Source: an uncultured Bacteroidales bacterium
GTDB lineage: Bacteria; Bacteroidota; Bacteroidia; Bacteroidales; P3
DNA length: 63,051 nucleotides
NCBI GenBank assembly: GCA_905236645.1
Contig: CAJOMZ010000001.1
Span: forward strand, 1-63,051
Direction: 5' to 3'
Part shown: positions 1 to 63,051 of the stretch, piece after piece
How positions within the stretch are numbered: the first letter of the stretch is position 1
How the letters are laid out: each line of letters starts with the position of its first letter
Notes under the pieces: generated by a model
The model's input: only the letters and a program-made list of their open reading frames with translations
What the model was told of the DNA's origin: nothing
Databases searched by the model: none
Position numbers and translations under genes: made by a program

Positions 1-3000
1 CGAAGCGTTCCAAGCAAGAGTGGCGCTGGTGTAGCCCACGTTGGTGGTGTGCAGGTCGGTCGGAGTGAAGCACGGCAGGCTGTCGGTAACGAAGGTGCCT
101 TCCGCCCACTGCGATACCAGGTTCTCGGTGGCGTCGCAAATGGCGCGGACTCTGTACTGATACTCGGTAGCGGGTGTGAGACCTGTGATGTCGTAGGAAG
201 TAGCGTTGCTGACGGCGACAGAAGCCGGCCAGGTTGCATCGGTGACAGCCTTGAAGTTGACCTCAAAGTCGGTAGCGGTGCTGTTCCAGTTGATGGTGGC
301 GGCATCGAAACTGAGGTCGGTAGCAGGCAGCAGAGTCGGGGTGTTGCAGACGGGGCCGTTCGAGGTGACCTCGATGTCGTCGATACCCACCGAGTAGAAA
401 GTGCTGTTGTAGTACCACTTGAAGGCAATACGGGTTGCAGCGGCAGAAACGGTGTCGAAGCATATTGAATCGCGAGTCAAGGTGGTGGTGTTGGTGTAAG
501 TCTTGATGGGGACGAAGGTGTTCTCGTAGTCAGGACCTGTGACGTAGCCAACGTAGAGTGTGCCGTTGGAAGCGTTCTCCATCCTGTACCAGAATGTCAT
601 CGAGAGGCTGGTTACAGGCTGGTCGAATGGCGGCAGGACAGTAATCTTTGTGTCGCCATAGGATGCACCACTACCTGATGTCATTGTCAGCACGTTGGAA
701 CCGCTGTGGGGATACCAGTAGCTGCCGCTACCCGTGATGTGCGGGAAATAGGCTGCCGTGCCGTTGCTGAAGCCATCCCAGCAAGCAGGCAGTACGCCGG
801 CGGTGCTATAGGTGGTACCGCTGTAGCTTTCGAAGTCCTGAGTGTAGGGCAACGAGACAAGGTCACATTCGGTGGCCACATTGATGGGGTTGCACCAGAA
901 GCCAGTGTCGGTGGCGCTACAGATAGGACGCACACGGATTGAGAAGGGAGTGGAGGTCGGCAAGTTGGACAGGGTGGCAGGATGTGCCGTCACACTGGTC
1001 AAGTTGGTAGTGCCGTTGCCTGTGTACTCTATCTGCCACTCGTAGGGCGAGCCGCCTAAGTCAGTCCAGTCAAGGGTGATGGATGTGGTGGTGGTTGCTG
1101 TGGGTTGCAGTGTGCTTACCTTCGGGCAAGTAGGCAGGTAGGTAACCATAATGTCGTCGATGTAATGATAGCTGTAGTAAATAGTCGACGACGTTGTATA
1201 CTTGTTGCGGAAGGCGATGATACGGCTGTTTCCGTGGTAGCTACCGAAGTTGATTTCATATTCTACGTTAGTGCTCGTCGGCGAGTTGATGGTCTGGATG
1301 GGGATGAAGATGGTGCCTTCCATAACACCGACCTGAAGGCCGTAGCTGGTGCTTGAGGTGTAGTCCCAGAAGGTCAGCTGCAGGCTGTCGAGCGATGTCG
1401 GCATCGGGGGCAGCATAGTGTAGCTTTCGCCATAGAGACGCAAGCTGTAGCTGCCACTGTGGGCATAAGTGCTGCTATAGTATACCTGAGGCTGATAGGT
1501 CGCAGTCTGGTAGGAAGATGAACCAGTCATAATGTAATCCCAGCAGTTGACCTGCACGCCGGTTGCGGCGGTGGTGCTGGTGGTGTAGCTGTCAAAGTCC
1601 TCGGTGTAAGGCAGTGTTACAGAAGCACAAGAAGTGGTGAAGGTGTAGAACACCGTGTCGCCACAGGTACCCCAGACATAGACATCGTACTGAGTCTGCG
1701 CGGTAAGGCCCGTGATATGGATGCTACGTGTAGTAACAGTGGTCTGCGTGCCAGTGCCGAAGGTGAAGCCGTGGGCACCATATTCTACGGTGTAGCTCGA
1801 GCTGTTGCTGCGCAGCCACTCTATGTCGGCCTCGTTGTCGACAAGGTAGGTGGCACGGACACGCTGCGGAGAAATACAAGCAGGAGCAAGGTCGATGACG
1901 AGGTCGTCGATATAATGCTCAGAGTTGGTGCCAGTACCGATAGTGTAGTTCCTCAAAGCAATGCGGTTGGCAGTGCCGGTGTAGTCAGAGAAGTAGCTTT
2001 CCACATCATAGAGGTTCTGGTTGCCCGTGAAGAAAATGGTATCGTAAGGCACGAATGTCTGAGCGAAGCCAGTGTTCACGTTGTTCACGGTACCTATGAC
2101 AAGGCCATTGCCCTGCGGATTGGTGTTGCACTCGTGGAACGAGAGCTTCAGTGTGTTGAGAGCCACGCCCATCTCGGGCAGTGCCACGACGCCGTTCTCA
2201 TACATATAGAATGCGTGCTGCGGCGAGGTTGCCTGAGCCGAGTTGGTAGTGTAGACCACGTGGGCCACAGCGTTGGAGCCAGTCTCTGAAGCCCAGCAGT
2301 TGGGCAGTACGGTAGCGATGCTCGAGCCGGCAGGCAGCAAGTTCTCGAAGTTCTCCGTGTAAGGCAGCGTGGTGTACGGTGCGCAATCGGTGGTGAACTG
2401 GACAACATTGGAAGCTGACGAGGTGGCGTTGAGCAGGTCGCAAACGGTGTATACATAGGCGTCGTAGTTGGTGCTGTGGGCAAGGCCTGTGATAGTTACA
2501 GGCGAGCCTGTAGCGGTGATGGTGTCACCCTGGCCTGCGGTGAAGCCGCGCGGACCGTAGATGACATAGTAGCTCGTAGCGTTGTCGCCGTTGACACTCC
2601 AGCTAATGGTAGCAGTGTTGGTGCTTGCCGAAGCGTTGAGGTCGGAGACAGGCGTACAAGAGGGTATCAGTTCAACAACGATGTCGTCGAGGAAGCTGTA
2701 GTTGTCGCTGAAGGCATCCCAGAAGGCAATGCGGGCGTTCTGGTAGGCAGCGGGAACATTGCTGAGCGAATAAGTGATGTTTGCAGTGCTTGAGGTGGTG
2801 TCATAATTCGAGCGGACAATGGTGTCAAGCACATACATAGTCTGTATAGGCATCGAGGCATCGTCAATAAGACCGAGGAGCAGGCGTACATTGTCGCCGC
2901 CCTGGGTCAGTTTGAAGCGTATCTGGCACTGGTTGAGGGCGGTGTCGATCTGCGGCAGTATGAGGTAAGCTCCGTAGTAGAGGAAGCAAAGCATATTGTT

Positions 3001-6000
3001 CTCATCGCCGGTGAGTGAGGTAACATAAGGATACTCACGGTCGGCGTTGGTCGGGTCAGTGAGGTTGGAGATCCAGCACGGACGGTTGAAGTGACCATAG
3101 TCCCACGACTGGAAGTTCTCGGTGAGAGGCAGGCTGGCGGGGCCGCAGAGGGTTTGGATCTGGGTTGTACCGCTTATAGTCTGGTTGTTGCAGGTATAGC
3201 TGACGCGGGCCTCGCCAAGGAACGAAGCACCAAGGCCGTTGATGGAAGCCGAGCCGGTGGTATTGCCAGTGGCCACGGTAGTCCAGTTGTCGGCACCGAG
3301 TATACGGTAGCTGACATCATAGCTGACGCCCTGGGCAGCATTCCAAGTGATGTCGACGTGGTCAGCATAGGATGCCGACTGCATAACGACAGGTACATCG
3401 CAACCATCGTTCTCGCAAGCTGCATTGCCGAAGACTATGAATGCACGGTAATAGTCTCTTGCATAGGTGCCCGTAGGAGCCGAGGGCTGTATGTTGGAAG
3501 TGCTGTACATACGCATTGCACGGTAGATAGCCGGGTTGTCGAATCTGCTGCAAGCCCAGTAGCAGTTGGTAGCCTGAGCAACGCCAGTGTTATCGTCGAT
3601 GACGACAACAAGGTTGCTGTCGGCAACACGGACATAGGTAGTGTCGAACTTCAGGCTAATCCAGCCGAAACCGCTAAGGCGACCGCTGTAGACCTGAGTA
3701 AGGTTGGACATCGGCACATAGTCGGCAGAGCTCTCAAACTCAGTCTTGTTGGTATGGCCCAGGTAGACAGTCACGTTGCGGTCCTCATATTCGCCCCACA
3801 GACCACGCTGATAGATGGCGATAGAGTTGATGCTGTCGATGCCTGCAAGCTCGCTGTTCAGGTAGATCTGCTGAGTATAGCTGTAGGCCTGTGAAATATA
3901 GATAGGCTGTGCCGAGTAGTTGGTGGCGTAGTCGCCCACGGTGTCCATCTCGCAGATGGTGGTGGTGGCATAGCCGCTGTTGGCCTCGCCCATCTCGTCG
4001 TTGCAGACGGTGGTGACGCTGTAAGCGTAGGTAGTAGCGTCCTCAAGACCGTTGAACATATAATGGGTCGAGTTCACGGTGTCGCGGACAATCACAAAGT
4101 CGTTGGCAAACGGAATGTTGGTGCACTTCTTCAGGGTGACGATATAGCTTGTGGCAGGGTCGCCAACCGAAGGAGCGTTCCAGCTGATGCCCAAAGTATT
4201 GTCGGAGACACCGGCAAGGGTGAGGTTCTCAACAATGCCGCAGTCGGAAGCAGTGGTAGCCACCAGCGGGACAGGACGGCTGAGCTCGTTGCCGCAGTTG
4301 CCGGCAATCCAGATATAATAGGTAGTGCTACCATTGAGGCCGGTGATAGTGTAGCTGCTGCCTGCTGCAACCGATGCAGTCTGTGCGCCAGAGGTGGTGT
4401 TGGTGGTGTTCCACATAACAGTCACACCGTTGGCATAGCCGTTGGCGGTGGTGTCAAGCCACGTAACATCGATGGTGTTGTTGGTGACATTGCCCAGATT
4501 GACAACAGGCGAACTGCAGTTGGTGTTGTGCCATACGTCGATGTCATCAAGATAGACGTAGCTGTAGTAGGTCGTGGTAGTGGTGTAGGCATTGCGGAAC
4601 GCAATGTAACGACCGGTACCGGTATAGTTCGAGAGGTTAACCTCGAAATACTGTGGAGTCGAAAGAGTCGGGAATAAAAGTTCCTGAATGGTGTCGAAAG
4701 TAGTCTCATCGTTCGGGTTGCTCATCACACCGAGGAAGCACTTGTAGCTCGCGCTGGTGGAGGTAGCCCAGAAGCTAATCGTCACCGAGTCGGCCGGACA
4801 AGGCAGCTGAGGCAGTGAGTGGTAGCCGACGCCGTAGAGACGCAAGCAATAGGTGCCGCTGTGCGGATAGGTGGTGCTATAGTAAATCATAGGCAAATAG
4901 GTGCCGGTCTGGTAGGAGGCAGTACCTGTCATCAGACTGTTCCAGCAGGGAATCGGAACGCCCGTGGCAGCAGTGGTGCTGTTGGTGTAGTTGTCGAAGT
5001 TCTCGCTGTAAGGCAGTGCCATATAAGGCTCGCAAGCGGTGCGGGCATTAATACTCCAAAGCATACTCGAATCACCATCGTCGCAGAGAGCACGAACGCT
5101 GAATGTGTAGTCGGTGTTGGCTGTCAGGTTGCCGATGGTGATGCTGGGAACAGTGGTGGTATAGTAGTTGGTGCCATCGGTGACAGACCAAGTGCTCTCA
5201 GCGCCGGCGGCGGTCCAGCTCAGGCTGACGCTGTTCTGCGAAACCGAATCCACTGCCAGGTTGACAACGTGCGGGCAGGAGGGGATAACATCCAGCGTAA
5301 AGTCGTCGGTATAGATATACCACGCCGAGGAAGGACGGTTGGCGCGAAGGGCCACATAGCTGCCCTCGCCGCTATAGGTGTTGAGGAACGACTCGTAGAG
5401 TGCCCAGGCGGTGCTGCCTGAAATGATATTGACAGTGTCGACATATTCAAATGTGCTGATGTCTTCAGGATCGGTCATAACGCCGACATATACGACAGGT
5501 GCATACGATGTCGAGGTAGGTTTGGCCCAGAAGGAGAGCTGCAGCGTCCTGATGGGGTTGGTATTGGTATCGACGGCAGGCAGAACAACAACCTCATAGT
5601 CGCCATAGGTACCCGTAGTGGTAGTAAGATACCAGTAGAGGCCGCGGCTGCCGGTGTGGGCTGCCGAAGCATACACATAGGGATAGCCGAAATAGCTGGT
5701 AGCGTTGTTGATGTGCTGCCAGCAGGGTATGTCGGGACGCAACGTGGTGCTGCCGGTAGGCAGGTCCTCGAAGCCGTAGCTGTAGGGTATCGAGACAAAC
5801 GAGCAGACCGTTCTGGCAGAGACAACGCTTTCGAAGATGTTGTTGTCGCTGCACTCAAAGCTGACACGGAGTTCATAGTCAGTACCGGGAGTGAGGTTGG
5901 TGAACTGATACTCGGTGGTGGTGACGCCGGTGGCAGCCACAGTCCAGTTGGTAGAATCGGCCGCGCGGTACGAGATGTCCCAAGAGGTCTCATCATAGCC

Positions 6001-9000
6001 GGGAATCCAGCTGATGTCGGCGGTGGTGGCGGTAACGTCGGTGACTGTTGCCGTAGGAGCTGCGCAAACAGCCATAGTCATACATTCGCCATAGTGGAGC
6101 TTCATATTGGCACGGTTAGAATAGGATGAACCGCCCGAGACTGTCTGTATATCATACGGAGAACTGTCGTTCTGCACATAGCGGGCCTTGCCCGTAGCGC
6201 TGTGCGCATTGTAGACGTACGCACTTCCGGGATAGGCGTTAGAATTGTCGTGGACGATAATCAGCAGATTGCTGTTGCCATCATAGTTGAACGGGGTGGT
6301 GAACTCATAGTGGTTCCATCCCTGTGTGCCGTTGAGCGGACCGCTGTAGACTGGCACAAAAGCACTGCTGTAGGGCACAAAAGCACTTGCCAGACTGCTC
6401 TCTGCAGTGTTGGCCATATAGATGGTCACATTGTTCTTCTGAGTGGTGGCTGTGGCATAGGCATATTCGAAATCAATGCCGGTGATGGTCATAGCGCCAT
6501 TCAATTCAGAAGCCAGCACAAGCTGCTGTGTATAGCTATATTTGTAAAACTGTCCAATAGGAACATAATAGGTGGTCGTGGTACCCAGGGGGCCAACAGT
6601 GTCGATGCCCGAATTCTGCGAATCCAACTCAACGCAATCGAACGCACCTGTCGAGAACTCAATGCTGTCCTGAGCGCCATAGTCGCTGCCACACTCGGCA
6701 CGCACGTATGCCTTGTAAGTGGTACGCGGCATAAGGCTGGTAAGGAGAGCTGTAGGATCCGTGATGGTGAGCGTTGTGGGGTTACTGCCGCCAATGCTGT
6801 CGAAGGTCACTTCATAGCCTGCGGGCTCGTCATAGCCTTCCTGATAGCCCCAAGTCAGCAGGGCGTTGCCCACGGTGGCCGTAGCCTCGAGGTCGACAAC
6901 ATTCGGGCAGTTGGGCATCTCCTCAATGGTGAGGTCGTCAACGGTGGCATACCACGTAGATGAGGGACGCAGGGCGCGAAGGGCTATATAGTTGCCATAG
7001 CCTTCGAAGTTACCCAAAGCGACCGTGTACTCCTCATAGGTGGTACCCTCCACGTCGACACTCCCAACCAGCTGGAAAGAGTTCACGTCTTGAGGGTTGC
7101 TCATCACGCCAACCTGGAAGACGGGATGGTAGCTGGTACCGGTGGCACGTGCCCAGAACTTGAACTGCAGGGTGTTCATATTGTACTGGTCGGTGTCGAC
7201 AGCGGGCATAATCACATACTGGTAGTCGCCATAGGTGCCGGTGGTTGTCGAGTTGGTCCAGTAAAGTCCACGCGTACCGCTGTGGCAATACGAAGCGGTG
7301 CTGGCCAGGTAGGGATAGCCAAAATACTGAGTGCCGTTGTTCAGTCGTGTCAGACAGGGGACAAAGTCGGTCGATGTGGACGTTGTGGTGGGATAGCCCT
7401 CAAAATCCATAGTGTAAGGCAGGCTGTCGAGAGCGTTGCACAAGGTGCGGAAAGAGAAGAGTGTCGCATCCGACATCTCGCCGCCGCAGTTGGCCTTGAT
7501 ATACACATCGTATTCCGTGTTGGCAGTAAGGTTGCCAAGGGTTACACTATTGGTGTAAGAGGTCTCCGTGCTGCCCTCGCCGGGGGTGAAGCCAGTCTCG
7601 CCGTACTCGATGCTCCAGCTGCTGGGGTTGGCGGTACGCGGGTCGGGGGTCCAGCTGATGGTGGCCTCATCGGTAGAAACGCTGGTGACAACAGCGTCAG
7701 AGGGCCAGAAACAGGTGGGGATGACACGCAGCGCCACATTGTCGACATAAACATAGTTGTAGCGGTATGTTGCTCCCGACACAAGTTCGGGCACCGGTGC
7801 ATACAGCACAACATACTTGCCGTCGCCTGTATATGTGCTGAAGTTGACCTCCAGGCTGTGGATCGAGCTGGCAGCCTCCGAGGTAAGGTCGATAGTGTCC
7901 ATCCAAGTCACCTGAGCTTCGATGTTGCTTGCATCGGAGAAAGCTGTCACACTGTCGGCAACACCCACATAAAGCAAAGTGGTATAATAGTTAGAGACAG
8001 TAGAATAACGCTTCACGTCCAAGGTCAGCATAAGGTCACTCATATCAAGGCTGCCGGCAATGGGGGGCAGTGCCGCCCAGCTGTAGTAATGTGTACTCGT
8101 TGCCGACGAGGGATGATAGCCATAGAAATAAAGGCCTATGCTGCTGTTGATGGCTGCGGTGGTGTAGGGATACGGATAGGCGGTAGCGCTGTTTGTACCC
8201 TTGCTCCAGCAGGGATTGATAGGATTGGTGGAACCCGAGCTGTAGTTCTCAAAATTCTCGGTGTAGGGCAGGTCGGCGGCAGTAATGTCAGCGCAGGACG
8301 TGTAGGCCGAGACTGTCGCAGAGTACATAGAGGTGTCGCCGTTGCCGCAATCGGTCACAACTGCGAAAGTGTATGCAGTGGCTGCATTCAAGCCGCTTAC
8401 AGTATAGGAAGTGCCGGTAACGCCATCCTGCACCAGCGTGGTGTCGGTGGCGGTAAAGCTGTAGATTTTGTAGGTGGCGCCGGTATTCGAGGCGTCATTC
8501 CAGGTCAGTGTAATGCTGTTGACGGTAGTCTGCTCGGCATTGACGGCCAGGTTGCTCACCTTTAAGCAGGTAGGGGTCTCCATTATGACGACATCGTCAA
8601 CATAGGTGATGTTGCCATAGTAGCTCTGACCCTCGAAGATAATGTAGACAGTACCCGTCAGGGTGATGGGGGCCGTTTCGTACTGATACCAGCCGACGCC
8701 CGATTCAACCACGGGGTAAGCGATGGAATAGTTGCGCGAATAGTGGCCAAGCAAAACGGCGTTGGGGCCGATAGTGTCCGTGGGGCTGGCATAGACCTTG
8801 AAACCCTCGGGGTTGGTAGAGGTGGCGTTCCTGTAAATCCAGAACGACACGATATAGCCGTCCGGGTTGCTGAAATCCATAGCCGGGAAGGTCAGCATCG
8901 TTGTACTGACACCATCACTGGCGGAGCCCTTGTCGGGCAGCATCAGCGAATGCGCACCGCTGTGCACTGTCGTTCCGCTATAGATGTGCCAGATACGGCC

Positions 9001-9228
9001 CGAGCCAATGCTGCCATTGAAGGTAGTCTGCTCGTTGCGCCAGCAGTTGTTGAAAACGTTTGTTGTGCAGGCTGCGGAAGTAGTGACAGTGGTGGAGAAA
9101 CCCTCAGAGGACTCAAAACCATAAGTCACAGGGAATGTACTGATAGGAGTACAGTTGCTCTGCGCCTGCGCCCACCACGGCACGCATAGCGCCGCGACAA
9201 GCAACAGTTTTTGGATTGATTTTAACAT
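1..9228 (-). CDS. Giant secreted modular adhesin-like protein, 3' end outside window (>=3076 codons); signal peptide, repeated Fn3 and choice-of-anchor-J/cleaved-adhesin-like modules
   Basis: Reverse-strand ATG at 9228-9226 gives MLKSIQKLLLVAALCVPWWAQAQSNCTPIST... Spot translations near 8.5 kb, 5.2 kb, 3 kb and at the left edge (…TDLHTTNVGYTSATLAWNAS) are all in one frame. Recurrent LPYTENF…CW…, …DDI.V… and …LSWTA…Y.Y.VR..C Fn3 motifs. Absent from the ORF track because no stop lies in the window. Confidence 0.88.
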   Translation of the reverse strand, partial: MLKSIQKLLLVAALCVPWWAQAQSNCTPISTFPVTYGFESSEGFSTTVTTSAACTTNVFNNCWRNEQTTFNGSIGSGRIWHIYSGTTVHSGAHSLMLPDKGSASDGVSTTMLTFPAMDFSNPDGYIVSFWIYRNATSTNPEGFKVYASPTDTIGPNAVLLGHYSRNYSIAYPVVESGVGWYQYETAPITLTGTVYIIFEGQSYYGNITYVDDVVIMETPTCLKVSNLAVNAEQTTVNSITLTWNDASNTGATYKIYSFTATDTTLVQDGVTGTSYTVSGLNAATAYTFAVVTDCGNGDTSMYSATVSAYTSCADITAADLPYTENFENYSSGSTNPINPCWSKGTNSATAYPYPYTTAAINSSIGLYFYGYHPSSATSTHYYSWAALPPIAGSLDMSDLMLTLDVKRYSTVSNYYTTLLYVGVADSVTAFSDASNIEAQVTWMDTIDLTSEAASSIHSLEVNFSTYTGDGKYVVLYAPVPELVSGATYRYNYVYVDNVALRVIPTCFWPSDAVVTSVSTDEATISWTPDPRTANPSSWSIEYGETGFTPGEGSTETSYTNSVTLGNLTANTEYDVYIKANCGGEMSDATLFSFRTLCNALDSLPYTMDFEGYPTTTSTSTDFVPCLTRLNNGTQYFGYPYLASTASYCHSGTRGLYWTNSTTTGTYGDYQYVIMPAVDTDQYNMNTLQFKFWARATGTSYHPVFQVGVMSNPQDVNSFQLVGSVDVEGTTYEEYTVALGNFEGYGNYIALRALRPSSTWYATVDDLTIEEMPNCPNVVDLEATATVGNALLTWGYQEGYDEPAGYEVTFDSIGGSNPTTLTITDPTALLTSLMPRTTYKAYVRAECGSDYGAQDSIEFSTGAFDCVELDSQNSGIDTVGPLGTTTTYYVPIGQFYKYSYTQQLVLASELNGAMTITGIDFEYAYATATTQKNNVTIYMANTAESSLASAFVPYSSAFVPVYSGPLNGTQGWNHYEFTTPFNYDGNSNLLIIVHDNSNAYPGSAYVYNAHSATGKARYVQNDSSPYDIQTVSGGSSYSNRANMKLHYGECMTMAVCAAPTATVTDVTATTADISWIPGYDETSWDISYRAADSTNWTVAATGVTTTEYQFTNLTPGTDYELRVSFECSDNNIFESVVSARTVCSFVSIPYSYGFEDLPTGSTTLRPDIPCWQHINNATSYFGYPYVYASAAHTGSRGLYWYLTTTTGTYGDYEVVVLPAVDTNTNPIRTLQLSFWAKPTSTSYAPVVYVGVMTDPEDISTFEYVDTVNIISGSTAWALYESFLNTYSGEGSYVALRANRPSSAWYIYTDDFTLDVIPSCPHVVNLAVDSVSQNSVSLSWTAAGAESTWSVTDGTNYYTTTVPSITIGNLTANTDYTFSVRALCDDGDSSMLWSINARTACEPYMALPYSENFDNYTNSTTAATGVPIPCWNSLMTGTASYQTGTYLPMIYYSTTYPHSGTYCLRLYGVGYHSLPQLPCPADSVTISFWATSTSASYKCFLGVMSNPNDETTFDTIQELLFPTLSTPQYFEVNLSNYTGTGRYIAFRNAYTTTTTYYSYVYLDDIDVWHNTNCSSPVVNLGNVTNNTIDVTWLDTTANGYANGVTVMWNTTNTTSGAQTASVAAGSSYTITGLNGSTTYYIWIAGNCGNELSRPVPLVATTASDCGIVENLTLAGVSDNTLGISWNAPSVGDPATSYIVTLKKCTNIPFANDFVIVRDTVNSTHYMFNGLEDATTYAYSVTTVCNDEMGEANSGYATTTICEMDTVGDYATNYSAQPIYISQAYSYTQQIYLNSELAGIDSINSIAIYQRGLWGEYEDRNVTVYLGHTNKTEFESSADYVPMSNLTQVYSGRLSGFGWISLKFDTTYVRVADSNLVVVIDDNTGVAQATNCYWACSRFDNPAIYRAMRMYSTSNIQPSAPTGTYARDYYRAFIVFGNAACENDGCDVPVVMQSASYADHVDITWNAAQGVSYDVSYRILGADNWTTVATGNTTGSASINGLGASFLGEARVSYTCNNQTISGTTQIQTLCGPASLPLTENFQSWDYGHFNRPCWISNLTDPTNADREYPYVTSLTGDENNMLCFLYYGAYLILPQIDTALNQCQIRFKLTQGGDNVRLLLGLIDDASMPIQTMYVLDTIVRSNYDTTSSTANITYSLSNVPAAYQNARIAFWDAFSDNYSFLDDIVVELIPSCTPVSDLNASASTNTATISWSVNGDNATSYYVIYGPRGFTAGQGDTITATGSPVTITGLAHSTNYDAYVYTVCDLLNATSSASNVVQFTTDCAPYTTLPYTENFENLLPAGSSIATVLPNCWASETGSNAVAHVVYTTNSAQATSPQHAFYMYENGVVALPEMGVALNTLKLSFHECNTNPQGNGLVIGTVNNVNTGFAQTFVPYDTIFFTGNQNLYDVESYFSDYTGTANRIALRNYTIGTGTNSEHYIDDLVIDLAPACISPQRVRATYLVDNEADIEWLRSNSSSYTVEYGAHGFTFGTGTQTTVTTRSIHITGLTAQTQYDVYVWGTCGDTVFYTFTTSCASVTLPYTEDFDSYTTSTTAATGVQVNCWDYIMTGSSSYQTATYQPQVYYSSTYAHSGSYSLRLYGESYTMLPPMPTSLDSLQLTFWDYTSSTSYGLQVGVMEGTIFIPIQTINSPTSTNVEYEINFGSYHGNSRIIAFRNKYTTSSTIYYSYHYIDDIMVTYLPTCPKVSTLQPTATTTTSITLDWTDLGGSPYEWQIEYTGNGTTNLTSVTAHPATLSNLPTSTPFSIRVRPICSATDTGFWCNPINVATECDLVSLPYTQDFESYSGTTYSTAGVLPACWDGFSNGTAAYFPHITGSGSYWYPHSGSNVLTMTSGSGASYGDTKITVLPPFDQPVTSLSMTFWYRMENASNGTLYVGYVTGPDYENTFVPIKTYTNTTTLTRDSICFDTVSAAATRIAFKWYYNSTFYSVGIDDIEVTSNGPVCNTPTLLPATDLSFDAATINWNSTATDFEVNFKAVTDATWPASVAVSNATSYDITGLTPATEYQYRVRAICDATENLVSQWAEGTFVTDSLPCFTPTDLHTTNVGYTSATLAWNAS

Positions 9229-9351
9229 AAAGCATAGATTTTGGGTTAATAATATATTTAATTGTTGGTATCGAGCTGGTGTCTGAATAAAAGCATTAAT
9301 GTCAGACATTTGGAGCTAAATACGCTCCAAAACCAGGCAAAAATACAAATG

Positions 9352-9359
9352 CAAATATA
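9352..9359 (-). promoter_or_regulatory. Bacteroidetes -7 motif TATATTTG upstream of giant adhesin gene
   Basis: Reverse strand TATATTTG matches TAnnTTTG, about 120 nt upstream of the start codon; the -33 element is not clear. Confidence 0.5.
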
Positions 9360-9576
9360 CGATTTATCTTTTGAACGGTAAAAGAAAAAAAATTTATTTA
9401 ACATTTATTTAACTACAACGCCTGAACCTTGCAATCAGACAACAATGTAAAAAAACGTCATTCTGCAATTTGAGGGTCCAATGACGACCTGCCGGCCATA
9501 GCTCACGGCACAGTTTCGGTTCCGGCAATGTCTCCCGTCTGCCAAAACCCTGCAGAAACAACGCTTCCGCTCTATA

Positions 9577-9686
9577 CCAACTCCGTTCGTTGTCCAGTCG
9601 TTGTCCAGTTGTTGTCCAGTTGTTGTCCAGTCATTGACTGGACAACAACTGGACAACAACTGGACAACGACTACGAACGGAGTTGG
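9577..9686. repeat. Long near-perfect palindrome built from tandem 11-bp units (TTGTCCAGTTG)
   Basis: Left arm ccaactccgttcgt-tgtcc-agtcgttgtccagttgttgtccagttgttgtccagtca. Right arm is its reverse complement except for a 5-nt indel. Centre at about 9634. Confidence 0.95.
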
Positions 9687-9772
9687 TCCTGTAACTTACT
9701 GATAATGAACAGGCGTTTTTGCGGCAAAAATTCCTTGTCGAAGGCATATTGCCGGTTGGGATACCCGGAAAC

Positions 9773-9812
9773 AGACGGTGCGGCACACTAAGGAATGTGT
9801 GCCGCACCGTCT
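9773..9812 (-). terminator. Strong stem-loop terminator downstream of the polysaccharide operon
   Basis: agacggtgcggcacac / gtgtgccgcaccgtct perfect 16-bp stem with 8-nt loop, about 50 nt after the capD-like stop. Confidence 0.75.
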
Positions 9813-9858
9813 TTCAATATGGGGCGGGATGTGCGGCGCTGCCGGGCGCCGCGTGGGG

Positions 9859-11778
9859 TCACTGCTTCTTGTCGAGCTCGCAGTAGATGCTGTTGTTGCT
9901 GATAAACTCGGGGACGATGCTTTTCATCTTGGCCACGATCTGGCGGTCGTCGAGGGTGTACATTATGTCCTGCAGTTCGCCGTATTCGCGGTCGATGTCC
10001 TCGATCGGGTATTTGCGCACTTCGGCACGCAGAATCTTGGGGTGGTAGGTGGGTATGTTGTTCTCCTTTGTGGCGAGGAGCTCTTCGTAGAGTTTCTCGC
10101 CCGGGCGCAGTCCTATCTCTTTTATTTCTATGCCCTTAAGCCCCGACAGCTGTATCATCTTCGTGGCCAGGTCGTAGATTTTGACGGGCTTGCCCATATC
10201 GAAGACGAATATGTCGCCGCCTTCGCCCATAGCGCCGGCCTCGAGGACGAGGTTGCAGGCCTCGGGGATGGTCATAAAGTAGCGGATGATGTCCTTGTGC
10301 GTCACCGTGAGGGGGCCGCCGGCGGCGAGCTGCTTGCGGAAGAGCGGTATGACGCTGCCGTTGGAGCCCAGCACGTTGCCGAAGCGGGTGGTGACGAAGT
10401 GGGTCTGGTCGGTGGAGCGGCTCTGGATGTAGATTTCGGCCATACGCTTGGTGGCTCCCATCACGTTGGTGGGGTTGACAGCCTTGTCGGTCGAAATCAT
10501 CACGAACTTTTCAGCCTCGTATTTTATGGCGAGGTCGGCCACGTTCTTGGTTCCGAACACGTTGACATAGATGGCTTCGTAGGGGTTTTCCTCCATAAAG
10601 GGCACGTGCTTGTAGGCGGCGGCGTGGTAGACGAGGTTGGGCCTGTAGGTCTCGAATATCTCCTCCATACGGGCGTGGTCCTTGACGTTGGCAATGACGA
10701 AGACCATAGAGTCGACATACTTCTTGTAGGGCTCGTTGTTGCGCAGTTCGAACTGCAGGTCGTACATAGGCGATTCGGCTTGGTCGACCATAATGATCTG
10801 CTTGGGCTTGTATTGCAGCAGCTGGCGGCAAATCTCGCTGCCTATGGAGCCTGCGGCGCCCGTCACCATCACGGTCTTGTCGACCACCTCGCGTATAACG
10901 TTGATATTGTCGATCTTGATCGGCTCGCGCTCGAGGAGGTCCTCAATCTTGATGTCCTGGATCTGGCTGGCGGTGAAGGCGCCGTCCATCCAGAGCGAGA
11001 TGTGGGGCACCGCCTTGACGGTGAGGCCCAGGTCGAGGGCGCGGTTGGTGATGGCCTGCTTGTGCGTCAGGCGGATGGTAGGTATGGCTATGATGATCTG
11101 GCTTATGTTCTTCGATTCCACGAACTTCTTGTTGAGCACATCGCGGGCGCGCTTGACGGGCACGCTGTCGAGCTGCTGGCTGACCTTCGAGGCATCGTCG
11201 TCGATAAAGGCAAGCACCTTGTATTCGATATGGGTGTCCTGCTTGAGGGCGTTGTTGGCTATGACGCCGGCGGCTCCGGCTCCGTAGATTACCACGTTGA
11301 CCTCGCGGCGGCGGCGCTTGAAATACTGGTTGTAGATGTACAGTATCGCAAAGCGGCTCAGCAGCATCAGCAGTGCCAGCATCGAGTAGAGCATCACCAC
11401 CAAACGGTAGGAGGGCAGGAGGTTGGACTTGGTGGGCACGATGAGAAGCCTGTTGTTCACATAGTTGAGCACGCCGCAGGTGAGGGCCATAAAGACGCAG
11501 GCCACAATGACCCTGAATATGTCGTTGAGCCCCATATGGCGGATGATGCTGCGATAGGTCTTGAATACATAGAAGAAAGTCAGCGTGACACACGCGCAGA
11601 CGGCGAGGTTGATCAGCACTGATTTGGCAGTTATCTGGCCTCCAAAGCGCCAGGAAAAGAGTTCGGCCAATGCAAAGGTGGTGGCAAAGAGGACGATGTC
11701 GACGAAGAGCATTATCCACCTCGGCACGGTGGAGTGGCGGTATCTTTTGACGAGGTTGTAGAATAATTTTTTGAACAT
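9859..11778 (-). CDS. Polysaccharide biosynthesis nucleoside-diphosphate-sugar epimerase/dehydratase (CapD/WbpM/FlaA1 type)
   Basis: 639 aa, N-terminal TM segments, VMVTGAAGSIGSEICRQL Rossmann motif, STDKAVNPTNVMGATKR. Confidence 0.93.
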   Translation of the reverse strand: MFKKLFYNLVKRYRHSTVPRWIMLFVDIVLFATTFALAELFSWRFGGQITAKSVLINLAVCACVTLTFFYVFKTYRSIIRHMGLNDIFRVIVACVFMALTCGVLNYVNNRLLIVPTKSNLLPSYRLVVMLYSMLALLMLLSRFAILYIYNQYFKRRRREVNVVIYGAGAAGVIANNALKQDTHIEYKVLAFIDDDASKVSQQLDSVPVKRARDVLNKKFVESKNISQIIIAIPTIRLTHKQAITNRALDLGLTVKAVPHISLWMDGAFTASQIQDIKIEDLLEREPIKIDNINVIREVVDKTVMVTGAAGSIGSEICRQLLQYKPKQIIMVDQAESPMYDLQFELRNNEPYKKYVDSMVFVIANVKDHARMEEIFETYRPNLVYHAAAYKHVPFMEENPYEAIYVNVFGTKNVADLAIKYEAEKFVMISTDKAVNPTNVMGATKRMAEIYIQSRSTDQTHFVTTRFGNVLGSNGSVIPLFRKQLAAGGPLTVTHKDIIRYFMTIPEACNLVLEAGAMGEGGDIFVFDMGKPVKIYDLATKMIQLSGLKGIEIKEIGLRPGEKLYEELLATKENNIPTYHPKILRAEVRKYPIEDIDREYGELQDIMYTLDDRQIVAKMKSIVPEFISNNSIYCELDKKQ

Positions 11779-11851
11779 AATGTTGGATTTTATTCTTTCA
11801 ATAACGTTTTATTGTTTGTTGTTGTTTGTTTTCTTGTTTCGGTGTGCCGGT

Positions 11852-13133
11852 CTATAGGCGTGCGTCGGTCTGCTGGCGCGGCAGGACGCCTTTGACGTCG
11901 TAGACCACGCCGGGCCGGGGCACGAGCCGCCTCAGGTCGAGCCCCTCGAACTGGCGGTGGGCGACGGCAAGGATGGCAGCGTCGTAGCGCAAGTGCTGCA
12001 ATTCGGATATTGAGTTCTGTATGTCGATGCCATACTCGCGGCGCACGCGCTCCGGGTCGACCCACGGGTCGCACACGGTGATGTTGGCGGTATAGTCGGC
12101 AAGCGAATGGAAGATGTCGGCGACCTTGGTGTTGCGTATGTCGGGGCAGTTCTCCTTGAAAGCGAAGCCGAGTATCAGTATGCGTGCATCCTTGACCCGC
12201 ACGCCATTGAGGTTCATCAGCCTGACGACCTGGCCGGCGACGTAGGCGCCCATACTGTCGTTGAGGCGGCGTGCGCTGTACATAACACGGGGCAGCACAC
12301 CGTAGACCTGGGCTTTCTCAATCATATAGTACGGGTCTACGCCTATGCAGTGGCCGCCGACAAGACCGGGCTTCATCCGGACGAAGTTCCACTTGGTGGC
12401 GGCGGCGTCGAGGACATCGCCTGTGTCGATGCCCATCGCGGCGAATATCTTGGCCAGTTCGTTGACAAAGGCTATATTGACATCACGCTGGCAGTTCTCG
12501 ACAATCTTGGAGGCCTCGGCCACGCGAATGGAAGGGGCGCGGTGGGTGCCGTTGAGGAGCACGGAGTTGTAGAGGCTGTCAACGAAGGAGGCCGCCTCGG
12601 GAGTGGAGCCCGACGTGACCTTGACAATGCTCTCGACGGTGTGCTCCGTGTCGGCTGGGTTGACGCGCTCGGGGCTGTAGCCGACAAAGAAGTCGGCGTT
12701 GTAGGCCAGTCCCGATGCCGCTGCCAGCTGCGGCACGCAGACGTCCTCGGTCACGCCCGGATAGACGGTGGACTCGTAGACGACGATGTCGCCTTTTGCA
12801 AGAAGGCCGCCCACGGTGCGCGAGGCGCCGATGAGGGGCTCGAGGTCGGGATGGTTGTTGCAGTCGACAGGGGTAGGCACGGCGACGATGTAGACATTGC
12901 AGCCTCTGAGCGCCTCGGGCTTGTCGGAGAGCGTCAGCCTTCCATCGCTTAGGGACTGCCGCAGCTGCGCGGCATCGGTTTCCTTGGTGGGGTCGTCGGC
13001 TTGCTGAAGCCACGCGGCGGCTGTTGCAGTCGTAGCCCACGGTGGGATAGCGTTTGGAGAAGAGCAGCGAGAGCGGCAGCCCTACGTAGCCTAAGCCGAC
13101 AATGCCTATATGTATGTCTTCTGCCTTTATCAT
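11852..13133 (-). pseudogene. Nucleotide-sugar (UDP-HexNAc) 6-dehydrogenase, WbpA/WbpO/WecC family, interrupted by a frameshift near 13006-13016
   Basis: N-terminus MIKAEDIHIGIVGLGYVGLPLSLLFSKRYPTVGYDCNSRRV lies in one frame (from 13133). The continuation LQQADDPTKETDAAQLRQSLSD…VYIVAVPTPVDCNNHPDL… lies in another (ORF 11852-12880). Confidence 0.88.
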
Positions 13134-14230
13134 ATTGTTTCTGTGACCAGTTCTATTTCTTGTTCAGTAAGATAGGGGTGCATAGGTAGTGACAGCACGG
13201 ACTGCGTCAGCTGTGCGGAGACGGGGCAGGGCTGCTGGAGAGAGGCGATGGGGGCAAACGCCGCTTGGCGCGACATAGTGCGCGGATAGTATACTGCCGA
13301 CGGGATGCCGGCGGCTTTCAGGCGTGCCTGCAACGCGTCGCGGTTGCCGGTCTGGATGGTATATTGTGCAAAGGATGAGGTGAAGGCAGGCGGCACGACC
13401 GGCGTGGCGACCTTTCCGCGCAACCGCTCGTTGTAGCTTTGGGCAATGCGGTTGACGGCTGCGAGTTCATCGTCGAAGTGATTCAGCTTGACCTGCAATA
13501 CGGCGGCTTGCACTGCATCGAGGCGCGAGTTGAGGCCGAGACGTATGTTGTCGTATTTTTCCGAGCCTTTGCCGTGCACGCGCAGGGAGCGCAGCAGGGC
13601 GGCCCAGTCGTCGTTGTCGGTAAAGAGCGCTCCGCCGTCGCCATAGCAGCCAAGCGGCTTGGCGGGGAAGAAGGAGGTTGTGGCAATGTCGCCGAAGGAG
13701 CAGGCTTTGCGACCTTCGATGCTGCCGCCAAAGCCCTGGGCGCCGTCCTCGAGGAGCAGCAGTCCGTGTTTGCGGCAGAGGGGCTGCAGTTCGGCATAGT
13801 CGGCAGGCAAGCCGAAGAGGTCGACTGCTATCACCGCAGCAGGGCGAAGGTCGGTATTCGATTCGACATATTGTATTTTCCGTTCCAGGTCGGCGGCATC
13901 CATATTGCAACTGTCCTTCAGGACGTCTACGAATACAGGCGTTGCGCCTTGCAGTGCCACGGCCTCGGCAGTGGCGAAGAAGGTGAAGTCGGGCACAAAG
14001 ACGGCGTCGCCAGGAGCTATGCCCCAGGCCATCAGTGCCATACGCAGGGCGTCGGTGCCATTGGCGCAGGAGATGCAGTGCTTCACGCCCACATAGTCGG
14101 CCAGCCGGCGTTCCAATCCGGCCACCACATCGCCGAGTATGAACGAACCCGAAGCGGCAACGCCGAGCAGCGCTGCATCGATTTCGGCCTTCATCGCCTC
14201 ATACTGTCTGTGTAGGTCGCGTAGCTGCAT
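13130..14230 (-). CDS. DegT/DnrJ/EryC1/StrS aminotransferase (WbpE-like)
   Basis: 366 aa; GVKHCISCANGTDALRMAL, LEDGAQGFGGSIEGRKACSFGDIATTSFFPAKPLGCYGDGGAL PLP-site motifs; 4-nt overlap with next gene. Confidence 0.93.
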   Translation of the reverse strand: MQLRDLHRQYEAMKAEIDAALLGVAASGSFILGDVVAGLERRLADYVGVKHCISCANGTDALRMALMAWGIAPGDAVFVPDFTFFATAEAVALQGATPVFVDVLKDSCNMDAADLERKIQYVESNTDLRPAAVIAVDLFGLPADYAELQPLCRKHGLLLLEDGAQGFGGSIEGRKACSFGDIATTSFFPAKPLGCYGDGGALFTDNDDWAALLRSLRVHGKGSEKYDNIRLGLNSRLDAVQAAVLQVKLNHFDDELAAVNRIAQSYNERLRGKVATPVVPPAFTSSFAQYTIQTGNRDALQARLKAAGIPSAVYYPRTMSRQAAFAPIASLQQPCPVSAQLTQSVLSLPMHPYLTEQEIELVTETI

Positions 14231-14231
14231 A

Positions 14232-14711
14232 TTATTCTTTCACCTTTCCTATTATTCTGGCAGGCACGCCCGCCACTATTGCATAATCGGGCACATCCTT
14301 TGTCACCACGGCACCGGCGCCGACCAGGGCGTGGCGGCCTATGGTGTGGCCACAGACAATGGTGCAGTTGGCGCCCAGCGAGGCTCCTTCGCGCACCAGC
14401 GTGCGCTCGTAACGGCCGTGGACAGGTCGGTCGGCACGCGGCATCAGCACGTTGGTAAAGACGCAGCTGGGACCGAGGAAGACATTGTCCTCAATCTCTA
14501 CGCCTTCGTATACCGACACATTGTTCTGGATGCGCACCCCGTTGCCGATCTTGACATTGGGGCCTATGTTGACGTTCTGCCCGAGCGAGCAGTTCTCGCC
14601 CAGCGAGGCACCCTCCTGGATGTGGCAGAAATGCCATACCTTTGTGCCGGCACCGATGACGACGTTGTCGTCGATATAGCTGCTTTCGTGTATGTAAGGC
14701 GCGTCGGGCAT
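14232..14711 (-). CDS. Left-handed beta-helix sugar N-acetyltransferase (WbpD-like)
   Basis: 159 aa hexapeptide repeats: [40 protein letters not shown]. Confidence 0.9.
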
Positions 14712-14723
14712 AATGTTGTCGTT

Positions 14724-15695
14724 TTAGTTGTTCCACCCAAAAGGATGGGGTGTAATGGGTTGGGCCGCAAGGGGATGGTAGTCGCCCTTCAAGCCTATGG
14801 GCTGTGCGTTGCGTATGTCGTGGACTATCTGTATGCAGTTGCGGGCTTCGGAGGCAGTGAATCCGTGTCCGGCAAGGATGTTCTCGTAGCTCTTGGTGTG
14901 GAGGTCGGTGAAGCCTTCGCTGAATTCGAACTTCTCGCCGTCGACGTAGATGGCGCGGAAAGTGCGTTGGTTCTTTTGCAGAGCCTCGGCCGGCAGATGG
15001 TTGGCATTGATGCTGAGGAAGTAGCGCACGCGGGCCTGCTCGAGCTCAAGATAGCCCGCCACACGGTCGTGCGAGGCTACGTGGACAATATTGGTTTTGA
15101 CCGGTCCGAACACCCAGGTGAGCATATCATAGAAGTGTACGCCGATGTTGGTGGCCACACCGCCGCTCTTGCGGATGTCGCCCTTCCACGAGGCATAGTA
15201 CCAGTTGCCGCGCGAGGTGATGTAGGTCAGGTCGACATCGTAGACCTTGTCTTTCGGGCCGGAGAGTATCTTTTGGCGCAGGGCTGTCACCGACGGGTGC
15301 AACCGCAGCTGGAGGATGGTGTAAATCTTATGGCCTGTTTCTTGTTCCACGCGCTCCAATCCGTCGATATTCCAGGGGTTGAGCACCAAAGGCTTCTCGC
15401 ATATAACGTCGGCCCCAAGGCGCAGGCCGTAGCGTGAATGGGCGTCGTGAAGATAGTTGGGGGTGCAGACTGTCACGTAGTCGATAGCCTCGCCCCTGCC
15501 CTTCAACAGGCTGTTGTGACGGTCGAAGAGTTCCTGCTCGGTGAAGAATGCCGCGTTGGAGAAGTAGGAATCGAGGATGCCGACGCTGTCGCACTTGTCG
15601 TAGGCCGACAGCAGACGGTTGCCTGTCTCCTTGATGGCTTTCAGATGTCGCGGAGCCACATAGCCCCCTACTCCGATGATGGCAAAGTTTTTCAT
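14724..15695 (-). CDS. Gfo/Idh/MocA-family oxidoreductase (WbpB-like UDP-sugar 3-dehydrogenase)
   Basis: 323 aa; FAIIGVGGYVAPRHLKAIKETGN, VICEKPLVLNPWNIDGLE. Confidence 0.9.
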   Translation of the reverse strand: MKNFAIIGVGGYVAPRHLKAIKETGNRLLSAYDKCDSVGILDSYFSNAAFFTEQELFDRHNSLLKGRGEAIDYVTVCTPNYLHDAHSRYGLRLGADVICEKPLVLNPWNIDGLERVEQETGHKIYTILQLRLHPSVTALRQKILSGPKDKVYDVDLTYITSRGNWYYASWKGDIRKSGGVATNIGVHFYDMLTWVFGPVKTNIVHVASHDRVAGYLELEQARVRYFLSINANHLPAEALQKNQRTFRAIYVDGEKFEFSEGFTDLHTKSYENILAGHGFTASEARNCIQIVHDIRNAQPIGLKGDYHPLAAQPITPHPFGWNN

Positions 15696-16936
15696 TCTAT
15701 GGAGTGCTTTATTATTTGTCTGGGGCCACCGTCAATGATGCGTGTTATCAGGTTGCTGAATTTGTCGGCACGGTTGCTTGCCAATCTGCATCGGGCGGCG
15801 AGCCGCGAATAGCGTTTGGGCTTATGTTCGCGCAAGTACACTATGTGGTAATATTTGCCCCAGAAGACGGCGACGGCGGTGAGGATGACGACAAGGAACT
15901 GGAGGTTGGCATTCATACCCATAGAGGCTGTCAGGTACCAGATGCCCAGGACAATAAGGTTTCCGAATATTATCCATAAGGTGGCAAGGAGGTGGCTCAG
16001 TCCGACATCGACGAGGATATGGTGCAGGTGCGTTCTGTCGGGATGGAAGGGCGATTTGCCTTCCAGCACCCTTGCTGTAGCGACGCGGAGAAGGTCGAAG
16101 ATTATTGCCGAGAGAAGTGCTGTCAGGAAACTCACGATATAGTTGTCAGCAAGGAACTCGCGCGCTCCGACCATAGCGGGCTCAGGGCAAGCCATCAGGA
16201 ATATAAACAGGCCTAACACCAGCGAACCCGAATCGCCCATATACATTTTGTAGCGTTTGGAGAAGACGTTGAAGATGAAGAATGTGAACAGCACGCCGAC
16301 CATTATGAAAGAGAGGATGGCTTGTGTCTCGTAGTCGTGGCGGTAGTTCCAGTAGCCCATCACGAGGCCTGCCAACAGTCCTATTCCTGAGGCGAGCCCG
16401 TCGATGCCGTCGGCAAAGTTGACTGCATTCAGGAAAAGGAGGCCTGAGAACAGAGTGACAAGGCAGTCGGCCCATAGGGGCATAGTCTCTATTCCAAAGA
16501 GGCCGTAGAACGTGTGTACTCCATAGTTGCAGCCAAAGAAGAGCAACATTATGACCAGTACCTGCAGACAGAATTTGAACTGCCAGCTGAGGCCTATGAT
16601 GTCGTCGAGCATACCGAAAATGTAGAGTATGGTCATAACGCAGACCACAGGGAAGAGGTTTCCCATATCATAGAAGATGTTGATTATGACAGATGTCACG
16701 CAAATGACGAGCATTATGACAGTACCACCCATAACGGGCACGGGGCGGTTCTGCGCCTTGCGAGCGTTGGGGTTGTCGGTCAGTCTTTTGCGACGGGCCA
16801 TAAGCACTACCATAGGCAGCACTATAGGCATCATAACCAATGGAATCAAGACAGCTAACCAATAGACCAAGTCCATAGTTGTAAGATTGACTGTGTTGAA
16901 GATTTGCAGTAACGGTATATGGGAGGGGTAATTCAT
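15692..16936 (-). CDS. wecA: Undecaprenyl-phosphate GlcNAc-1-phosphate transferase family (WecA/TagO-like)
   Basis: 414 aa polytopic; NARKAQNRPVPVMGG, NAVNFADGIDGLASG, YMGDSGSLVLG, FHPDRTHLHHILVD motifs. Confidence 0.92.
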   Translation of the reverse strand: MNYPSHIPLLQIFNTVNLTTMDLVYWLAVLIPLVMMPIVLPMVVLMARRKRLTDNPNARKAQNRPVPVMGGTVIMLVICVTSVIINIFYDMGNLFPVVCVMTILYIFGMLDDIIGLSWQFKFCLQVLVIMLLFFGCNYGVHTFYGLFGIETMPLWADCLVTLFSGLLFLNAVNFADGIDGLASGIGLLAGLVMGYWNYRHDYETQAILSFIMVGVLFTFFIFNVFSKRYKMYMGDSGSLVLGLFIFLMACPEPAMVGAREFLADNYIVSFLTALLSAIIFDLLRVATARVLEGKSPFHPDRTHLHHILVDVGLSHLLATLWIIFGNLIVLGIWYLTASMGMNANLQFLVVILTAVAVFWGKYYHIVYLREHKPKRYSRLAARCRLASNRADKFSNLITRIIDGGPRQIIKHSIE

Positions 16937-16958
16937 TACAGATGTGCCTTATGCAATG

Positions 16959-18089
16959 TTATCTGTTGCCATACATCGACTCGTAGTATTTCTCGTAGTC
17001 GCCGCTGGTGATGTTGTCCATCCACTCTTGGTTGTCGAGATACCAGCGGACGGTTTTCTCTATGCCTTCTTCAAACTGCAGACTTGGCTCCCAGCCCAGT
17101 TCGCGCTGCAGCTTGCTGCTGTCGATGGCATAGCGCATATCGTGGCCGGCACGGTCGGTGACATAGGTAATCAGGTCCATATCGGCACCCTCGGGACGCC
17201 CCAACAGGCGGTCGACAGTATTGATGAGCACTTTGACGATGTCGATGTTCTTCCATTCGTTGAAGCCGCCTATGTTATATGTCTCGGCAATGGCTCCCTT
17301 GTGGAATATCAGGTCTATTGCCCTTGCGTGGTCCTCGACATAAAGCCAGTCCCTTACGTTCTCGCCCTTGCCGTAGACAGGCAGCGGTTTACGATGGCGT
17401 ATATTGTTGATGAAGAGCGGTATCAGCTTTTCGGGGAACTGATAGGGGCCGTAGTTGTTGGAGCAGTTGGTCACGATGGTCGGCAGGCCGTAGGTGTCGT
17501 GGAAGGCACGTACAAAGTGGTCGCTGCCGGCCTTCGATGCCGAATAGGGGCTGTGAGGCATATACTTCAGGTCTTCGGTGAAGAACTTCTCTCCGTAAGC
17601 AAGATGATGCTCACCGCTGCTGGCCTTGGTCGAGAACGGCGGCTTGACACCATTGGGGTGGGTCATCTCGAGTGCGCCATACACCTCGTCGGTGGAGATG
17701 TGGTAGAAGCGTTTGCCTTCGAACTTTTCGGGCAACGACTCCCAATACAGCTTGGCGGCCTGGAGCATACTCAACGTACCCATAACGTTGGTCTTCGCAA
17801 AAGTGAAAGGATCTTTGATACTGCGGTCCACGTGGCTTTCGGCAGCAAGATGGATTACGCCGTCAATCTTCTCGCGCTGCATCAGGGCATAGATTGTATC
17901 GAAGTCGCATACATCGGCCTTTACAAACGTATAGTTGGGCTTGTTCTCTATATCCTTCAGATTGGCCAGGTTGCCTGCATAGGTCAATTTGTCGACGTTG
18001 AATATGTGATACTCCGGGTACTTGTTCACGAACAAGCGCACCACGTGGGTTCCAATGAATCCGGCACCGCCGGTAATGATAATGTTCAT
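16959..18089 (-). CDS. rfbB: dTDP-glucose 4,6-dehydratase
   Basis: 376 aa; MNIIITGGAGFIGTHVVRLF, LAAESHVDRSI, YSASKAGSDHFVRA, NCSNNYGPYQFPEKLIP. Confidence 0.97.
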   Translation of the reverse strand: MNIIITGGAGFIGTHVVRLFVNKYPEYHIFNVDKLTYAGNLANLKDIENKPNYTFVKADVCDFDTIYALMQREKIDGVIHLAAESHVDRSIKDPFTFAKTNVMGTLSMLQAAKLYWESLPEKFEGKRFYHISTDEVYGALEMTHPNGVKPPFSTKASSGEHHLAYGEKFFTEDLKYMPHSPYSASKAGSDHFVRAFHDTYGLPTIVTNCSNNYGPYQFPEKLIPLFINNIRHRKPLPVYGKGENVRDWLYVEDHARAIDLIFHKGAIAETYNIGGFNEWKNIDIVKVLINTVDRLLGRPEGADMDLITYVTDRAGHDMRYAIDSSKLQRELGWEPSLQFEEGIEKTVRWYLDNQEWMDNITSGDYEKYYESMYGNR

Positions 18090-18129
18090 AGTATTGGGTT
18101 TGATTGGGTTATAATGATTAAAATGCTTA

Positions 18130-19002
18130 TTATTCGTTGCTGTTCATATTTGACAGGCACTTGGCCAGCGAATCAGTCCAATGCGGTATCTCGATACCGA
18201 AAGTCTCCTTGATCTTGGTCTTGTCAAGTACCGAATAAGAAGGCCTTAGAACCTTGCTGGGGAACTCGTCACTATGGCACGGCGAGATGCTGTAGTTTTC
18301 AAGCCCTGCCTGACGAGCAATCTCTTTGGCGAAGTCGTACCAGCTACACACACCTTCATTGCTGAAGTGATAGATGCCGTCGCGTCCTCTATAGCTTTCA
18401 CTCTCAACCATATCGAATATCACCTTGGCCAAGTCGCCGGCGTATGTAGGCGTGCCCACCTGGTCGAAGACCACCTTGCATTTCCTTTCAGGCAGTATGC
18501 GAAGCATTGTCTTCACAAAATTCTTGCCGTACTCGCTGTAAAGCCATCCTGTCCGGATGAGTATACAGTGGCAGCCCACCCCGGCTATGGCTTCTTCGCC
18601 GTGCAGTTTGGTGCGGCCATACGCACCTGTCGGATTAGTCTGATCCTCCTCGCGACAAGGCTTGTTGTAGGCTTTGCCACCAAAAACATAGTCGGTAGAG
18701 ATATGAATCAGACTACCTCCGCCAACCTTCATAGCATCAGCCAGGTGCCTGACGGCTGTGGCATTGATCAACTCAGCGCGCTCCTCTTCTTCTTCAGCCT
18801 TGTCGACATTGGTATAAGCAGCACAATTCACTATCACATTGATGCCGTTGGTAAGGACAAAGTTGAACACCGCGTCACGGCGGGTAATATCAAGCTCATC
18901 GACATCGGTATAGAAGTACCTGTTGTCGCTCTCGCAGCCTTCGCCCAGCAGACGTATATGACTGCCCAATTGACCGTTGACACCTGTTACAAGTATGTTC
19001 AT
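18130..19002 (-). CDS. rfbD: dTDP-4-dehydrorhamnose reductase
   Basis: 290 aa; MNILVTGVNGQLGSHIR, STDYVFGGKA, NPTGAYGRTKLHGEEA. Confidence 0.96.
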   Translation of the reverse strand: MNILVTGVNGQLGSHIRLLGEGCESDNRYFYTDVDELDITRRDAVFNFVLTNGINVIVNCAAYTNVDKAEEEEERAELINATAVRHLADAMKVGGGSLIHISTDYVFGGKAYNKPCREEDQTNPTGAYGRTKLHGEEAIAGVGCHCILIRTGWLYSEYGKNFVKTMLRILPERKCKVVFDQVGTPTYAGDLAKVIFDMVESESYRGRDGIYHFSNEGVCSWYDFAKEIARQAGLENYSISPCHSDEFPSKVLRPSYSVLDKTKIKETFGIEIPHWTDSLAKCLSNMNSNE

Positions 19003-19005
19003 CTC

Positions 19006-19569
19006 TCAGTCGTTAGCGTTCTTACGTTCCACCAGTTCTTTCAGAAGCGGATGGTGCTTGTCCTTCTCCGAAAGAATAATGCTCTCTTTCGGCAAATGCC
19101 AGTCGATAGCCAAATCCGGGTCGTCCCACGCCACAGCGCCTTCACTTGCTGGATTATAAAAGGCATCGCACTTATACTGAAATACAGCCTCGTCGCTCAA
19201 CACTGAAAAGCCGTGTGCCAACCCCTTGGGAATGAAAAACTGACGATGGCTCTCTGCTGTCAGACGCACCGCGACATACTTGCCGAAAGTGGCCGAGTTG
19301 GGACGAATGTCGACAGCGACGTCAAGCACCTCGCCTTTCACCACTCGAACCAACTTGCTCTGGGCGTGAGGAGGACGCTGGAAATGAAGGCCTCGCACTA
19401 CGCCATAGCACGACTTGGACTCGTTGTCCTGTACAAAATGCACCTTGAAACCGCTCTTCTCACGGAATTCCCTCTCGTTGAAGCTCTCAAAGAAATAGCC
19501 TCGCTCGTCGCCATAGACGGCAGGCTCCACAATCAGCACTCCTGGTATCTCGGTTTTTATAATTTCCAT
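19006..19569 (-). CDS. rfbC: dTDP-4-dehydrorhamnose 3,5-epimerase
   Basis: 187 aa; PAVYGDERGYFFESFNEREF, VRGLHFQRPPHAQSKLVRVVKGEVLDVAVDIR. Confidence 0.97.
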   Translation of the reverse strand: MEIIKTEIPGVLIVEPAVYGDERGYFFESFNEREFREKSGFKVHFVQDNESKSCYGVVRGLHFQRPPHAQSKLVRVVKGEVLDVAVDIRPNSATFGKYVAVRLTAESHRQFFIPKGLAHGFSVLSDEAVFQYKCDAFYNPASEGAVAWDDPDLAIDWHLPKESIILSEKDKHHPLLKELVERKNAND

Positions 19570-19585
19570 TATTATTAAAGAATCT

Positions 19586-20464
19586 CTATTTATTATCTAT
19601 CAATCTCAACAGGTATTGCCCGTATTGGTTCTTCGCCATCGGCTGGGCAATGCGGCGCAAGTCGTCGTCGCTTATCCAGCCCTTTTCATAGGCAATGCTT
19701 TCCAGACAGGCTATCTTCAGCCCCTGACGCTTCTCGATGACCTCAATAAACGTCGAAGCCTCGGACAGAGAGTCGTGCGTACCCGTGTCAAGCCACGCAA
19801 AGCCACGACCAAGCAGCTGGACCTTTAGCTCCCCGTCATTCAAAAAAGCCTGGTTCACACTTGTTATCTCCAGTTCGCCACGTGCCGAGGGCTTGATGCT
19901 CTTGGCGACCTTGACGACTTTGTTGGGGTAGAAATACAGTCCTACAACGGCATAATTCGACTTCGGTTCCTTGGGCTTCTCCTCTATCGACAGCACATTG
20001 CCCTTGTTGTCAAATTCGGCCACGCCATAGCGTTCCGGATCTGCCACCCAATAGCCAAAGACCGTCGCCTTGCCCTCCTCCTCGGCATCCTTTACAGCCT
20101 CGCGAAGCAGTCGCGAGAAGCCATTGCCTTGGAAAATGTTGTCACCCAGAACCAGGCAGGCGGCATCGTCGCCAATGAACTTTTCGCCAATGATAAAAGC
20201 CTGGGCCAGTCCGTCGGGCGACGGCTGCTCGGCATACGAGAACCTCACACCATAGTCACTGCCATCTCCCAGCAACCGTTGGAATGCCGGCAAGTCGAAC
20301 GGGGTTGATATAATCAGTATGTCGCGTATACCGGCAAGCATCAGCGCCGATATAGGATAGTACACCATCGGCTTGTCGTAGATGGGCAGCAACTGCTTGC
20401 TGACGCCTTTAGTTATAGGATACAGGCGAGTACCGGACCCACCTGCCAGAACTATGCCTTTCAT
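19586..20464 (-). CDS. rfbA: Glucose-1-phosphate thymidylyltransferase
   Basis: 292 aa; [37 protein letters not shown]. Confidence 0.97.
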
Positions 20465-20469
20465 ATCTA

Positions 20470-22929
20470 TTACTCCTTTTCTTTCTTTTCGCTATCGTCG
20501 CCATAACCATAGCCGTAGCCATAACCGTAGCCGTAGCCATAACCATAGCCATAACCATAGCCATAGCCATAGCCATAACCGTAGCCGTAGCCATAGCCAC
20601 CGTAGCGTTTCTTGATAAGCGGCGTGTCGGTGAGGACGATAGCCATATTCTTGAACTTCTGCTTGTCAGAGAGCTCTTGGATGAACGGGAACGCGCCCTT
20701 GTTCAGGCGGCCCACACGCATCACGTAGATTGTCAAGTCGGCACTTCTATTGACGATAGCGGCGTCTGCCACAATCTGAGCGGGCGTAGAGTCAAGGATA
20801 ACATAGTCATAACGCTCGCGCAAAGCCTCGACCAACTTATCGAACTTGCCGTTCATCAGCAACTGGGTGGCGTTTGGCGGGGTCTTCTCGCAAACGATGT
20901 AGTCCAGATTCTCCGACGAGTCGCTCTTGGTAATGATATTGTCAATGTTATCCTCTTTGCCGAGCAGATAATGGATAATACCCATACGGTTGTGGCGGTC
21001 GATGGTCTTCGACGTGCTGCGCTTACGCAAGTCAAGGTCAAGAAGGATAGTCTTCTTGCCTGTATAGGCCAACGAAAGAGCCAGGTTGATAGAGATAAAC
21101 GACTTACCTTCGCCTGGCATTGTCGACACCGTCTGCAGCACCTTCTTGCTCTCGTCGTTAAGGAAGAACGGTATGTTCGAGTGCAATATTCGGAATGCCT
21201 CCGTAACCGTGTCGGTACCGTTGGCAGTGACAAGCACCTCGTCCTTGGCACGGTTCTCAGGCTTTGACGGAATCTCAGCAAGAACCGGAATGGTCAATGC
21301 CCTCTCTACATCCGGTTTGCCACGCAGCTTGGTGTTGAAGAACGATATGAGGAACATAATAAGTGCCGGAATACCCAGACCAAGCACGATGGCGACGAGA
21401 CCGAACATCATCAGTCTCGGCTTGACGCCTGTCGGCGTTGCGCTCTCAACAACCTTGGCATTGGCAACGGCGACAGCCATATTCAAAGCATTCTCCTCAC
21501 GCTTGCTGAGCAAGTACAGATAAAGCTCCTCCTTGATCTTCTGCTCACGGCCAACCTCAGTGACCGCCTTGTTCGTCGTCGGCATATCGCTGATGCGTTT
21601 CTGCATCATCTGCTCCTGACGTTTAGCACCTGCCAACTTGACGTTGAGCGAATTGATAAGGTTATTGATCGACGCCACGATTGCCTCGCGTGTCTTCTGC
21701 AGTTCCTTCAGGGTGTTCTGCACTGTCGGGTGGTTGGGGCCTGCGCCCTGCACCAGTTTCTGATAGCTCAGCAACTGGCTGTTGTAAACTGTAATAAGAT
21801 TCGTCACACCCGCATCGGAGATGATCAGCGAGGGAATCAGCGAGTTGTCGTTGGCGTGGTTGGTGACGTGCTCCTGCACCATCTTGACAGCGGCCAGTTC
21901 CACCTCAAGCGACGACACCTCGTCGGCATAACGCATTCCCGACTGCATCACAGTACCGCCGGCCGAGGCCAGGTCGGTTACATTGGCATTCTTCTGCAAG
22001 CTCTCAACACGGGCATCGACGGCACTCAACTCAGCATATATCAAAGCGATACGGTCGTTGATAAACTTCTCTGTTTTCTCAGCGACCTGGTTCTTGTCGT
22101 TCACTACATCTTCGTTGTAAACAGCTATCAAAGTGTCGATAACCTCAAGCACACGACGGCTGTTTGCGTCCGAGTAGTTGACTGCCAGCATTGAAGACTG
22201 CTTGTCCATACGGCTCACCTCGAGGCGGCTCTTCATACTCTTGCCGACATTGTAGAGCGGCGAGAGACCCATATTATAGGTTATGTTGATGTCGTCATCC
22301 TTGAAGGGCTCCATCTTCTCGACCGAGAAGCCGGCATACTCATTGATGTTGACAATCTGGCTGAAAGCCGCCTTCTTCTTCTCGCCTTTCACCCTCTGGC
22401 CGTTAAGCGACGTAAGGCGGTAGGTATAGTTGTTCGTGTCAATCGGTGTCACCTCCATCGACAATGTCAGGTTCACACTGTCCACCTGCTTGTTATACAC
22501 CTTAAGCCGCATCGGGGCGTCCTTGTAGTACGACACCTTTCTGAACGGGTCGTTGCGGCTGCAAGTGCTGTTCATCCCCAGACGCTCGGCGGTCTTCATC
22601 AGCAACGGCGTGGACTTGATGATATACATCTCGTTCTCAAGCGACAGGCCGGTATTGCCCATACCCATATTGGCAAAGATGGCGTCCATATTCTGCGACT
22701 TGTAGCCCTTGTTGCCTGACTCGTCACGCAACAACACCTGGGCGTTGGCGCTGAAGCTCTTCGGCTGCGACTTGTATGCAAAAGCCGCGATCACAAGGCA
22801 TACAAACACCGAAATGACAAACCAGTACCAGTTGTTGATGACAATAAAAATAAGGTCGCGTATATTGAGAGAACTCTCGTTCTCCTGCGACGCATTCGGT
22901 TGGTTAACGATTTGATTGTTATTTTCCAT
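20470..22929 (-). CDS. Wzc-like polysaccharide chain-length regulator / BY-type tyrosine autokinase with (GY)n tail
   Basis: 819 aa; Wzz domain, [51 protein letters not shown]-terminus RYGG(YG)16DDSEKKEKE. Confidence 0.94.
20500..20598 (-). repeat. Hexanucleotide simple-sequence repeat encoding the Gly-Tyr tail of the BY-kinase
   Basis: Uninterrupted run of alternating GGN/TAY codons giving 16 consecutive Tyr-Gly pairs plus one more Tyr. Confidence 0.9.
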
Positions 22930-22982
22930 TTCCTAAAGCTTTTCAATTAACTAATCACTATTCACCTTCCACCACTCAACGG

Positions 22983-23804
22983 CTACCTGTTGTTATAGTA
23001 CCTGCTCAACGTCCAGTAGTAGAACATCGACGACAGCACCGAAACCACCGACAAGCCGCTCGAGATGTATGTCATCACTATCGGGTCGCGGTCGGCGTTG
23101 CGGCGGGTCTTCCTGTTGGGCTCGACATAGACAACGTCATTCTGGTGCAGATAGTAGTATGGCGACTGGAACACATCCTTCGATGCCAGGTTCAGCGTTC
23201 CGATGATGCGCTTGCCGTTCTCCTCGCGGATAACCGTCACGTTCTCGCGCTGACCTGTAATCTTAAGGTCGCCGACCATACTCAACGCCTCAAAGATTGT
23301 AAGGCGCTCGCCCTGAACCACGAGCTGGCCCGGACGCGCCACATCGCCAAGAACGCAAACCCTGAAATTCATCAACTTGACGGTCACCACGGGATCAAAC
23401 ACGTGGCCATCGGCCTTCAACTGGTCTTCTATCATCTTGGCCAACTGCGAATGGGTCATACCCAGCACCTTAATCTTGCCCAACACCGGGAAAATTATGT
23501 ACCCGTCCTGATTGACCAAATAGCCCGACACTGCACTGCTGTTAGGATTAATAACAGCGTCATTGGACACAACTATCTTATTGGTCTCCTGATTGAACGG
23601 CACTGTAGCCCGGGGGGTCTGACTTTCCACATAGATGTAGAGGATGTCGTTGGCCTGGATACCCTTCGAGAATTCGCCTTCAAGGGCCATAACCGAATCC
23701 CTTGCGGCATCCTTCACATAGGCAATGTCGCGCTCTTGCCGGCACGAAACCGTCAGCAACAACAGGCCTGCAATTGGCAATAGAAATCTGAATTTCGTCT
23801 GCAT
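22983..23804 (-). CDS. Polysaccharide export outer-membrane lipoprotein (Wza-like, SLBB domain)
   Basis: Start probably MQTKFRFLLPIAGLLLLTVSCRQERD (in frame with the 23963 ORF). DGYIIFPVLGKIKVLGMTHSQLAKMIEDQLK and GDVARPGQLVVQGERLTIFEALSMVGD SLBB motifs. Confidence 0.9.
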   Translation of the reverse strand: MQTKFRFLLPIAGLLLLTVSCRQERDIAYVKDAARDSVMALEGEFSKGIQANDILYIYVESQTPRATVPFNQETNKIVVSNDAVINPNSSAVSGYLVNQDGYIIFPVLGKIKVLGMTHSQLAKMIEDQLKADGHVFDPVVTVKLMNFRVCVLGDVARPGQLVVQGERLTIFEALSMVGDLKITGQRENVTVIREENGKRIIGTLNLASKDVFQSPYYYLHQNDVVYVEPNRKTRRNADRDPIVMTYISSGLSVVSVLSSMFYYWTLSRYYNNR

Positions 23805-23933
23805 TTTGTCAATTTTTACTTTATACTTATTTATTATTTTGCGCACAAACATTAATTCCCCGCCGCACAAAGCACTACCATACAACCACATACCGTCCCA
23901 CAATTGTTTAAGGCAGGAATTATTATTGAATTG

Positions 23934-23941
23934 CAAAAATA
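23934..23941 (-). promoter_or_regulatory. -7 motif TATTTTTG upstream of the polysaccharide operon
   Basis: Reverse-strand TATTTTTG, about 130 nt upstream of the Wza-like start. Confidence 0.5.
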
Positions 23942-24058
23942 AGCATTTTTCTTCACACCGCAAAAATAATTTTCAAAAAAGCAATCTTTTTTCGCTTCGT
24001 CCGTCACAACGCCCTCCGCCCCGACGCCACAGACCTGGAAAAAAGCAATCGCCAAAAA

Positions 24059-24073
24059 CTGACATTTTGTCAG
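24059..24073. promoter_or_regulatory. Palindromic site CTGACATTTTGTCAG
   Basis: Dyad CTGACA-n3-TGTCAG; the exact reverse complement recurs at 24232-24246. Confidence 0.55.
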
Positions 24074-24084
24074 TTCCGGAAAAT

Positions 24085-24220
24085 TAAAAACAGGTCAAAA
24101 AAGGGCCAAAAAAGGCAAAATACAAGTCCCTGATTTCCATATACCAAATTCCTATCAAATTCTACCCAAAGTCTTACCAAAGTTTTATCAAATTTTACGT
24201 TGGTAGACTATGATAGGTAA
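24085..24220 (+). repeat. Dispersed intergenic repeat, copy A
   Basis: TAAAAACAG…CCCTGATTTCCATATACCAAATTCCTATCAAATTCTACCCAAAGTCTTACCAAAGTTTTATCAAATTTTACG…; aligns with 31961-32050 and the reverse complement of 45965-46100. Confidence 0.9.
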
Positions 24221-24231
24221 ATGTTAAAAAT

Positions 24232-24246
24232 CTGACAAAATGTCAG
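24232..24246. promoter_or_regulatory. Palindromic site CTGACAAAATGTCAG
   Basis: Dyad, reverse complement of the site at 24059-24073. Confidence 0.55.
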
Positions 24247-24338
24247 TCCGTCGGAGAACAGGAGTTGGGTGTTTTGAGACCTGCCGATGCAATTTTGAGC
24301 GACAATTCGCGTTACGTTCATATAAACAACAAATCTTG

Positions 24339-27173
24339 ATGGAACCGTTTCTTCACTATGTGGCTCATCGCATCTGGGACGAACACCGGCAGGACCTTGA
24401 CCGCGTCCTCGTCGTGTTCAACAACCGACGCGCCGGCTTGTTTCTTCAGAAACAGATGCTTACGCTGAGCGACAAGCCGTTTTTCCTGCCGCGAATCGTT
24501 GGCATCGACGACCTGATAGCCCAACTTGGCAACGTAAAGATTGCGCCGCACGAATTCCTGCTTTTCGAGCTTTTCGACATTCACCGCACCCTCGAGGAGG
24601 CCGACCGGCGCTACCAGACGTTCGAGGAGTTTATCTCGTTTGGCGAAATGATGCTCACAGACTTCTCGGAAATAGACCTTTACCGTGTCGACGCCGAGAA
24701 GCTGTTCAACAATATCAGCGAGCTGAAACGCTTGGGAGAATGGGACCTCACCGGCGCGCCGCTGACACCGTTCCAGAAGAAGTATCTACGCTTCTACAGC
24801 TCGCTATACACTTACTACAACGAACTGCGGCAGCGACTTTCGGCAAGCGGCAGCGCATACACAGGTATGGCTTACCGCAACGTAGCCGACAACATTGATT
24901 CTATGATAGATACCGTCGACTACAGCCATATCTATTTTGTCGGTTTCAATGCTCTGTCAAGCTGCGAGGCGAGGATAATCGAATGTTGCGTCAGACGCGG
25001 CGTAGGCAGCCTGATCTGCGACGGCGACGACTACTATTTCTCCGACACGACACAGGAGGCCGGCGACTTTCTGCGCAAGAATGCCACGCGCTTTGACGGC
25101 ATAGGCGGATTCGAGAATCATTTTGCACAGGGAAACAAGACGTTACATATCGTCAACAGCCCTGAGAACGTGCTGCAGACCAAAGCCGCCGGACAGATTC
25201 TGAAGGGTATTTTAAAGGACGAAAACACAGTCAAAAACACCGCCATTGTCCTCGCCGACGAGGGGCTTCTGCTGCCAATGCTCAACTCTCTGCCCGAGCA
25301 GATACACTCCACCAACGTGACAATGGGCTACCCATTCACACTTTCGGGCGTAAACAATCTTGCTATCAGACTGTTGTCCCTGCATTGCAATGCAAAACAA
25401 GGCCGTTTTTATCACATTGACGTTGTCAACATATTATCCGACGCCTTAATATGTAAATATCTTGGAACAAGAGACTTGCACAACAAAATAACCGAGTATG
25501 TCAACAGGCGGAAGCTGATTTACGCCACCACGGACGACATTCAGCTGATGCTCAACGGCATAGAGGGCAGCGACAAGTTGATGTTCATCTTTGAGAAAAG
25601 TGGGCTGACACCCAACGAGATGTTGACGCTGATGCGCCGGACGGCGGAACTGATTACGACCGGCGACACACTGGAACACAACGTCAAAGAAACCGAGGCA
25701 ACGACCTGCTTCTTGCAGATAATAAACTATTTAGAGGAGCTTCAAGACAGTTATCACTTCATAGAAAAACTCGTAACGCTGCAACGCATCTATCAGCGAA
25801 TAGCACAGCGCCGCACGGTGGCATTCTACGGAGAGCCGCTGCAGGGACTGCAGATTCTGGGTGTACTTGAGACCCGCAGCCTCGACTTCGACAATCTCAT
25901 AATGCTGTCGGTCAACGAAGGCACATTGCCTGCCGGAAGAAACAGCAACTCACTGATTCCATACACTTTGAAGCGTGCTTTTGGCATACCGACATTCGAG
26001 GAGAAAGATGCCGTCTACGCCTACAACTTCTATCGCCTGCTGCAACGCACCAATGAGGCGTGGCTGCTTTACAGCTCTGATGCCGAAGGCTTTGGCAAGG
26101 GCGAACCGAGCCGCTTCATCTTACAGATAAAGAACGAGTTGGCTGCACGCCACCCGAACATCGATGTCAAGGAGGAGGTGCTTACAGCCAACAGTCGGCC
26201 GATTAAGGCCGACACTACTGCCAGAGCGCACAAGGACAACAGCGTAATGCAAAGGCTGAAAGAAATGGCTATCGGCAACAAAGAGAAGCATATATACCTG
26301 TCGCCCACTGCAATAAACAGGTATCGCAAGTGTCCGCTGCAGTTCTTTTACAACGACGTTTTAGGCATACACGAGCAGCAAGAAGTGAGTGAGGACCTGG
26401 AAGCCAACGAACTGGGCTCGCTCATACACGAGATTTTGAGAGACATATACAAACAGGAGCGCATAGTCAGCAAAGAGACACTCGAGAAAGCATTGAAAGA
26501 CATTGACACACTGGTTGATGCAACGTTGCACAATGAGTTCCTAAAGGGGCGTGATGACGAAGGGCGTAACCGCCTGTACAGCGAAGTGGCCAAAACCCAG
26601 ATTTCACGATTCCTGCAAAAGGAGATTGCCCTGCTTGACCCGCCGACACCCGACACGCCGGCTCACACCATTGAAATCAAGCTGGTTGAAGAACCCATCG
26701 GCTATGACCTTGATATGAGCTCGATTGGAATAGACTATCCTGTTCATATAGAAGGCATTGCCGACCGCATCGACTATTTTGACGGCATTCTGCGCGTGGC
26801 CGACTACAAATCGGGCGGCGTAAACGCCGCCGACCTCGTCGTCAAAGAGCCAGACCCCGACCCCTACAAAGTGTCTGACAAGTGGTTTCAGGTGATGACC
26901 TACGCCTGGCTTTACTGTCGCAAGGAGAAGCTCAAGGCCAACTTCCAGTCGGGCATATTCCCTTTGCGCGACTTGTCATCGGGCTTTATGGCGGCCTCGT
27001 GGAGCGAAGACAACCTATTGTCGCCAAACGACATAGACCGATTCGAGCACATTCTGAAAGTCCTGTTTGGCGATTTGCTCAATCCTGAACTCGATTTCAT
27101 TGCCACACCTGACAAAGAGGTTTGCCCTTATTGTCCTGTGAGACGCATCTGCAAGGCAAAAATCATAAAATAG
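24339..27173 (+). CDS. PD-(D/E)XK nuclease family protein, AddB/RecB-like
   Basis: Start re-assigned to MEPFLHYVAHRIWDEHRQDLDRVLVVFNNRRAGLFLQKQML. C-terminal YRKCPLQFFYNDVLG and EVCPYCPVRRICK Fe-S cysteines; VADYKSGG nuclease motif. Confidence 0.88.
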   Translation: MEPFLHYVAHRIWDEHRQDLDRVLVVFNNRRAGLFLQKQMLTLSDKPFFLPRIVGIDDLIAQLGNVKIAPHEFLLFELFDIHRTLEEADRRYQTFEEFISFGEMMLTDFSEIDLYRVDAEKLFNNISELKRLGEWDLTGAPLTPFQKKYLRFYSSLYTYYNELRQRLSASGSAYTGMAYRNVADNIDSMIDTVDYSHIYFVGFNALSSCEARIIECCVRRGVGSLICDGDDYYFSDTTQEAGDFLRKNATRFDGIGGFENHFAQGNKTLHIVNSPENVLQTKAAGQILKGILKDENTVKNTAIVLADEGLLLPMLNSLPEQIHSTNVTMGYPFTLSGVNNLAIRLLSLHCNAKQGRFYHIDVVNILSDALICKYLGTRDLHNKITEYVNRRKLIYATTDDIQLMLNGIEGSDKLMFIFEKSGLTPNEMLTLMRRTAELITTGDTLEHNVKETEATTCFLQIINYLEELQDSYHFIEKLVTLQRIYQRIAQRRTVAFYGEPLQGLQILGVLETRSLDFDNLIMLSVNEGTLPAGRNSNSLIPYTLKRAFGIPTFEEKDAVYAYNFYRLLQRTNEAWLLYSSDAEGFGKGEPSRFILQIKNELAARHPNIDVKEEVLTANSRPIKADTTARAHKDNSVMQRLKEMAIGNKEKHIYLSPTAINRYRKCPLQFFYNDVLGIHEQQEVSEDLEANELGSLIHEILRDIYKQERIVSKETLEKALKDIDTLVDATLHNEFLKGRDDEGRNRLYSEVAKTQISRFLQKEIALLDPPTPDTPAHTIEIKLVEEPIGYDLDMSSIGIDYPVHIEGIADRIDYFDGILRVADYKSGGVNAADLVVKEPDPDPYKVSDKWFQVMTYAWLYCRKEKLKANFQSGIFPLRDLSSGFMAASWSEDNLLSPNDIDRFEHILKVLFGDLLNPELDFIATPDKEVCPYCPVRRICKAKIIK

Positions 27174-27217
27174 ACGAATTTTTATGATGGAATATACAAT
27201 AAATCAAAAAATATATG

Positions 27218-27225
27218 TAAATTTG
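27218..27225 (+). promoter_or_regulatory. -7 motif TAAATTTG
   Basis: Matches TAnnTTTG, about 125 nt upstream of 27351. Confidence 0.5.
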
Positions 27226-27350
27226 CAATTTCAATTGTATTCCTTTTTTCAAGCACCGAGAGGCTTGAAAACAAGGTGTATGTAATTGTGAATTAGACAG
27301 TAGTATTAAAACAAACATTGGTCCGAAATATCAAAAAAGAATATCGTTTT

Positions 27351-29171
27351 ATGAAAAAATCGATTTTTAGCGTCCTCCTGATGTCCCTGTTGCTTATGAG
27401 CTGCAGCGGTCTGTCGAGTATGAAATCCAACAGCAAGAAGGTTCGCTATCAGGCGACTCCCAACCCTGTCGAGACCCGCGACGACAAAGTGGTAGTCAAA
27501 TTTGTAGGCTCCATCCCTGAAAAGTATTTCAACAAGGGTGCCGCAGTGTTCATTCAGCCCGTCTTCACCTGGGAAGGTGGTTCTATTCCCCTTGACCCTG
27601 TGACACTTAAAGGCGAGAACGTCAACGGCGAGGGCATCACCATCAACTATGAGAATGGCGGCCGCTTCACATACACCGATGAGTTTGATTTCAAGCCTGG
27701 TATGGAGACCGGACGTGTAACTCTTGCGCCAGTGGCTTATATGGCCTCCACTACCGACGACGAAGCCAAGTTCGCCGACGAGATTCAGTACAAGACAGTC
27801 ACATTCCCGACAGTACTCATATCCGATGGCGTAAATACAACCTCAACGTTGGTAAACATCCGCGGCAACATTTCAATATCGCCTATCAACTACAACAAGA
27901 CGCAGGGCGTAATAGAGACCGCCGACATATACTTCCCCAACGGCCTGTCCACCCTCGACTGGAACTTCCAGATGAACCGTACCTTCAACAGCAAAGCACA
28001 GCTTGAAGAGCTGCGCCGCATTATGCTCGAGAACGGCCTGCCCAAGCAGATTACCATTACCGGCTGGGCCTCGCCCGAGGGCGAAGAGACCAACAATGTG
28101 GGGGTCAGCAAGAACCGCGCCGAGGTTGCCACCACGCAAATCAAGCGCGTCCTCGACGACGTTCTGAACACGATGGCAAGCCGTAAGCAAGTGCCCGCCT
28201 ACGAAGTAGACCACTACAAATACGAGCTCCAGAAGCAGATAATCGTCTCCACCCGCGCCGCCGGCGAGGACTGGGTGCACTTCGTCATTATGGTAGAAGA
28301 GTCTGACATTCAGGACAAGCACGCCATTGTAAACATCGTAGAGACCCAGCAGAACCTTATCAAGCGCGAGCAGATGATCAAGAATATGGCCGAGACCTAC
28401 ACACAGCTCAACACCGACATCTTCCCCAACCTGCGTCGCGCACAGATTGCCCTCTATTACAGCGAAGCCCGCAAGACCGACCCCGAACTGGCAAAGCAGG
28501 CGACCCTGAACCCCGCCAAACTGACCTTCGACGAACTGATGTACGCTGCCTATATCAACTACAACTATGAAACCAAGCTGAAATACTACAAGTGGGCCAC
28601 AGAGAACTACAGTGCCGAATGGGCCGGCTGGAACAACGCCGGCGCAGTATCGTTCTATCTTGGCGACTATGCCGAGGCTGAGCGCTACCTCAATATGGCA
28701 CGCCAGCTCAACCCCCACAACCCCGATGTGCTGAACAACACCGGTCTTCTCTGCCTGGCGCAGAAAGACTATGCTCTGGCCAAATACTACTTTGAAGAGG
28801 CTGAGCGCCAAGGCAGCACCGATGCCGAGACCAACCTGCCCATACTCAACCTGAAGAAAGGCAACTACAAGGATGCCGAGAAACAACTCAAGGGTAGCAC
28901 CTGCAGCTTCAACCTTGCCTTTGCGCAGCTGATGAATGGCGAGACCAGCAACAGCATCCGCACTCTCGACTGCTGCCTCGACCAGAACGCCGACGTGTTC
29001 TATCTCCGCGCCGTGGCCTACGCTCGCTTGGGCGACAAGGTCAACGCACTGAAGAACCTCAAGGTGGCCTGCGACGAGGAGTACAACTACAAGGAGCGTG
29101 CCGCCGTCGACACCGAGTTCAAAGCCTACTGGGACGACGAGGAGTTCAAGTTGATTGTAAAACTCTGGTAA
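27351..29171 (+). CDS. Outer-membrane lipoprotein with OmpA-like region and C-terminal TPRs
   Basis: Start at MKKSIFSVLLMSLLLMSCSG (lipobox). ITITGWASPEGEETNNVGVSKNRAEV OmpA-like stretch; TPRs such as NAGAVSFYLGDYAEAERYLNMARQLNPHNPDVLNN. Confidence 0.85.
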   Translation: MKKSIFSVLLMSLLLMSCSGLSSMKSNSKKVRYQATPNPVETRDDKVVVKFVGSIPEKYFNKGAAVFIQPVFTWEGGSIPLDPVTLKGENVNGEGITINYENGGRFTYTDEFDFKPGMETGRVTLAPVAYMASTTDDEAKFADEIQYKTVTFPTVLISDGVNTTSTLVNIRGNISISPINYNKTQGVIETADIYFPNGLSTLDWNFQMNRTFNSKAQLEELRRIMLENGLPKQITITGWASPEGEETNNVGVSKNRAEVATTQIKRVLDDVLNTMASRKQVPAYEVDHYKYELQKQIIVSTRAAGEDWVHFVIMVEESDIQDKHAIVNIVETQQNLIKREQMIKNMAETYTQLNTDIFPNLRRAQIALYYSEARKTDPELAKQATLNPAKLTFDELMYAAYINYNYETKLKYYKWATENYSAEWAGWNNAGAVSFYLGDYAEAERYLNMARQLNPHNPDVLNNTGLLCLAQKDYALAKYYFEEAERQGSTDAETNLPILNLKKGNYKDAEKQLKGSTCSFNLAFAQLMNGETSNSIRTLDCCLDQNADVFYLRAVAYARLGDKVNALKNLKVACDEEYNYKERAAVDTEFKAYWDDEEFKLIVKLW

Positions 29172-29183
29172 CAAAAGCCTGAA

Positions 29184-29909
29184 ATGAAACGGCAAATACC
29201 GAACCTCATAACACTCTGCAACCTGCTTTGCGGAGTGTTTTCTTGTATTTTCGCCTATGAAGAGACGCTGCACATAGCAGCGATGTTCATCTGTCTGGGC
29301 ATTTTCTTCGACTTCTTCGACGGGATGGCGGCACGCCTGCTGGGTGTGGCATCGCCGTTGGGCAAAGAGCTCGACTCGCTGGCCGACGTCGTCACCAGCG
29401 GCGTGGCTCCGGGAATGATAATGTTTGTCCTCATCGCCCAATTGACCGACCTGGTGTGGCTGAAATACCTGGCGCTCCTCATACCGCTCTTCGCCGCCTA
29501 CCGTCTGGCCAAGTTCAACCTCGACACCCGCCAGAGCCACAGTTTCCTCGGCCTTCCCGTGCCTGCCAACGCGCTCATCTGGGTCGGTCTGGCACTTGCC
29601 TGGCGTTTACCCTGCTGCAACGACTGCATCTTGATTGGCGACCACACGGTTACAGCCATCATTCTTGTCGCCGTGTCGCTGGCCACCAACATCCTGATGA
29701 TTAGCGAAGTGCCTATGTTCTCGCTAAAGTTCAACTTCAAGGATATGTCGTGGGCAACCAACTCCGTGCAGTATTTCTTTCTGGCAGGATGCGCAGCCAT
29801 CATAGCGTTATGTTTCCTCACCAATGTCTTCTGGCTTAGCCTGTCGTTCATAATTATCTGGTACATACTACTTTCACTCATCACCTGCAAACGCGACAAT
29901 GCACACTGA
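29184..29909 (+). CDS. pssA: CDP-diacylglycerol--serine O-phosphatidyltransferase
   Basis: 241 aa; CDP-alcohol phosphatidyltransferase motif DFFDGMAARLLGVASPLGKELDSLAD. Confidence 0.95.
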   Translation: MKRQIPNLITLCNLLCGVFSCIFAYEETLHIAAMFICLGIFFDFFDGMAARLLGVASPLGKELDSLADVVTSGVAPGMIMFVLIAQLTDLVWLKYLALLIPLFAAYRLAKFNLDTRQSHSFLGLPVPANALIWVGLALAWRLPCCNDCILIGDHTVTAIILVAVSLATNILMISEVPMFSLKFNFKDMSWATNSVQYFFLAGCAAIIALCFLTNVFWLSLSFIIIWYILLSLITCKRDNAH

Positions 29910-31116
29910 TCCACGCGACATATCGATTGCCGACTATGACTACCCCCTGCCCGACAGCCGCATAGCCAAATTTCCGCTGGCCGAGCGCGACCAGTCGAAG
30001 CTGCTGATTTACAAAGGCGGAGAGATAGCCGAGTCGCAATTCTTCCATCTGCCCGAACTGCTGCCGGAAGGGGCTATGCTGCTCTTCAACAACACAAAGG
30101 TCATCCACGCCCGCCTCTTCTTCCGCAAGCCTACAGGGTCGGTCATCGAAATCTTCTGCCTTGAGCCGTATCAGCAGCCTGTGGCCGAGGCATTCGAGGA
30201 ACGCCAGCATTGCACTTGGCTCTGTTTCATAGGCAACAACAAAAAATGGAAAGAGGGGGCGCTCTCATCAGAATTCAACATTCAAACCACCAAATACCAA
30301 ATCAAGGCTTCACGCCGCGAGGCTGTGGGCAACGCCTGGATTGTCGACTTTGAGTGGACCGGCGGCATAAGCTTTGCCGAAGTGATTGAATATGCAGGCG
30401 TCATCCCCCTCCCACCCTACCTGAATCGCAAGGCCGAAGAAAGCGACAAAGTGCGCTACCAGACGGTCTACGCCCACTACGAAGGCTCTGTTGCGGCGCC
30501 TACGGCGGGACTGCACTTCACCGACAGCTTGCTCAAAGAACTGAACGCCAAAGGCTTCAGCACCGAATACATCACCCTCCACGTCGGTGCCGGCACCTTC
30601 AAGCCTGTATCCTCAGACACCATCGGCGAACACGAGATGCACGTCGAAAAAGTGCAGATCAGCCGACAGAATATCGTCAACATAATTCACCAGTTCGGCA
30701 AGCCAATCATTCCCGTGGGCACAACCACCGTACGCACTTTGGAATCAATATATTGGCTCGGCGTAAAGCTGCAGTCCAACCCCAATCCCAAGGCAATGCA
30801 CATCCTGCAATGGGACCCCTACGAGCTCGCAAACAAAGAGATAGATGCCGGACAAGCATACCGGAACGTACTGGACTGGATGGACCACCAGGGCATTGAA
30901 CACCTCGACGGCGACACACAGCTGCTCATCGCCCCAGGCTATAAATACCACGTTATCAGTGGGCTTATAACCAACTTCCACCAACCGCGCAGCACCCTGT
31001 TGCTGCTCGTGTCGGCACTGATAGGCGACGACTGGCGACGCTGCTACCGCTATGCCCTCGACAACGGCTTCCGTTTCCTCAGCTACGGCGACAGCTGTCT
31101 GTTCCTCAAGCAATAA
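29899..31116 (+). CDS. queA: S-adenosylmethionine:tRNA ribosyltransferase-isomerase
   Basis: 405 aa; YDYPLPDSRIAKFPLAERDQSKLL, AAPTAGLHFTDSLL, LHVGAGTFKPV, TNFHQPRSTLLLLVSAL. Confidence 0.96.
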   Translation: MHTDPRDISIADYDYPLPDSRIAKFPLAERDQSKLLIYKGGEIAESQFFHLPELLPEGAMLLFNNTKVIHARLFFRKPTGSVIEIFCLEPYQQPVAEAFEERQHCTWLCFIGNNKKWKEGALSSEFNIQTTKYQIKASRREAVGNAWIVDFEWTGGISFAEVIEYAGVIPLPPYLNRKAEESDKVRYQTVYAHYEGSVAAPTAGLHFTDSLLKELNAKGFSTEYITLHVGAGTFKPVSSDTIGEHEMHVEKVQISRQNIVNIIHQFGKPIIPVGTTTVRTLESIYWLGVKLQSNPNPKAMHILQWDPYELANKEIDAGQAYRNVLDWMDHQGIEHLDGDTQLLIAPGYKYHVISGLITNFHQPRSTLLLLVSALIGDDWRRCYRYALDNGFRFLSYGDSCLFLKQ

Positions 31117-31125
31117 GACAAACCA

Positions 31126-31821
31126 ATGCCGAGGCTTTTACGCGACTTCTTCGAGCTCTTCTTTCCCAGCACCTGCTGCGTGTGCGGCGCGCCCCTCGTC
31201 GGCGACGAGCACGAACTCTGCACCAATTGCCTGCTGAAACTGCCCGAAGCGACAAGCACCCTGAAAGACAACAACTTCGTAGAGCAGCGTTTCATAGGGC
31301 GCGTGCCTGTCGAGCACTGCTCCGCCCTGCTGGTATACAGGCGTAAAACCAACGCGCAGAAGATATTACACCAGATAAAGTACTACGGCAACGAGAAGCT
31401 TGGCATCGTTATGGGACGCCAGCTCGGGCTGTATCTTGCCCAAAGCGGGCTCTACGACAGCGTCGACCTGCTCGTGCCCGTGCCACTGCACCGCCGAAAA
31501 GAACGTCGACGGGGCTACAACCAAAGCCTGCGTATCTGCCAAGGCATAGCCCAGACCTTCCCCCGCCCTATTGTCAGCAACAACCTTGTCCGCATTCGCC
31601 GCACCGACTCGCAGACGCACAAGACGCGCCTGCAGCGGCTCGACAATATGCAGGGCGTTTTCGCCGTCAAAGACAGCGAAGCACTGAAAAACAAGCACAT
31701 CCTACTTGTCGACGACGTCATAACCACAGGGGCCACCACCGAAGCCTGCTGGATAGCAATGCGCAGCATCGAAGGCCTCCGCATCAGCATTGCCGCCCTC
31801 GCCGTGAGCGGCGACAACTAA
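31126..31821 (+). CDS. comF: ComF family phosphoribosyltransferase-like protein
   Basis: 231 aa; CCVCGAPLVGDEHELCTNC zinc motif; VPLHRRKERRRGYNQS; ILLVDDVITTGAT PRPP motif. Confidence 0.93.
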   Translation: MPRLLRDFFELFFPSTCCVCGAPLVGDEHELCTNCLLKLPEATSTLKDNNFVEQRFIGRVPVEHCSALLVYRRKTNAQKILHQIKYYGNEKLGIVMGRQLGLYLAQSGLYDSVDLLVPVPLHRRKERRRGYNQSLRICQGIAQTFPRPIVSNNLVRIRRTDSQTHKTRLQRLDNMQGVFAVKDSEALKNKHILLVDDVITTGATTEACWIAMRSIEGLRISIAALAVSGDN

Positions 31822-31960
31822 CCAAAATCGGTGAAATTGCAAAATTCCTCCCCGAATGCCCCGAACAAGGGGTAACCAACTGAATTTCCGTCAATAACAC
31901 ACTTTTCCAAAAGAGTTCAATCTCCTTGGGAAAGCCCCGTTTTTGCCCTGTTGCAACACG

Positions 31961-32050
31961 CTGATTTCCATATACCAAATTCCTATCAAATTCTACCCAA
32001 ATTCTTACCAAAGTTTAGTCAAAGTTCAGTTTGGTAGAATTTGATAAAAA
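31961..32050 (+). repeat. Dispersed intergenic repeat, copy B
   Basis: CTGATTTCCATATACCAAATTCCTATCAAATTCTACCCAAATTCTTACCAAAGTTTAGTCAAAGTTCAG…; aligns with copies A and C. Confidence 0.9.
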
Positions 32051-32187
32051 TTTAGCAAAAAGTCGGATGGAATTTGAATCAATGCAGCCCCGATGCAAGA
32101 CCGTGGCGAAAGGGGCGGCAAAGGCTCGTCGGCTGACGCAAATATTATTTTTTTTATTATAAAACCCAGTCTATCAAAAGAAAATAT

Positions 32188-32195
32188 TATATTTG
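32188..32195 (+). promoter_or_regulatory. -7 motif TATATTTG
   Basis: Matches TAnnTTTG, about 65 nt upstream of 32258. Confidence 0.5.
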
Positions 32196-32257
32196 CAGTG
32201 TAAAACAAAGCCGGGGAATTCATCCAAACACCTCGCCCTTAACACGATGCATCAATT

Positions 32258-33715
32258 ATGAAATCGAAAACACTTCTTTTCTCAATCCTGTTTTTTGCGT
32301 GGTATGCAATCGGGCATACGCAGGGCACTCCTACAAGCGTGACCGCAACGCTATTCTCACCCAATAGTTTTCAGCACGCAAAAATCAAGGAATATCATTA
32401 TCCTACAACAATCTGCTGCTACATATACGACACTGTTGAGGATCAATACACCTCAGCATTTTCGTATCAGAACGACACAATAATGAAGTCAAAAATCATT
32501 TTTCTAAGCGGATACATTGTAAATGATTTTGCAATTGCCAACGACAGTGTCTTTTTCTGCGGATACGACATTAACCAAAGAGGAATTATTGGTTTTTTCA
32601 GCATTCACGACCTTTTTTACAACGACGGAAACTTTTATATCCAGAACAACTTCATTGCTCGTGACGAGGATTATAACTATTATGATGTTGAACGGTTTAC
32701 CAAGCTTGTGACACTTACAAACAACAACAACGAGCGCCATATTGTATGTATCGGATACACGACAGCAAGTACAGTCTTTCGAATGGCTTGTATGGTTGAT
32801 TTTCACACCAGCAGTTTGCCCTTTCCTGACGCCACACGTCCCATTTCTCCCTGGTCATACGAGTCTGGTTTACTATTTAAAAGGATGCCACATTATCTGC
32901 TTGACATAGCGATTGTTGGAGATTATATAATAACCGCAGGCTTTAACGAATACGACAAGATAAGCCTGCGCAAACACAACGTTCAAAACGTCTTTGGGCT
33001 GTCTGGGCCACAAAACCAGACTCTCACCTTTGACATCTTTGCCCCAAGTTATACAGGGCCAAAGAAATGGAACAACGACGAATTACTACTGACCGCGTAT
33101 ACCGGTGACACATTTGCCATAGCTGCAACGTGGATCGATAACAATGGATTAAAACCCAGACGGGCAATTAACATTTCGGAATACAGGATCAACCCTTTAA
33201 ATGGTACGTTTTCGACATCAACTCTGGTATTCAAGACACTAAACATCCTTGGCTTCCCAAACGAAGTATCATTGAAAGGATTCTGCGGCAACAGATGGAC
33301 ACGGAAACTTGCATTGCTTTTTGAGGGAAGATCCACAAACGACTCTATTCGTAGTATCTTTTTAGAAACGACACGACTGCTGACATTGCCACGAGCCAAC
33401 CTAAACAAATACACTTACTTTAATGAAAGTTTAGATGCCGGGCTCGGGGGCATTGACTTATTTAACAACCACAGCCAATATGTTATGGCCGGGAGACACG
33501 AACACCCCACATCAATTCACACTTTTAGGGTCGAAACGTCTGGCGTGAATTCATTGTGCCAGCCTCTCGTAAACTGCGCTTTCACCACCTTGCCTAATAT
33601 ATCGGCAAGCTATTCTACAAAAACATTTACTATAATGGGCGGCATTGGCAACGTCCAATCCATTCCACGACTAAACAGATTGTACTATGACATTAACATT
33701 GACTGTGAAGAATAA
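32258..33715 (+). CDS. Exported protein of unknown function
   Basis: 485 aa with signal peptide MKSKTLLFSILFFAWYAIGHTQG; no recognised domain. Confidence 0.75.
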   Translation: MKSKTLLFSILFFAWYAIGHTQGTPTSVTATLFSPNSFQHAKIKEYHYPTTICCYIYDTVEDQYTSAFSYQNDTIMKSKIIFLSGYIVNDFAIANDSVFFCGYDINQRGIIGFFSIHDLFYNDGNFYIQNNFIARDEDYNYYDVERFTKLVTLTNNNNERHIVCIGYTTASTVFRMACMVDFHTSSLPFPDATRPISPWSYESGLLFKRMPHYLLDIAIVGDYIITAGFNEYDKISLRKHNVQNVFGLSGPQNQTLTFDIFAPSYTGPKKWNNDELLLTAYTGDTFAIAATWIDNNGLKPRRAINISEYRINPLNGTFSTSTLVFKTLNILGFPNEVSLKGFCGNRWTRKLALLFEGRSTNDSIRSIFLETTRLLTLPRANLNKYTYFNESLDAGLGGIDLFNNHSQYVMAGRHEHPTSIHTFRVETSGVNSLCQPLVNCAFTTLPNISASYSTKTFTIMGGIGNVQSIPRLNRLYYDINIDCEE

Positions 33716-33735
33716 AACAAGAGGAGGACATCACT

Positions 33736-35190
33736 ATGAAAAAAACATTATTATTCATATCATTATTCCTGACAATGTCGACAGCATCGATGGCGCAAGT
33801 AGACACCATTGATATTGGTGAGCGAGTGCCAAACTATTATTATTGGGACACCAATTGGTGGGATTACTACTATTTCAATTATTCTTCCAATTATCCATAT
33901 TATTACAATGGACCTTTAGACTACGACACAATTAGTTTTTATGATTCACACAAGAATCCTAATTGCAAGTTGGAAGAAGCACGCTATTTCTTTACCGAAA
34001 AAGACTTGCGAATAATTGGGGTTGCTGGTATGACAAATATATCCATCGATCGTCCGTCAGACACCCTGCTTTATCCAGAGTATTATAGAATTTACAAGCC
34101 CGGAAGCAAAGAAAATAATGACACAATGATCCTGATTGCCGAAGCAAGATGGGACACTTCACGCATAAGCTACTTTATGATTAGCGAATCGTGGTATGAC
34201 TATTACGAAACAAAGAGATCGTATTATCCAATACACGAGGCATACTTTGACACCCCTATTGTGATACACGACAGCTTCTATGTTTCCTGTACGCACAATA
34301 ACAGTTTTTACTATCCCGAAGATGATTCCGTAGAAGTGTATGTTTCTATTTTCGATACCATAATAAAGATTCTGCGTAAACACGACAACGAACCGAGATG
34401 CGGGCAAATATCCACCGTTGCAGACGAATACGACGTCGATTTTATTCACCCAAACCCTCCAAGGGTAAAATATCGTGCACATTATCTAAACCCAATCACA
34501 GTTCCTTGCTATATAGCGTATGTCGATGACGGATGTTATAGTGACACTAATTGGCACACAAAAAACAATAGAAGAGGTTTTACGAACATCTTTCCTATAT
34601 TCGACACTTGCACTCATTGTAATCCAGGCAACGATACCTGCATAACGCCAAGCGATTTGCGGGCATCGGTGTCGCAATACGATACAGGTTCGACTACGCT
34701 GACGTGGGGATACATTGACAGAGCCATAAACTACGAAGTGTCTCTATGCAAAGACAGCTGCCAGCCCGACAACGGCACCATCCTGCAGTCGGCCACATCG
34801 TTCCTGAACATTGAAAATCTCGACACGGCACAATGGTATACCGTATGGGTTCGCAGTGTCTGCGACGACGACAAGACAAGCCCTTGGAGCAACAGCGTCC
34901 GCTTCTATATACCCGGCAAAGCATCGCAGGGTACAGAGGGCATCCAAAGCACCCTTGACCGGTTTACAATCCTTATGCCCAACCCCACAAGCGACATTGT
35001 AACCGTACTATCCTCGTTCACAATTCTTTCGGTAGACATATTCACCCTCAACGGTCAATCAGCGGCCCATCAGAGCAAAGTCAACGCAATAACCACTACC
35101 CTGCCGCTCGACAACCTACCCAAAGGCACCTACATAGTCCGCATCGTCACTCCACGCGGCACATCTCACAAGAGGCTTGTTATCAACTGA
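33736..35190 (+). CDS. Secreted protein with Fn3 domain and T9SS type A sorting domain
   Basis: 484 aa; signal peptide; Fn3 segment; C-terminus ILMPNPTSDIVTVLSS…VDIFTLNGQ…LPKGTYIVRIVTPRGTSHKRLVIN. Confidence 0.87.
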   Translation: MKKTLLFISLFLTMSTASMAQVDTIDIGERVPNYYYWDTNWWDYYYFNYSSNYPYYYNGPLDYDTISFYDSHKNPNCKLEEARYFFTEKDLRIIGVAGMTNISIDRPSDTLLYPEYYRIYKPGSKENNDTMILIAEARWDTSRISYFMISESWYDYYETKRSYYPIHEAYFDTPIVIHDSFYVSCTHNNSFYYPEDDSVEVYVSIFDTIIKILRKHDNEPRCGQISTVADEYDVDFIHPNPPRVKYRAHYLNPITVPCYIAYVDDGCYSDTNWHTKNNRRGFTNIFPIFDTCTHCNPGNDTCITPSDLRASVSQYDTGSTTLTWGYIDRAINYEVSLCKDSCQPDNGTILQSATSFLNIENLDTAQWYTVWVRSVCDDDKTSPWSNSVRFYIPGKASQGTEGIQSTLDRFTILMPNPTSDIVTVLSSFTILSVDIFTLNGQSAAHQSKVNAITTTLPLDNLPKGTYIVRIVTPRGTSHKRLVIN

Positions 35191-35348
35191 TTGACACCTA
35201 CCCAACAGGACATCTGCTAAAAAAAGATAACTTTTTCTTCGCTATTTTCATATTATTTCTTAATTTCGTTGTTTAAAACGGCAGTGCCTTTTTAAGCAAA
35301 AGATATGCTTATCAATCTGTTACAGCCAAACAAGAAAACAGAAACAAT

Positions 35349-36053
35349 ATGAAATACAATCGAGTACTACTGAAATTGAGCGGCGAGTCGCTAATGGGCA
35401 CTCAAAGCTACGGCATAGACCCTGCAATGTTGGAACAGTATGCCAAAGACATTAAACAAGCAGTAGAAAACAAGGTAGAGGTGGCCATCGTCATTGGCGG
35501 CGGCAACATATTCCGCGGCCTCAGCGGTGCAGCCAAAGGAATGGACCGCGTGCAAGGCGACTATATGGGAATGCTGGCCACACTCATCAACAGTATGGCA
35601 TTGCAGGCCGAGCTTGAGAAACAAGGACTGCATACCGAGCTGCTCAGCGGTCTGGCCATAGAGCCTATCTGCAAGGAAATGAGCCGTCGCCGCGCTATTG
35701 AGGCAATGAACGAAGGCAAAGTCGTCATCATTGGCGGCGGCAGCGGCAACCCGTTCTTCACCACCGACACCGCCTCGGCCTTGCGCGCAGTGGAAATCAA
35801 GGCCGACGCCATCTTGAAAGGCACCCGCGTAGACGGTGTCTACACCGCCGACCCCGAGAAAGATCCCACCGCCACAAAGTTCAGCACCCTCAAATTCCAA
35901 GAGGCCCTGAGCAAGAAACTCAAGATAATGGACCTGACCGCCTTCGCACTCTGCGAGGAGAACAACCTGCCCATCTACGTCTTCGATATGAACCGTCCAG
36001 GCAACCTGCTGCGGGTAGTCAGCGGCGAACCCATAGGAACAGAGATCTGCTAA
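35349..36053 (+). CDS. pyrH: UMP kinase
   Basis: 234 aa; YNRVLLKLSGESLMG, VIGGGNIFRG, GTRVDGVYTADPEKDPTA. Confidence 0.98.
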   Translation: MKYNRVLLKLSGESLMGTQSYGIDPAMLEQYAKDIKQAVENKVEVAIVIGGGNIFRGLSGAAKGMDRVQGDYMGMLATLINSMALQAELEKQGLHTELLSGLAIEPICKEMSRRRAIEAMNEGKVVIIGGGSGNPFFTTDTASALRAVEIKADAILKGTRVDGVYTADPEKDPTATKFSTLKFQEALSKKLKIMDLTAFALCEENNLPIYVFDMNRPGNLLRVVSGEPIGTEIC

Positions 36054-36161
36054 GACAGTAAAAATTCATAAGGGTCACATTGCTTAAAAAGCATAAACAA
36101 CTCTGAACCTTTATAACCCTAAAACCATTCAACCCTTTAAAAACCTTTAAAACAAAAAATA

Positions 36162-36725
36162 ATGAACGATTTATCAAAAGCCTGCATCGACGAGGCCAAC
36201 CAAAGTATGCACAGCGCCATCAACTTTCTTGAAAAAGAACTGGCCAAAATACGTGCCGGCAAAGCCAACCCCGGAATGCTCGACGGCGTAAAGATTGACT
36301 ACTACGGCACCCCCACCGAGCTGAGCCAAGCCGCCAACATCAGCACGCCCGACCCGCGCAGCATCATCATCCAGCCGTGGGACAAATCCATCATCGGAGC
36401 CATCAACAAAGCCATCCTCGACGCCAATCTGGGCTTCACGCCGCGTCACGAAGGCGAAATACTGCGCATCGTTGTACCGCCGCTGACCGAAGAGCGCCGC
36501 AAAGAGCTCTCAAAGGCCGCCAAAACCGAGGTGGAGAACAGCAAGGTCAACATCCGCAACGCCCGCCGCAACGTAATGGACAAAGTCAAGAAACTGAAAG
36601 ACAAATCCGTGCCCGAAGACGAAGTGAAGCAGGTAGAAAAAGAGATCCAGGACATCACCGACAAATTCATTGGCGAGTGCGACAAGATTTACGCCGCCAA
36701 AGAAAAAGAGATAATGACCGTGTGA
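36162..36725 (+). CDS. frr: Ribosome recycling factor
   Basis: 187 aa; IRAGKANPGMLDGVKIDYYGTPTELSQAANISTPDPRSIIIQPWD. Confidence 0.98.
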   Translation: MNDLSKACIDEANQSMHSAINFLEKELAKIRAGKANPGMLDGVKIDYYGTPTELSQAANISTPDPRSIIIQPWDKSIIGAINKAILDANLGFTPRHEGEILRIVVPPLTEERRKELSKAAKTEVENSKVNIRNARRNVMDKVKKLKDKSVPEDEVKQVEKEIQDITDKFIGECDKIYAAKEKEIMTV

Positions 36726-37465
36726 TGGACATACGCTGGTTTGAGACCCTCGAGTCCACCAACAACTATTGTAAACTCCTCGACCCCAACACCGTCGGGG
36801 AGTTTACCGTTATTTGCGCCCGCCGGCAGACCGCCGGCATAGGGCAGCAAGGCAACGCGTGGGCCAGCGAGCCGTACAGAAACCTGACCTTCAGCCTAAT
36901 CCTCAAGCCCATCTTCATTGCCGCCGAAGAGCAGTACCGCCTCACGATGGCCACAGCCCTTGCCATCGCCGAAACACTGGAGCACCTGTTCTCCGCTCTC
37001 CGTTCTCCGTTTTCCGTTAAAATCAAGTGGCCAAACGACATATACGTCGGCGACAAGAAGATATGTGGCACACTCATAACCAGTCAGATAAGCGGGAGCC
37101 GTCTAAGCCAGTCAATCTGTGGCATCGGCCTCAACGTCAACCAAACCGAATTTCCCGACTGGGTGCCCAACCCCACGTCGCTCAGCCTGCTGACAGGCTC
37201 CGAACACAACCTCGACACCCTGCTGGAAACGTTGCTCAGCAACATTGAGACAGAATACAACCACCTGAAAGACAACGACAGCAGCCTCAAAAGCCGCTAT
37301 TTAAGCCGCCTCTACCGCCTTGGTGTCGAAGCCGAATACATCCACGAAGGCCAGCTCCTTCGCGCCACCATAACAGACATCGACCATTACGGTCATCTGC
37401 AGCTCATAACAGCCGCAGGCGCTCCCCTCACCTGCGGAATGAAAGAAATCCAATTTGTGATTTGA
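36725..37465 (+). CDS. birA: Biotin--[acetyl-CoA-carboxylase] ligase
   Basis: Start at MDIRWFETLESTNNYCKLL inside the longer listed ORF. ARRQTAGIGQQGNAW; KWPNDIYVGDKKICGTLI. Confidence 0.94.
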   Translation: MDIRWFETLESTNNYCKLLDPNTVGEFTVICARRQTAGIGQQGNAWASEPYRNLTFSLILKPIFIAAEEQYRLTMATALAIAETLEHLFSALRSPFSVKIKWPNDIYVGDKKICGTLITSQISGSRLSQSICGIGLNVNQTEFPDWVPNPTSLSLLTGSEHNLDTLLETLLSNIETEYNHLKDNDSSLKSRYLSRLYRLGVEAEYIHEGQLLRATITDIDHYGHLQLITAAGAPLTCGMKEIQFVI

Positions 37466-37520
37466 TGCATCACTCTAATTAAACCAACACACTTCCTGTA
37501 CATTTTTAAAAAATAAAGAC

Positions 37521-37548
37521 ATTTTTTATTTTTGACAAAATAAAAAAT
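37521..37548. promoter_or_regulatory. Perfect 12-bp AT-only inverted repeat overlapping a -7 motif
   Basis: attttttatttt-tgac-aaaataaaaaat; contains TATTTTTG at 37527-37534. Confidence 0.6.
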
Positions 37549-37601
37549 TAAGTAATACGTTTATTAGTCACAAGCCAATTAGTCATAAACTTATTACTTA
37601 A
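37548..37601. promoter_or_regulatory. Second dyad TTAAGTAATA…TATTACTTAA enclosing two ATTAGTCA-YAA direct repeats
   Basis: Perfect 10-bp arms immediately upstream of the start at 37607. Confidence 0.5.
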
Positions 37602-37606
37602 ATAAT

Positions 37607-38728
37607 ATGAGCACTCTCTTTGTTTTCGGTAAAACCGTGAGCGGCGATGCTTTTACCGACCGAGAAAAAGACACAGCCAAGCTTGTGTCCAACTTTCAAT
37701 ATGGAGTAAATACATTCCTACTTTCTCCACGGCGATGGGGAAAGACATCACTGGTAAAAAAAGCAAAAGCCATTGCTGAGAATACAAAATTAAAGATAGT
37801 GTATGTCGACGTGCATCTCTGCCGCAGTCGCGAGGATTTTTGCGAACGTTATGCTTCGGCCATACTTACCCAGACTTCCAACAAAATGGAAGAATGGATT
37901 GACAATGCAAAAACATTTTTGAACCGTTTCAGTTTCGGAGTGAATGCTTCGGCCGACCCATCGACAGAAATGACATTCAAAATGCAACTGACTCCACGCG
38001 AACAATCACTGGAAGACCTAATACAGCTTCCGGAAAGGATTGCGAAACGTAAAAAAATACACGTGGTGGTTTGCATCGACGAGTTCCAACAGATAGGTCT
38101 CTTTCCAAACAGCGTCCAATTCCAGACAGAGCTTCGGTCTATATGGCAACATCACGAGATGACATCCTACTGTCTATTCGGCAGCAAGAAACATATGATG
38201 GAATCGTTTTTCGACGACAGCAGCAAGCCATTCTACAAGTTTGGCGACATCATATATCTACAGCGAATCCCCACCGAATATTGGGTAAAATACATCACCG
38301 GCAAATTCCGTCGCGAAGGGAAAAGCATCAGCGAGAAGCAGGCTCGCTGGATTGTCGACCACGTCGAGAGCAACTCGTCCTATGTCCAACAACTATCGTG
38401 GTACGTCTTTCAACGCACAGTGAAAAAAGTGGACGAAAACATCCTTTCCGATGCATTGACAGAACTCGTGGAACAGTGCGCCGATGTTTTTGAGGCCAAA
38501 ACAGAAAACCTGACAGCAAATCAAATAAACTTCCTGCGCTGCATAGCCGACGGAATTCACACAGGAATATCCTCTGCAAAAGTCATCGCAGCATACAATC
38601 TTGGATCGTCGCCTATTGTAGCCCAGCTGAAGAAGTCCCTTGTCGAGAAAGATTTGATTTCCATTGAGAAAAAAGAAGTCCATCTGTCAGACCCCGTGAT
38701 GGGAATCTGGCTGAAACGACAATTATAA
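37607..38728 (+). CDS. Archaeal-type AAA ATPase (STAND/ORC-like), possible member of the adjacent defence-like cassette
   Basis: 373 aa; Walker A LLSPRRWGKTSLVKKA, Walker B VVVCIDEFQQIG, C-terminal winged-helix-like region ending DPVMGIWLKRQL. Confidence 0.88.
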   Translation: MSTLFVFGKTVSGDAFTDREKDTAKLVSNFQYGVNTFLLSPRRWGKTSLVKKAKAIAENTKLKIVYVDVHLCRSREDFCERYASAILTQTSNKMEEWIDNAKTFLNRFSFGVNASADPSTEMTFKMQLTPREQSLEDLIQLPERIAKRKKIHVVVCIDEFQQIGLFPNSVQFQTELRSIWQHHEMTSYCLFGSKKHMMESFFDDSSKPFYKFGDIIYLQRIPTEYWVKYITGKFRREGKSISEKQARWIVDHVESNSSYVQQLSWYVFQRTVKKVDENILSDALTELVEQCADVFEAKTENLTANQINFLRCIADGIHTGISSAKVIAAYNLGSSPIVAQLKKSLVEKDLISIEKKEVHLSDPVMGIWLKRQL

Positions 38729-38750
38729 GACTACACCATATACGTCAACT

Positions 38751-38809
38751 ACCGTGCACTAAGAGCTCGCCACGGCCGACTAGTCGGCATCAACGAGACC
38801 GCGTACGGT
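38751..38809. other. Nested inverted repeats between AAA ATPase and SIR2/TIR genes
   Basis: Central 14-bp palindrome GCCGACTAGTCGGC (38775-38788), flanked by ctcg/cgag and accgt/acggt complementary pairs. Confidence 0.45.
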
Positions 38810-38849
38810 GAAAAGCAATTAAAAACGCAAAACAACAACATTTCCAAAT

Positions 38850-40289
38850 ATGTCACAGGATTACATCAACAATATCGTCCTTCAGATTTTTAGGGACAAC
38901 TGTGTCACCGTGATAGGCAGCGGAGCCATTCTGAAGACCGACAAGGCAAACAACGGCACAGGCGACTCACACATTATGCTGCTAAAACAATACGCCGCTA
39001 AGAGGAACAGGGGCACCAACAACGAAATTGATGAGATAATAACAGAGAACGATTTCTGGAACTTCTTTCACGAAAATGAAATAGTTTGGAACTCTAAAAA
39101 AGCCATAGAATGCAACGCTGAATTAAACGAGCATTCTTCATCTTTGCTCTGGGCAGACGGACTGATAGATCTGCTGAAATCTCTGAGAATTGTCTTCACA
39201 ACAAGCACCGACTGCCTGCTGGAAAAAGCATACCAAGAGGCCGTCGGAGAAGAAGAGATAATACAGTTCAATCTACTCAAAGAGGACACCAGCGAATTCG
39301 TAGGCTTCCTCGAAAAAAATATAAAAAAGGGGAGAAACTGTCCACGTGCCATAGTTTACTTGTTTGGCAAGATCGACGAGCACCAACCATTTGCTTATTC
39401 AGAGCCCACATATGTCGAAGCCATTTCAAAGTTCTACGCCAAAATCAATGGCGGAGACAAGACTTTGGACAACTTTTTCAAGTTTGACGGCACAAAGGAA
39501 CGCCGGAAACTGCTTATGATTGGATGCGATTTCGACGACTGGCGGTTTCGATTCCTCTGGTATGCTATTGCAGCAAACATCAATCTGCAAAACGACAACA
39601 ACAAGCGAGGTACCGTAGCCTTTACAGGAATGAGCAAAACCCTGCAGGACGAGGTTAGTGAGACTGCATTCATTGAGGATGGCACAAGTCAGTTCCTTAG
39701 CAAATTAGGGAAAAGCCTGAATGACGAAAAAGTAAAAGAATGGATTGCTCAGGACTTCAGGGCCAATGGGAAAGGCGTTTTTGTATCATACAAGCACGAG
39801 GATGCTGATGCAGTACGGACATTTGTAATTACATTACGCGAAAGGGGCTACAGGGTATGGTTCGACGAATCAGAACTGTACCCTGGAGATGTGTATGACG
39901 ATGTGATAAGAGACAACATTGCCCAGTGCGGCAGCATAATAATAGCACTGACAGAACACGTCACCAGAGACCTGAAAAGACTCAGAGACCTAACGAAAGA
40001 TATTCCCAATGACAAACTGGACGAAAAGCTCGAAGAATTATATAAATTAAACAATGGAACCGCTCCATATTACATTGTGAGGGAATGGCGGCGTGCACTC
40101 AAAAGGAAAGAGCCTAACATCATACCCCTGTCTTTTGAAGGCTACGACCATACAGTTTCAGACAATCACATTTCATTCGATTCATTAATGTGTCCAATAG
40201 GAGAAATGGATGTAGAGACACACGCCAAGATTGACAAAATCAAAACACAATTAGACAAATATCTAGGCATAAACACACAAGCAAGATGA
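38850..40289 (+). CDS. SIR2-like/TIR fusion protein (putative immune effector)
   Basis: 479 aa. N-terminal SIR2-like landmarks: CVTVIGSGAIL, IVFTTSTDCLLEKAY, AIVYLFGKID, LLMIGCDFDDWRFRFLWYAI. C-terminal TIR: GKGVFVSYKHEDADAVRTFVITLRERGYRVWFDESELYPGDVYDDVIRDNIAQCGSIIIALTEH…YYIVREWRRAL. Confidence 0.85.
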   Translation: MSQDYINNIVLQIFRDNCVTVIGSGAILKTDKANNGTGDSHIMLLKQYAAKRNRGTNNEIDEIITENDFWNFFHENEIVWNSKKAIECNAELNEHSSSLLWADGLIDLLKSLRIVFTTSTDCLLEKAYQEAVGEEEIIQFNLLKEDTSEFVGFLEKNIKKGRNCPRAIVYLFGKIDEHQPFAYSEPTYVEAISKFYAKINGGDKTLDNFFKFDGTKERRKLLMIGCDFDDWRFRFLWYAIAANINLQNDNNKRGTVAFTGMSKTLQDEVSETAFIEDGTSQFLSKLGKSLNDEKVKEWIAQDFRANGKGVFVSYKHEDADAVRTFVITLRERGYRVWFDESELYPGDVYDDVIRDNIAQCGSIIIALTEHVTRDLKRLRDLTKDIPNDKLDEKLEELYKLNNGTAPYYIVREWRRALKRKEPNIIPLSFEGYDHTVSDNHISFDSLMCPIGEMDVETHAKIDKIKTQLDKYLGINTQAR

Positions 40290-43200
40290 AGCACTCAACA
40301 CAAAAAGGCAACAGCAATGAGACAAAGGCCAATCCCTGGAAAGGCTTGGTGCCATACCAAGACGGCGACAAGTGTCTGTTCTGCGGGCGCGAACGAGAAA
40401 CAGAAGAGCTGAGCGAAATAGTAAGGCAGAATACCATAGTCACACTTTACGGACGTAGCGGTGTGGGCAAGACATCGCTGCTTCAGGCAGGCATCTTTCC
40501 CATAATGAGATTCTTCGGATACAAGCCCATTCCCATACGTCTGTCAACGGAAAGGAATGCTGGCGAAAGCTTCATCAGCTGCATTATCCGGATAATGAGA
40601 GGCTTCTACAAGAGTAATTCCAAAAGTTCGAATTTGCGTGACTTCCTAGGCAGCATAGACTGCGACGACGACAACAAGCCCCTGATAATTCTCGACCAGT
40701 TTGAGGAGGTGCTGCGCGACGCGAAAGACGATGCCACCTCGCTGCTCAAAGAGTTGAGAGCCCTGCTTTCTAAAAATAGCGCCACGCACTTCCGCGTCAT
40801 AATAAGCCTGCGCGAAGACGACCTGTACAGACTGGAGGACTTGCTGGACCGCAACCACATTGACCAACTAAAGCGCACACGCTACCGCATACGCGACATC
40901 GACTTCGAAGGATGTCAGAAAATCATCAAGTATCCCGCCCAAAAAGCCGACCTGACAATTGAAGACGGAGTTGTTGAGGCCTTGATTGAAAAAATACAGA
41001 ACGACGACAGCAACAACCAAACCACCGCCGACACACGTAGCAACGAAACCAGCACGCTGTTGCTGTCGCTCTACCTCAATCGTCTTTACAACAAAACACG
41101 GCACAAAAGAGCCATCACCATTAGCGACATCAACACCCTCGGCAAAAGGCCTCTCTACAACTACTACAGCGATGCCACCAAAGGGTTGAGCCTCCACAAA
41201 AAGACAATAATAGCCAAGATGGCGCCTGGAGGATACCGCCTGCCAAAAAGCGAAAGCGAGCTGAAGGCAATACTCGGTAGCAAGTTCGACGCACTGACAA
41301 AAGGCGACAACCGAATCTTCAACATTGCTTCCGGCAGCAAGTCGAACAACGAAGAGCGCAAATGGGAGCTGGTGCACGACCGGCTGGCAAAGAACATCTA
41401 CGACACTCTGAGCGAACGAAAAGTGAAACGCAACAAGGTAATCATAATCCTCTTGGCGGCAGCATTCATAGTCGGGATTGCTGTAACATCATTGGTTCTG
41501 GGCATAAACCGCAATGCCACCAAGCCTATACCCTTCCGCACCGAGGACTACATAGGGAAGACTGTGGAATGGCAGGGACGGCCCTTCGAAATAGAAAACG
41601 GGCATCTGAAACTAACCAACTGCACCGTGGAGCCATACACCTTCATCGATGTCATCGACACCCTAACCATAGGCGACAGCGTAGTACTGAAAGGCAACGC
41701 CATCGAGACCTCGCGTCTGCGACACATCAACATCGAGGGCAAGTTCCACGGACTCTTCTTCGACCAAGGAAGCTTTGACTCGCTCAAGTCCATTAACATT
41801 GGCCCCAATGCGTCGCCCTACTACGTTGTTTCCAATATGACACCGCATTGTACCGACATTCAGTCCGTCACTATCGCCCCCGGCAACTACAGCTTCATCT
41901 ATTCCAACGGAACACTGTGGTTCAACGTCAATGGCTTGAAGCCTATCATCAGCAGGAACAAGACAGTGCTATGCGAAGACATCTACCAATCCGATTCAAA
42001 AAGATACACCCGTATAGACATTGCGCGAGATTCAGAGAAAATGCAGAACAGCCGGGATTGTAACTACATCTTCCTCACTTGCAGCGACTCCACAAAGAAT
42101 CACATCAGCGCAAAGGACATCCCTGCAGGAGCCATAGTCGGCATCGATATGCCGTGGGTTACGGAAATAGATGCCGATGTCTTCAAAGGCAATACCTTCT
42201 CTTGCCAAAAAATAAAATTGCCAAGACTTACAGAGTTAGGCGACAACAACTTCATCTGGGGTATGAACGAGCTGGATTCCATAACCTTACCCGACAGCAT
42301 CCACGTCACATCAATATATACTTTCTGTCCATTCTACTCTGGCGAGAGAAGGACTGCACGCCTGCTAAAAGGCACAATCTTTACCTACAATAACGACACT
42401 ACATCCTATTGTGCGGGCAAATATGGAATGATGAAAAAATATGTAAACACACGTACAACGACAGACCAACCCGACGACACCTGCGGATACCATTACGATG
42501 CAAATAGAAAGATTGTGTTCGACTCCGATATTGTGTCATCCTTCAACATCGGTTCTGACGAGATAGACTATGACAGCCTGACAATAATACCTCGCATAAT
42601 CCACCACAACAATAATGGATCTTACAAAATAGAGAACTACACACTGATGTACTACCGAGATAATGCCTTCCGTCCGGCATTAATACTTCGAACCGACGAG
42701 CCTGTGCTAATCCAATTCAAAGACACCCTGCACGAAAAAGCATTCGGAGCCACCAGCTACGAGCTCTATTGGCCTATTCGGTACAACATACCCAGCGGCG
42801 ACACTCTGTATGTGCCTTCCGGACAAACGGATTTCTACAAACGACTGTATGGAAACGGATACACCTTCAAAGAGCTGTCGCGCAGAAAAACCCGACGAAA
42901 CGCCAAAATGATTCGCAACAAGGCCTTGAATGAAGGCGGCAAGCTGAAGGACCGTACACTGACCATAGGCGCACACACCGAACGCGTGAGCAACGAATAC
43001 ACCGACAGCACGTTTTTCGACCGTCCCATAGTGACAGACATCGACATCGACTGGCGCAACACTTTTTTCTCCATACACGGCAACGTACTCTACCGCAACG
43101 AAAGCCCCATACGCTCAATCAACAACGGCAAGCCAGTTGTGCTCAATGGTTTGTCCTCGCTCGGGAGCAAAAAGATACACAAGGGCGAATACGTGCTGCT

Positions 43201-44812
43201 ACAAGCGGACGCACTATTCCCCGATCCAGCCCTGTCTGACTCTGCTTCTCTCTACACCTTTTATGTGCCCAAAGGCACAGCTACCGACTATCATCTGTTA
43301 GCAGAGCAGGGCTGCAGAATCGAGGAATTGTCGTCGTTACAGACATTCAGATACAGGTTGGCCGAATGGTGGAACAAACACATCCTTATTATAACAAAAG
43401 ATGGCGGTACTTGGTTCGTTCACCAAAAGAGTATTCTCGCCTGGACCATCTACATCTTCATTGTTTTGGTTTCGACAATTATATCTGGTAAGATTATTAA
43501 GAAAAAAACAGATCTCAAACGAAGCCTCCGCACGCTTGTCATCGCTTTGATGGTACTGGCGGCAGCCATTATTGCGCTGGCATTTTTCTTACTTCTGACA
43601 CAAAAACACTTTTCAGCATACATATCCACCGCCATATATCTTACTTTGTTTTTTGCCGCTGCTTCAATATGGCGCCACAAGGTCGGCGGCAAGTGGTGCC
43701 TTACACACAATGCAACAGCTCTGATGGTGGTCACTCTGATTGGCAGCCTGTGTAGCTGTTCCAACAACACCGACACCAAACCCTCGCGAATCTATCCCAA
43801 CATCAAAGGAAACAGGTTAGGATTCGTGGACGCCAAAGGCAAAACTGTTGTTCCTTACAAGTATTGTATATTTTTTAAGACCGACGCCCACGGAAATTAT
43901 ATCATAACTGACTTTGCATCTTTCACCACAGGAATAATAGACAGCACAGGAAAAACAATAGTACCCTGCCGGTTCGATTCCTTTAACAGTGCATTTGTAA
44001 AAAACAAAAACGGTACCTGTTATTCAATATTGGAGCCAAGTGCAGTAAACCGACCTTATCGTGTTTATAATTCCAGCCTTAGGATGATACTATCGCATAG
44101 TGAGCGACCTATTGCCGTCGAAAGCGAAAACGGATTGTTTTTCAGAATTGTTCAGAAAAATGATGACACCATATACTATGACACCACCGGAGCTGTCACC
44201 GCAGCCCCGGAGGGAGCCAAAGTGGTCAATTACGACATAAGAAGAATACCCCTATCTACTATCTCCCTTTGCAACCTGACCATAACACAGCAGGACGGAG
44301 CCTACGGTGTAGCGGACACCAATGGAAACACAATAATCCCTTGCATATACGACAAAATTGAAAGGATGTACATAAGCGGTACGGACATTTTCCATCTCTA
44401 CAAAGACGGCAGGCAGGGGGTTGCCGACGCACTCGGCAGGCAGGTCTATCCCCTCAAGAAAGACGTAGATATTGGGTCGTTAGGTTCCTGTTTTTGTGTT
44501 ACTCCCTACGGACATACGTACCCGGAATTCCGCACATCTCTTTACGACAGCCACGGAAAGAGGATATTGAAAAAAGTCCGCACAACTATCTTCGTACACG
44601 GCGATGGAATGAGATTCGTCCAGCGCAGAGTGCGGTTCGGGACCAGATACTACATCATCGGCAACGATGGCGATATCATCGTGGGACGCTGCCGCATAGC
44701 CTACACATACAACAGCGGCGGCGAAGAGGTTGTAGAGTTTCGCAAACACGGACGCACAGGCCGCCTGATAAAGAACAACAATGGCGAATGGGAACCCAAA
44801 TGGTACAAATAG
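40286..44812 (+). CDS. nSTAND1-type NTPase with transmembrane segments, BspA/LRR_5-like region and C-terminal WG repeats
   Basis: 1508 aa. NPWKGLVPYQDGDKCLFCGRERETEELSEI, Walker A GRSGVGKTSL, Walker B PLIILDQFEEVL, VIISLREDDLYRLEDLL. TM VIIILLAAAFIVGIAVTSLVLG, later cluster of about 4 TMs, then WG units (RLGFVDAKGKTVVPYKY…, YGVADTNGNTIIPCIYDKI…). Confidence 0.87.
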   Translation: MKHSTQKGNSNETKANPWKGLVPYQDGDKCLFCGRERETEELSEIVRQNTIVTLYGRSGVGKTSLLQAGIFPIMRFFGYKPIPIRLSTERNAGESFISCIIRIMRGFYKSNSKSSNLRDFLGSIDCDDDNKPLIILDQFEEVLRDAKDDATSLLKELRALLSKNSATHFRVIISLREDDLYRLEDLLDRNHIDQLKRTRYRIRDIDFEGCQKIIKYPAQKADLTIEDGVVEALIEKIQNDDSNNQTTADTRSNETSTLLLSLYLNRLYNKTRHKRAITISDINTLGKRPLYNYYSDATKGLSLHKKTIIAKMAPGGYRLPKSESELKAILGSKFDALTKGDNRIFNIASGSKSNNEERKWELVHDRLAKNIYDTLSERKVKRNKVIIILLAAAFIVGIAVTSLVLGINRNATKPIPFRTEDYIGKTVEWQGRPFEIENGHLKLTNCTVEPYTFIDVIDTLTIGDSVVLKGNAIETSRLRHINIEGKFHGLFFDQGSFDSLKSINIGPNASPYYVVSNMTPHCTDIQSVTIAPGNYSFIYSNGTLWFNVNGLKPIISRNKTVLCEDIYQSDSKRYTRIDIARDSEKMQNSRDCNYIFLTCSDSTKNHISAKDIPAGAIVGIDMPWVTEIDADVFKGNTFSCQKIKLPRLTELGDNNFIWGMNELDSITLPDSIHVTSIYTFCPFYSGERRTARLLKGTIFTYNNDTTSYCAGKYGMMKKYVNTRTTTDQPDDTCGYHYDANRKIVFDSDIVSSFNIGSDEIDYDSLTIIPRIIHHNNNGSYKIENYTLMYYRDNAFRPALILRTDEPVLIQFKDTLHEKAFGATSYELYWPIRYNIPSGDTLYVPSGQTDFYKRLYGNGYTFKELSRRKTRRNAKMIRNKALNEGGKLKDRTLTIGAHTERVSNEYTDSTFFDRPIVTDIDIDWRNTFFSIHGNVLYRNESPIRSINNGKPVVLNGLSSLGSKKIHKGEYVLLQADALFPDPALSDSASLYTFYVPKGTATDYHLLAEQGCRIEELSSLQTFRYRLAEWWNKHILIITKDGGTWFVHQKSILAWTIYIFIVLVSTIISGKIIKKKTDLKRSLRTLVIALMVLAAAIIALAFFLLLTQKHFSAYISTAIYLTLFFAAASIWRHKVGGKWCLTHNATALMVVTLIGSLCSCSNNTDTKPSRIYPNIKGNRLGFVDAKGKTVVPYKYCIFFKTDAHGNYIITDFASFTTGIIDSTGKTIVPCRFDSFNSAFVKNKNGTCYSILEPSAVNRPYRVYNSSLRMILSHSERPIAVESENGLFFRIVQKNDDTIYYDTTGAVTAAPEGAKVVNYDIRRIPLSTISLCNLTITQQDGAYGVADTNGNTIIPCIYDKIERMYISGTDIFHLYKDGRQGVADALGRQVYPLKKDVDIGSLGSCFCVTPYGHTYPEFRTSLYDSHGKRILKKVRTTIFVHGDGMRFVQRRVRFGTRYYIIGNDGDIIVGRCRIAYTYNSGGEEVVEFRKHGRTGRLIKNNNGEWEPKWYK

Positions 44813-44958
44813 AACAGCTACAGCAAATATGAACCCTCGCAGCATCGACTGGCAAAATGCGTCGGTGCTGCCGGTTACACACATATACACACTTTATAGC
44901 AGGATACGCCAAGCAAAATAGATTACACAATAGAATTATCTATAATGTGTAGCTATTA

Positions 44959-45798
44959 TCACATCCTCTCAAACGAATCCTTGATGCCTTCGTCGTAGGG
45001 GGTCAGCTCCTCGATGCAGTTGCAGGCGGGGCTGTAGTAGAAATAGGTGCTGTTGGTGCCTTTGGTGCGGCACACATATTCCGAGAGCATCTTCTCAATA
45101 TAGAGCGTGGCGCACTGGGCGCCGAAGTTCCACGCCAGCCGGTAGGCATCGTTCACCGTTATGCGGTCGAAGTGCGTCTTCATCTTCGCCTTGTCGCTAC
45201 GCAGCGACGTGACGGTGCCGTGAAAGTCCTCGGCAATCTCCCTGTTCTTGAAATAGACCACATCGGCTGAGTCGCGCGCGTCGAAGCGGAACCACACATT
45301 CATCGCAAAATGGCGCAGCTCATAGTCGTAGCCATATTTGACGCCACGCTGCGTGGTGAAACCGCTGCGGCCCGGCTGCAGGAACTCCTCAGCCTCCACC
45401 TGTGCAATGTCGATAGTGAAGTGATTGTCGTCGGCCTGCGGCAAGTGGCTTGCGTCGTCCACCAGCACAATAGGTATCTTGGTGCGGCTCAGCACATAAA
45501 GGAACGCCCCGTTGAACTGAGCCAGGAAGATGCTGTCGTCCAAGCGGTTCAATATCGCCGTCTTCGAGGCGATGACCGAGTCCTGCTCGCGCTCGGTCAT
45601 AAACATAAAGCCGGCAATGTCGTTGAGCGAGCTGTTGGTGTGTATAACCGCCTTGGGCAGAGAAACATAGATCTGTTCGGTGGCGTTATCCTTCTGTTTC
45701 TCGAACTTGCCCAGAAAGCTTCCGGCATAGTACCAGTCGGCCGAGCAGCCGGTCAGCAGCAGGGCCAGAAGCGAGGCGAAAAGTATGGTCTTATTCAT
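44959..45798 (-). CDS. Putative lipoprotein of unknown function
   Basis: 279 aa; MNKTILFASLLALLLTGCSADW lipobox. Confidence 0.78.
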   Translation of the reverse strand: MNKTILFASLLALLLTGCSADWYYAGSFLGKFEKQKDNATEQIYVSLPKAVIHTNSSLNDIAGFMFMTEREQDSVIASKTAILNRLDDSIFLAQFNGAFLYVLSRTKIPIVLVDDASHLPQADDNHFTIDIAQVEAEEFLQPGRSGFTTQRGVKYGYDYELRHFAMNVWFRFDARDSADVVYFKNREIAEDFHGTVTSLRSDKAKMKTHFDRITVNDAYRLAWNFGAQCATLYIEKMLSEYVCRTKGTNSTYFYYSPACNCIEELTPYDEGIKDSFERM

Positions 45799-45964
45799 AA
45801 TCAGGCATTTGTTGAATTGCAGACCTAAAACGCGAAGCCGCTCAAATTATTGTGTCGGGAAACCCACGTTTTTGAATTTCGGTTTCCTCACCGCCTTCGC
45901 CCAAGGCCCGAGACGGACACACCCTGCGCCTTCGCCGTTAACAACTTTTATGTTAATTTTATCA

Positions 45965-46100
45965 ATCCCTAATCAAATTCTACCAGCGTAGAATTTGGTA
46001 AAACTTTGGTAAGACTTTGGGTAGAACTTGGTAGGAATTTGGTATATGGAAATCAGGGAGTTGCCACAAGGCGTTTTTTGACGTTTTTTGGTCTGTTTTT
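45965..46100 (-). repeat. Dispersed intergenic repeat, copy C (inverted)
   Basis: Reverse complement TAAAAACAGACCAAAAAACG…CCCTGATTTCCATATACCAAATTCCTACCAAGTTCTACCCAAAGTCTTACCAAAGTTTTACCAAATTCTACGCTGGTAGAATTTG; includes perfect hairpin CAAATTCTAC-cagc-GTAGAATTTG (45974-45997). Confidence 0.9.
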
Positions 46101-46267
46101 ACGTTTGAAATGTTAAAATCGCGGTGTGGCGGAGGCGACTTTGGGGCGGAGGCAAGTGGGCGGGGCGCACCCCTCGTCGGCGTGCCGGCGGAGGGGGGCG
46201 TCGACGGGCAGTCGGCCACAGCGACAGCTGAAGATGAAATTATTTTCACCAATCAGCCAAAGTTTAG

Positions 46268-46275
46268 TATTTTTG
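46268..46275 (+). promoter_or_regulatory. -7 motif TATTTTTG upstream of yitT-like gene
   Basis: Matches TAnnTTTG, about 90 nt upstream of 46364. Confidence 0.5.
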
Positions 46276-46363
46276 CAAAATGTGTGGCGCTGCAGGTCGG
46301 ACCGCAAGAAGCTGCATATTAACGATATAAATAAAACAATATAATAATACAACACATCAAATA

Positions 46364-47320
46364 ATGAAGAAAAAGAGTCTGAAAGAGGAGATTGTGTCCT
46401 ATCTGCTTGTGGCATTGGGAAGCCTTTTGTTCGCCGTGGGCGACGTTATGTTTGTCAATCCCTACAACCTGGCCCCTGGCGGTGTCTATGGTTTGGCCAA
46501 CGTATTCCACGCATTGTGGGGCTGGAAAATTTCGGTTGCCGGTATCTGTATGGACATTCCGTTGCTGCTGATAGGCACCTGGATTCTGGGGCCTCGATTT
46601 GGCATCAAAACCATTGTTTCGGTGATACTTATACCGATTTTCACATATATCGTCGAGAGCACGTGGGGTTATGCACCTCTGATTCACGACGGCCTGTACG
46701 ACAGTAGCGAGGGCCTGGTGAGCTACCTGAGCTACACTGTGGGGCACGGCGACGCAGCCATCGACAAGTTCTTCATTCCCGACTTCTTCCTCAACACCGT
46801 TGTGGCCGGCTTGATCTACGGTGTGGCCATCGGAGTCATCTTCCGCGCCGGCGCCACCTCGGGCGGCAGCGACATCATATCGATGATTATCCACAAATAC
46901 ACCAATATTTCGCTCGGCGTGCTGGTGCTCATCGTCGACAGCTGCATCTCGCTGACCACTCTGATTATCGGCGACATACGCCTGCCTATATACTCTATGA
47001 TTCTGATTTTCATCGAGAGCAAGCTGATTGACATCATTGTCGAGGGTGTGACGACCTACAAGACGGTGTTTATCATCACCGACAAGGTAGAAGAGGTGAA
47101 GAGCTTTATTCTCAACGACTTGGAGCGCGGCGGCACTTGCTTCCCGGGCATAGGCCTGTATCAGGGCCAGGAGCGTAGAATGATTTACGTCACCCTTGAC
47201 CGCAGCGACCTTGTCAAGCTGAAAGCCAACCTGCGCCATCTTGACCCGAACGCCTTTGTCAACGTCATTGAGAGCGCCGAGATTATGGGCTTAGGGTTCA
47301 AGGCGTTGCCCGAAGAATAA
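46364..47320 (+). CDS. YitT family membrane protein (DUF2179 C-terminal domain)
   Basis: 318 aa; NPYNLAPGGVYGLANV, RAGATSGGSDIISMI, ERGGTCFPGIGLYQGQERRMIYVTLDRSDL. Confidence 0.94.
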   Translation: MKKKSLKEEIVSYLLVALGSLLFAVGDVMFVNPYNLAPGGVYGLANVFHALWGWKISVAGICMDIPLLLIGTWILGPRFGIKTIVSVILIPIFTYIVESTWGYAPLIHDGLYDSSEGLVSYLSYTVGHGDAAIDKFFIPDFFLNTVVAGLIYGVAIGVIFRAGATSGGSDIISMIIHKYTNISLGVLVLIVDSCISLTTLIIGDIRLPIYSMILIFIESKLIDIIVEGVTTYKTVFIITDKVEEVKSFILNDLERGGTCFPGIGLYQGQERRMIYVTLDRSDLVKLKANLRHLDPNAFVNVIESAEIMGLGFKALPEE

Positions 47321-47407
47321 CCGACAAATCAGGATTACGGATTCACGGATTGCGGGGGCCGGCGCAAGAGGTCTTCCAATATCAAGAATTCCAAAATCAT
47401 AATCAAT

Positions 47408-48600
47408 ATGAACGTCCTCCAGCTCTGCTACAAGCCCCCCTACCCGCCTGTCGACGGCGGGACGCTGGCAATGAACAGCGTGACGCAGGGCCTTATGGCC
47501 TGCGGCCACAAGGTGAAGGTGTTAAGCGTGTGCAGCGACAAGCACCCTGTGAAGGGCGAGGCATTGGAGGCGGGATACAAGGAGGCCACCGGCTTTGAGG
47601 CTGTCTATATCGACCTGTCGATACATCCGCTCGACGCCGCCGTGTCGCTGCTGTGCGGCGAGTCGTACAACGTCAAGCGTTTCGTCAGCAAGGAGTTTGA
47701 CGAGCGCCTGACAGCCATACTGCAAGGCGAAAGCTTTGACGTTGTGCAGGTTGAGAGCATCTTTCTTGCACCCTACGTGGCCACTGTCCGCAAGCATAGC
47801 GACGCCAAGGTGGTGCTGCGCGCCCACAATGTCGAGCACCGCATTTGGCAGCAGATAGCCACCGCAACCCACAACCCGCTGAAGCGGTGGTATTTGAAGA
47901 AACTGGCACTGGCATTGAGAGCCTACGAGTTGGAGCATATCAAGGCATTGCCTGCATTACGGCCAACGACGCAGAGACGTTCAGCAGCGAAGGCTGCCGC
48001 AAACCTCTGGCCGACATACCCTTTGGCGTTGACATAGAGCCTATAGACAATGTCGATGCCGAGCCGCAGACGCTGTTTCATATAGGCTCGATGGACTGGC
48101 GCCCCAACGAGGAGGGCATACGCTGGTTCCTGAAAGAGGTGTGGCCTCTGATACACAACGAGATGCCAGCCGTAAGGCTGTTCCTTGCCGGCCGCAAGAT
48201 GCCCGACGACCTTATGCAGATGCAGAGCGAGGGCATAGTGGTTGTCGGCGAGGTGTCCGATGCAGCCTATTTCATTGCTTCAAAGCAGATTAACATCGTG
48301 CCTCTGCTGGCCGGAAGCGGCATCAGGGTAAAGATTATCGAGGCTATGTCGCTCGGCAAGACGGTGGTGACCACCACCGTAGGCGCCGCAGGCATCGACT
48401 ACACCGACGGCAAGGACCTGCTTATTGCCGACACACCTCAACAGTTTGTGGAGCAGGTGCGTCGCTGCATCGACGAGCCCGACCTGTGCAGCAGCATAGG
48501 CGCCAACGCCCGCCGACTGGTTTTGGACAAATACAGCAACGAGGCCCTGACACAAAGACTTGTGGGGTTCTACAATAAATTGGGTGCCGCCGCGTTATAG
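47408..48600 (+). pseudogene. Glycosyltransferase (GT4-like), interrupted by a frameshift near 47942-47945
   Basis: MNVLQLCYKPPYPPVDGGTLAMNSVTQGL…ALRAYELEHIK in one frame; GIACITANDAETF…PFGVDIEPID…FHIGSMDWRPNEEGIRWFLKEVWPLI…VPLLAGSGIRVKIIEAMSLGKTVVTT in the next. Confidence 0.88.
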
Positions 48601-48617
48601 AAGAAAAACGAACCGAA

Positions 48618-49133
48618 ATGAACAGAAAGAGATTTTTCATATTGGCAATGCTGCTGGGCCTGGCATCAATGGCTGCGGCACAGATCAAGATTCCCGAGAC
48701 CAACGTAAGTTTCGCTTTCCCGACGAATAGCTGGAAATATCTGCAGACCAACAAGCTCAGTGACAACACTGTCATATATCTGTATTCTTATTCAGCCGAC
48801 TACGTGATAGACAGCCAGGGCGACACAACGTTGCCGTTTATGCGCATATATGTCCGCAAGAACTATGACGGCACGGTCTACGACCTGGCCTACAGCCGCT
48901 TTATGGTGCAGCCTTTCCAGTCGCTCGACGAGATTCCACACCCGAACGGGGCGCTTGAATATCTCGGGGCCTACACCGACGAGGAGGACGGCAAAGACTA
49001 CGAGTTCAGAATGTTATACATTAAAGACCGCAGCAACATACTCGAAATCCGGTTGGAATGCACGGTGGACAACTTTGAGGATTTCGAGAACGAGTTTTCG
49101 GAGATTATCAAGTCGGTCAAGGTAAACAAATAG
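48618..49133 (+). CDS. Small exported protein of unknown function
   Basis: 171 aa; signal peptide MNRKRFFILAMLLGLASMAAAQ. Confidence 0.8.
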   Translation: MNRKRFFILAMLLGLASMAAAQIKIPETNVSFAFPTNSWKYLQTNKLSDNTVIYLYSYSADYVIDSQGDTTLPFMRIYVRKNYDGTVYDLAYSRFMVQPFQSLDEIPHPNGALEYLGAYTDEEDGKDYEFRMLYIKDRSNILEIRLECTVDNFEDFENEFSEIIKSVKVNK

Positions 49134-49139
49134 CATCCG

Positions 49140-51911
49140 ATGAGAAAGAGCATCATATTACTGGCGGCATTGGCCCTATGCATCGTGGCAAAAGCGCAGG
49201 GCGACGTGTCGCAATACTCGCTTCAATACGAGAAACTATACAAAGCCTACGTCAAGGAGCCCGAGAATGTGGCCAACAACTACGCCCTTGCCGCCTTCTA
49301 CGCCGACACCGCCAACCCGATGCGCAACTATGCCACGGCAATGAAGTACATCACCACCGCCGAGGAACAATTTGTGACAATACTTGAAGACCGCGACAAA
49401 TACAAGGAAGTCAAACGGTTGCTGAAGAAGAACATAAACATCCAGCTGCTCAGGCAGACGAAACTAAGCATCCGCATCAAGGCAAGAGAGTTTCTGGACA
49501 AAGAGGAGACCATCTCGGACGAGACCCTTGACAGTTACGCGGATGCGTTCAAGAACGACCAAGGTGCACTGAGGATGGTTGAATACCGACGGATGGGCAA
49601 CCGCTACCGGCAGGCTTGTGCGACAAACACCCTGGAGGCATACAAGAGCTTCACAGCCAGTTATCCATCCACAGCCGAGAGCGAAGAGGCCGAACGCAAG
49701 ATGGCTCAACTGGCAGAGGCCGTCGTTGCCAGCGCCCAACGCGAGACGGAAGTGGACAGCCTGCTTGACGGCTATCTGGACATCGAGGCCGTGAAAGCGG
49801 CGGCCCAGCGAAGAAAAAGCGCCCTGGCATACGCCGCGCTCATTGAGAATCCTTCGCCTCAGGCATACAGGGCTTTCTTGGCCAAATATCCAGGCAGCAA
49901 CGAATACTCGCTGGTACTCGACAAGATGGACGCTCAACTTCAGAACGACTTTAACCGCTTGACCTCACCACGGCAGTATGCCGACTTTATTCACAACAAC
50001 CCTGACAATCCGTTGGCGGAGGATGCATTGGCCAAGCTGAAGAGCCTTATCAACGACGAGCACAATATGCAGGCCCTGCGCATCTATCTTGATGAGTTTC
50101 CGCTCGATGTGAGCTATAACAATATCTACCTAACTTACTACAAATGGCATACCGAAGAGGGCAACAAGGCGCCTCTGGTGCAGTTTGCGGCACAGAATCC
50201 GGACTTCCCGTTCAAGAGTGCTTTGGAGGACGCATTGGTGGCCGCCGAGAAATATGACTCTATCAATATTATGATGCCCTTTGTTGAAAAAGAGTTCAAG
50301 CAATGGGCCTCAATAATCTACCACCTGACGGGCAAGAAGGAGTCGTTCGTCGCACTGCAGCGCACACTTCAGCACTTTGTATCGGCCAAGAATTGGCAAA
50401 AGGCAAACGAACGCATCAGTTTCTTCGACCTCAGCTTTGAAGACAACTGCATCGACGAGGTTGCAGAGCTCCGCTCCATCATCGACAGACCTGTAAACGA
50501 CAAGCTTGTATACACGCCGATAGTGCGTCCTGCATACGATATGATGCATTCGGTAATGCATCCCGACGGCAAGCTGATGTTCTACAACAGGGTCGTGAAC
50601 GGTAGCGTCTGCATCCAATCGGCAACCGAAACCGAGACAAAGAAAAGCAAAGTATGGAAAGGCACAGGCAACGTGCCGTTTACCAACATAGAAAACCGCG
50701 ACATCGAAATATACAATCTGTTTGACAATGGCAACAAGATGCTGTTGGGCAAAGGCGGCGACATTATGATAGCCGAGTATGGAGCCGACGGCTGGACGGT
50801 GACAGAGACGCTGCCCGCCCCGGTCAATAGCGACTATAACGACTTTGATGCCTATATGCTTGCCGATGGCAGCGGCATCCTGTTTGCCTCCGACCGCCCC
50901 GGCGGGCACAACCTGCAGCCGTCGCGCAGCTATTTCCACGGCGACACGGCACTGGCTTCAGACATCTACTTCTGCGCCCGCACCGACAACGGATGGGACG
51001 AGGCCATCAATCTGGGCATCAATGTCAACAGCCCATATATGGACTGCAGTCCTGTCGTCAGCGACGACCTTAAAACGCTGTACTTCATCACCGACGGGCG
51101 CGGCGGACTGGGCTTCGGCGACATTTACTACTCCACACGCGACAACACCGACGACTGGGAGCACTGGTCGAAACCTACAAACTACGGCAAAGAGGTGAAC
51201 AGCGGATTCAACGAGCTGTCTATCACTCCGACTGGCGACCGCAAGTCGTTGACGGTATGCACCAATGTTCACGGCAAATACGGATGCTACACTGTCCCCG
51301 CAATGCACACCATCGACGAACGTATGAAGACCGTCACCGTGAAAAGCGACGAAGTCGGTTTTGTGATAGATATCATTGACATAGAGACACAAAACAGCGT
51401 ATGTAGCGGACAGAGCATAGCACGCGGAGAGCAATGGCAGACATCTCTGTACACCGACAAGCAATACCTGCTCCTTGCGCATTGCGACGGACTCTTCATC
51501 CCGGCAATTCTGTTTTCGCCTGCCGACAGCAAGACCATAGTGCCCAAGGCCTATGACAGCCACGACGAGATGTTCACAATATCGTATGGCAATCAAAATA
51601 TCGCCTTGCCCGGCATCGCATTCGAAGACAAAAAAGCTGTTCTGAAACGCAGTGCCAACAAAGAAATCGAGCATTTGGCCGACTTCTTGGCCTCGTATCC
51701 CTATATTAACATTGAACTTATTATCCACGTGGCTGGCGACAACGACGCCTTCTGCTTCAACCTTTCCAACTCGCGCGGACAAGAGGTCAAGAAGATGCTG
51801 GTTGACAGCGGTATCGATGCCGACCGCATAACGGTATCGGGCTACGGCAACAGCAAGACAAAGACAGGAGAAGCCACCACGTCGGTCGCCTTGAAAGCAT
51901 ACTTGCAATAA
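49140..51911 (+). CDS. OmpA-family protein with TPR-like N-terminus and PD40-like beta-propeller (PorE-like architecture)
   Basis: 923 aa; signal peptide; propeller motifs GILFASDRPGGHN, LYFITDGRGGLGFGDIYYS; C-terminal CFNLSNSRGQEVKKMLVDSGIDADRITVSGYG OmpA motif. Confidence 0.85.
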   Translation: MRKSIILLAALALCIVAKAQGDVSQYSLQYEKLYKAYVKEPENVANNYALAAFYADTANPMRNYATAMKYITTAEEQFVTILEDRDKYKEVKRLLKKNINIQLLRQTKLSIRIKAREFLDKEETISDETLDSYADAFKNDQGALRMVEYRRMGNRYRQACATNTLEAYKSFTASYPSTAESEEAERKMAQLAEAVVASAQRETEVDSLLDGYLDIEAVKAAAQRRKSALAYAALIENPSPQAYRAFLAKYPGSNEYSLVLDKMDAQLQNDFNRLTSPRQYADFIHNNPDNPLAEDALAKLKSLINDEHNMQALRIYLDEFPLDVSYNNIYLTYYKWHTEEGNKAPLVQFAAQNPDFPFKSALEDALVAAEKYDSINIMMPFVEKEFKQWASIIYHLTGKKESFVALQRTLQHFVSAKNWQKANERISFFDLSFEDNCIDEVAELRSIIDRPVNDKLVYTPIVRPAYDMMHSVMHPDGKLMFYNRVVNGSVCIQSATETETKKSKVWKGTGNVPFTNIENRDIEIYNLFDNGNKMLLGKGGDIMIAEYGADGWTVTETLPAPVNSDYNDFDAYMLADGSGILFASDRPGGHNLQPSRSYFHGDTALASDIYFCARTDNGWDEAINLGINVNSPYMDCSPVVSDDLKTLYFITDGRGGLGFGDIYYSTRDNTDDWEHWSKPTNYGKEVNSGFNELSITPTGDRKSLTVCTNVHGKYGCYTVPAMHTIDERMKTVTVKSDEVGFVIDIIDIETQNSVCSGQSIARGEQWQTSLYTDKQYLLLAHCDGLFIPAILFSPADSKTIVPKAYDSHDEMFTISYGNQNIALPGIAFEDKKAVLKRSANKEIEHLADFLASYPYINIELIIHVAGDNDAFCFNLSNSRGQEVKKMLVDSGIDADRITVSGYGNSKTKTGEATTSVALKAYLQ

Positions 51912-51986
51912 ACATTTTTAGACTTATTAACAATCCATTGCGGATTTCTTTTTTCTCCAACCGCCTTTTCGTTCGGAAAAGAGATG

Positions 51987-51994
51987 TAATTTTG
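51987..51994 (+). promoter_or_regulatory. -7 motif TAATTTTG
   Basis: Matches TAnnTTTG just upstream of the hydrolase gene. Confidence 0.5.
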
Positions 51995-52019
51995 CATCCG
52001 ATTTATAATATTGTCGGCA

Positions 52020-52838
52020 ATGGAGAAACATAAGGTTATTATGTTTGAAAACCACGAGTTGCACTATCGCGACGAGGGGCGAGAGCACCCTCAGACGCTC
52101 GTGCTCTTGCACGGTTTTCTGCAAAATCTGAATGTGTGGAGTTCGTTCACACTCACGTATATGCGTTATATGCGCGTCATAACCATCGATTTGCCAGGAC
52201 ACGGCTACAGCGCCACCTACTCCGACGTTCACACGATGGATTTTATGGCCAACGCTGTCAAAGCCGTCCTTGACGAAGCCGGCGTCGAAAAATGCGTTAT
52301 GGCCGGCCATTCGCTGGGCGGATATGTGGCTCTTGCCTTTGCCGACAACTACAGTTATATGCTGCAGGGACTTGCACTGCTGCACTCGCACGCTATGGCC
52401 GACGACGCCGACAAGCGCGCCCAGCGCGACGAGGTGTGCCGGCAAGTGCACCTGAACCGCGCCGGATTCATTGTCGACTTCATTACCAATCTTTTCGACG
52501 ACTCAAAACGTGAATATCTTGCGCAGGACATAAAAGAGCTTCGCGACCAATGCCTTGAGACTCGCGAAGAAGGCATCCTTGCCGCACAACGAGGAATGAA
52601 ACTCCGCACCTCCCGCATTCGCACGCTGGCCAATCTTGATATTCCCGTGCTCTTTATCTACGGCAAGAACGACACCCGCATCCCGATAGAGATGGGACTG
52701 TCGCAGGCAATGGTCCCCAAACGCTCCGAAGTGCTTCTCCTCGACGACGTTGCACATATGTCTTTTATGGAAGACCGCGACTACGTCAAGACCCGCCTAT
52801 GCCACTTTGTAAATCAATGCTACGGATGTAATAAATAA
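52020..52838 (+). CDS. Alpha/beta hydrolase
   Basis: LVLLHGFLQNLNVW, VMAGHSLGGYVALAFAD nucleophile elbow, FIYGKNDTRIP, DDVAHMSFMED. Start chosen at MEKHKVIMFENHE. Confidence 0.92.
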   Translation: MEKHKVIMFENHELHYRDEGREHPQTLVLLHGFLQNLNVWSSFTLTYMRYMRVITIDLPGHGYSATYSDVHTMDFMANAVKAVLDEAGVEKCVMAGHSLGGYVALAFADNYSYMLQGLALLHSHAMADDADKRAQRDEVCRQVHLNRAGFIVDFITNLFDDSKREYLAQDIKELRDQCLETREEGILAAQRGMKLRTSRIRTLANLDIPVLFIYGKNDTRIPIEMGLSQAMVPKRSEVLLLDDVAHMSFMEDRDYVKTRLCHFVNQCYGCNK

Positions 52839-52845
52839 GTTTCAA

Positions 52846-54822
52846 TCATATCTTTATAATTTTCCTGACGGCAACTCCCTTTGAAGTGTACACCCTCAGT
52901 AGGTAGACACCGCGCGGATAGCGCCTCAAGTCAAACACCGCACTCTTTGCTCCGAAGCTCTTATGCACAATCAGCGCCCCCTGTTGGTTGTAGACCTCGG
53001 CAGCAGTCACAAGCTCATCCACTGCGACCGAGAAAATGCCGCCGGTAGGATTGGGCAGCACATCCACGCTAATGCTTTCAGGCTCTGCAATATGTGTGAC
53101 GGGCTTGTGTCTCCGTTTGTCAAGTAGAGAGTCATAATAGTATAGAATATTTGCGTTGTTTGAAGGGATGTAAAAATTTGGAGAGGAAAGTGATTCCGAT
53201 TGATGCCATATTTTTTTCTCAATAAAGCCATTGTCACATACAATTATACCACCGTTTGAGACCGTTGATGATGATACGATGGTATCGTAAACATCCATTT
53301 CTCCAGTGTGTTGGTCATAACGATATGTACAATTATAAACACAAGTATTAGAGGCTACTATCATTATGTATTCTTTATTTACGAATGGAGGCGATCCGGT
53401 TTTTGTCCCTACGGAATCGGCAGCAAGTGATATGTGGGAAATGTAGTCTCCCGTATGTTTGTTGTACTTGATAATTGTAGCCACATAACCTTGTTTTGGC
53501 TTAGGGAATACTAATGTGTCGTTGTGCTCTCTGTCAAAAAAAACATTGGGGAAATAGTCCAAATTATACCTGCTGTAATTGCGCCATTGACGAAATGGGC
53601 TTTTAAAACTCCCTGCATAATATAAATATGAGGAATCGACAAATGTGCCACCATGCGAATCCATAGAAGATCCGATTGTCTCAGTCTCAGTCCCGTTGTT
53701 TATTGTTACATCTTCATAAAAAAATTGTTTGGTCCATATCACTTCGCCCAAGGTGTCCATTTTAAGAATATAATCCATACGTCGGTCATCTTCTTGAACA
53801 ACCGATTTGCCTCCTTTAAAGTACAATTCTAAAGGATAACTGAATCTTCCGCTACCGTGTACACAAGATTGGACCACAGCATAAATATAGTCTTCCTCGT
53901 CAATCTCAAAAGAAGTGAAATCATATCCGCCATAATCAGAGCAGAAGACTGTGTCACTAACATTGTTTCTGTATCCATTGAGCGAATCTGTAAGCTGGAT
54001 TATATCCATATCAGACCATTTGGGGTTAATCTTTATCAAAAAAGGCGTGTCTCTGTACGTCTTCTCATAAGGATAAAAATTATTTGTACTGACAGGGTAT
54101 CTATAAAGCCTTGATGTGTCATCATTAAGTGTAATGGGCATCATTTCTCCCTCTTCGGGGCGGGGACTCTGCTGATTAAATAGTATATAATGATTTCCTT
54201 TGCTATCCTTGCGATAACGACCAGATAAATAGTGTGCAAATTTTATGTCCAACCGATTGCCATCCAAGTCTAATGTAACGAGATACGTATTCTGACTGTT
54301 CCTATAAGGCAAAGCGCCGTAGGGTTGCATAACGCCATCAATAAAGCCATAATACGTCGTGTCTATAAAATGCAGCCAACAATGTCTGTTAGACAGATAT
54401 ATATCCTGAGGGGTTTGAAGATTTTTTGATTTGTAAGTGAACATAAAATCAATCTTATCGTCATAAATGGAGAATCCGCAAACATTGCCAGAGCCCTCTT
54501 TCCAGTCCTTCACCGAACGGCACCAGAGCATTGTGCCTGCAGTGTCGAACTTGGCGATAAACACGCCTCGAGATGCAAAAAGCCAGGCATCCGTGTCGGC
54601 AGGACATATATACTGCCCGTTAATCTCAGCCTGCGATTCGAATACACCTGCCACATAAAGGTTACCGACGCTGTCCATCGTTCTTTGGGATATGCTAAGG
54701 ATGTGCGGGCTGTGTACCTCCCACAGGAACCGCTCGCTCTGAGCCGATGCGACCGATGCCGACACAAGCCCGACAAACAGAATGAACAACAATTTGCATT
54801 GTTTTATAACAACCTTTTCCAT
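52846..54822 (-). CDS. Secreted protein with T9SS type A sorting domain
   Basis: 658 aa; signal peptide; C-terminus VDVLPNPTGGIFSVAVDELVTAAEVYNQQGALIVHKS…RYPRGVYLLRVYTSKGVAVRKIIKI. Confidence 0.88.
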   Translation of the reverse strand: MEKVVIKQCKLLFILFVGLVSASVASAQSERFLWEVHSPHILSISQRTMDSVGNLYVAGVFESQAEINGQYICPADTDAWLFASRGVFIAKFDTAGTMLWCRSVKDWKEGSGNVCGFSIYDDKIDFMFTYKSKNLQTPQDIYLSNRHCWLHFIDTTYYGFIDGVMQPYGALPYRNSQNTYLVTLDLDGNRLDIKFAHYLSGRYRKDSKGNHYILFNQQSPRPEEGEMMPITLNDDTSRLYRYPVSTNNFYPYEKTYRDTPFLIKINPKWSDMDIIQLTDSLNGYRNNVSDTVFCSDYGGYDFTSFEIDEEDYIYAVVQSCVHGSGRFSYPLELYFKGGKSVVQEDDRRMDYILKMDTLGEVIWTKQFFYEDVTINNGTETETIGSSMDSHGGTFVDSSYLYYAGSFKSPFRQWRNYSRYNLDYFPNVFFDREHNDTLVFPKPKQGYVATIIKYNKHTGDYISHISLAADSVGTKTGSPPFVNKEYIMIVASNTCVYNCTYRYDQHTGEMDVYDTIVSSSTVSNGGIIVCDNGFIEKKIWHQSESLSSPNFYIPSNNANILYYYDSLLDKRRHKPVTHIAEPESISVDVLPNPTGGIFSVAVDELVTAAEVYNQQGALIVHKSFGAKSAVFDLRRYPRGVYLLRVYTSKGVAVRKIIKI

Positions 54823-54825
54823 AGC

Positions 54826-57800
54826 CTATTTCTTTATTAGTTTAACAAATTCCGTTTTGCCATCTGCCGAAACTATTTTGATTATATATGCCGCCTGAGC
54901 GAACATAACGACATTGAGTCTTGAAACTCCCAACACATTTAAGACCTCGCGTCCGTCAATTGAATATACGGTAATGCCTGCTATGTCGGCCGCCTCTGTC
55001 CAGCTCTCCTTGTTCAACACAATGACATCCCCGCTTGCTGGATTGGGGTAGACCAAATAGCGGCTTTCGGGTAATGCCTCCGATGAAATATCGCCATACG
55101 AATAGCTCTTTTGCAGATATTCCGGAGGTGGTATATAATCCGCAAGCCTGTCGACCCCTATGCAAGTGTCGGCTATGCATAAACCATCTTTGTCGCAGAC
55201 GAGCAAATGCAAATGTATGCAACTGTCGGCATAAAGCAATTGCGAGAATTTCCCATAGTCAAAATACAGAAGACAACCCACCTCGTTACTCAAGGCATCG
55301 TAATGGTAGTTCAAAACCTCACCCTCGTCGCTCCACAGCATATATACATCCGGTACTGGAGACTGGCAGGTGAAATCAAAAAAAACAGTCTGTCCTTGAG
55401 TGCCGTAATTCACATTGGGAGTAATGCTTACATTTGTACCAAAAAAACATCCACCGTGAACATTCTGCTGCTCCAACCATTCAAGCAAATTGAAAGAGAT
55501 TTGGCCAAGTTGATACACACCATCGGAAAAAACGATATATATTATTGGTTGGGAAAGGTCGGAAAATGTTATTTCAAGATCAACGAGCGCGGAGCTTCCT
55601 TGTGCAGGAACAAAAACGGGGAATGTACTCATTGTATAGTTTGTCTGGTCGGGATAGAATAAAATTCGATTCATTGTAAAATCGAGTTCAGAGTCGTTGA
55701 TGAATCGGAAGGTGAAGGTGCCCTTGATTTTGCATCCTTCCATTTTGATGGTTACATCTTCAAGTTCCAGGCCCAAAAGTCTTTCGTGTTCTTCTTCAGA
55801 GCAATCCCTTCCATAAATAGTCAATCCATTGGATTCCGATTCACAATCTGCCCCATACGACGCCGTCATAAAAAATGTACTGTTTGGGGTGACTGGCAAT
55901 GAAGCAGGGAATGTTTGACCCTGAGAAATATATAAATATTCCTTTTGCCATTGCCACCAGTTTACATCGGTTCCAATAGAGAGGACATTAATATACGGTT
56001 GATCGTCGTTGCATATCTCGTAACATCCCGTCAGGACGGCATCCATACGCGGAGCTTGTGGTATTAGTATTTGTGTCGGGAGAGACTTGCAGCCTGTTTG
56101 TTGGTCGATATAATAAGCCGAAGCAAGACCGTCGTAATAGTATCTGGTTGTCATTCCGGAAGTGCCGTTGCTCCATATCAGACTTATTTCTTCATCGCAC
56201 GCAAGGTCCACAGGTCCTTCGGAGATACATTTGTTTCCGTCAAAAACTATAGTTGGTGCAGCAGGCGGCGGATAAACAGAGAATGTGACAGAATCAACGG
56301 AGGTACATCCTCCAAGTTCGGGTGGTGCCGACACTCTTAGACGAGCCTTCCACAACCCTGTCTCTCTGACAGTAAACGCAATGTCAGCAGTATTGTATTG
56401 TGTAACGACGGATGTAGGAGAGGTGATTGTCCATTCATACGCATATTGCGAACCTGTATTGCCCTGAAGATTTACCGTTTCATTTTGACAATATTTGTTG
56501 CGATACCCTATTCTTGCTTTGGGCGTGTTCTTAAATATGATATCCACTCTATCAAAGGCACGACACAGATACCCTGTATCAGTTACATAAACAAAATATG
56601 TTCCAGTATGATTAGCATAACTTTTATTTAAATAAATTAAATTGTTTTGTGGCTGCCATTCAAACAAAACACTATCAATATTCGAAGATGTGTCATAATT
56701 ATTCCAATATACAAGTCGGATTGATGTCCCTCCGCATACAGGACTATTTTCTATATCATATTGTATTCCTAAATCATTAGGGGCCTCATCACCATAGGCT
56801 TCATATAAATTATTTTTTAATATAATAGTTTTATTTGTAATTCCTGTACAGCCCTGGAAATCAGTAACCGTCAATCTAACAACTTCATTAACATAATCAT
56901 TAACATTGTTATATTTAAACGTATGCCAAATGGTTTGACCGTAGTTATATGAATTGTCAGAGAAACTCCATTGGTATGTCAGTCCTGTCCCTGCTGCACT
57001 TGCCGAGAACTGGAATGGCGTCTGATTGCACATCTTACGTCGTGCATTTATCGACAGTTGATGTGGCTTGTAGTGAAACATATACTTCGTTGTGTCTATA
57101 CACGTTCCAATCTGCAACAAGACATTCAACACCTCGCCATCTCTCAATGTCCGGATTGACATCGCTGTGCGACGCGCATTCCCTGTCATCTGTTTGACAA
57201 ATATCTGAACTTCCCTGTTCAGCACTATGATAGTTCGGGGTGATGGCATCGGCACCGCTCTATATAGTGAACTATCAAATATTATCAAAGAATCGGCACA
57301 ATCATACTTGACAATAATATTGGGCACTGTTGATATTATGCCTCTGCTTTTTGCTATATAACAAGTGTCGTTGCTTTTCCATTCCATTGTGGCCACATAC
57401 TCTCCCAAACTGTCTATTTTTGCAGTGATTTGGTGCTCATCGGAGGGAAAATCATATTTTTTTGTGTGTCCGTTGCAGGTAATATTCAGGCTTGTCACGG
57501 ATTCCGGTATGTTGTCTCTGAAAAAAACGACTTTGTTAAAGCAGGTCACGGTACTTCTCAGATTCTGTTCTTCTATTATTTTGTGATGCCGGCACGGTAC
57601 GTAATGAGAAGACTCCCCCAGAGCAGCAACGACGTCACAAGGATGGTCAACTATCCTTGCCGTACATTGGTAATACCGTCCCTGAATGTAAGGAATGCAT
57701 TGGCCAGTCATTCCTCCATTCCAATTATAGCTAACACTACCATTCACTACATCTTCAAATTGCATACATATCTGCCCCGGTATACTGAGAGTGTCAAGAT

Positions 57801-59820
57801 ATGCCCCTATATAAGGGACGACTGTCACTGATTTCTGAATGTTTACAGCTTGACAGCCGTATTGCGACACATAGTGAAGGCTTACTGTGTTCTGCCCCGA
57901 TTCAGAAAAATTGGCAAAGTGATATTGCCCTGTTGAACTTCCGCCTCCGTTCCATTGGCACTCGTCGGCATTGGCCATCTCAGTATAGTACTGGTCAATC
58001 ATATACTCTTCACTGTTGTTTTGGCAAACCTCGTCGGGCCCTATTATTGACGGAGGATCTAACTCCCCTATCCTCAGTCTGATCACATTGACAGTCTCTC
58101 CAAGGCAACTCTTTCTTTTTAAAAACAGATTCACTTCGTATGGCAAATCAATATCATAATAATTGGCGATGATGTCAATGCCATTGCTCGTGTTGTCTCC
58201 AATTATTGATGCAAACTCGGGATACTCCACCCACCACATATACAGAACGCCGTCTGCCGACTGGTCGGCGACTTCCAAGTGCCTCGTCTGCCCTTGACAC
58301 AGTCTTAAAAACCTGCAGGGCATAGTGTCAAGTTCAAACTCTTTAATCTTTATCACTACGCTGTCCGAGCGGCATCCTGTGGTACGGTCAATTTGTGTCG
58401 CCAATATGGTCGCTATGGTATCGCCGAAGCCTATACTTACACTGTCTCCCTCAATCTGTTCAGGGATCGTTCCGCCATAAGCGGACTTCCATTCAATATA
58501 GTGATCCCTGGATGCGCTGATGCCGGCAAGCGGGACAACATCCAAGGGGCAGGCATTCATCGGGTAGCTCGCTATTACCGGTACGGCCGGGCGCCCGGCT
58601 ACAGAGACAGGACATTCCGCCGTATTGCAGTGGCTGCCGCTGTGGGCATATATACGGTAATTGCCCTCATCGGCAAAACGGTATCTGAAAAACTCGCCGA
58701 TTGTGTCGAAAACAGTCTGATTGCCCTTGAGCAGCGTCCATTGTACAGGCAAATGACTGTCTGTTGTACAACTGAAGACATCGCCCTGGCAAACTTTGGC
58801 CGAACGCGGCATTGTCCTGAGGCTGTCAAGGACCACAACAGTCAAATCCTCGCCAGAGCCCACGCACACAGTGTCCGGACCGTCAATTACAACCCGATTG
58901 GATATTATCGGCACACGTATGGATTTGCGGCCTTTGCACTCGCAGTAACAACTGCTGCCGTCCAATGTCAAAACTCCATATCCACAGTCAGGGTCCCCCC
59001 AATGAACCATTATCTGTGGACCTCCCTGTCCAGCCAAAATGGTCCCGTTCTCGACAGCCCATATATACTCTGAACAATCAACAGAAGTAAGTGTGTATGT
59101 TTGCGTGCTATTGGCACAGGCTGTGCCATAGCACGTCATATCGAACGGACACGCATCAAGAGCCTTAACCTCAATTGTTTCCTCGTCATAGCATCCACAA
59201 ACGTTGTATACCCTGTGGACTATGGTGTAAGAATCGTCGTAGGGCGGCGTGAATTCAAAGACAGGGCCGTTGGAAATCTGCCCGACACATTCCCAGTAAT
59301 AGTCCGTTATGGGAGCATCGCCCGAACCGCTTGCATCAGTAAAGACAACATTATAACCAGTACATACATTGACTACCTTTTTGCCATCAATTGTAACAGA
59401 ATATTCGGGTGAGGAATAACTTGCCACGTTAGGCTTGTCGATAAGGTTTATATGCAGTGTCTTGGCAGCCATTCTCTGCCCTATCGTCCGTGTCAGGACA
59501 ATCCAGCCTTCGACACCATCGCCCCATTCAATTTCAACCGACGTGCTGTCCGAAGAAAATGACAATGGTGTCCCTCCTGTGATCTGCCAGATGTAATGAT
59601 AGTACTCCAAACTGTCGCCATAGGCGGAGTACCCGACAACGTTACCACGACACGCAGATGCGGAATCAGGAAGCAAATGATAATCTAAATCCTGCACAGA
59701 ACAACGGTTGCTGCTCTCAGGCAGTATAGCAAAATTATACTGGGCATTCAGTCTGACTTGAGATACAAGCATCAAAAAAACAAAACAACAAACCCTGTTC
59801 ATATTTTTTTTCATATTCAT
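54826..59820 (-). CDS. Large secreted Ig/PKD-like multidomain protein with T9SS type A sorting domain
   Basis: 1664 aa; signal peptide; repeated PKD/Ig-like strands; C-terminus YLVYPNPASGDVIVLNKES…ITVYSIDGREVLNV…AAYIIKIVSADGKTEFVKLIKK. Confidence 0.9.
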   Translation of the reverse strand: MNMKKNMNRVCCFVFLMLVSQVRLNAQYNFAILPESSNRCSVQDLDYHLLPDSASACRGNVVGYSAYGDSLEYYHYIWQITGGTPLSFSSDSTSVEIEWGDGVEGWIVLTRTIGQRMAAKTLHINLIDKPNVASYSSPEYSVTIDGKKVVNVCTGYNVVFTDASGSGDAPITDYYWECVGQISNGPVFEFTPPYDDSYTIVHRVYNVCGCYDEETIEVKALDACPFDMTCYGTACANSTQTYTLTSVDCSEYIWAVENGTILAGQGGPQIMVHWGDPDCGYGVLTLDGSSCYCECKGRKSIRVPIISNRVVIDGPDTVCVGSGEDLTVVVLDSLRTMPRSAKVCQGDVFSCTTDSHLPVQWTLLKGNQTVFDTIGEFFRYRFADEGNYRIYAHSGSHCNTAECPVSVAGRPAVPVIASYPMNACPLDVVPLAGISASRDHYIEWKSAYGGTIPEQIEGDSVSIGFGDTIATILATQIDRTTGCRSDSVVIKIKEFELDTMPCRFLRLCQGQTRHLEVADQSADGVLYMWWVEYPEFASIIGDNTSNGIDIIANYYDIDLPYEVNLFLKRKSCLGETVNVIRLRIGELDPPSIIGPDEVCQNNSEEYMIDQYYTEMANADECQWNGGGSSTGQYHFANFSESGQNTVSLHYVSQYGCQAVNIQKSVTVVPYIGAYLDTLSIPGQICMQFEDVVNGSVSYNWNGGMTGQCIPYIQGRYYQCTARIVDHPCDVVAALGESSHYVPCRHHKIIEEQNLRSTVTCFNKVVFFRDNIPESVTSLNITCNGHTKKYDFPSDEHQITAKIDSLGEYVATMEWKSNDTCYIAKSRGIISTVPNIIVKYDCADSLIIFDSSLYRAVPMPSPRTIIVLNREVQIFVKQMTGNARRTAMSIRTLRDGEVLNVLLQIGTCIDTTKYMFHYKPHQLSINARRKMCNQTPFQFSASAAGTGLTYQWSFSDNSYNYGQTIWHTFKYNNVNDYVNEVVRLTVTDFQGCTGITNKTIILKNNLYEAYGDEAPNDLGIQYDIENSPVCGGTSIRLVYWNNYDTSSNIDSVLFEWQPQNNLIYLNKSYANHTGTYFVYVTDTGYLCRAFDRVDIIFKNTPKARIGYRNKYCQNETVNLQGNTGSQYAYEWTITSPTSVVTQYNTADIAFTVRETGLWKARLRVSAPPELGGCTSVDSVTFSVYPPPAAPTIVFDGNKCISEGPVDLACDEEISLIWSNGTSGMTTRYYYDGLASAYYIDQQTGCKSLPTQILIPQAPRMDAVLTGCYEICNDDQPYINVLSIGTDVNWWQWQKEYLYISQGQTFPASLPVTPNSTFFMTASYGADCESESNGLTIYGRDCSEEEHERLLGLELEDVTIKMEGCKIKGTFTFRFINDSELDFTMNRILFYPDQTNYTMSTFPVFVPAQGSSALVDLEITFSDLSQPIIYIVFSDGVYQLGQISFNLLEWLEQQNVHGGCFFGTNVSITPNVNYGTQGQTVFFDFTCQSPVPDVYMLWSDEGEVLNYHYDALSNEVGCLLYFDYGKFSQLLYADSCIHLHLLVCDKDGLCIADTCIGVDRLADYIPPPEYLQKSYSYGDISSEALPESRYLVYPNPASGDVIVLNKESWTEAADIAGITVYSIDGREVLNVLGVSRLNVVMFAQAAYIIKIVSADGKTEFVKLIKK

Positions 59821-59882
59821 TATGTTTTTATGTTACAAACAATACTTTTGGTTTACGGTTGATGTTAATAAAAATCATTTTG

Positions 59883-59890
59883 CAAAAATA
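59883..59890 (-). promoter_or_regulatory. -7 motif TATTTTTG upstream of the T9SS cargo pair
   Basis: Reverse-strand TATTTTTG about 65 nt upstream of 59820. Confidence 0.5.
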
Positions 59891-60025
59891 CTACTTTTTT
59901 TTGAATATGCCAAATCTTTTTCAACTTTATGCCCTGACTATTCACAGTTTCACACTATTCCTCCACCACACCAGAGAGGGGTTTTCTTATATCGTTCTAA
60001 TTAACTTCACATACATTTCCCATAA

Positions 60026-60057
60026 TATATAATATAAGAACAATATAATATAAGAAC
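60026..60057. repeat. Tandem 16-bp repeat (2 copies)
   Basis: tatataatataagaac / aatataatataagaac, 15 of 16 positions identical. Confidence 0.75.
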
Positions 60058-60204
60058 GGACGGTCCGGAAGCCTGCCCGAGGAAGCCTTGAGAGGTGGTG
60101 TCAGGCTGTTTTGTGCTGCGGAGGGAATACCCAGCAGAACTTGTTGTTCTATAACGATTTGAAAAAATAAACTAAAAATATTTCACCATATCAGAAAAAC
60201 TTAG

Positions 60205-60212
60205 TACATTTG
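60205..60212 (+). promoter_or_regulatory. -7 motif TACATTTG upstream of gdhA
   Basis: Matches TAnnTTTG, about 45 nt upstream of 60258. Confidence 0.5.
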
Positions 60213-60257
60213 TTTTCTCAATTCAAAACAAATTATTAACATAAATAATTGAATAAG

Positions 60258-61601
60258 ATGAAAGTAAATGAAATTATGGCTAACCTGGAAGCCAAACATC
60301 CGGGCGAAAATGAGTACTTGCAGGCCGTTCGCGAGGTCCTGGAAACCATCGAAGAAGAATACAACAAGCACCCCGAATTCGAGGCTGCCAAGATCGTTGA
60401 GCGCATTGTTGAGCCCGACCGTATCTTCAAGTTCCGCGTCGTTTGGGTTGACGATAAGGGTCAGACCCAGGTGAACCTCGGCTACCGTGTACAGTACAAC
60501 GCTGCCCTCGGTGCATACAAAGGCGGTCTCCGCTTCCACCCGAAGGTCAACGAGTCGATGCTGAAATTCCTCGGTTTCGAGCAGATCTTCAAGAACAGCC
60601 TTACTATGCTGCCTCTCGGCGGTGGTAAGGGTGGTTCCGATTTCGATCCTATGGGCAAGAGCGACGCTGAAATTATGCGTTTCTGCCAGGCCTTCGTCTA
60701 TGAGCTGTGGCGCAACATCGGTCCCGACCAGGACAGCCCCGCTGGTGACGTAGGAGTTGGTGGCCGCGAAATCGGTTATATGTACGGTATGTACAAGAAA
60801 CTCGCCCGCGAGCACTCTACCGGCGCTCTCACCGGCAAGAGCTACGGCTGGGGTGGTTCCCTCATCCGTCCCGAGGCTACTGGTTTCGGCGCTGTCTACT
60901 ATGTAGAGCGTATGGTGAAGGAGAAAGGTGACACGATGGAAGGCAAGCGCGTTGCTCTCTCCGGCTTCGGTAACGTTGCTTGGGGTGCTGCTATCAAGGC
61001 TACCGAACTCGGTGCCAAGGTTGTCGCTATCAGCGGTCCCGACGGTGTCTGCGAAATCGCCGACGGTATCACCAAGGAAATGATCGACTATATGCTCGAT
61101 ATGCGCGCCAGCAACCGCAACAAGGTTGAGGATATGGCCACCAAGTTCCCCGGCAAGGCTAAATTCACCGCCGGCAAGAAGGCTTGGAGCGTGAAGTGCG
61201 ACATCGCTATGCCTTGCGCTTTCCAGAACGAGCTCGCCGAAGAAGATGCCAAGATGCTCCTCGCCAATGGCGTGAAGTATGTTGCTGAGGTTTCGAATAT
61301 GGGTTGCCAGCCCGGCGCTATCGCTGCTATCCAGGCTGCTAAGGTTCCCTTCGGTCCTGGCAAGGCTGTCAACGCAGGTGGCGTTGCTACCTCTGGCCTC
61401 GAAATCTGCCAGAACGCCGAGCACCGCAACTGGACTGCCGAGGAAGTTGACAAGAACCTCCATACCATTATGAACAACATCTATGATATGTGCGTCGAGC
61501 ACGGTCGTCAGGCTGACGGTACCATCAACTACGTCAAGGGTGCCAACATCGCCGGCTTTATGCGCGTAGCCAATGCTATGATTGCTCAGGGTATCATCTA
61601 A
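60258..61601 (+). CDS. gdhA: NADP-specific glutamate dehydrogenase
   Basis: Start at MKVNEIMANLEAKHPGENEYLQAVREVLETIEEEY. GGLRFHPKVNESMLKFLGFEQIFKNSLTMLPLGGGKGGSDFDPMGKSDAEIMRFCQAF. Confidence 0.98.
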   Translation: MKVNEIMANLEAKHPGENEYLQAVREVLETIEEEYNKHPEFEAAKIVERIVEPDRIFKFRVVWVDDKGQTQVNLGYRVQYNAALGAYKGGLRFHPKVNESMLKFLGFEQIFKNSLTMLPLGGGKGGSDFDPMGKSDAEIMRFCQAFVYELWRNIGPDQDSPAGDVGVGGREIGYMYGMYKKLAREHSTGALTGKSYGWGGSLIRPEATGFGAVYYVERMVKEKGDTMEGKRVALSGFGNVAWGAAIKATELGAKVVAISGPDGVCEIADGITKEMIDYMLDMRASNRNKVEDMATKFPGKAKFTAGKKAWSVKCDIAMPCAFQNELAEEDAKMLLANGVKYVAEVSNMGCQPGAIAAIQAAKVPFGPGKAVNAGGVATSGLEICQNAEHRNWTAEEVDKNLHTIMNNIYDMCVEHGRQADGTINYVKGANIAGFMRVANAMIAQGII

Positions 61602-61630
61602 AAATTGCCCGTCAATTTACTCTCAATACG

Positions 61631-61662
61631 AAAGGCCGTCCACTCACGGACGGCCTTTTCTT
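61631..61662 (+). terminator. Rho-independent-type terminator after gdhA
   Basis: aaaggccgtcc-actcac-ggacggccttt stem (11 bp) followed by tcttta. Confidence 0.85.
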
Positions 61663-61700
61663 TATATACAATATTTCAAAGCCGTCGACGTTATCTTATT

Positions 61701-62123
61701 ATGAAACACATCGAAATCATCAACGGCCCCAACCTAAACCTCACCGGCCGTCGCCAACCCGAAATCTACGGCTCCGTCACTATGGAGCAATACCTCGACG
61801 AGCTGAAACAGCGCTTCCCCGAAGTGCAGATAGGCCACTATCAAAGCAATGTCGAAGGCGAAATCATCAACCGCATCCAGCAGGTAGGCTTCACTGCCGA
61901 CGGCATCATTATCAACGCCGGCGGCTACAGCCACACCAGCATCGCCATCCACGACGCCCTTGCCGCCGTCACATCGCCAGCCATAGAAGTGCACCTGAGC
62001 AACATCTTCGCCCGCGAAGAGTATCGCCACCACTCGCTGCTCACCAGCGCCTGCCGTGGAATAATCTGCGGCCTCGGGCTTAAAGGCTACGAACTGGCAA
62101 TCAAAGCATTGCTGGCCGACTGA
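61701..62123 (+). CDS. aroQ: 3-dehydroquinate dehydratase, type II
   Basis: Start at MKHIEIINGPNLNLTGRRQPEIYG. INAGGYSHTSIAIHDAL; EVHLSNIFAREEYRHHSLLTSACRGIICGLGLKGYELAI. Confidence 0.97.
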   Translation: MKHIEIINGPNLNLTGRRQPEIYGSVTMEQYLDELKQRFPEVQIGHYQSNVEGEIINRIQQVGFTADGIIINAGGYSHTSIAIHDALAAVTSPAIEVHLSNIFAREEYRHHSLLTSACRGIICGLGLKGYELAIKALLAD

Positions 62124-62176
62124 AGAATTAGTCCATCTTTTTTGTAAGATTTCGCACACTTCTGCGACTACTCGGT

Positions 62177-62671
62177 ATGAAACAGGATACCGAACAATTC
62201 AAACGCGACATATTGCCTCTGCAACCCACGATGCAGCGAATGGCCGAAAGCCTGCTGCACGACGAGGAAGATGCAGCCGATGTGGTGCAGGATTGTCTCG
62301 TAACCCTGTGGAGCGAACGCGAGAAGCTGCGGCGTATTGTCAACCTCGAAGCCTGGTGCATCACGCTGGTCAAGCGCCGCTGCATCGACAGCCTGCGCCG
62401 CAGACATCCCACCGTGCAGATTGACCAACGCACTATGAGCCTTGCCGAAGAAGAGGCAAACGATGCCGAAGAGCGCCTGCAACTGGCAATGAAACTCGTT
62501 GAAAAACTACCCGATCGACAGAAACAAATCATTAAACTAAAGCATTTTGACAATGCCGACACCGAACACATCGCCTCAAAACTGAACATCTCCCAAAGCA
62601 ACGTCTATACTCTTCTCTCAAGAGCATACCACTCACTGAAACAAATGATATTGGAATATGAAAAACGATAG
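62177..62671 (+). CDS. ECF-type RNA polymerase sigma factor
   Basis: 164 aa; DEEDAADVVQDCLVTLW region 2; LPDRQKQIIKLKHFDNADTEHIASKLNISQSNVYTLLSRAYHSLKQMI region 4. Confidence 0.94.
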   Translation: MKQDTEQFKRDILPLQPTMQRMAESLLHDEEDAADVVQDCLVTLWSEREKLRRIVNLEAWCITLVKRRCIDSLRRRHPTVQIDQRTMSLAEEEANDAEERLQLAMKLVEKLPDRQKQIIKLKHFDNADTEHIASKLNISQSNVYTLLSRAYHSLKQMILEYEKR

Positions 62672-63051
62672 CAACAAAATGGACCTCGACCAACTGCTGG
62701 CCACCCTTGAGCACGCCGGTCGCGACAGCCGCCGCCAGCAGGAACTGGGCGCAATGATCGACAGCCTTGCCGCCGCCGAAACCACCAAACGTCGCGGCTT
62801 CTGGTGGTGGTCGTCGCGCATCGCAGCGGCAGCCTGCGTCACATTCTTCGTAACCACCGCCGTGCGCATCTGGTTCATCCCGACAGGCCCCGCCACCAAA
62901 GGCGTGCCCACAGTGGCAGAAACGTACAGCACCGAAACGCCTACGACCACAGTCCGCGACACAACAGTCCTCCCGACCGTAAGCCATAGCGAGACAATCC
63001 ACACGCCAAAAGCCGAGAGGGCCGTAATCGGGCAGAGCGCGAGAAACACGC
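62658..63051 (+). CDS. Probable anti-sigma/membrane protein, truncated by window edge
   Basis: ATG overlaps the sigma-factor 3' end by 14 nt: MKNDSNKMDLDQLLATLEHAGRDSRRQQELGAMIDSLAAAETTKRRGFWWWSSRIAAAACVTFFVTTAVRIWF…; open to the window end, so absent from the ORF track. Confidence 0.75.
   Translation, partial: MKNDSNKMDLDQLLATLEHAGRDSRRQQELGAMIDSLAAAETTKRRGFWWWSSRIAAAACVTFFVTTAVRIWFIPTGPATKGVPTVAETYSTETPTTTVRDTTVLPTVSHSETIHTPKAERAVIGQSARNT

What the first reader, a model, noticed from the sequence alone, without database searches (positions are those of the whole stretch)
37607..44812. Candidate immune/signalling cassette: AAA ATPase + SIR2-like/TIR fusion + membrane-spanning nSTAND receptor
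The SIR2/TIR gene and the 1508-aa STAND gene overlap by 4 nt (ATGA at 40286-40289), implying translational coupling. TIR and SIR2 domains are known bacterial NAD+-consuming immune effectors, and STAND NTPases are known phage or elicitor sensors. Here the effector is encoded in trans beside a STAND protein whose sensor regions (LRR-like and WG repeats) sit after transmembrane segments. This is not the layout of Thoeris, Avs or DSR as I know them. Overlap, domain motifs and TMs are seen directly; a defence role is inferred.
Basis: partly seen in the sequence, partly recalled or inferred. Interest (0 to 1): 0.87.

Follow-up and report, generated by a model that had tools for sequence, protein, structure and literature searches.

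The report
Membrane-spanning STAND receptor with TIR partner
Gut and environmental Bacteroidota carry a conserved, apparently undescribed two-gene module in which a membrane receptor appears to probe the space outside the cytoplasm with a highly variable sensor and to switch on a separate NAD+-destroying enzyme inside the cell, an arrangement reminiscent of animal Toll-like receptors.

Summary
Gene 38850-40289 encodes a SIR2-like–TIR fusion. It overlaps by 4 nt a 1508-aa nSTAND1 protein (40286-44812) with transmembrane segments and WG repeats. The pair is a real module: 49 of 51 distinct SIR2-TIR loci found across Bacteroidota have an adjacent co-directional nSTAND gene, usually -35 to +22 nt away. 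It matches no PADLOC system, and no paper searched uses the phrase SIR2-TIR or TIR-SIR2. (1) The AAA gene is not part of the module; it is an independent common family that lies in the same 7.5-kb insertion. (2) The SIR2 half is a predicted pseudoenzyme (catalytic His 0/49, Asn 2/49), while the TIR catalytic Glu is 49/49, so TIR is the effector. (3) Nearly all complete STANDs have a TM helix just after the NTPase with positive-inside charge (42/42). The region beyond it falls into 13 unrelated families and is rich in Bacteroidota O-glycosylation motifs, so the sensor should face the periplasm. In a relative the WG part is a separate lipoprotein gene, so the window gene is a fusion. Best reading: a transmembrane NLR-like receptor with a TIR NADase in trans. 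A defence role is inferred, not shown.

The parts
37466..44958 (.). 7.49-kb accessory insertion between birA and a lipoprotein gene (convergent pair)
   Evidence: Relative G028 (L124) has frr-birA-28 bp-lipoprotein contiguous (empty site); insertion GC 46% vs 51% for the window
37607..38728 (+). AAA ATPase (ATPase_2/AAA_22 family), passenger of the insertion, not part of the core module
   Evidence: Pfam; no homologue in 48 related loci; relatives in 20 of 41 genomes, 82% identical copy in G083, which lacks the pair
38850..40289 (+). SIR2(pseudo)-TIR protein, predicted cytosolic effector (479 aa)
   Evidence: Pfam; AF2 model pLDDT 77, Foldseek top hits ThsA, Avs5, KomC, DSR2 (SIR2) and SARM1 TIR
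39189..39602 (+). SIR2_2 domain core (aa 114-251); NAD-site Asn is S119, HG-motif His is F172
   Evidence: alignment to KomC, whose H146 falls on the F position
39771..40148 (+). TIR domain (aa 308-433), catalytic Glu E412 (codon 40083-40085)
   Evidence: aligned to the TIR-1/SARM1 active-site region; E in 49/49
40286..40289 (+). ATGA stop/start overlap, translational coupling likely
   Evidence: equivalent gaps -35..+22 nt in relatives
40286..44812 (+). Transmembrane nSTAND1 receptor fused to a WG lipoprotein-like sensor (1508 aa)
40331..41425 (+). nSTAND1 NTPase domain (aa 16-380), Walker A GRSGVGKTS, Walker B LIILDQFEE, predicted cytosolic
   Evidence: P-loop G/K/S columns invariant in 40 members
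41438..41494 (+). TM1 (aa 385-403), conserved position directly after the NTPase
   Evidence: positive-inside flanks 42/42
41507..43405 (+). Predicted periplasmic ectodomain (aa 408-1040), 12 O-glycosylation motifs vs about 2.4 expected
   Evidence: relatives only L010 and weakly L008
43415..43669 (+). TM2-TM4 bundle (aa 1044-1128)
43697..43765 (+). TM5 = relic signal peptide with lipobox-like LCSC-SNN (aa 1138-1160)
   Evidence: Aligns to the signal peptide of the stand-alone WG lipoprotein in L010
43778..44809 (+). WG-repeat domain (aa 1165-1508), predicted extracytoplasmic
   Evidence: Pfam WG_beta_rep; match to the separate WG lipoprotein gene of L010

Best explanation
The two genes form a signalling module, most likely anti-phage or anti-intruder immunity. 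The STAND protein is an inner-membrane receptor: a cytosolic nSTAND1 NTPase, one TM helix, then a fast-changing periplasmic sensor (here an LRR-like/TM/WG composite). When the sensor meets its cue (phage adsorption or injection parts, a contact-delivered toxin, or envelope damage), the NTPase binds ATP and oligomerises beneath the membrane. It recruits and clusters the SIR2-TIR protein through the SIR2-like domain, which acts as a scaffold or nucleotide-binding pseudoenzyme. Clustered TIR domains then cleave or cyclise NAD+, giving dormancy, death or an ADPR-type signal. Shown here: pairing, domain identity, residue loss and conservation, TM placement, variable ectodomains, mobility. Inferred: the trigger, oligomerisation, NADase activity, defence.
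For: Pairing in 49/51 loci, co-directional, mostly -35..+22 nt. All 11 genomes found with the STAND as query also have the SIR2-TIR gene. NTPase and SIR2/TIR distances correlate, r about 0.85 (maximum of 2000 shuffles 0.39). TIR Glu 49/49, SIR2 His 0/49, Asn 2/49, with KomC H146 as reference. TM1 after the NTPase with positive-inside flanks in 42/42. O-glycosylation motif in 24 non-WD40 ectodomains 135 vs 33.9 expected (z 17.9), against NTPase z 1.4 and SIR2-TIR z -3.2; the motif is used only outside the cytoplasm (PMC12871550). WG part is a separate lipoprotein gene in L010. 36 ectodomains fall in 13 clusters. Patchy distribution (7/190 in family, 12/393 in order) and an empty site. NAD/ADPR-linked neighbours: RyR genes near 16/44 loci, though only 8 of 31 related genomes have one at all; Macro-TIR genes.
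Against: No functional data. The window copy lies among housekeeping genes, not in a recognised defence island. No homologue in phage records, one distant one in plasmids, none confirmed in viral contigs. Two SIR2-TIR loci (L080/L081) lack a STAND. Two STANDs lack TM1 (L067, with a TIR in cis, and L152). TIR domains are not always NADases. WD40 ectodomains show only weak motif enrichment (z 2.4), so their periplasmic location is less certain. The mirror-tree correlation is also expected from shared descent.
Confidence: 0.58

Rival explanations
1. Same module, but the trigger is not phage: an envelope-stress, antagonism (e.g. contact-delivered toxin) or kin-recognition receptor whose TIR output causes dormancy or altruistic death.
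For: Sensor predicted outside the cytoplasm and highly diverse; carriers come largely from dense gut and rumen communities according to record titles; no phage-borne copies.
Against: TIR/STAND pairs of known function are mostly anti-phage; neighbours include other TIR, Macro-TIR and RyR genes, typical of NAD-based conflict loci.
Confidence: 0.3
2. Conventional cytosolic sensing: the TM helix only anchors the STAND and the C-terminal repeats fold on the cytosolic side, as in Avs-like systems.
For: WD40 repeats (12 ectodomains in the clustering, 14 of 40 by Pfam) are usually cytosolic and show weak O-glycosylation motif enrichment (z 2.4).
Against: Positive-inside flanks 42/42; motif z 17.9 in non-WD40 ectodomains; separate WG lipoprotein in L010.
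Confidence: 0.15
3. Signal-relay system: the TIR makes a cyclic ADPR-type messenger read by a separate effector (e.g. TM-RyR or other TM proteins), so NAD+ depletion is secondary.
For: RyR-domain genes in the same gene chain in 8 loci and within 9 kb in 16/44; phage RyR-domain proteins bind or degrade cADPR isomers (PMC13232231); own genome has a lone RyR gene on another contig.
Confidence: 0.3
4. Three-gene cassette in which the AAA ATPase (37607-38728) is a required partner.
For: It lies 121 bp upstream, same strand, and inside the same 7.49-kb insertion.
Against: No homologue in 48 related loci; family present in 20/41 relatives, with an 82% identical copy in a genome lacking the pair.
Confidence: 0.05

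Closest known systems
TIR-NLR / TIR-STAND defence proteins (Rousset et al. 2022, PMC9122126)
   Same: STAND NTPase coupled to a TIR NADase effector and C-terminal repeats
   Different: There TIR, STAND and TPR sensor are one polypeptide with no stated TM; here TIR is in trans, fused to a degenerate SIR2, and the sensor lies beyond a TM helix
AVAST type 5 (Avs5, SIR2-STAND; PMC12931631)
   Same: SIR2-like domain linked with a STAND NTPase; Foldseek hit 9jap
   Different: Avs5 SIR2 is catalytic (TTNxD plus HG or NG) and fused; here both catalytic positions are lost, a TIR does the chemistry, and the receptor is transmembrane
Thoeris (ThsA SIR2-SLOG / ThsB TIR)
   Same: TIR and SIR2-like folds in one system; ThsA is the top structural hit (7uxt)
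   Different: Here SIR2 and TIR are fused, SIR2 is degenerate, no SLOG, and a STAND receptor is the obligate partner
STAND/NACHT conflict systems with periplasm-facing targets (DGR loci of Thiohalocapsa, PMC10907252)
   Same: Proposal that some STAND-linked antigen sensors face the periplasm and are hypervariable
   Different: Diversified by retroelements with CLec domains; no SIR2-TIR partner described; one genome plus relatives
Animal Toll-like receptors (analogy only)
   Same: Extracytoplasmic repeat sensor, single TM, cytosolic TIR output
   Different: A STAND NTPase sits between TM and TIR, the TIR is on another protein and is predicted enzymatic; no homology of the whole claimed

Membership tests
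nSTAND1 STAND NTPases | nSTAND1 domain with intact Walker A and B | tested here: met
   2e-33 in the window; found in all 40 members scanned
TIR NADases | TIR fold with the catalytic Glu | tested here: met
   TIR_2 3e-14; SARM1-like fold TMt up to 0.69; E412 in 49/49
TIR NADases | NAD+ cleavage or cyclisation activity | not testable with these tools
   Needs an enzyme assay
Catalytic SIR2 defence NADases (ThsA, DSR2, KomC, Avs5) | TTNxD Asn plus HG (or NG) motif | tested here: not met
   Asn in 2/49, His or Asn at the HG position in 0/49 (F/L/Y instead); motif requirement from PMC12931631
AVAST / Avs and TIR-NLR | Effector fused N-terminally to the STAND | tested here: not met
   Effector is a separate gene in the window and all paired loci; only L067 has a TIR in cis, in the STAND's middle
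AVAST / Avs and TIR-NLR | Cytosolic C-terminal sensor | tested here: not met
   TM1 between NTPase and sensor, positive-inside 42/42, O-glycosylation motif enrichment; indirect evidence only
Thoeris | Separate TIR (ThsB) and ThsA effector with SLOG or macro/TM domain | tested here: not met
   SIR2 and TIR fused, no SLOG; only weak ThsB hits to the TIR part; ThcB4 16 bits vs cut-off 220
DSR (defence-associated sirtuins) | Single large protein, active N-terminal SIR2, C-terminal phage-protein sensor | tested here: not met
   479 aa, SIR2 degenerate, TIR in place of the sensor
Any PADLOC system | Strong full-length match of both genes to a system's models | tested here: not met
   Only partial TIR-domain hits up to 2.6e-9 for the fusion; best hit of the STAND 0.012

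The most novel reading that the evidence does not exclude
A bacterial family of transmembrane NLR-type receptors that sense cues outside the cytoplasm with swappable ectodomains and signal through a TIR NADase in trans that has turned a SIR2 enzyme domain into a scaffold: a prokaryotic functional counterpart of cell-surface pattern recognition.
Probability: 0.5. Interest if true: 0.9.

Novelty: new variant of a known kind. Interest (0 to 1): 0.76.

Why it matters
Known STAND/NLR defence proteins detect viral proteins inside the cell. A widespread family whose constant half is cytosolic (NTPase plus TIR partner) and whose variable half looks periplasmic would mean bacteria also watch the envelope with NLR-type receptors. 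That could let cells react at adsorption or DNA injection, or to attack by neighbours. It is also a clean case of a defence sirtuin turned pseudoenzyme, and of a sensor gained by fusing a neighbouring lipoprotein gene. The module is compact, has an empty-site relative, and every claim (topology, NADase, partner binding) can be tested with two genes.

Tried and rejected
AAA gene as a component: rejected. SIR2 as effector: rejected on residues. Phage- or plasmid-borne origin: no phage record, one distant plasmid hit, no confirmed viral contig. Fusion as an assembly error: the three frames around the STAND/WG junction show no broken split copy; the reading frame is open through it and the relic signal peptide is in frame. 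Strict three-part system with RyR: RyR is recurrent but in a minority of loci. Structure of the ectodomain+WG half: AF2 failed (mean pLDDT 39, only 4 sequences), so no fold search was made. Literature: phrases SIR2-TIR and TIR-SIR2 occur in no held paper; the two-gene membrane system of Kaur et al. 2020 (EACC1 + caspase) was read and differs.

Full report
OBSERVATION. The three genes are real, intact and at the stated coordinates, with the ATGA overlap at 40286-40289. Pfam gives TIR_2 (3e-14) and SIR2_2 (8e-9) in the 479-aa protein, nSTAND1 (2e-33) and WG repeats (1.7e-11) in the 1508-aa protein, and an ATPase_2/AAA_22-type domain in the first gene. The window is one whole contig of a 2.4-Mb Bacteroidales assembly (order inferred from its relatives).

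A CONSERVED TWO-GENE MODULE. Searches of the family, order and phylum plus one scan of GTDB contigs gave 51 distinct, classifiable SIR2-TIR loci (29-32% identity to the window in its own genus). In 49 of them an nSTAND1 gene is adjacent on the same strand, normally directly downstream with -35 to +22 nt between the genes. In L012 the STAND lies upstream with two small TM genes between. The two exceptions (L080, L081) are near-identical copies from one genus. The reverse holds too: all 11 genomes found with the STAND as query carry the SIR2-TIR gene. Loci reach other classes of Bacteroidota. Pairwise identities of the NTPase and of the SIR2 or TIR parts correlate at r about 0.85 against at most 0.39 in shuffles; shared descent contributes to this.

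EFFECTOR. In 49 aligned proteins the TIR catalytic Glu (E412 here) is invariant and aligns with the active-site region of TIR-1/SARM1. The SIR2 half has lost its chemistry: the NAD-site Asn is kept in 2/49 and the HG-motif His in 0/49, being F, L or Y. Profile alignment to KomC puts its catalytic H146 exactly on that position. Avs5, the known exception to HG, uses NG and still needs TTNxD (PMC12931631), so this family fails that relaxed rule too. An AF2 model (mean pLDDT 77) matches ThsA, Avs5, KomC and DSR2 over the SIR2 part and SARM1 over the TIR part. So TIR is the predicted enzyme and SIR2 a scaffold or ligand-binding pseudoenzyme (inference).

RECEPTOR. Of the STANDs examined for topology, 42 of 44 have a TM helix at about aa 385-500, right after the NTPase, and in all 42 the NTPase side carries more Lys/Arg than the far side, as expected if the NTPase is cytosolic. 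Beyond TM1 the proteins diverge completely: 36 ectodomains fall into 13 groups, among them WD40, LRR_5 and WG. Bacteroidota O-glycosylate D-S/T-hydrophobic motifs only in non-cytoplasmic proteins (PMC12871550). That motif occurs 135 times against 33.9 expected in 24 non-WD40 ectodomains (z 17.9), but at chance or below in the NTPase (z 1.4) and SIR2-TIR (z -3.2) parts. In the window the ectodomain has 12 against about 2.4 expected. As a check, secreted window proteins score z 6.5 and cytosolic ones 1.5. WD40 ectodomains are only weakly enriched (z 2.4), so they are less certain.

A SENSOR GAINED BY FUSION. In L010 (same genus) the STAND ends after the TM bundle, and a separate gene 12 nt downstream encodes a WG lipoprotein with a lipobox-type signal peptide. 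The window protein runs straight through: its fifth hydrophobic segment aligns with that signal peptide and the rest with the WG lipoprotein. This argues both for an extracytoplasmic WG domain and for a functional link between lipoprotein and receptor.

MOBILITY AND NEIGHBOURS. Relative G028 has the empty site: birA and the lipoprotein gene 28 bp apart; the window has 7.49 kb of lower-GC DNA there. The module occurs in 7/190 genomes of the family and 12/393 of the order. The AAA gene shares the insertion but not the evolutionary history: no homologue in 48 loci, and an 82% identical copy in a genome without the pair. Elsewhere the module has NAD-linked company: RyR-domain genes within 9 kb in 16/44 loci, in the same gene chain in 8, although only 8 of 31 related genomes have any RyR gene, one each. 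Macro-TIR genes and a recurrent two-TM family without Pfam match also appear. Phage RyR-domain proteins bind or cleave cADPR signals (PMC13232231).

MECHANISM. Shown: pairing, residue patterns, TM placement, variable far side, patchy distribution. Inferred: envelope-side cue, ATP-driven clustering of the STAND, TIR activation in trans, NAD+ loss or an ADPR signal, growth arrest. Phage defence is the likeliest purpose; antagonism or envelope stress are live rivals.

KNOWN OR NOVEL. It uses known parts (nSTAND1, TIR, SIR2 fold) but fails the defining tests of Avs, TIR-NLR, Thoeris and DSR, matches no PADLOC or NCBIfam system, and was not found in the literature searched. The library holds only open-licence papers, so prior description elsewhere is possible. 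Verdict: new variant of a known kind.

Noticed in passing
window 47408-48600: A glycosyltransferase gene is split by a frameshift near 47940-47975; the G028 orthologue (L124:8912-10114) is one intact 400-aa gene.
   Followed up: partly
window 31822-35348: A second insertion relative to G028, carrying two secreted proteins (one with a Por_Secre_tail), GC 43%, next to pyrH.
   Followed up: partly
L067:11010-14474: STAND of a SIR2-TIR pair in which a second TIR domain replaces TM1 (TIR in cis).
   Followed up: partly
L011:9162-10253 and L046:8533-9612: Macro-TIR fusion genes next to the module.
   Followed up: partly
L043:7843-9975, L054:13439-15271, L058:6192-8354 and ten other loci: Recurrent family of 600-730-aa proteins with N-terminal TM helices and no Pfam match beside the module (13 loci).
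   Followed up: no
L012:14293-16413 and L013:2589-4751: TM proteins with C-terminal RyR domains encoded directly before a STAND gene; the L013 one overlaps it by 4 nt.
   Followed up: partly
L129:3545-3829 (G000 contig C158): Stand-alone 94-aa RyR-domain gene elsewhere in the window's own genome.
   Followed up: no
L081:914-2912: Three tandem near-identical 218-219-aa genes upstream of a SIR2-TIR gene that lacks a STAND partner.
   Followed up: no
L044 and L052: Loci titled Clostridium sp. and Lachnospiraceae carry Bacteroidota-like copies; possibly mis-binned contigs.
   Followed up: no
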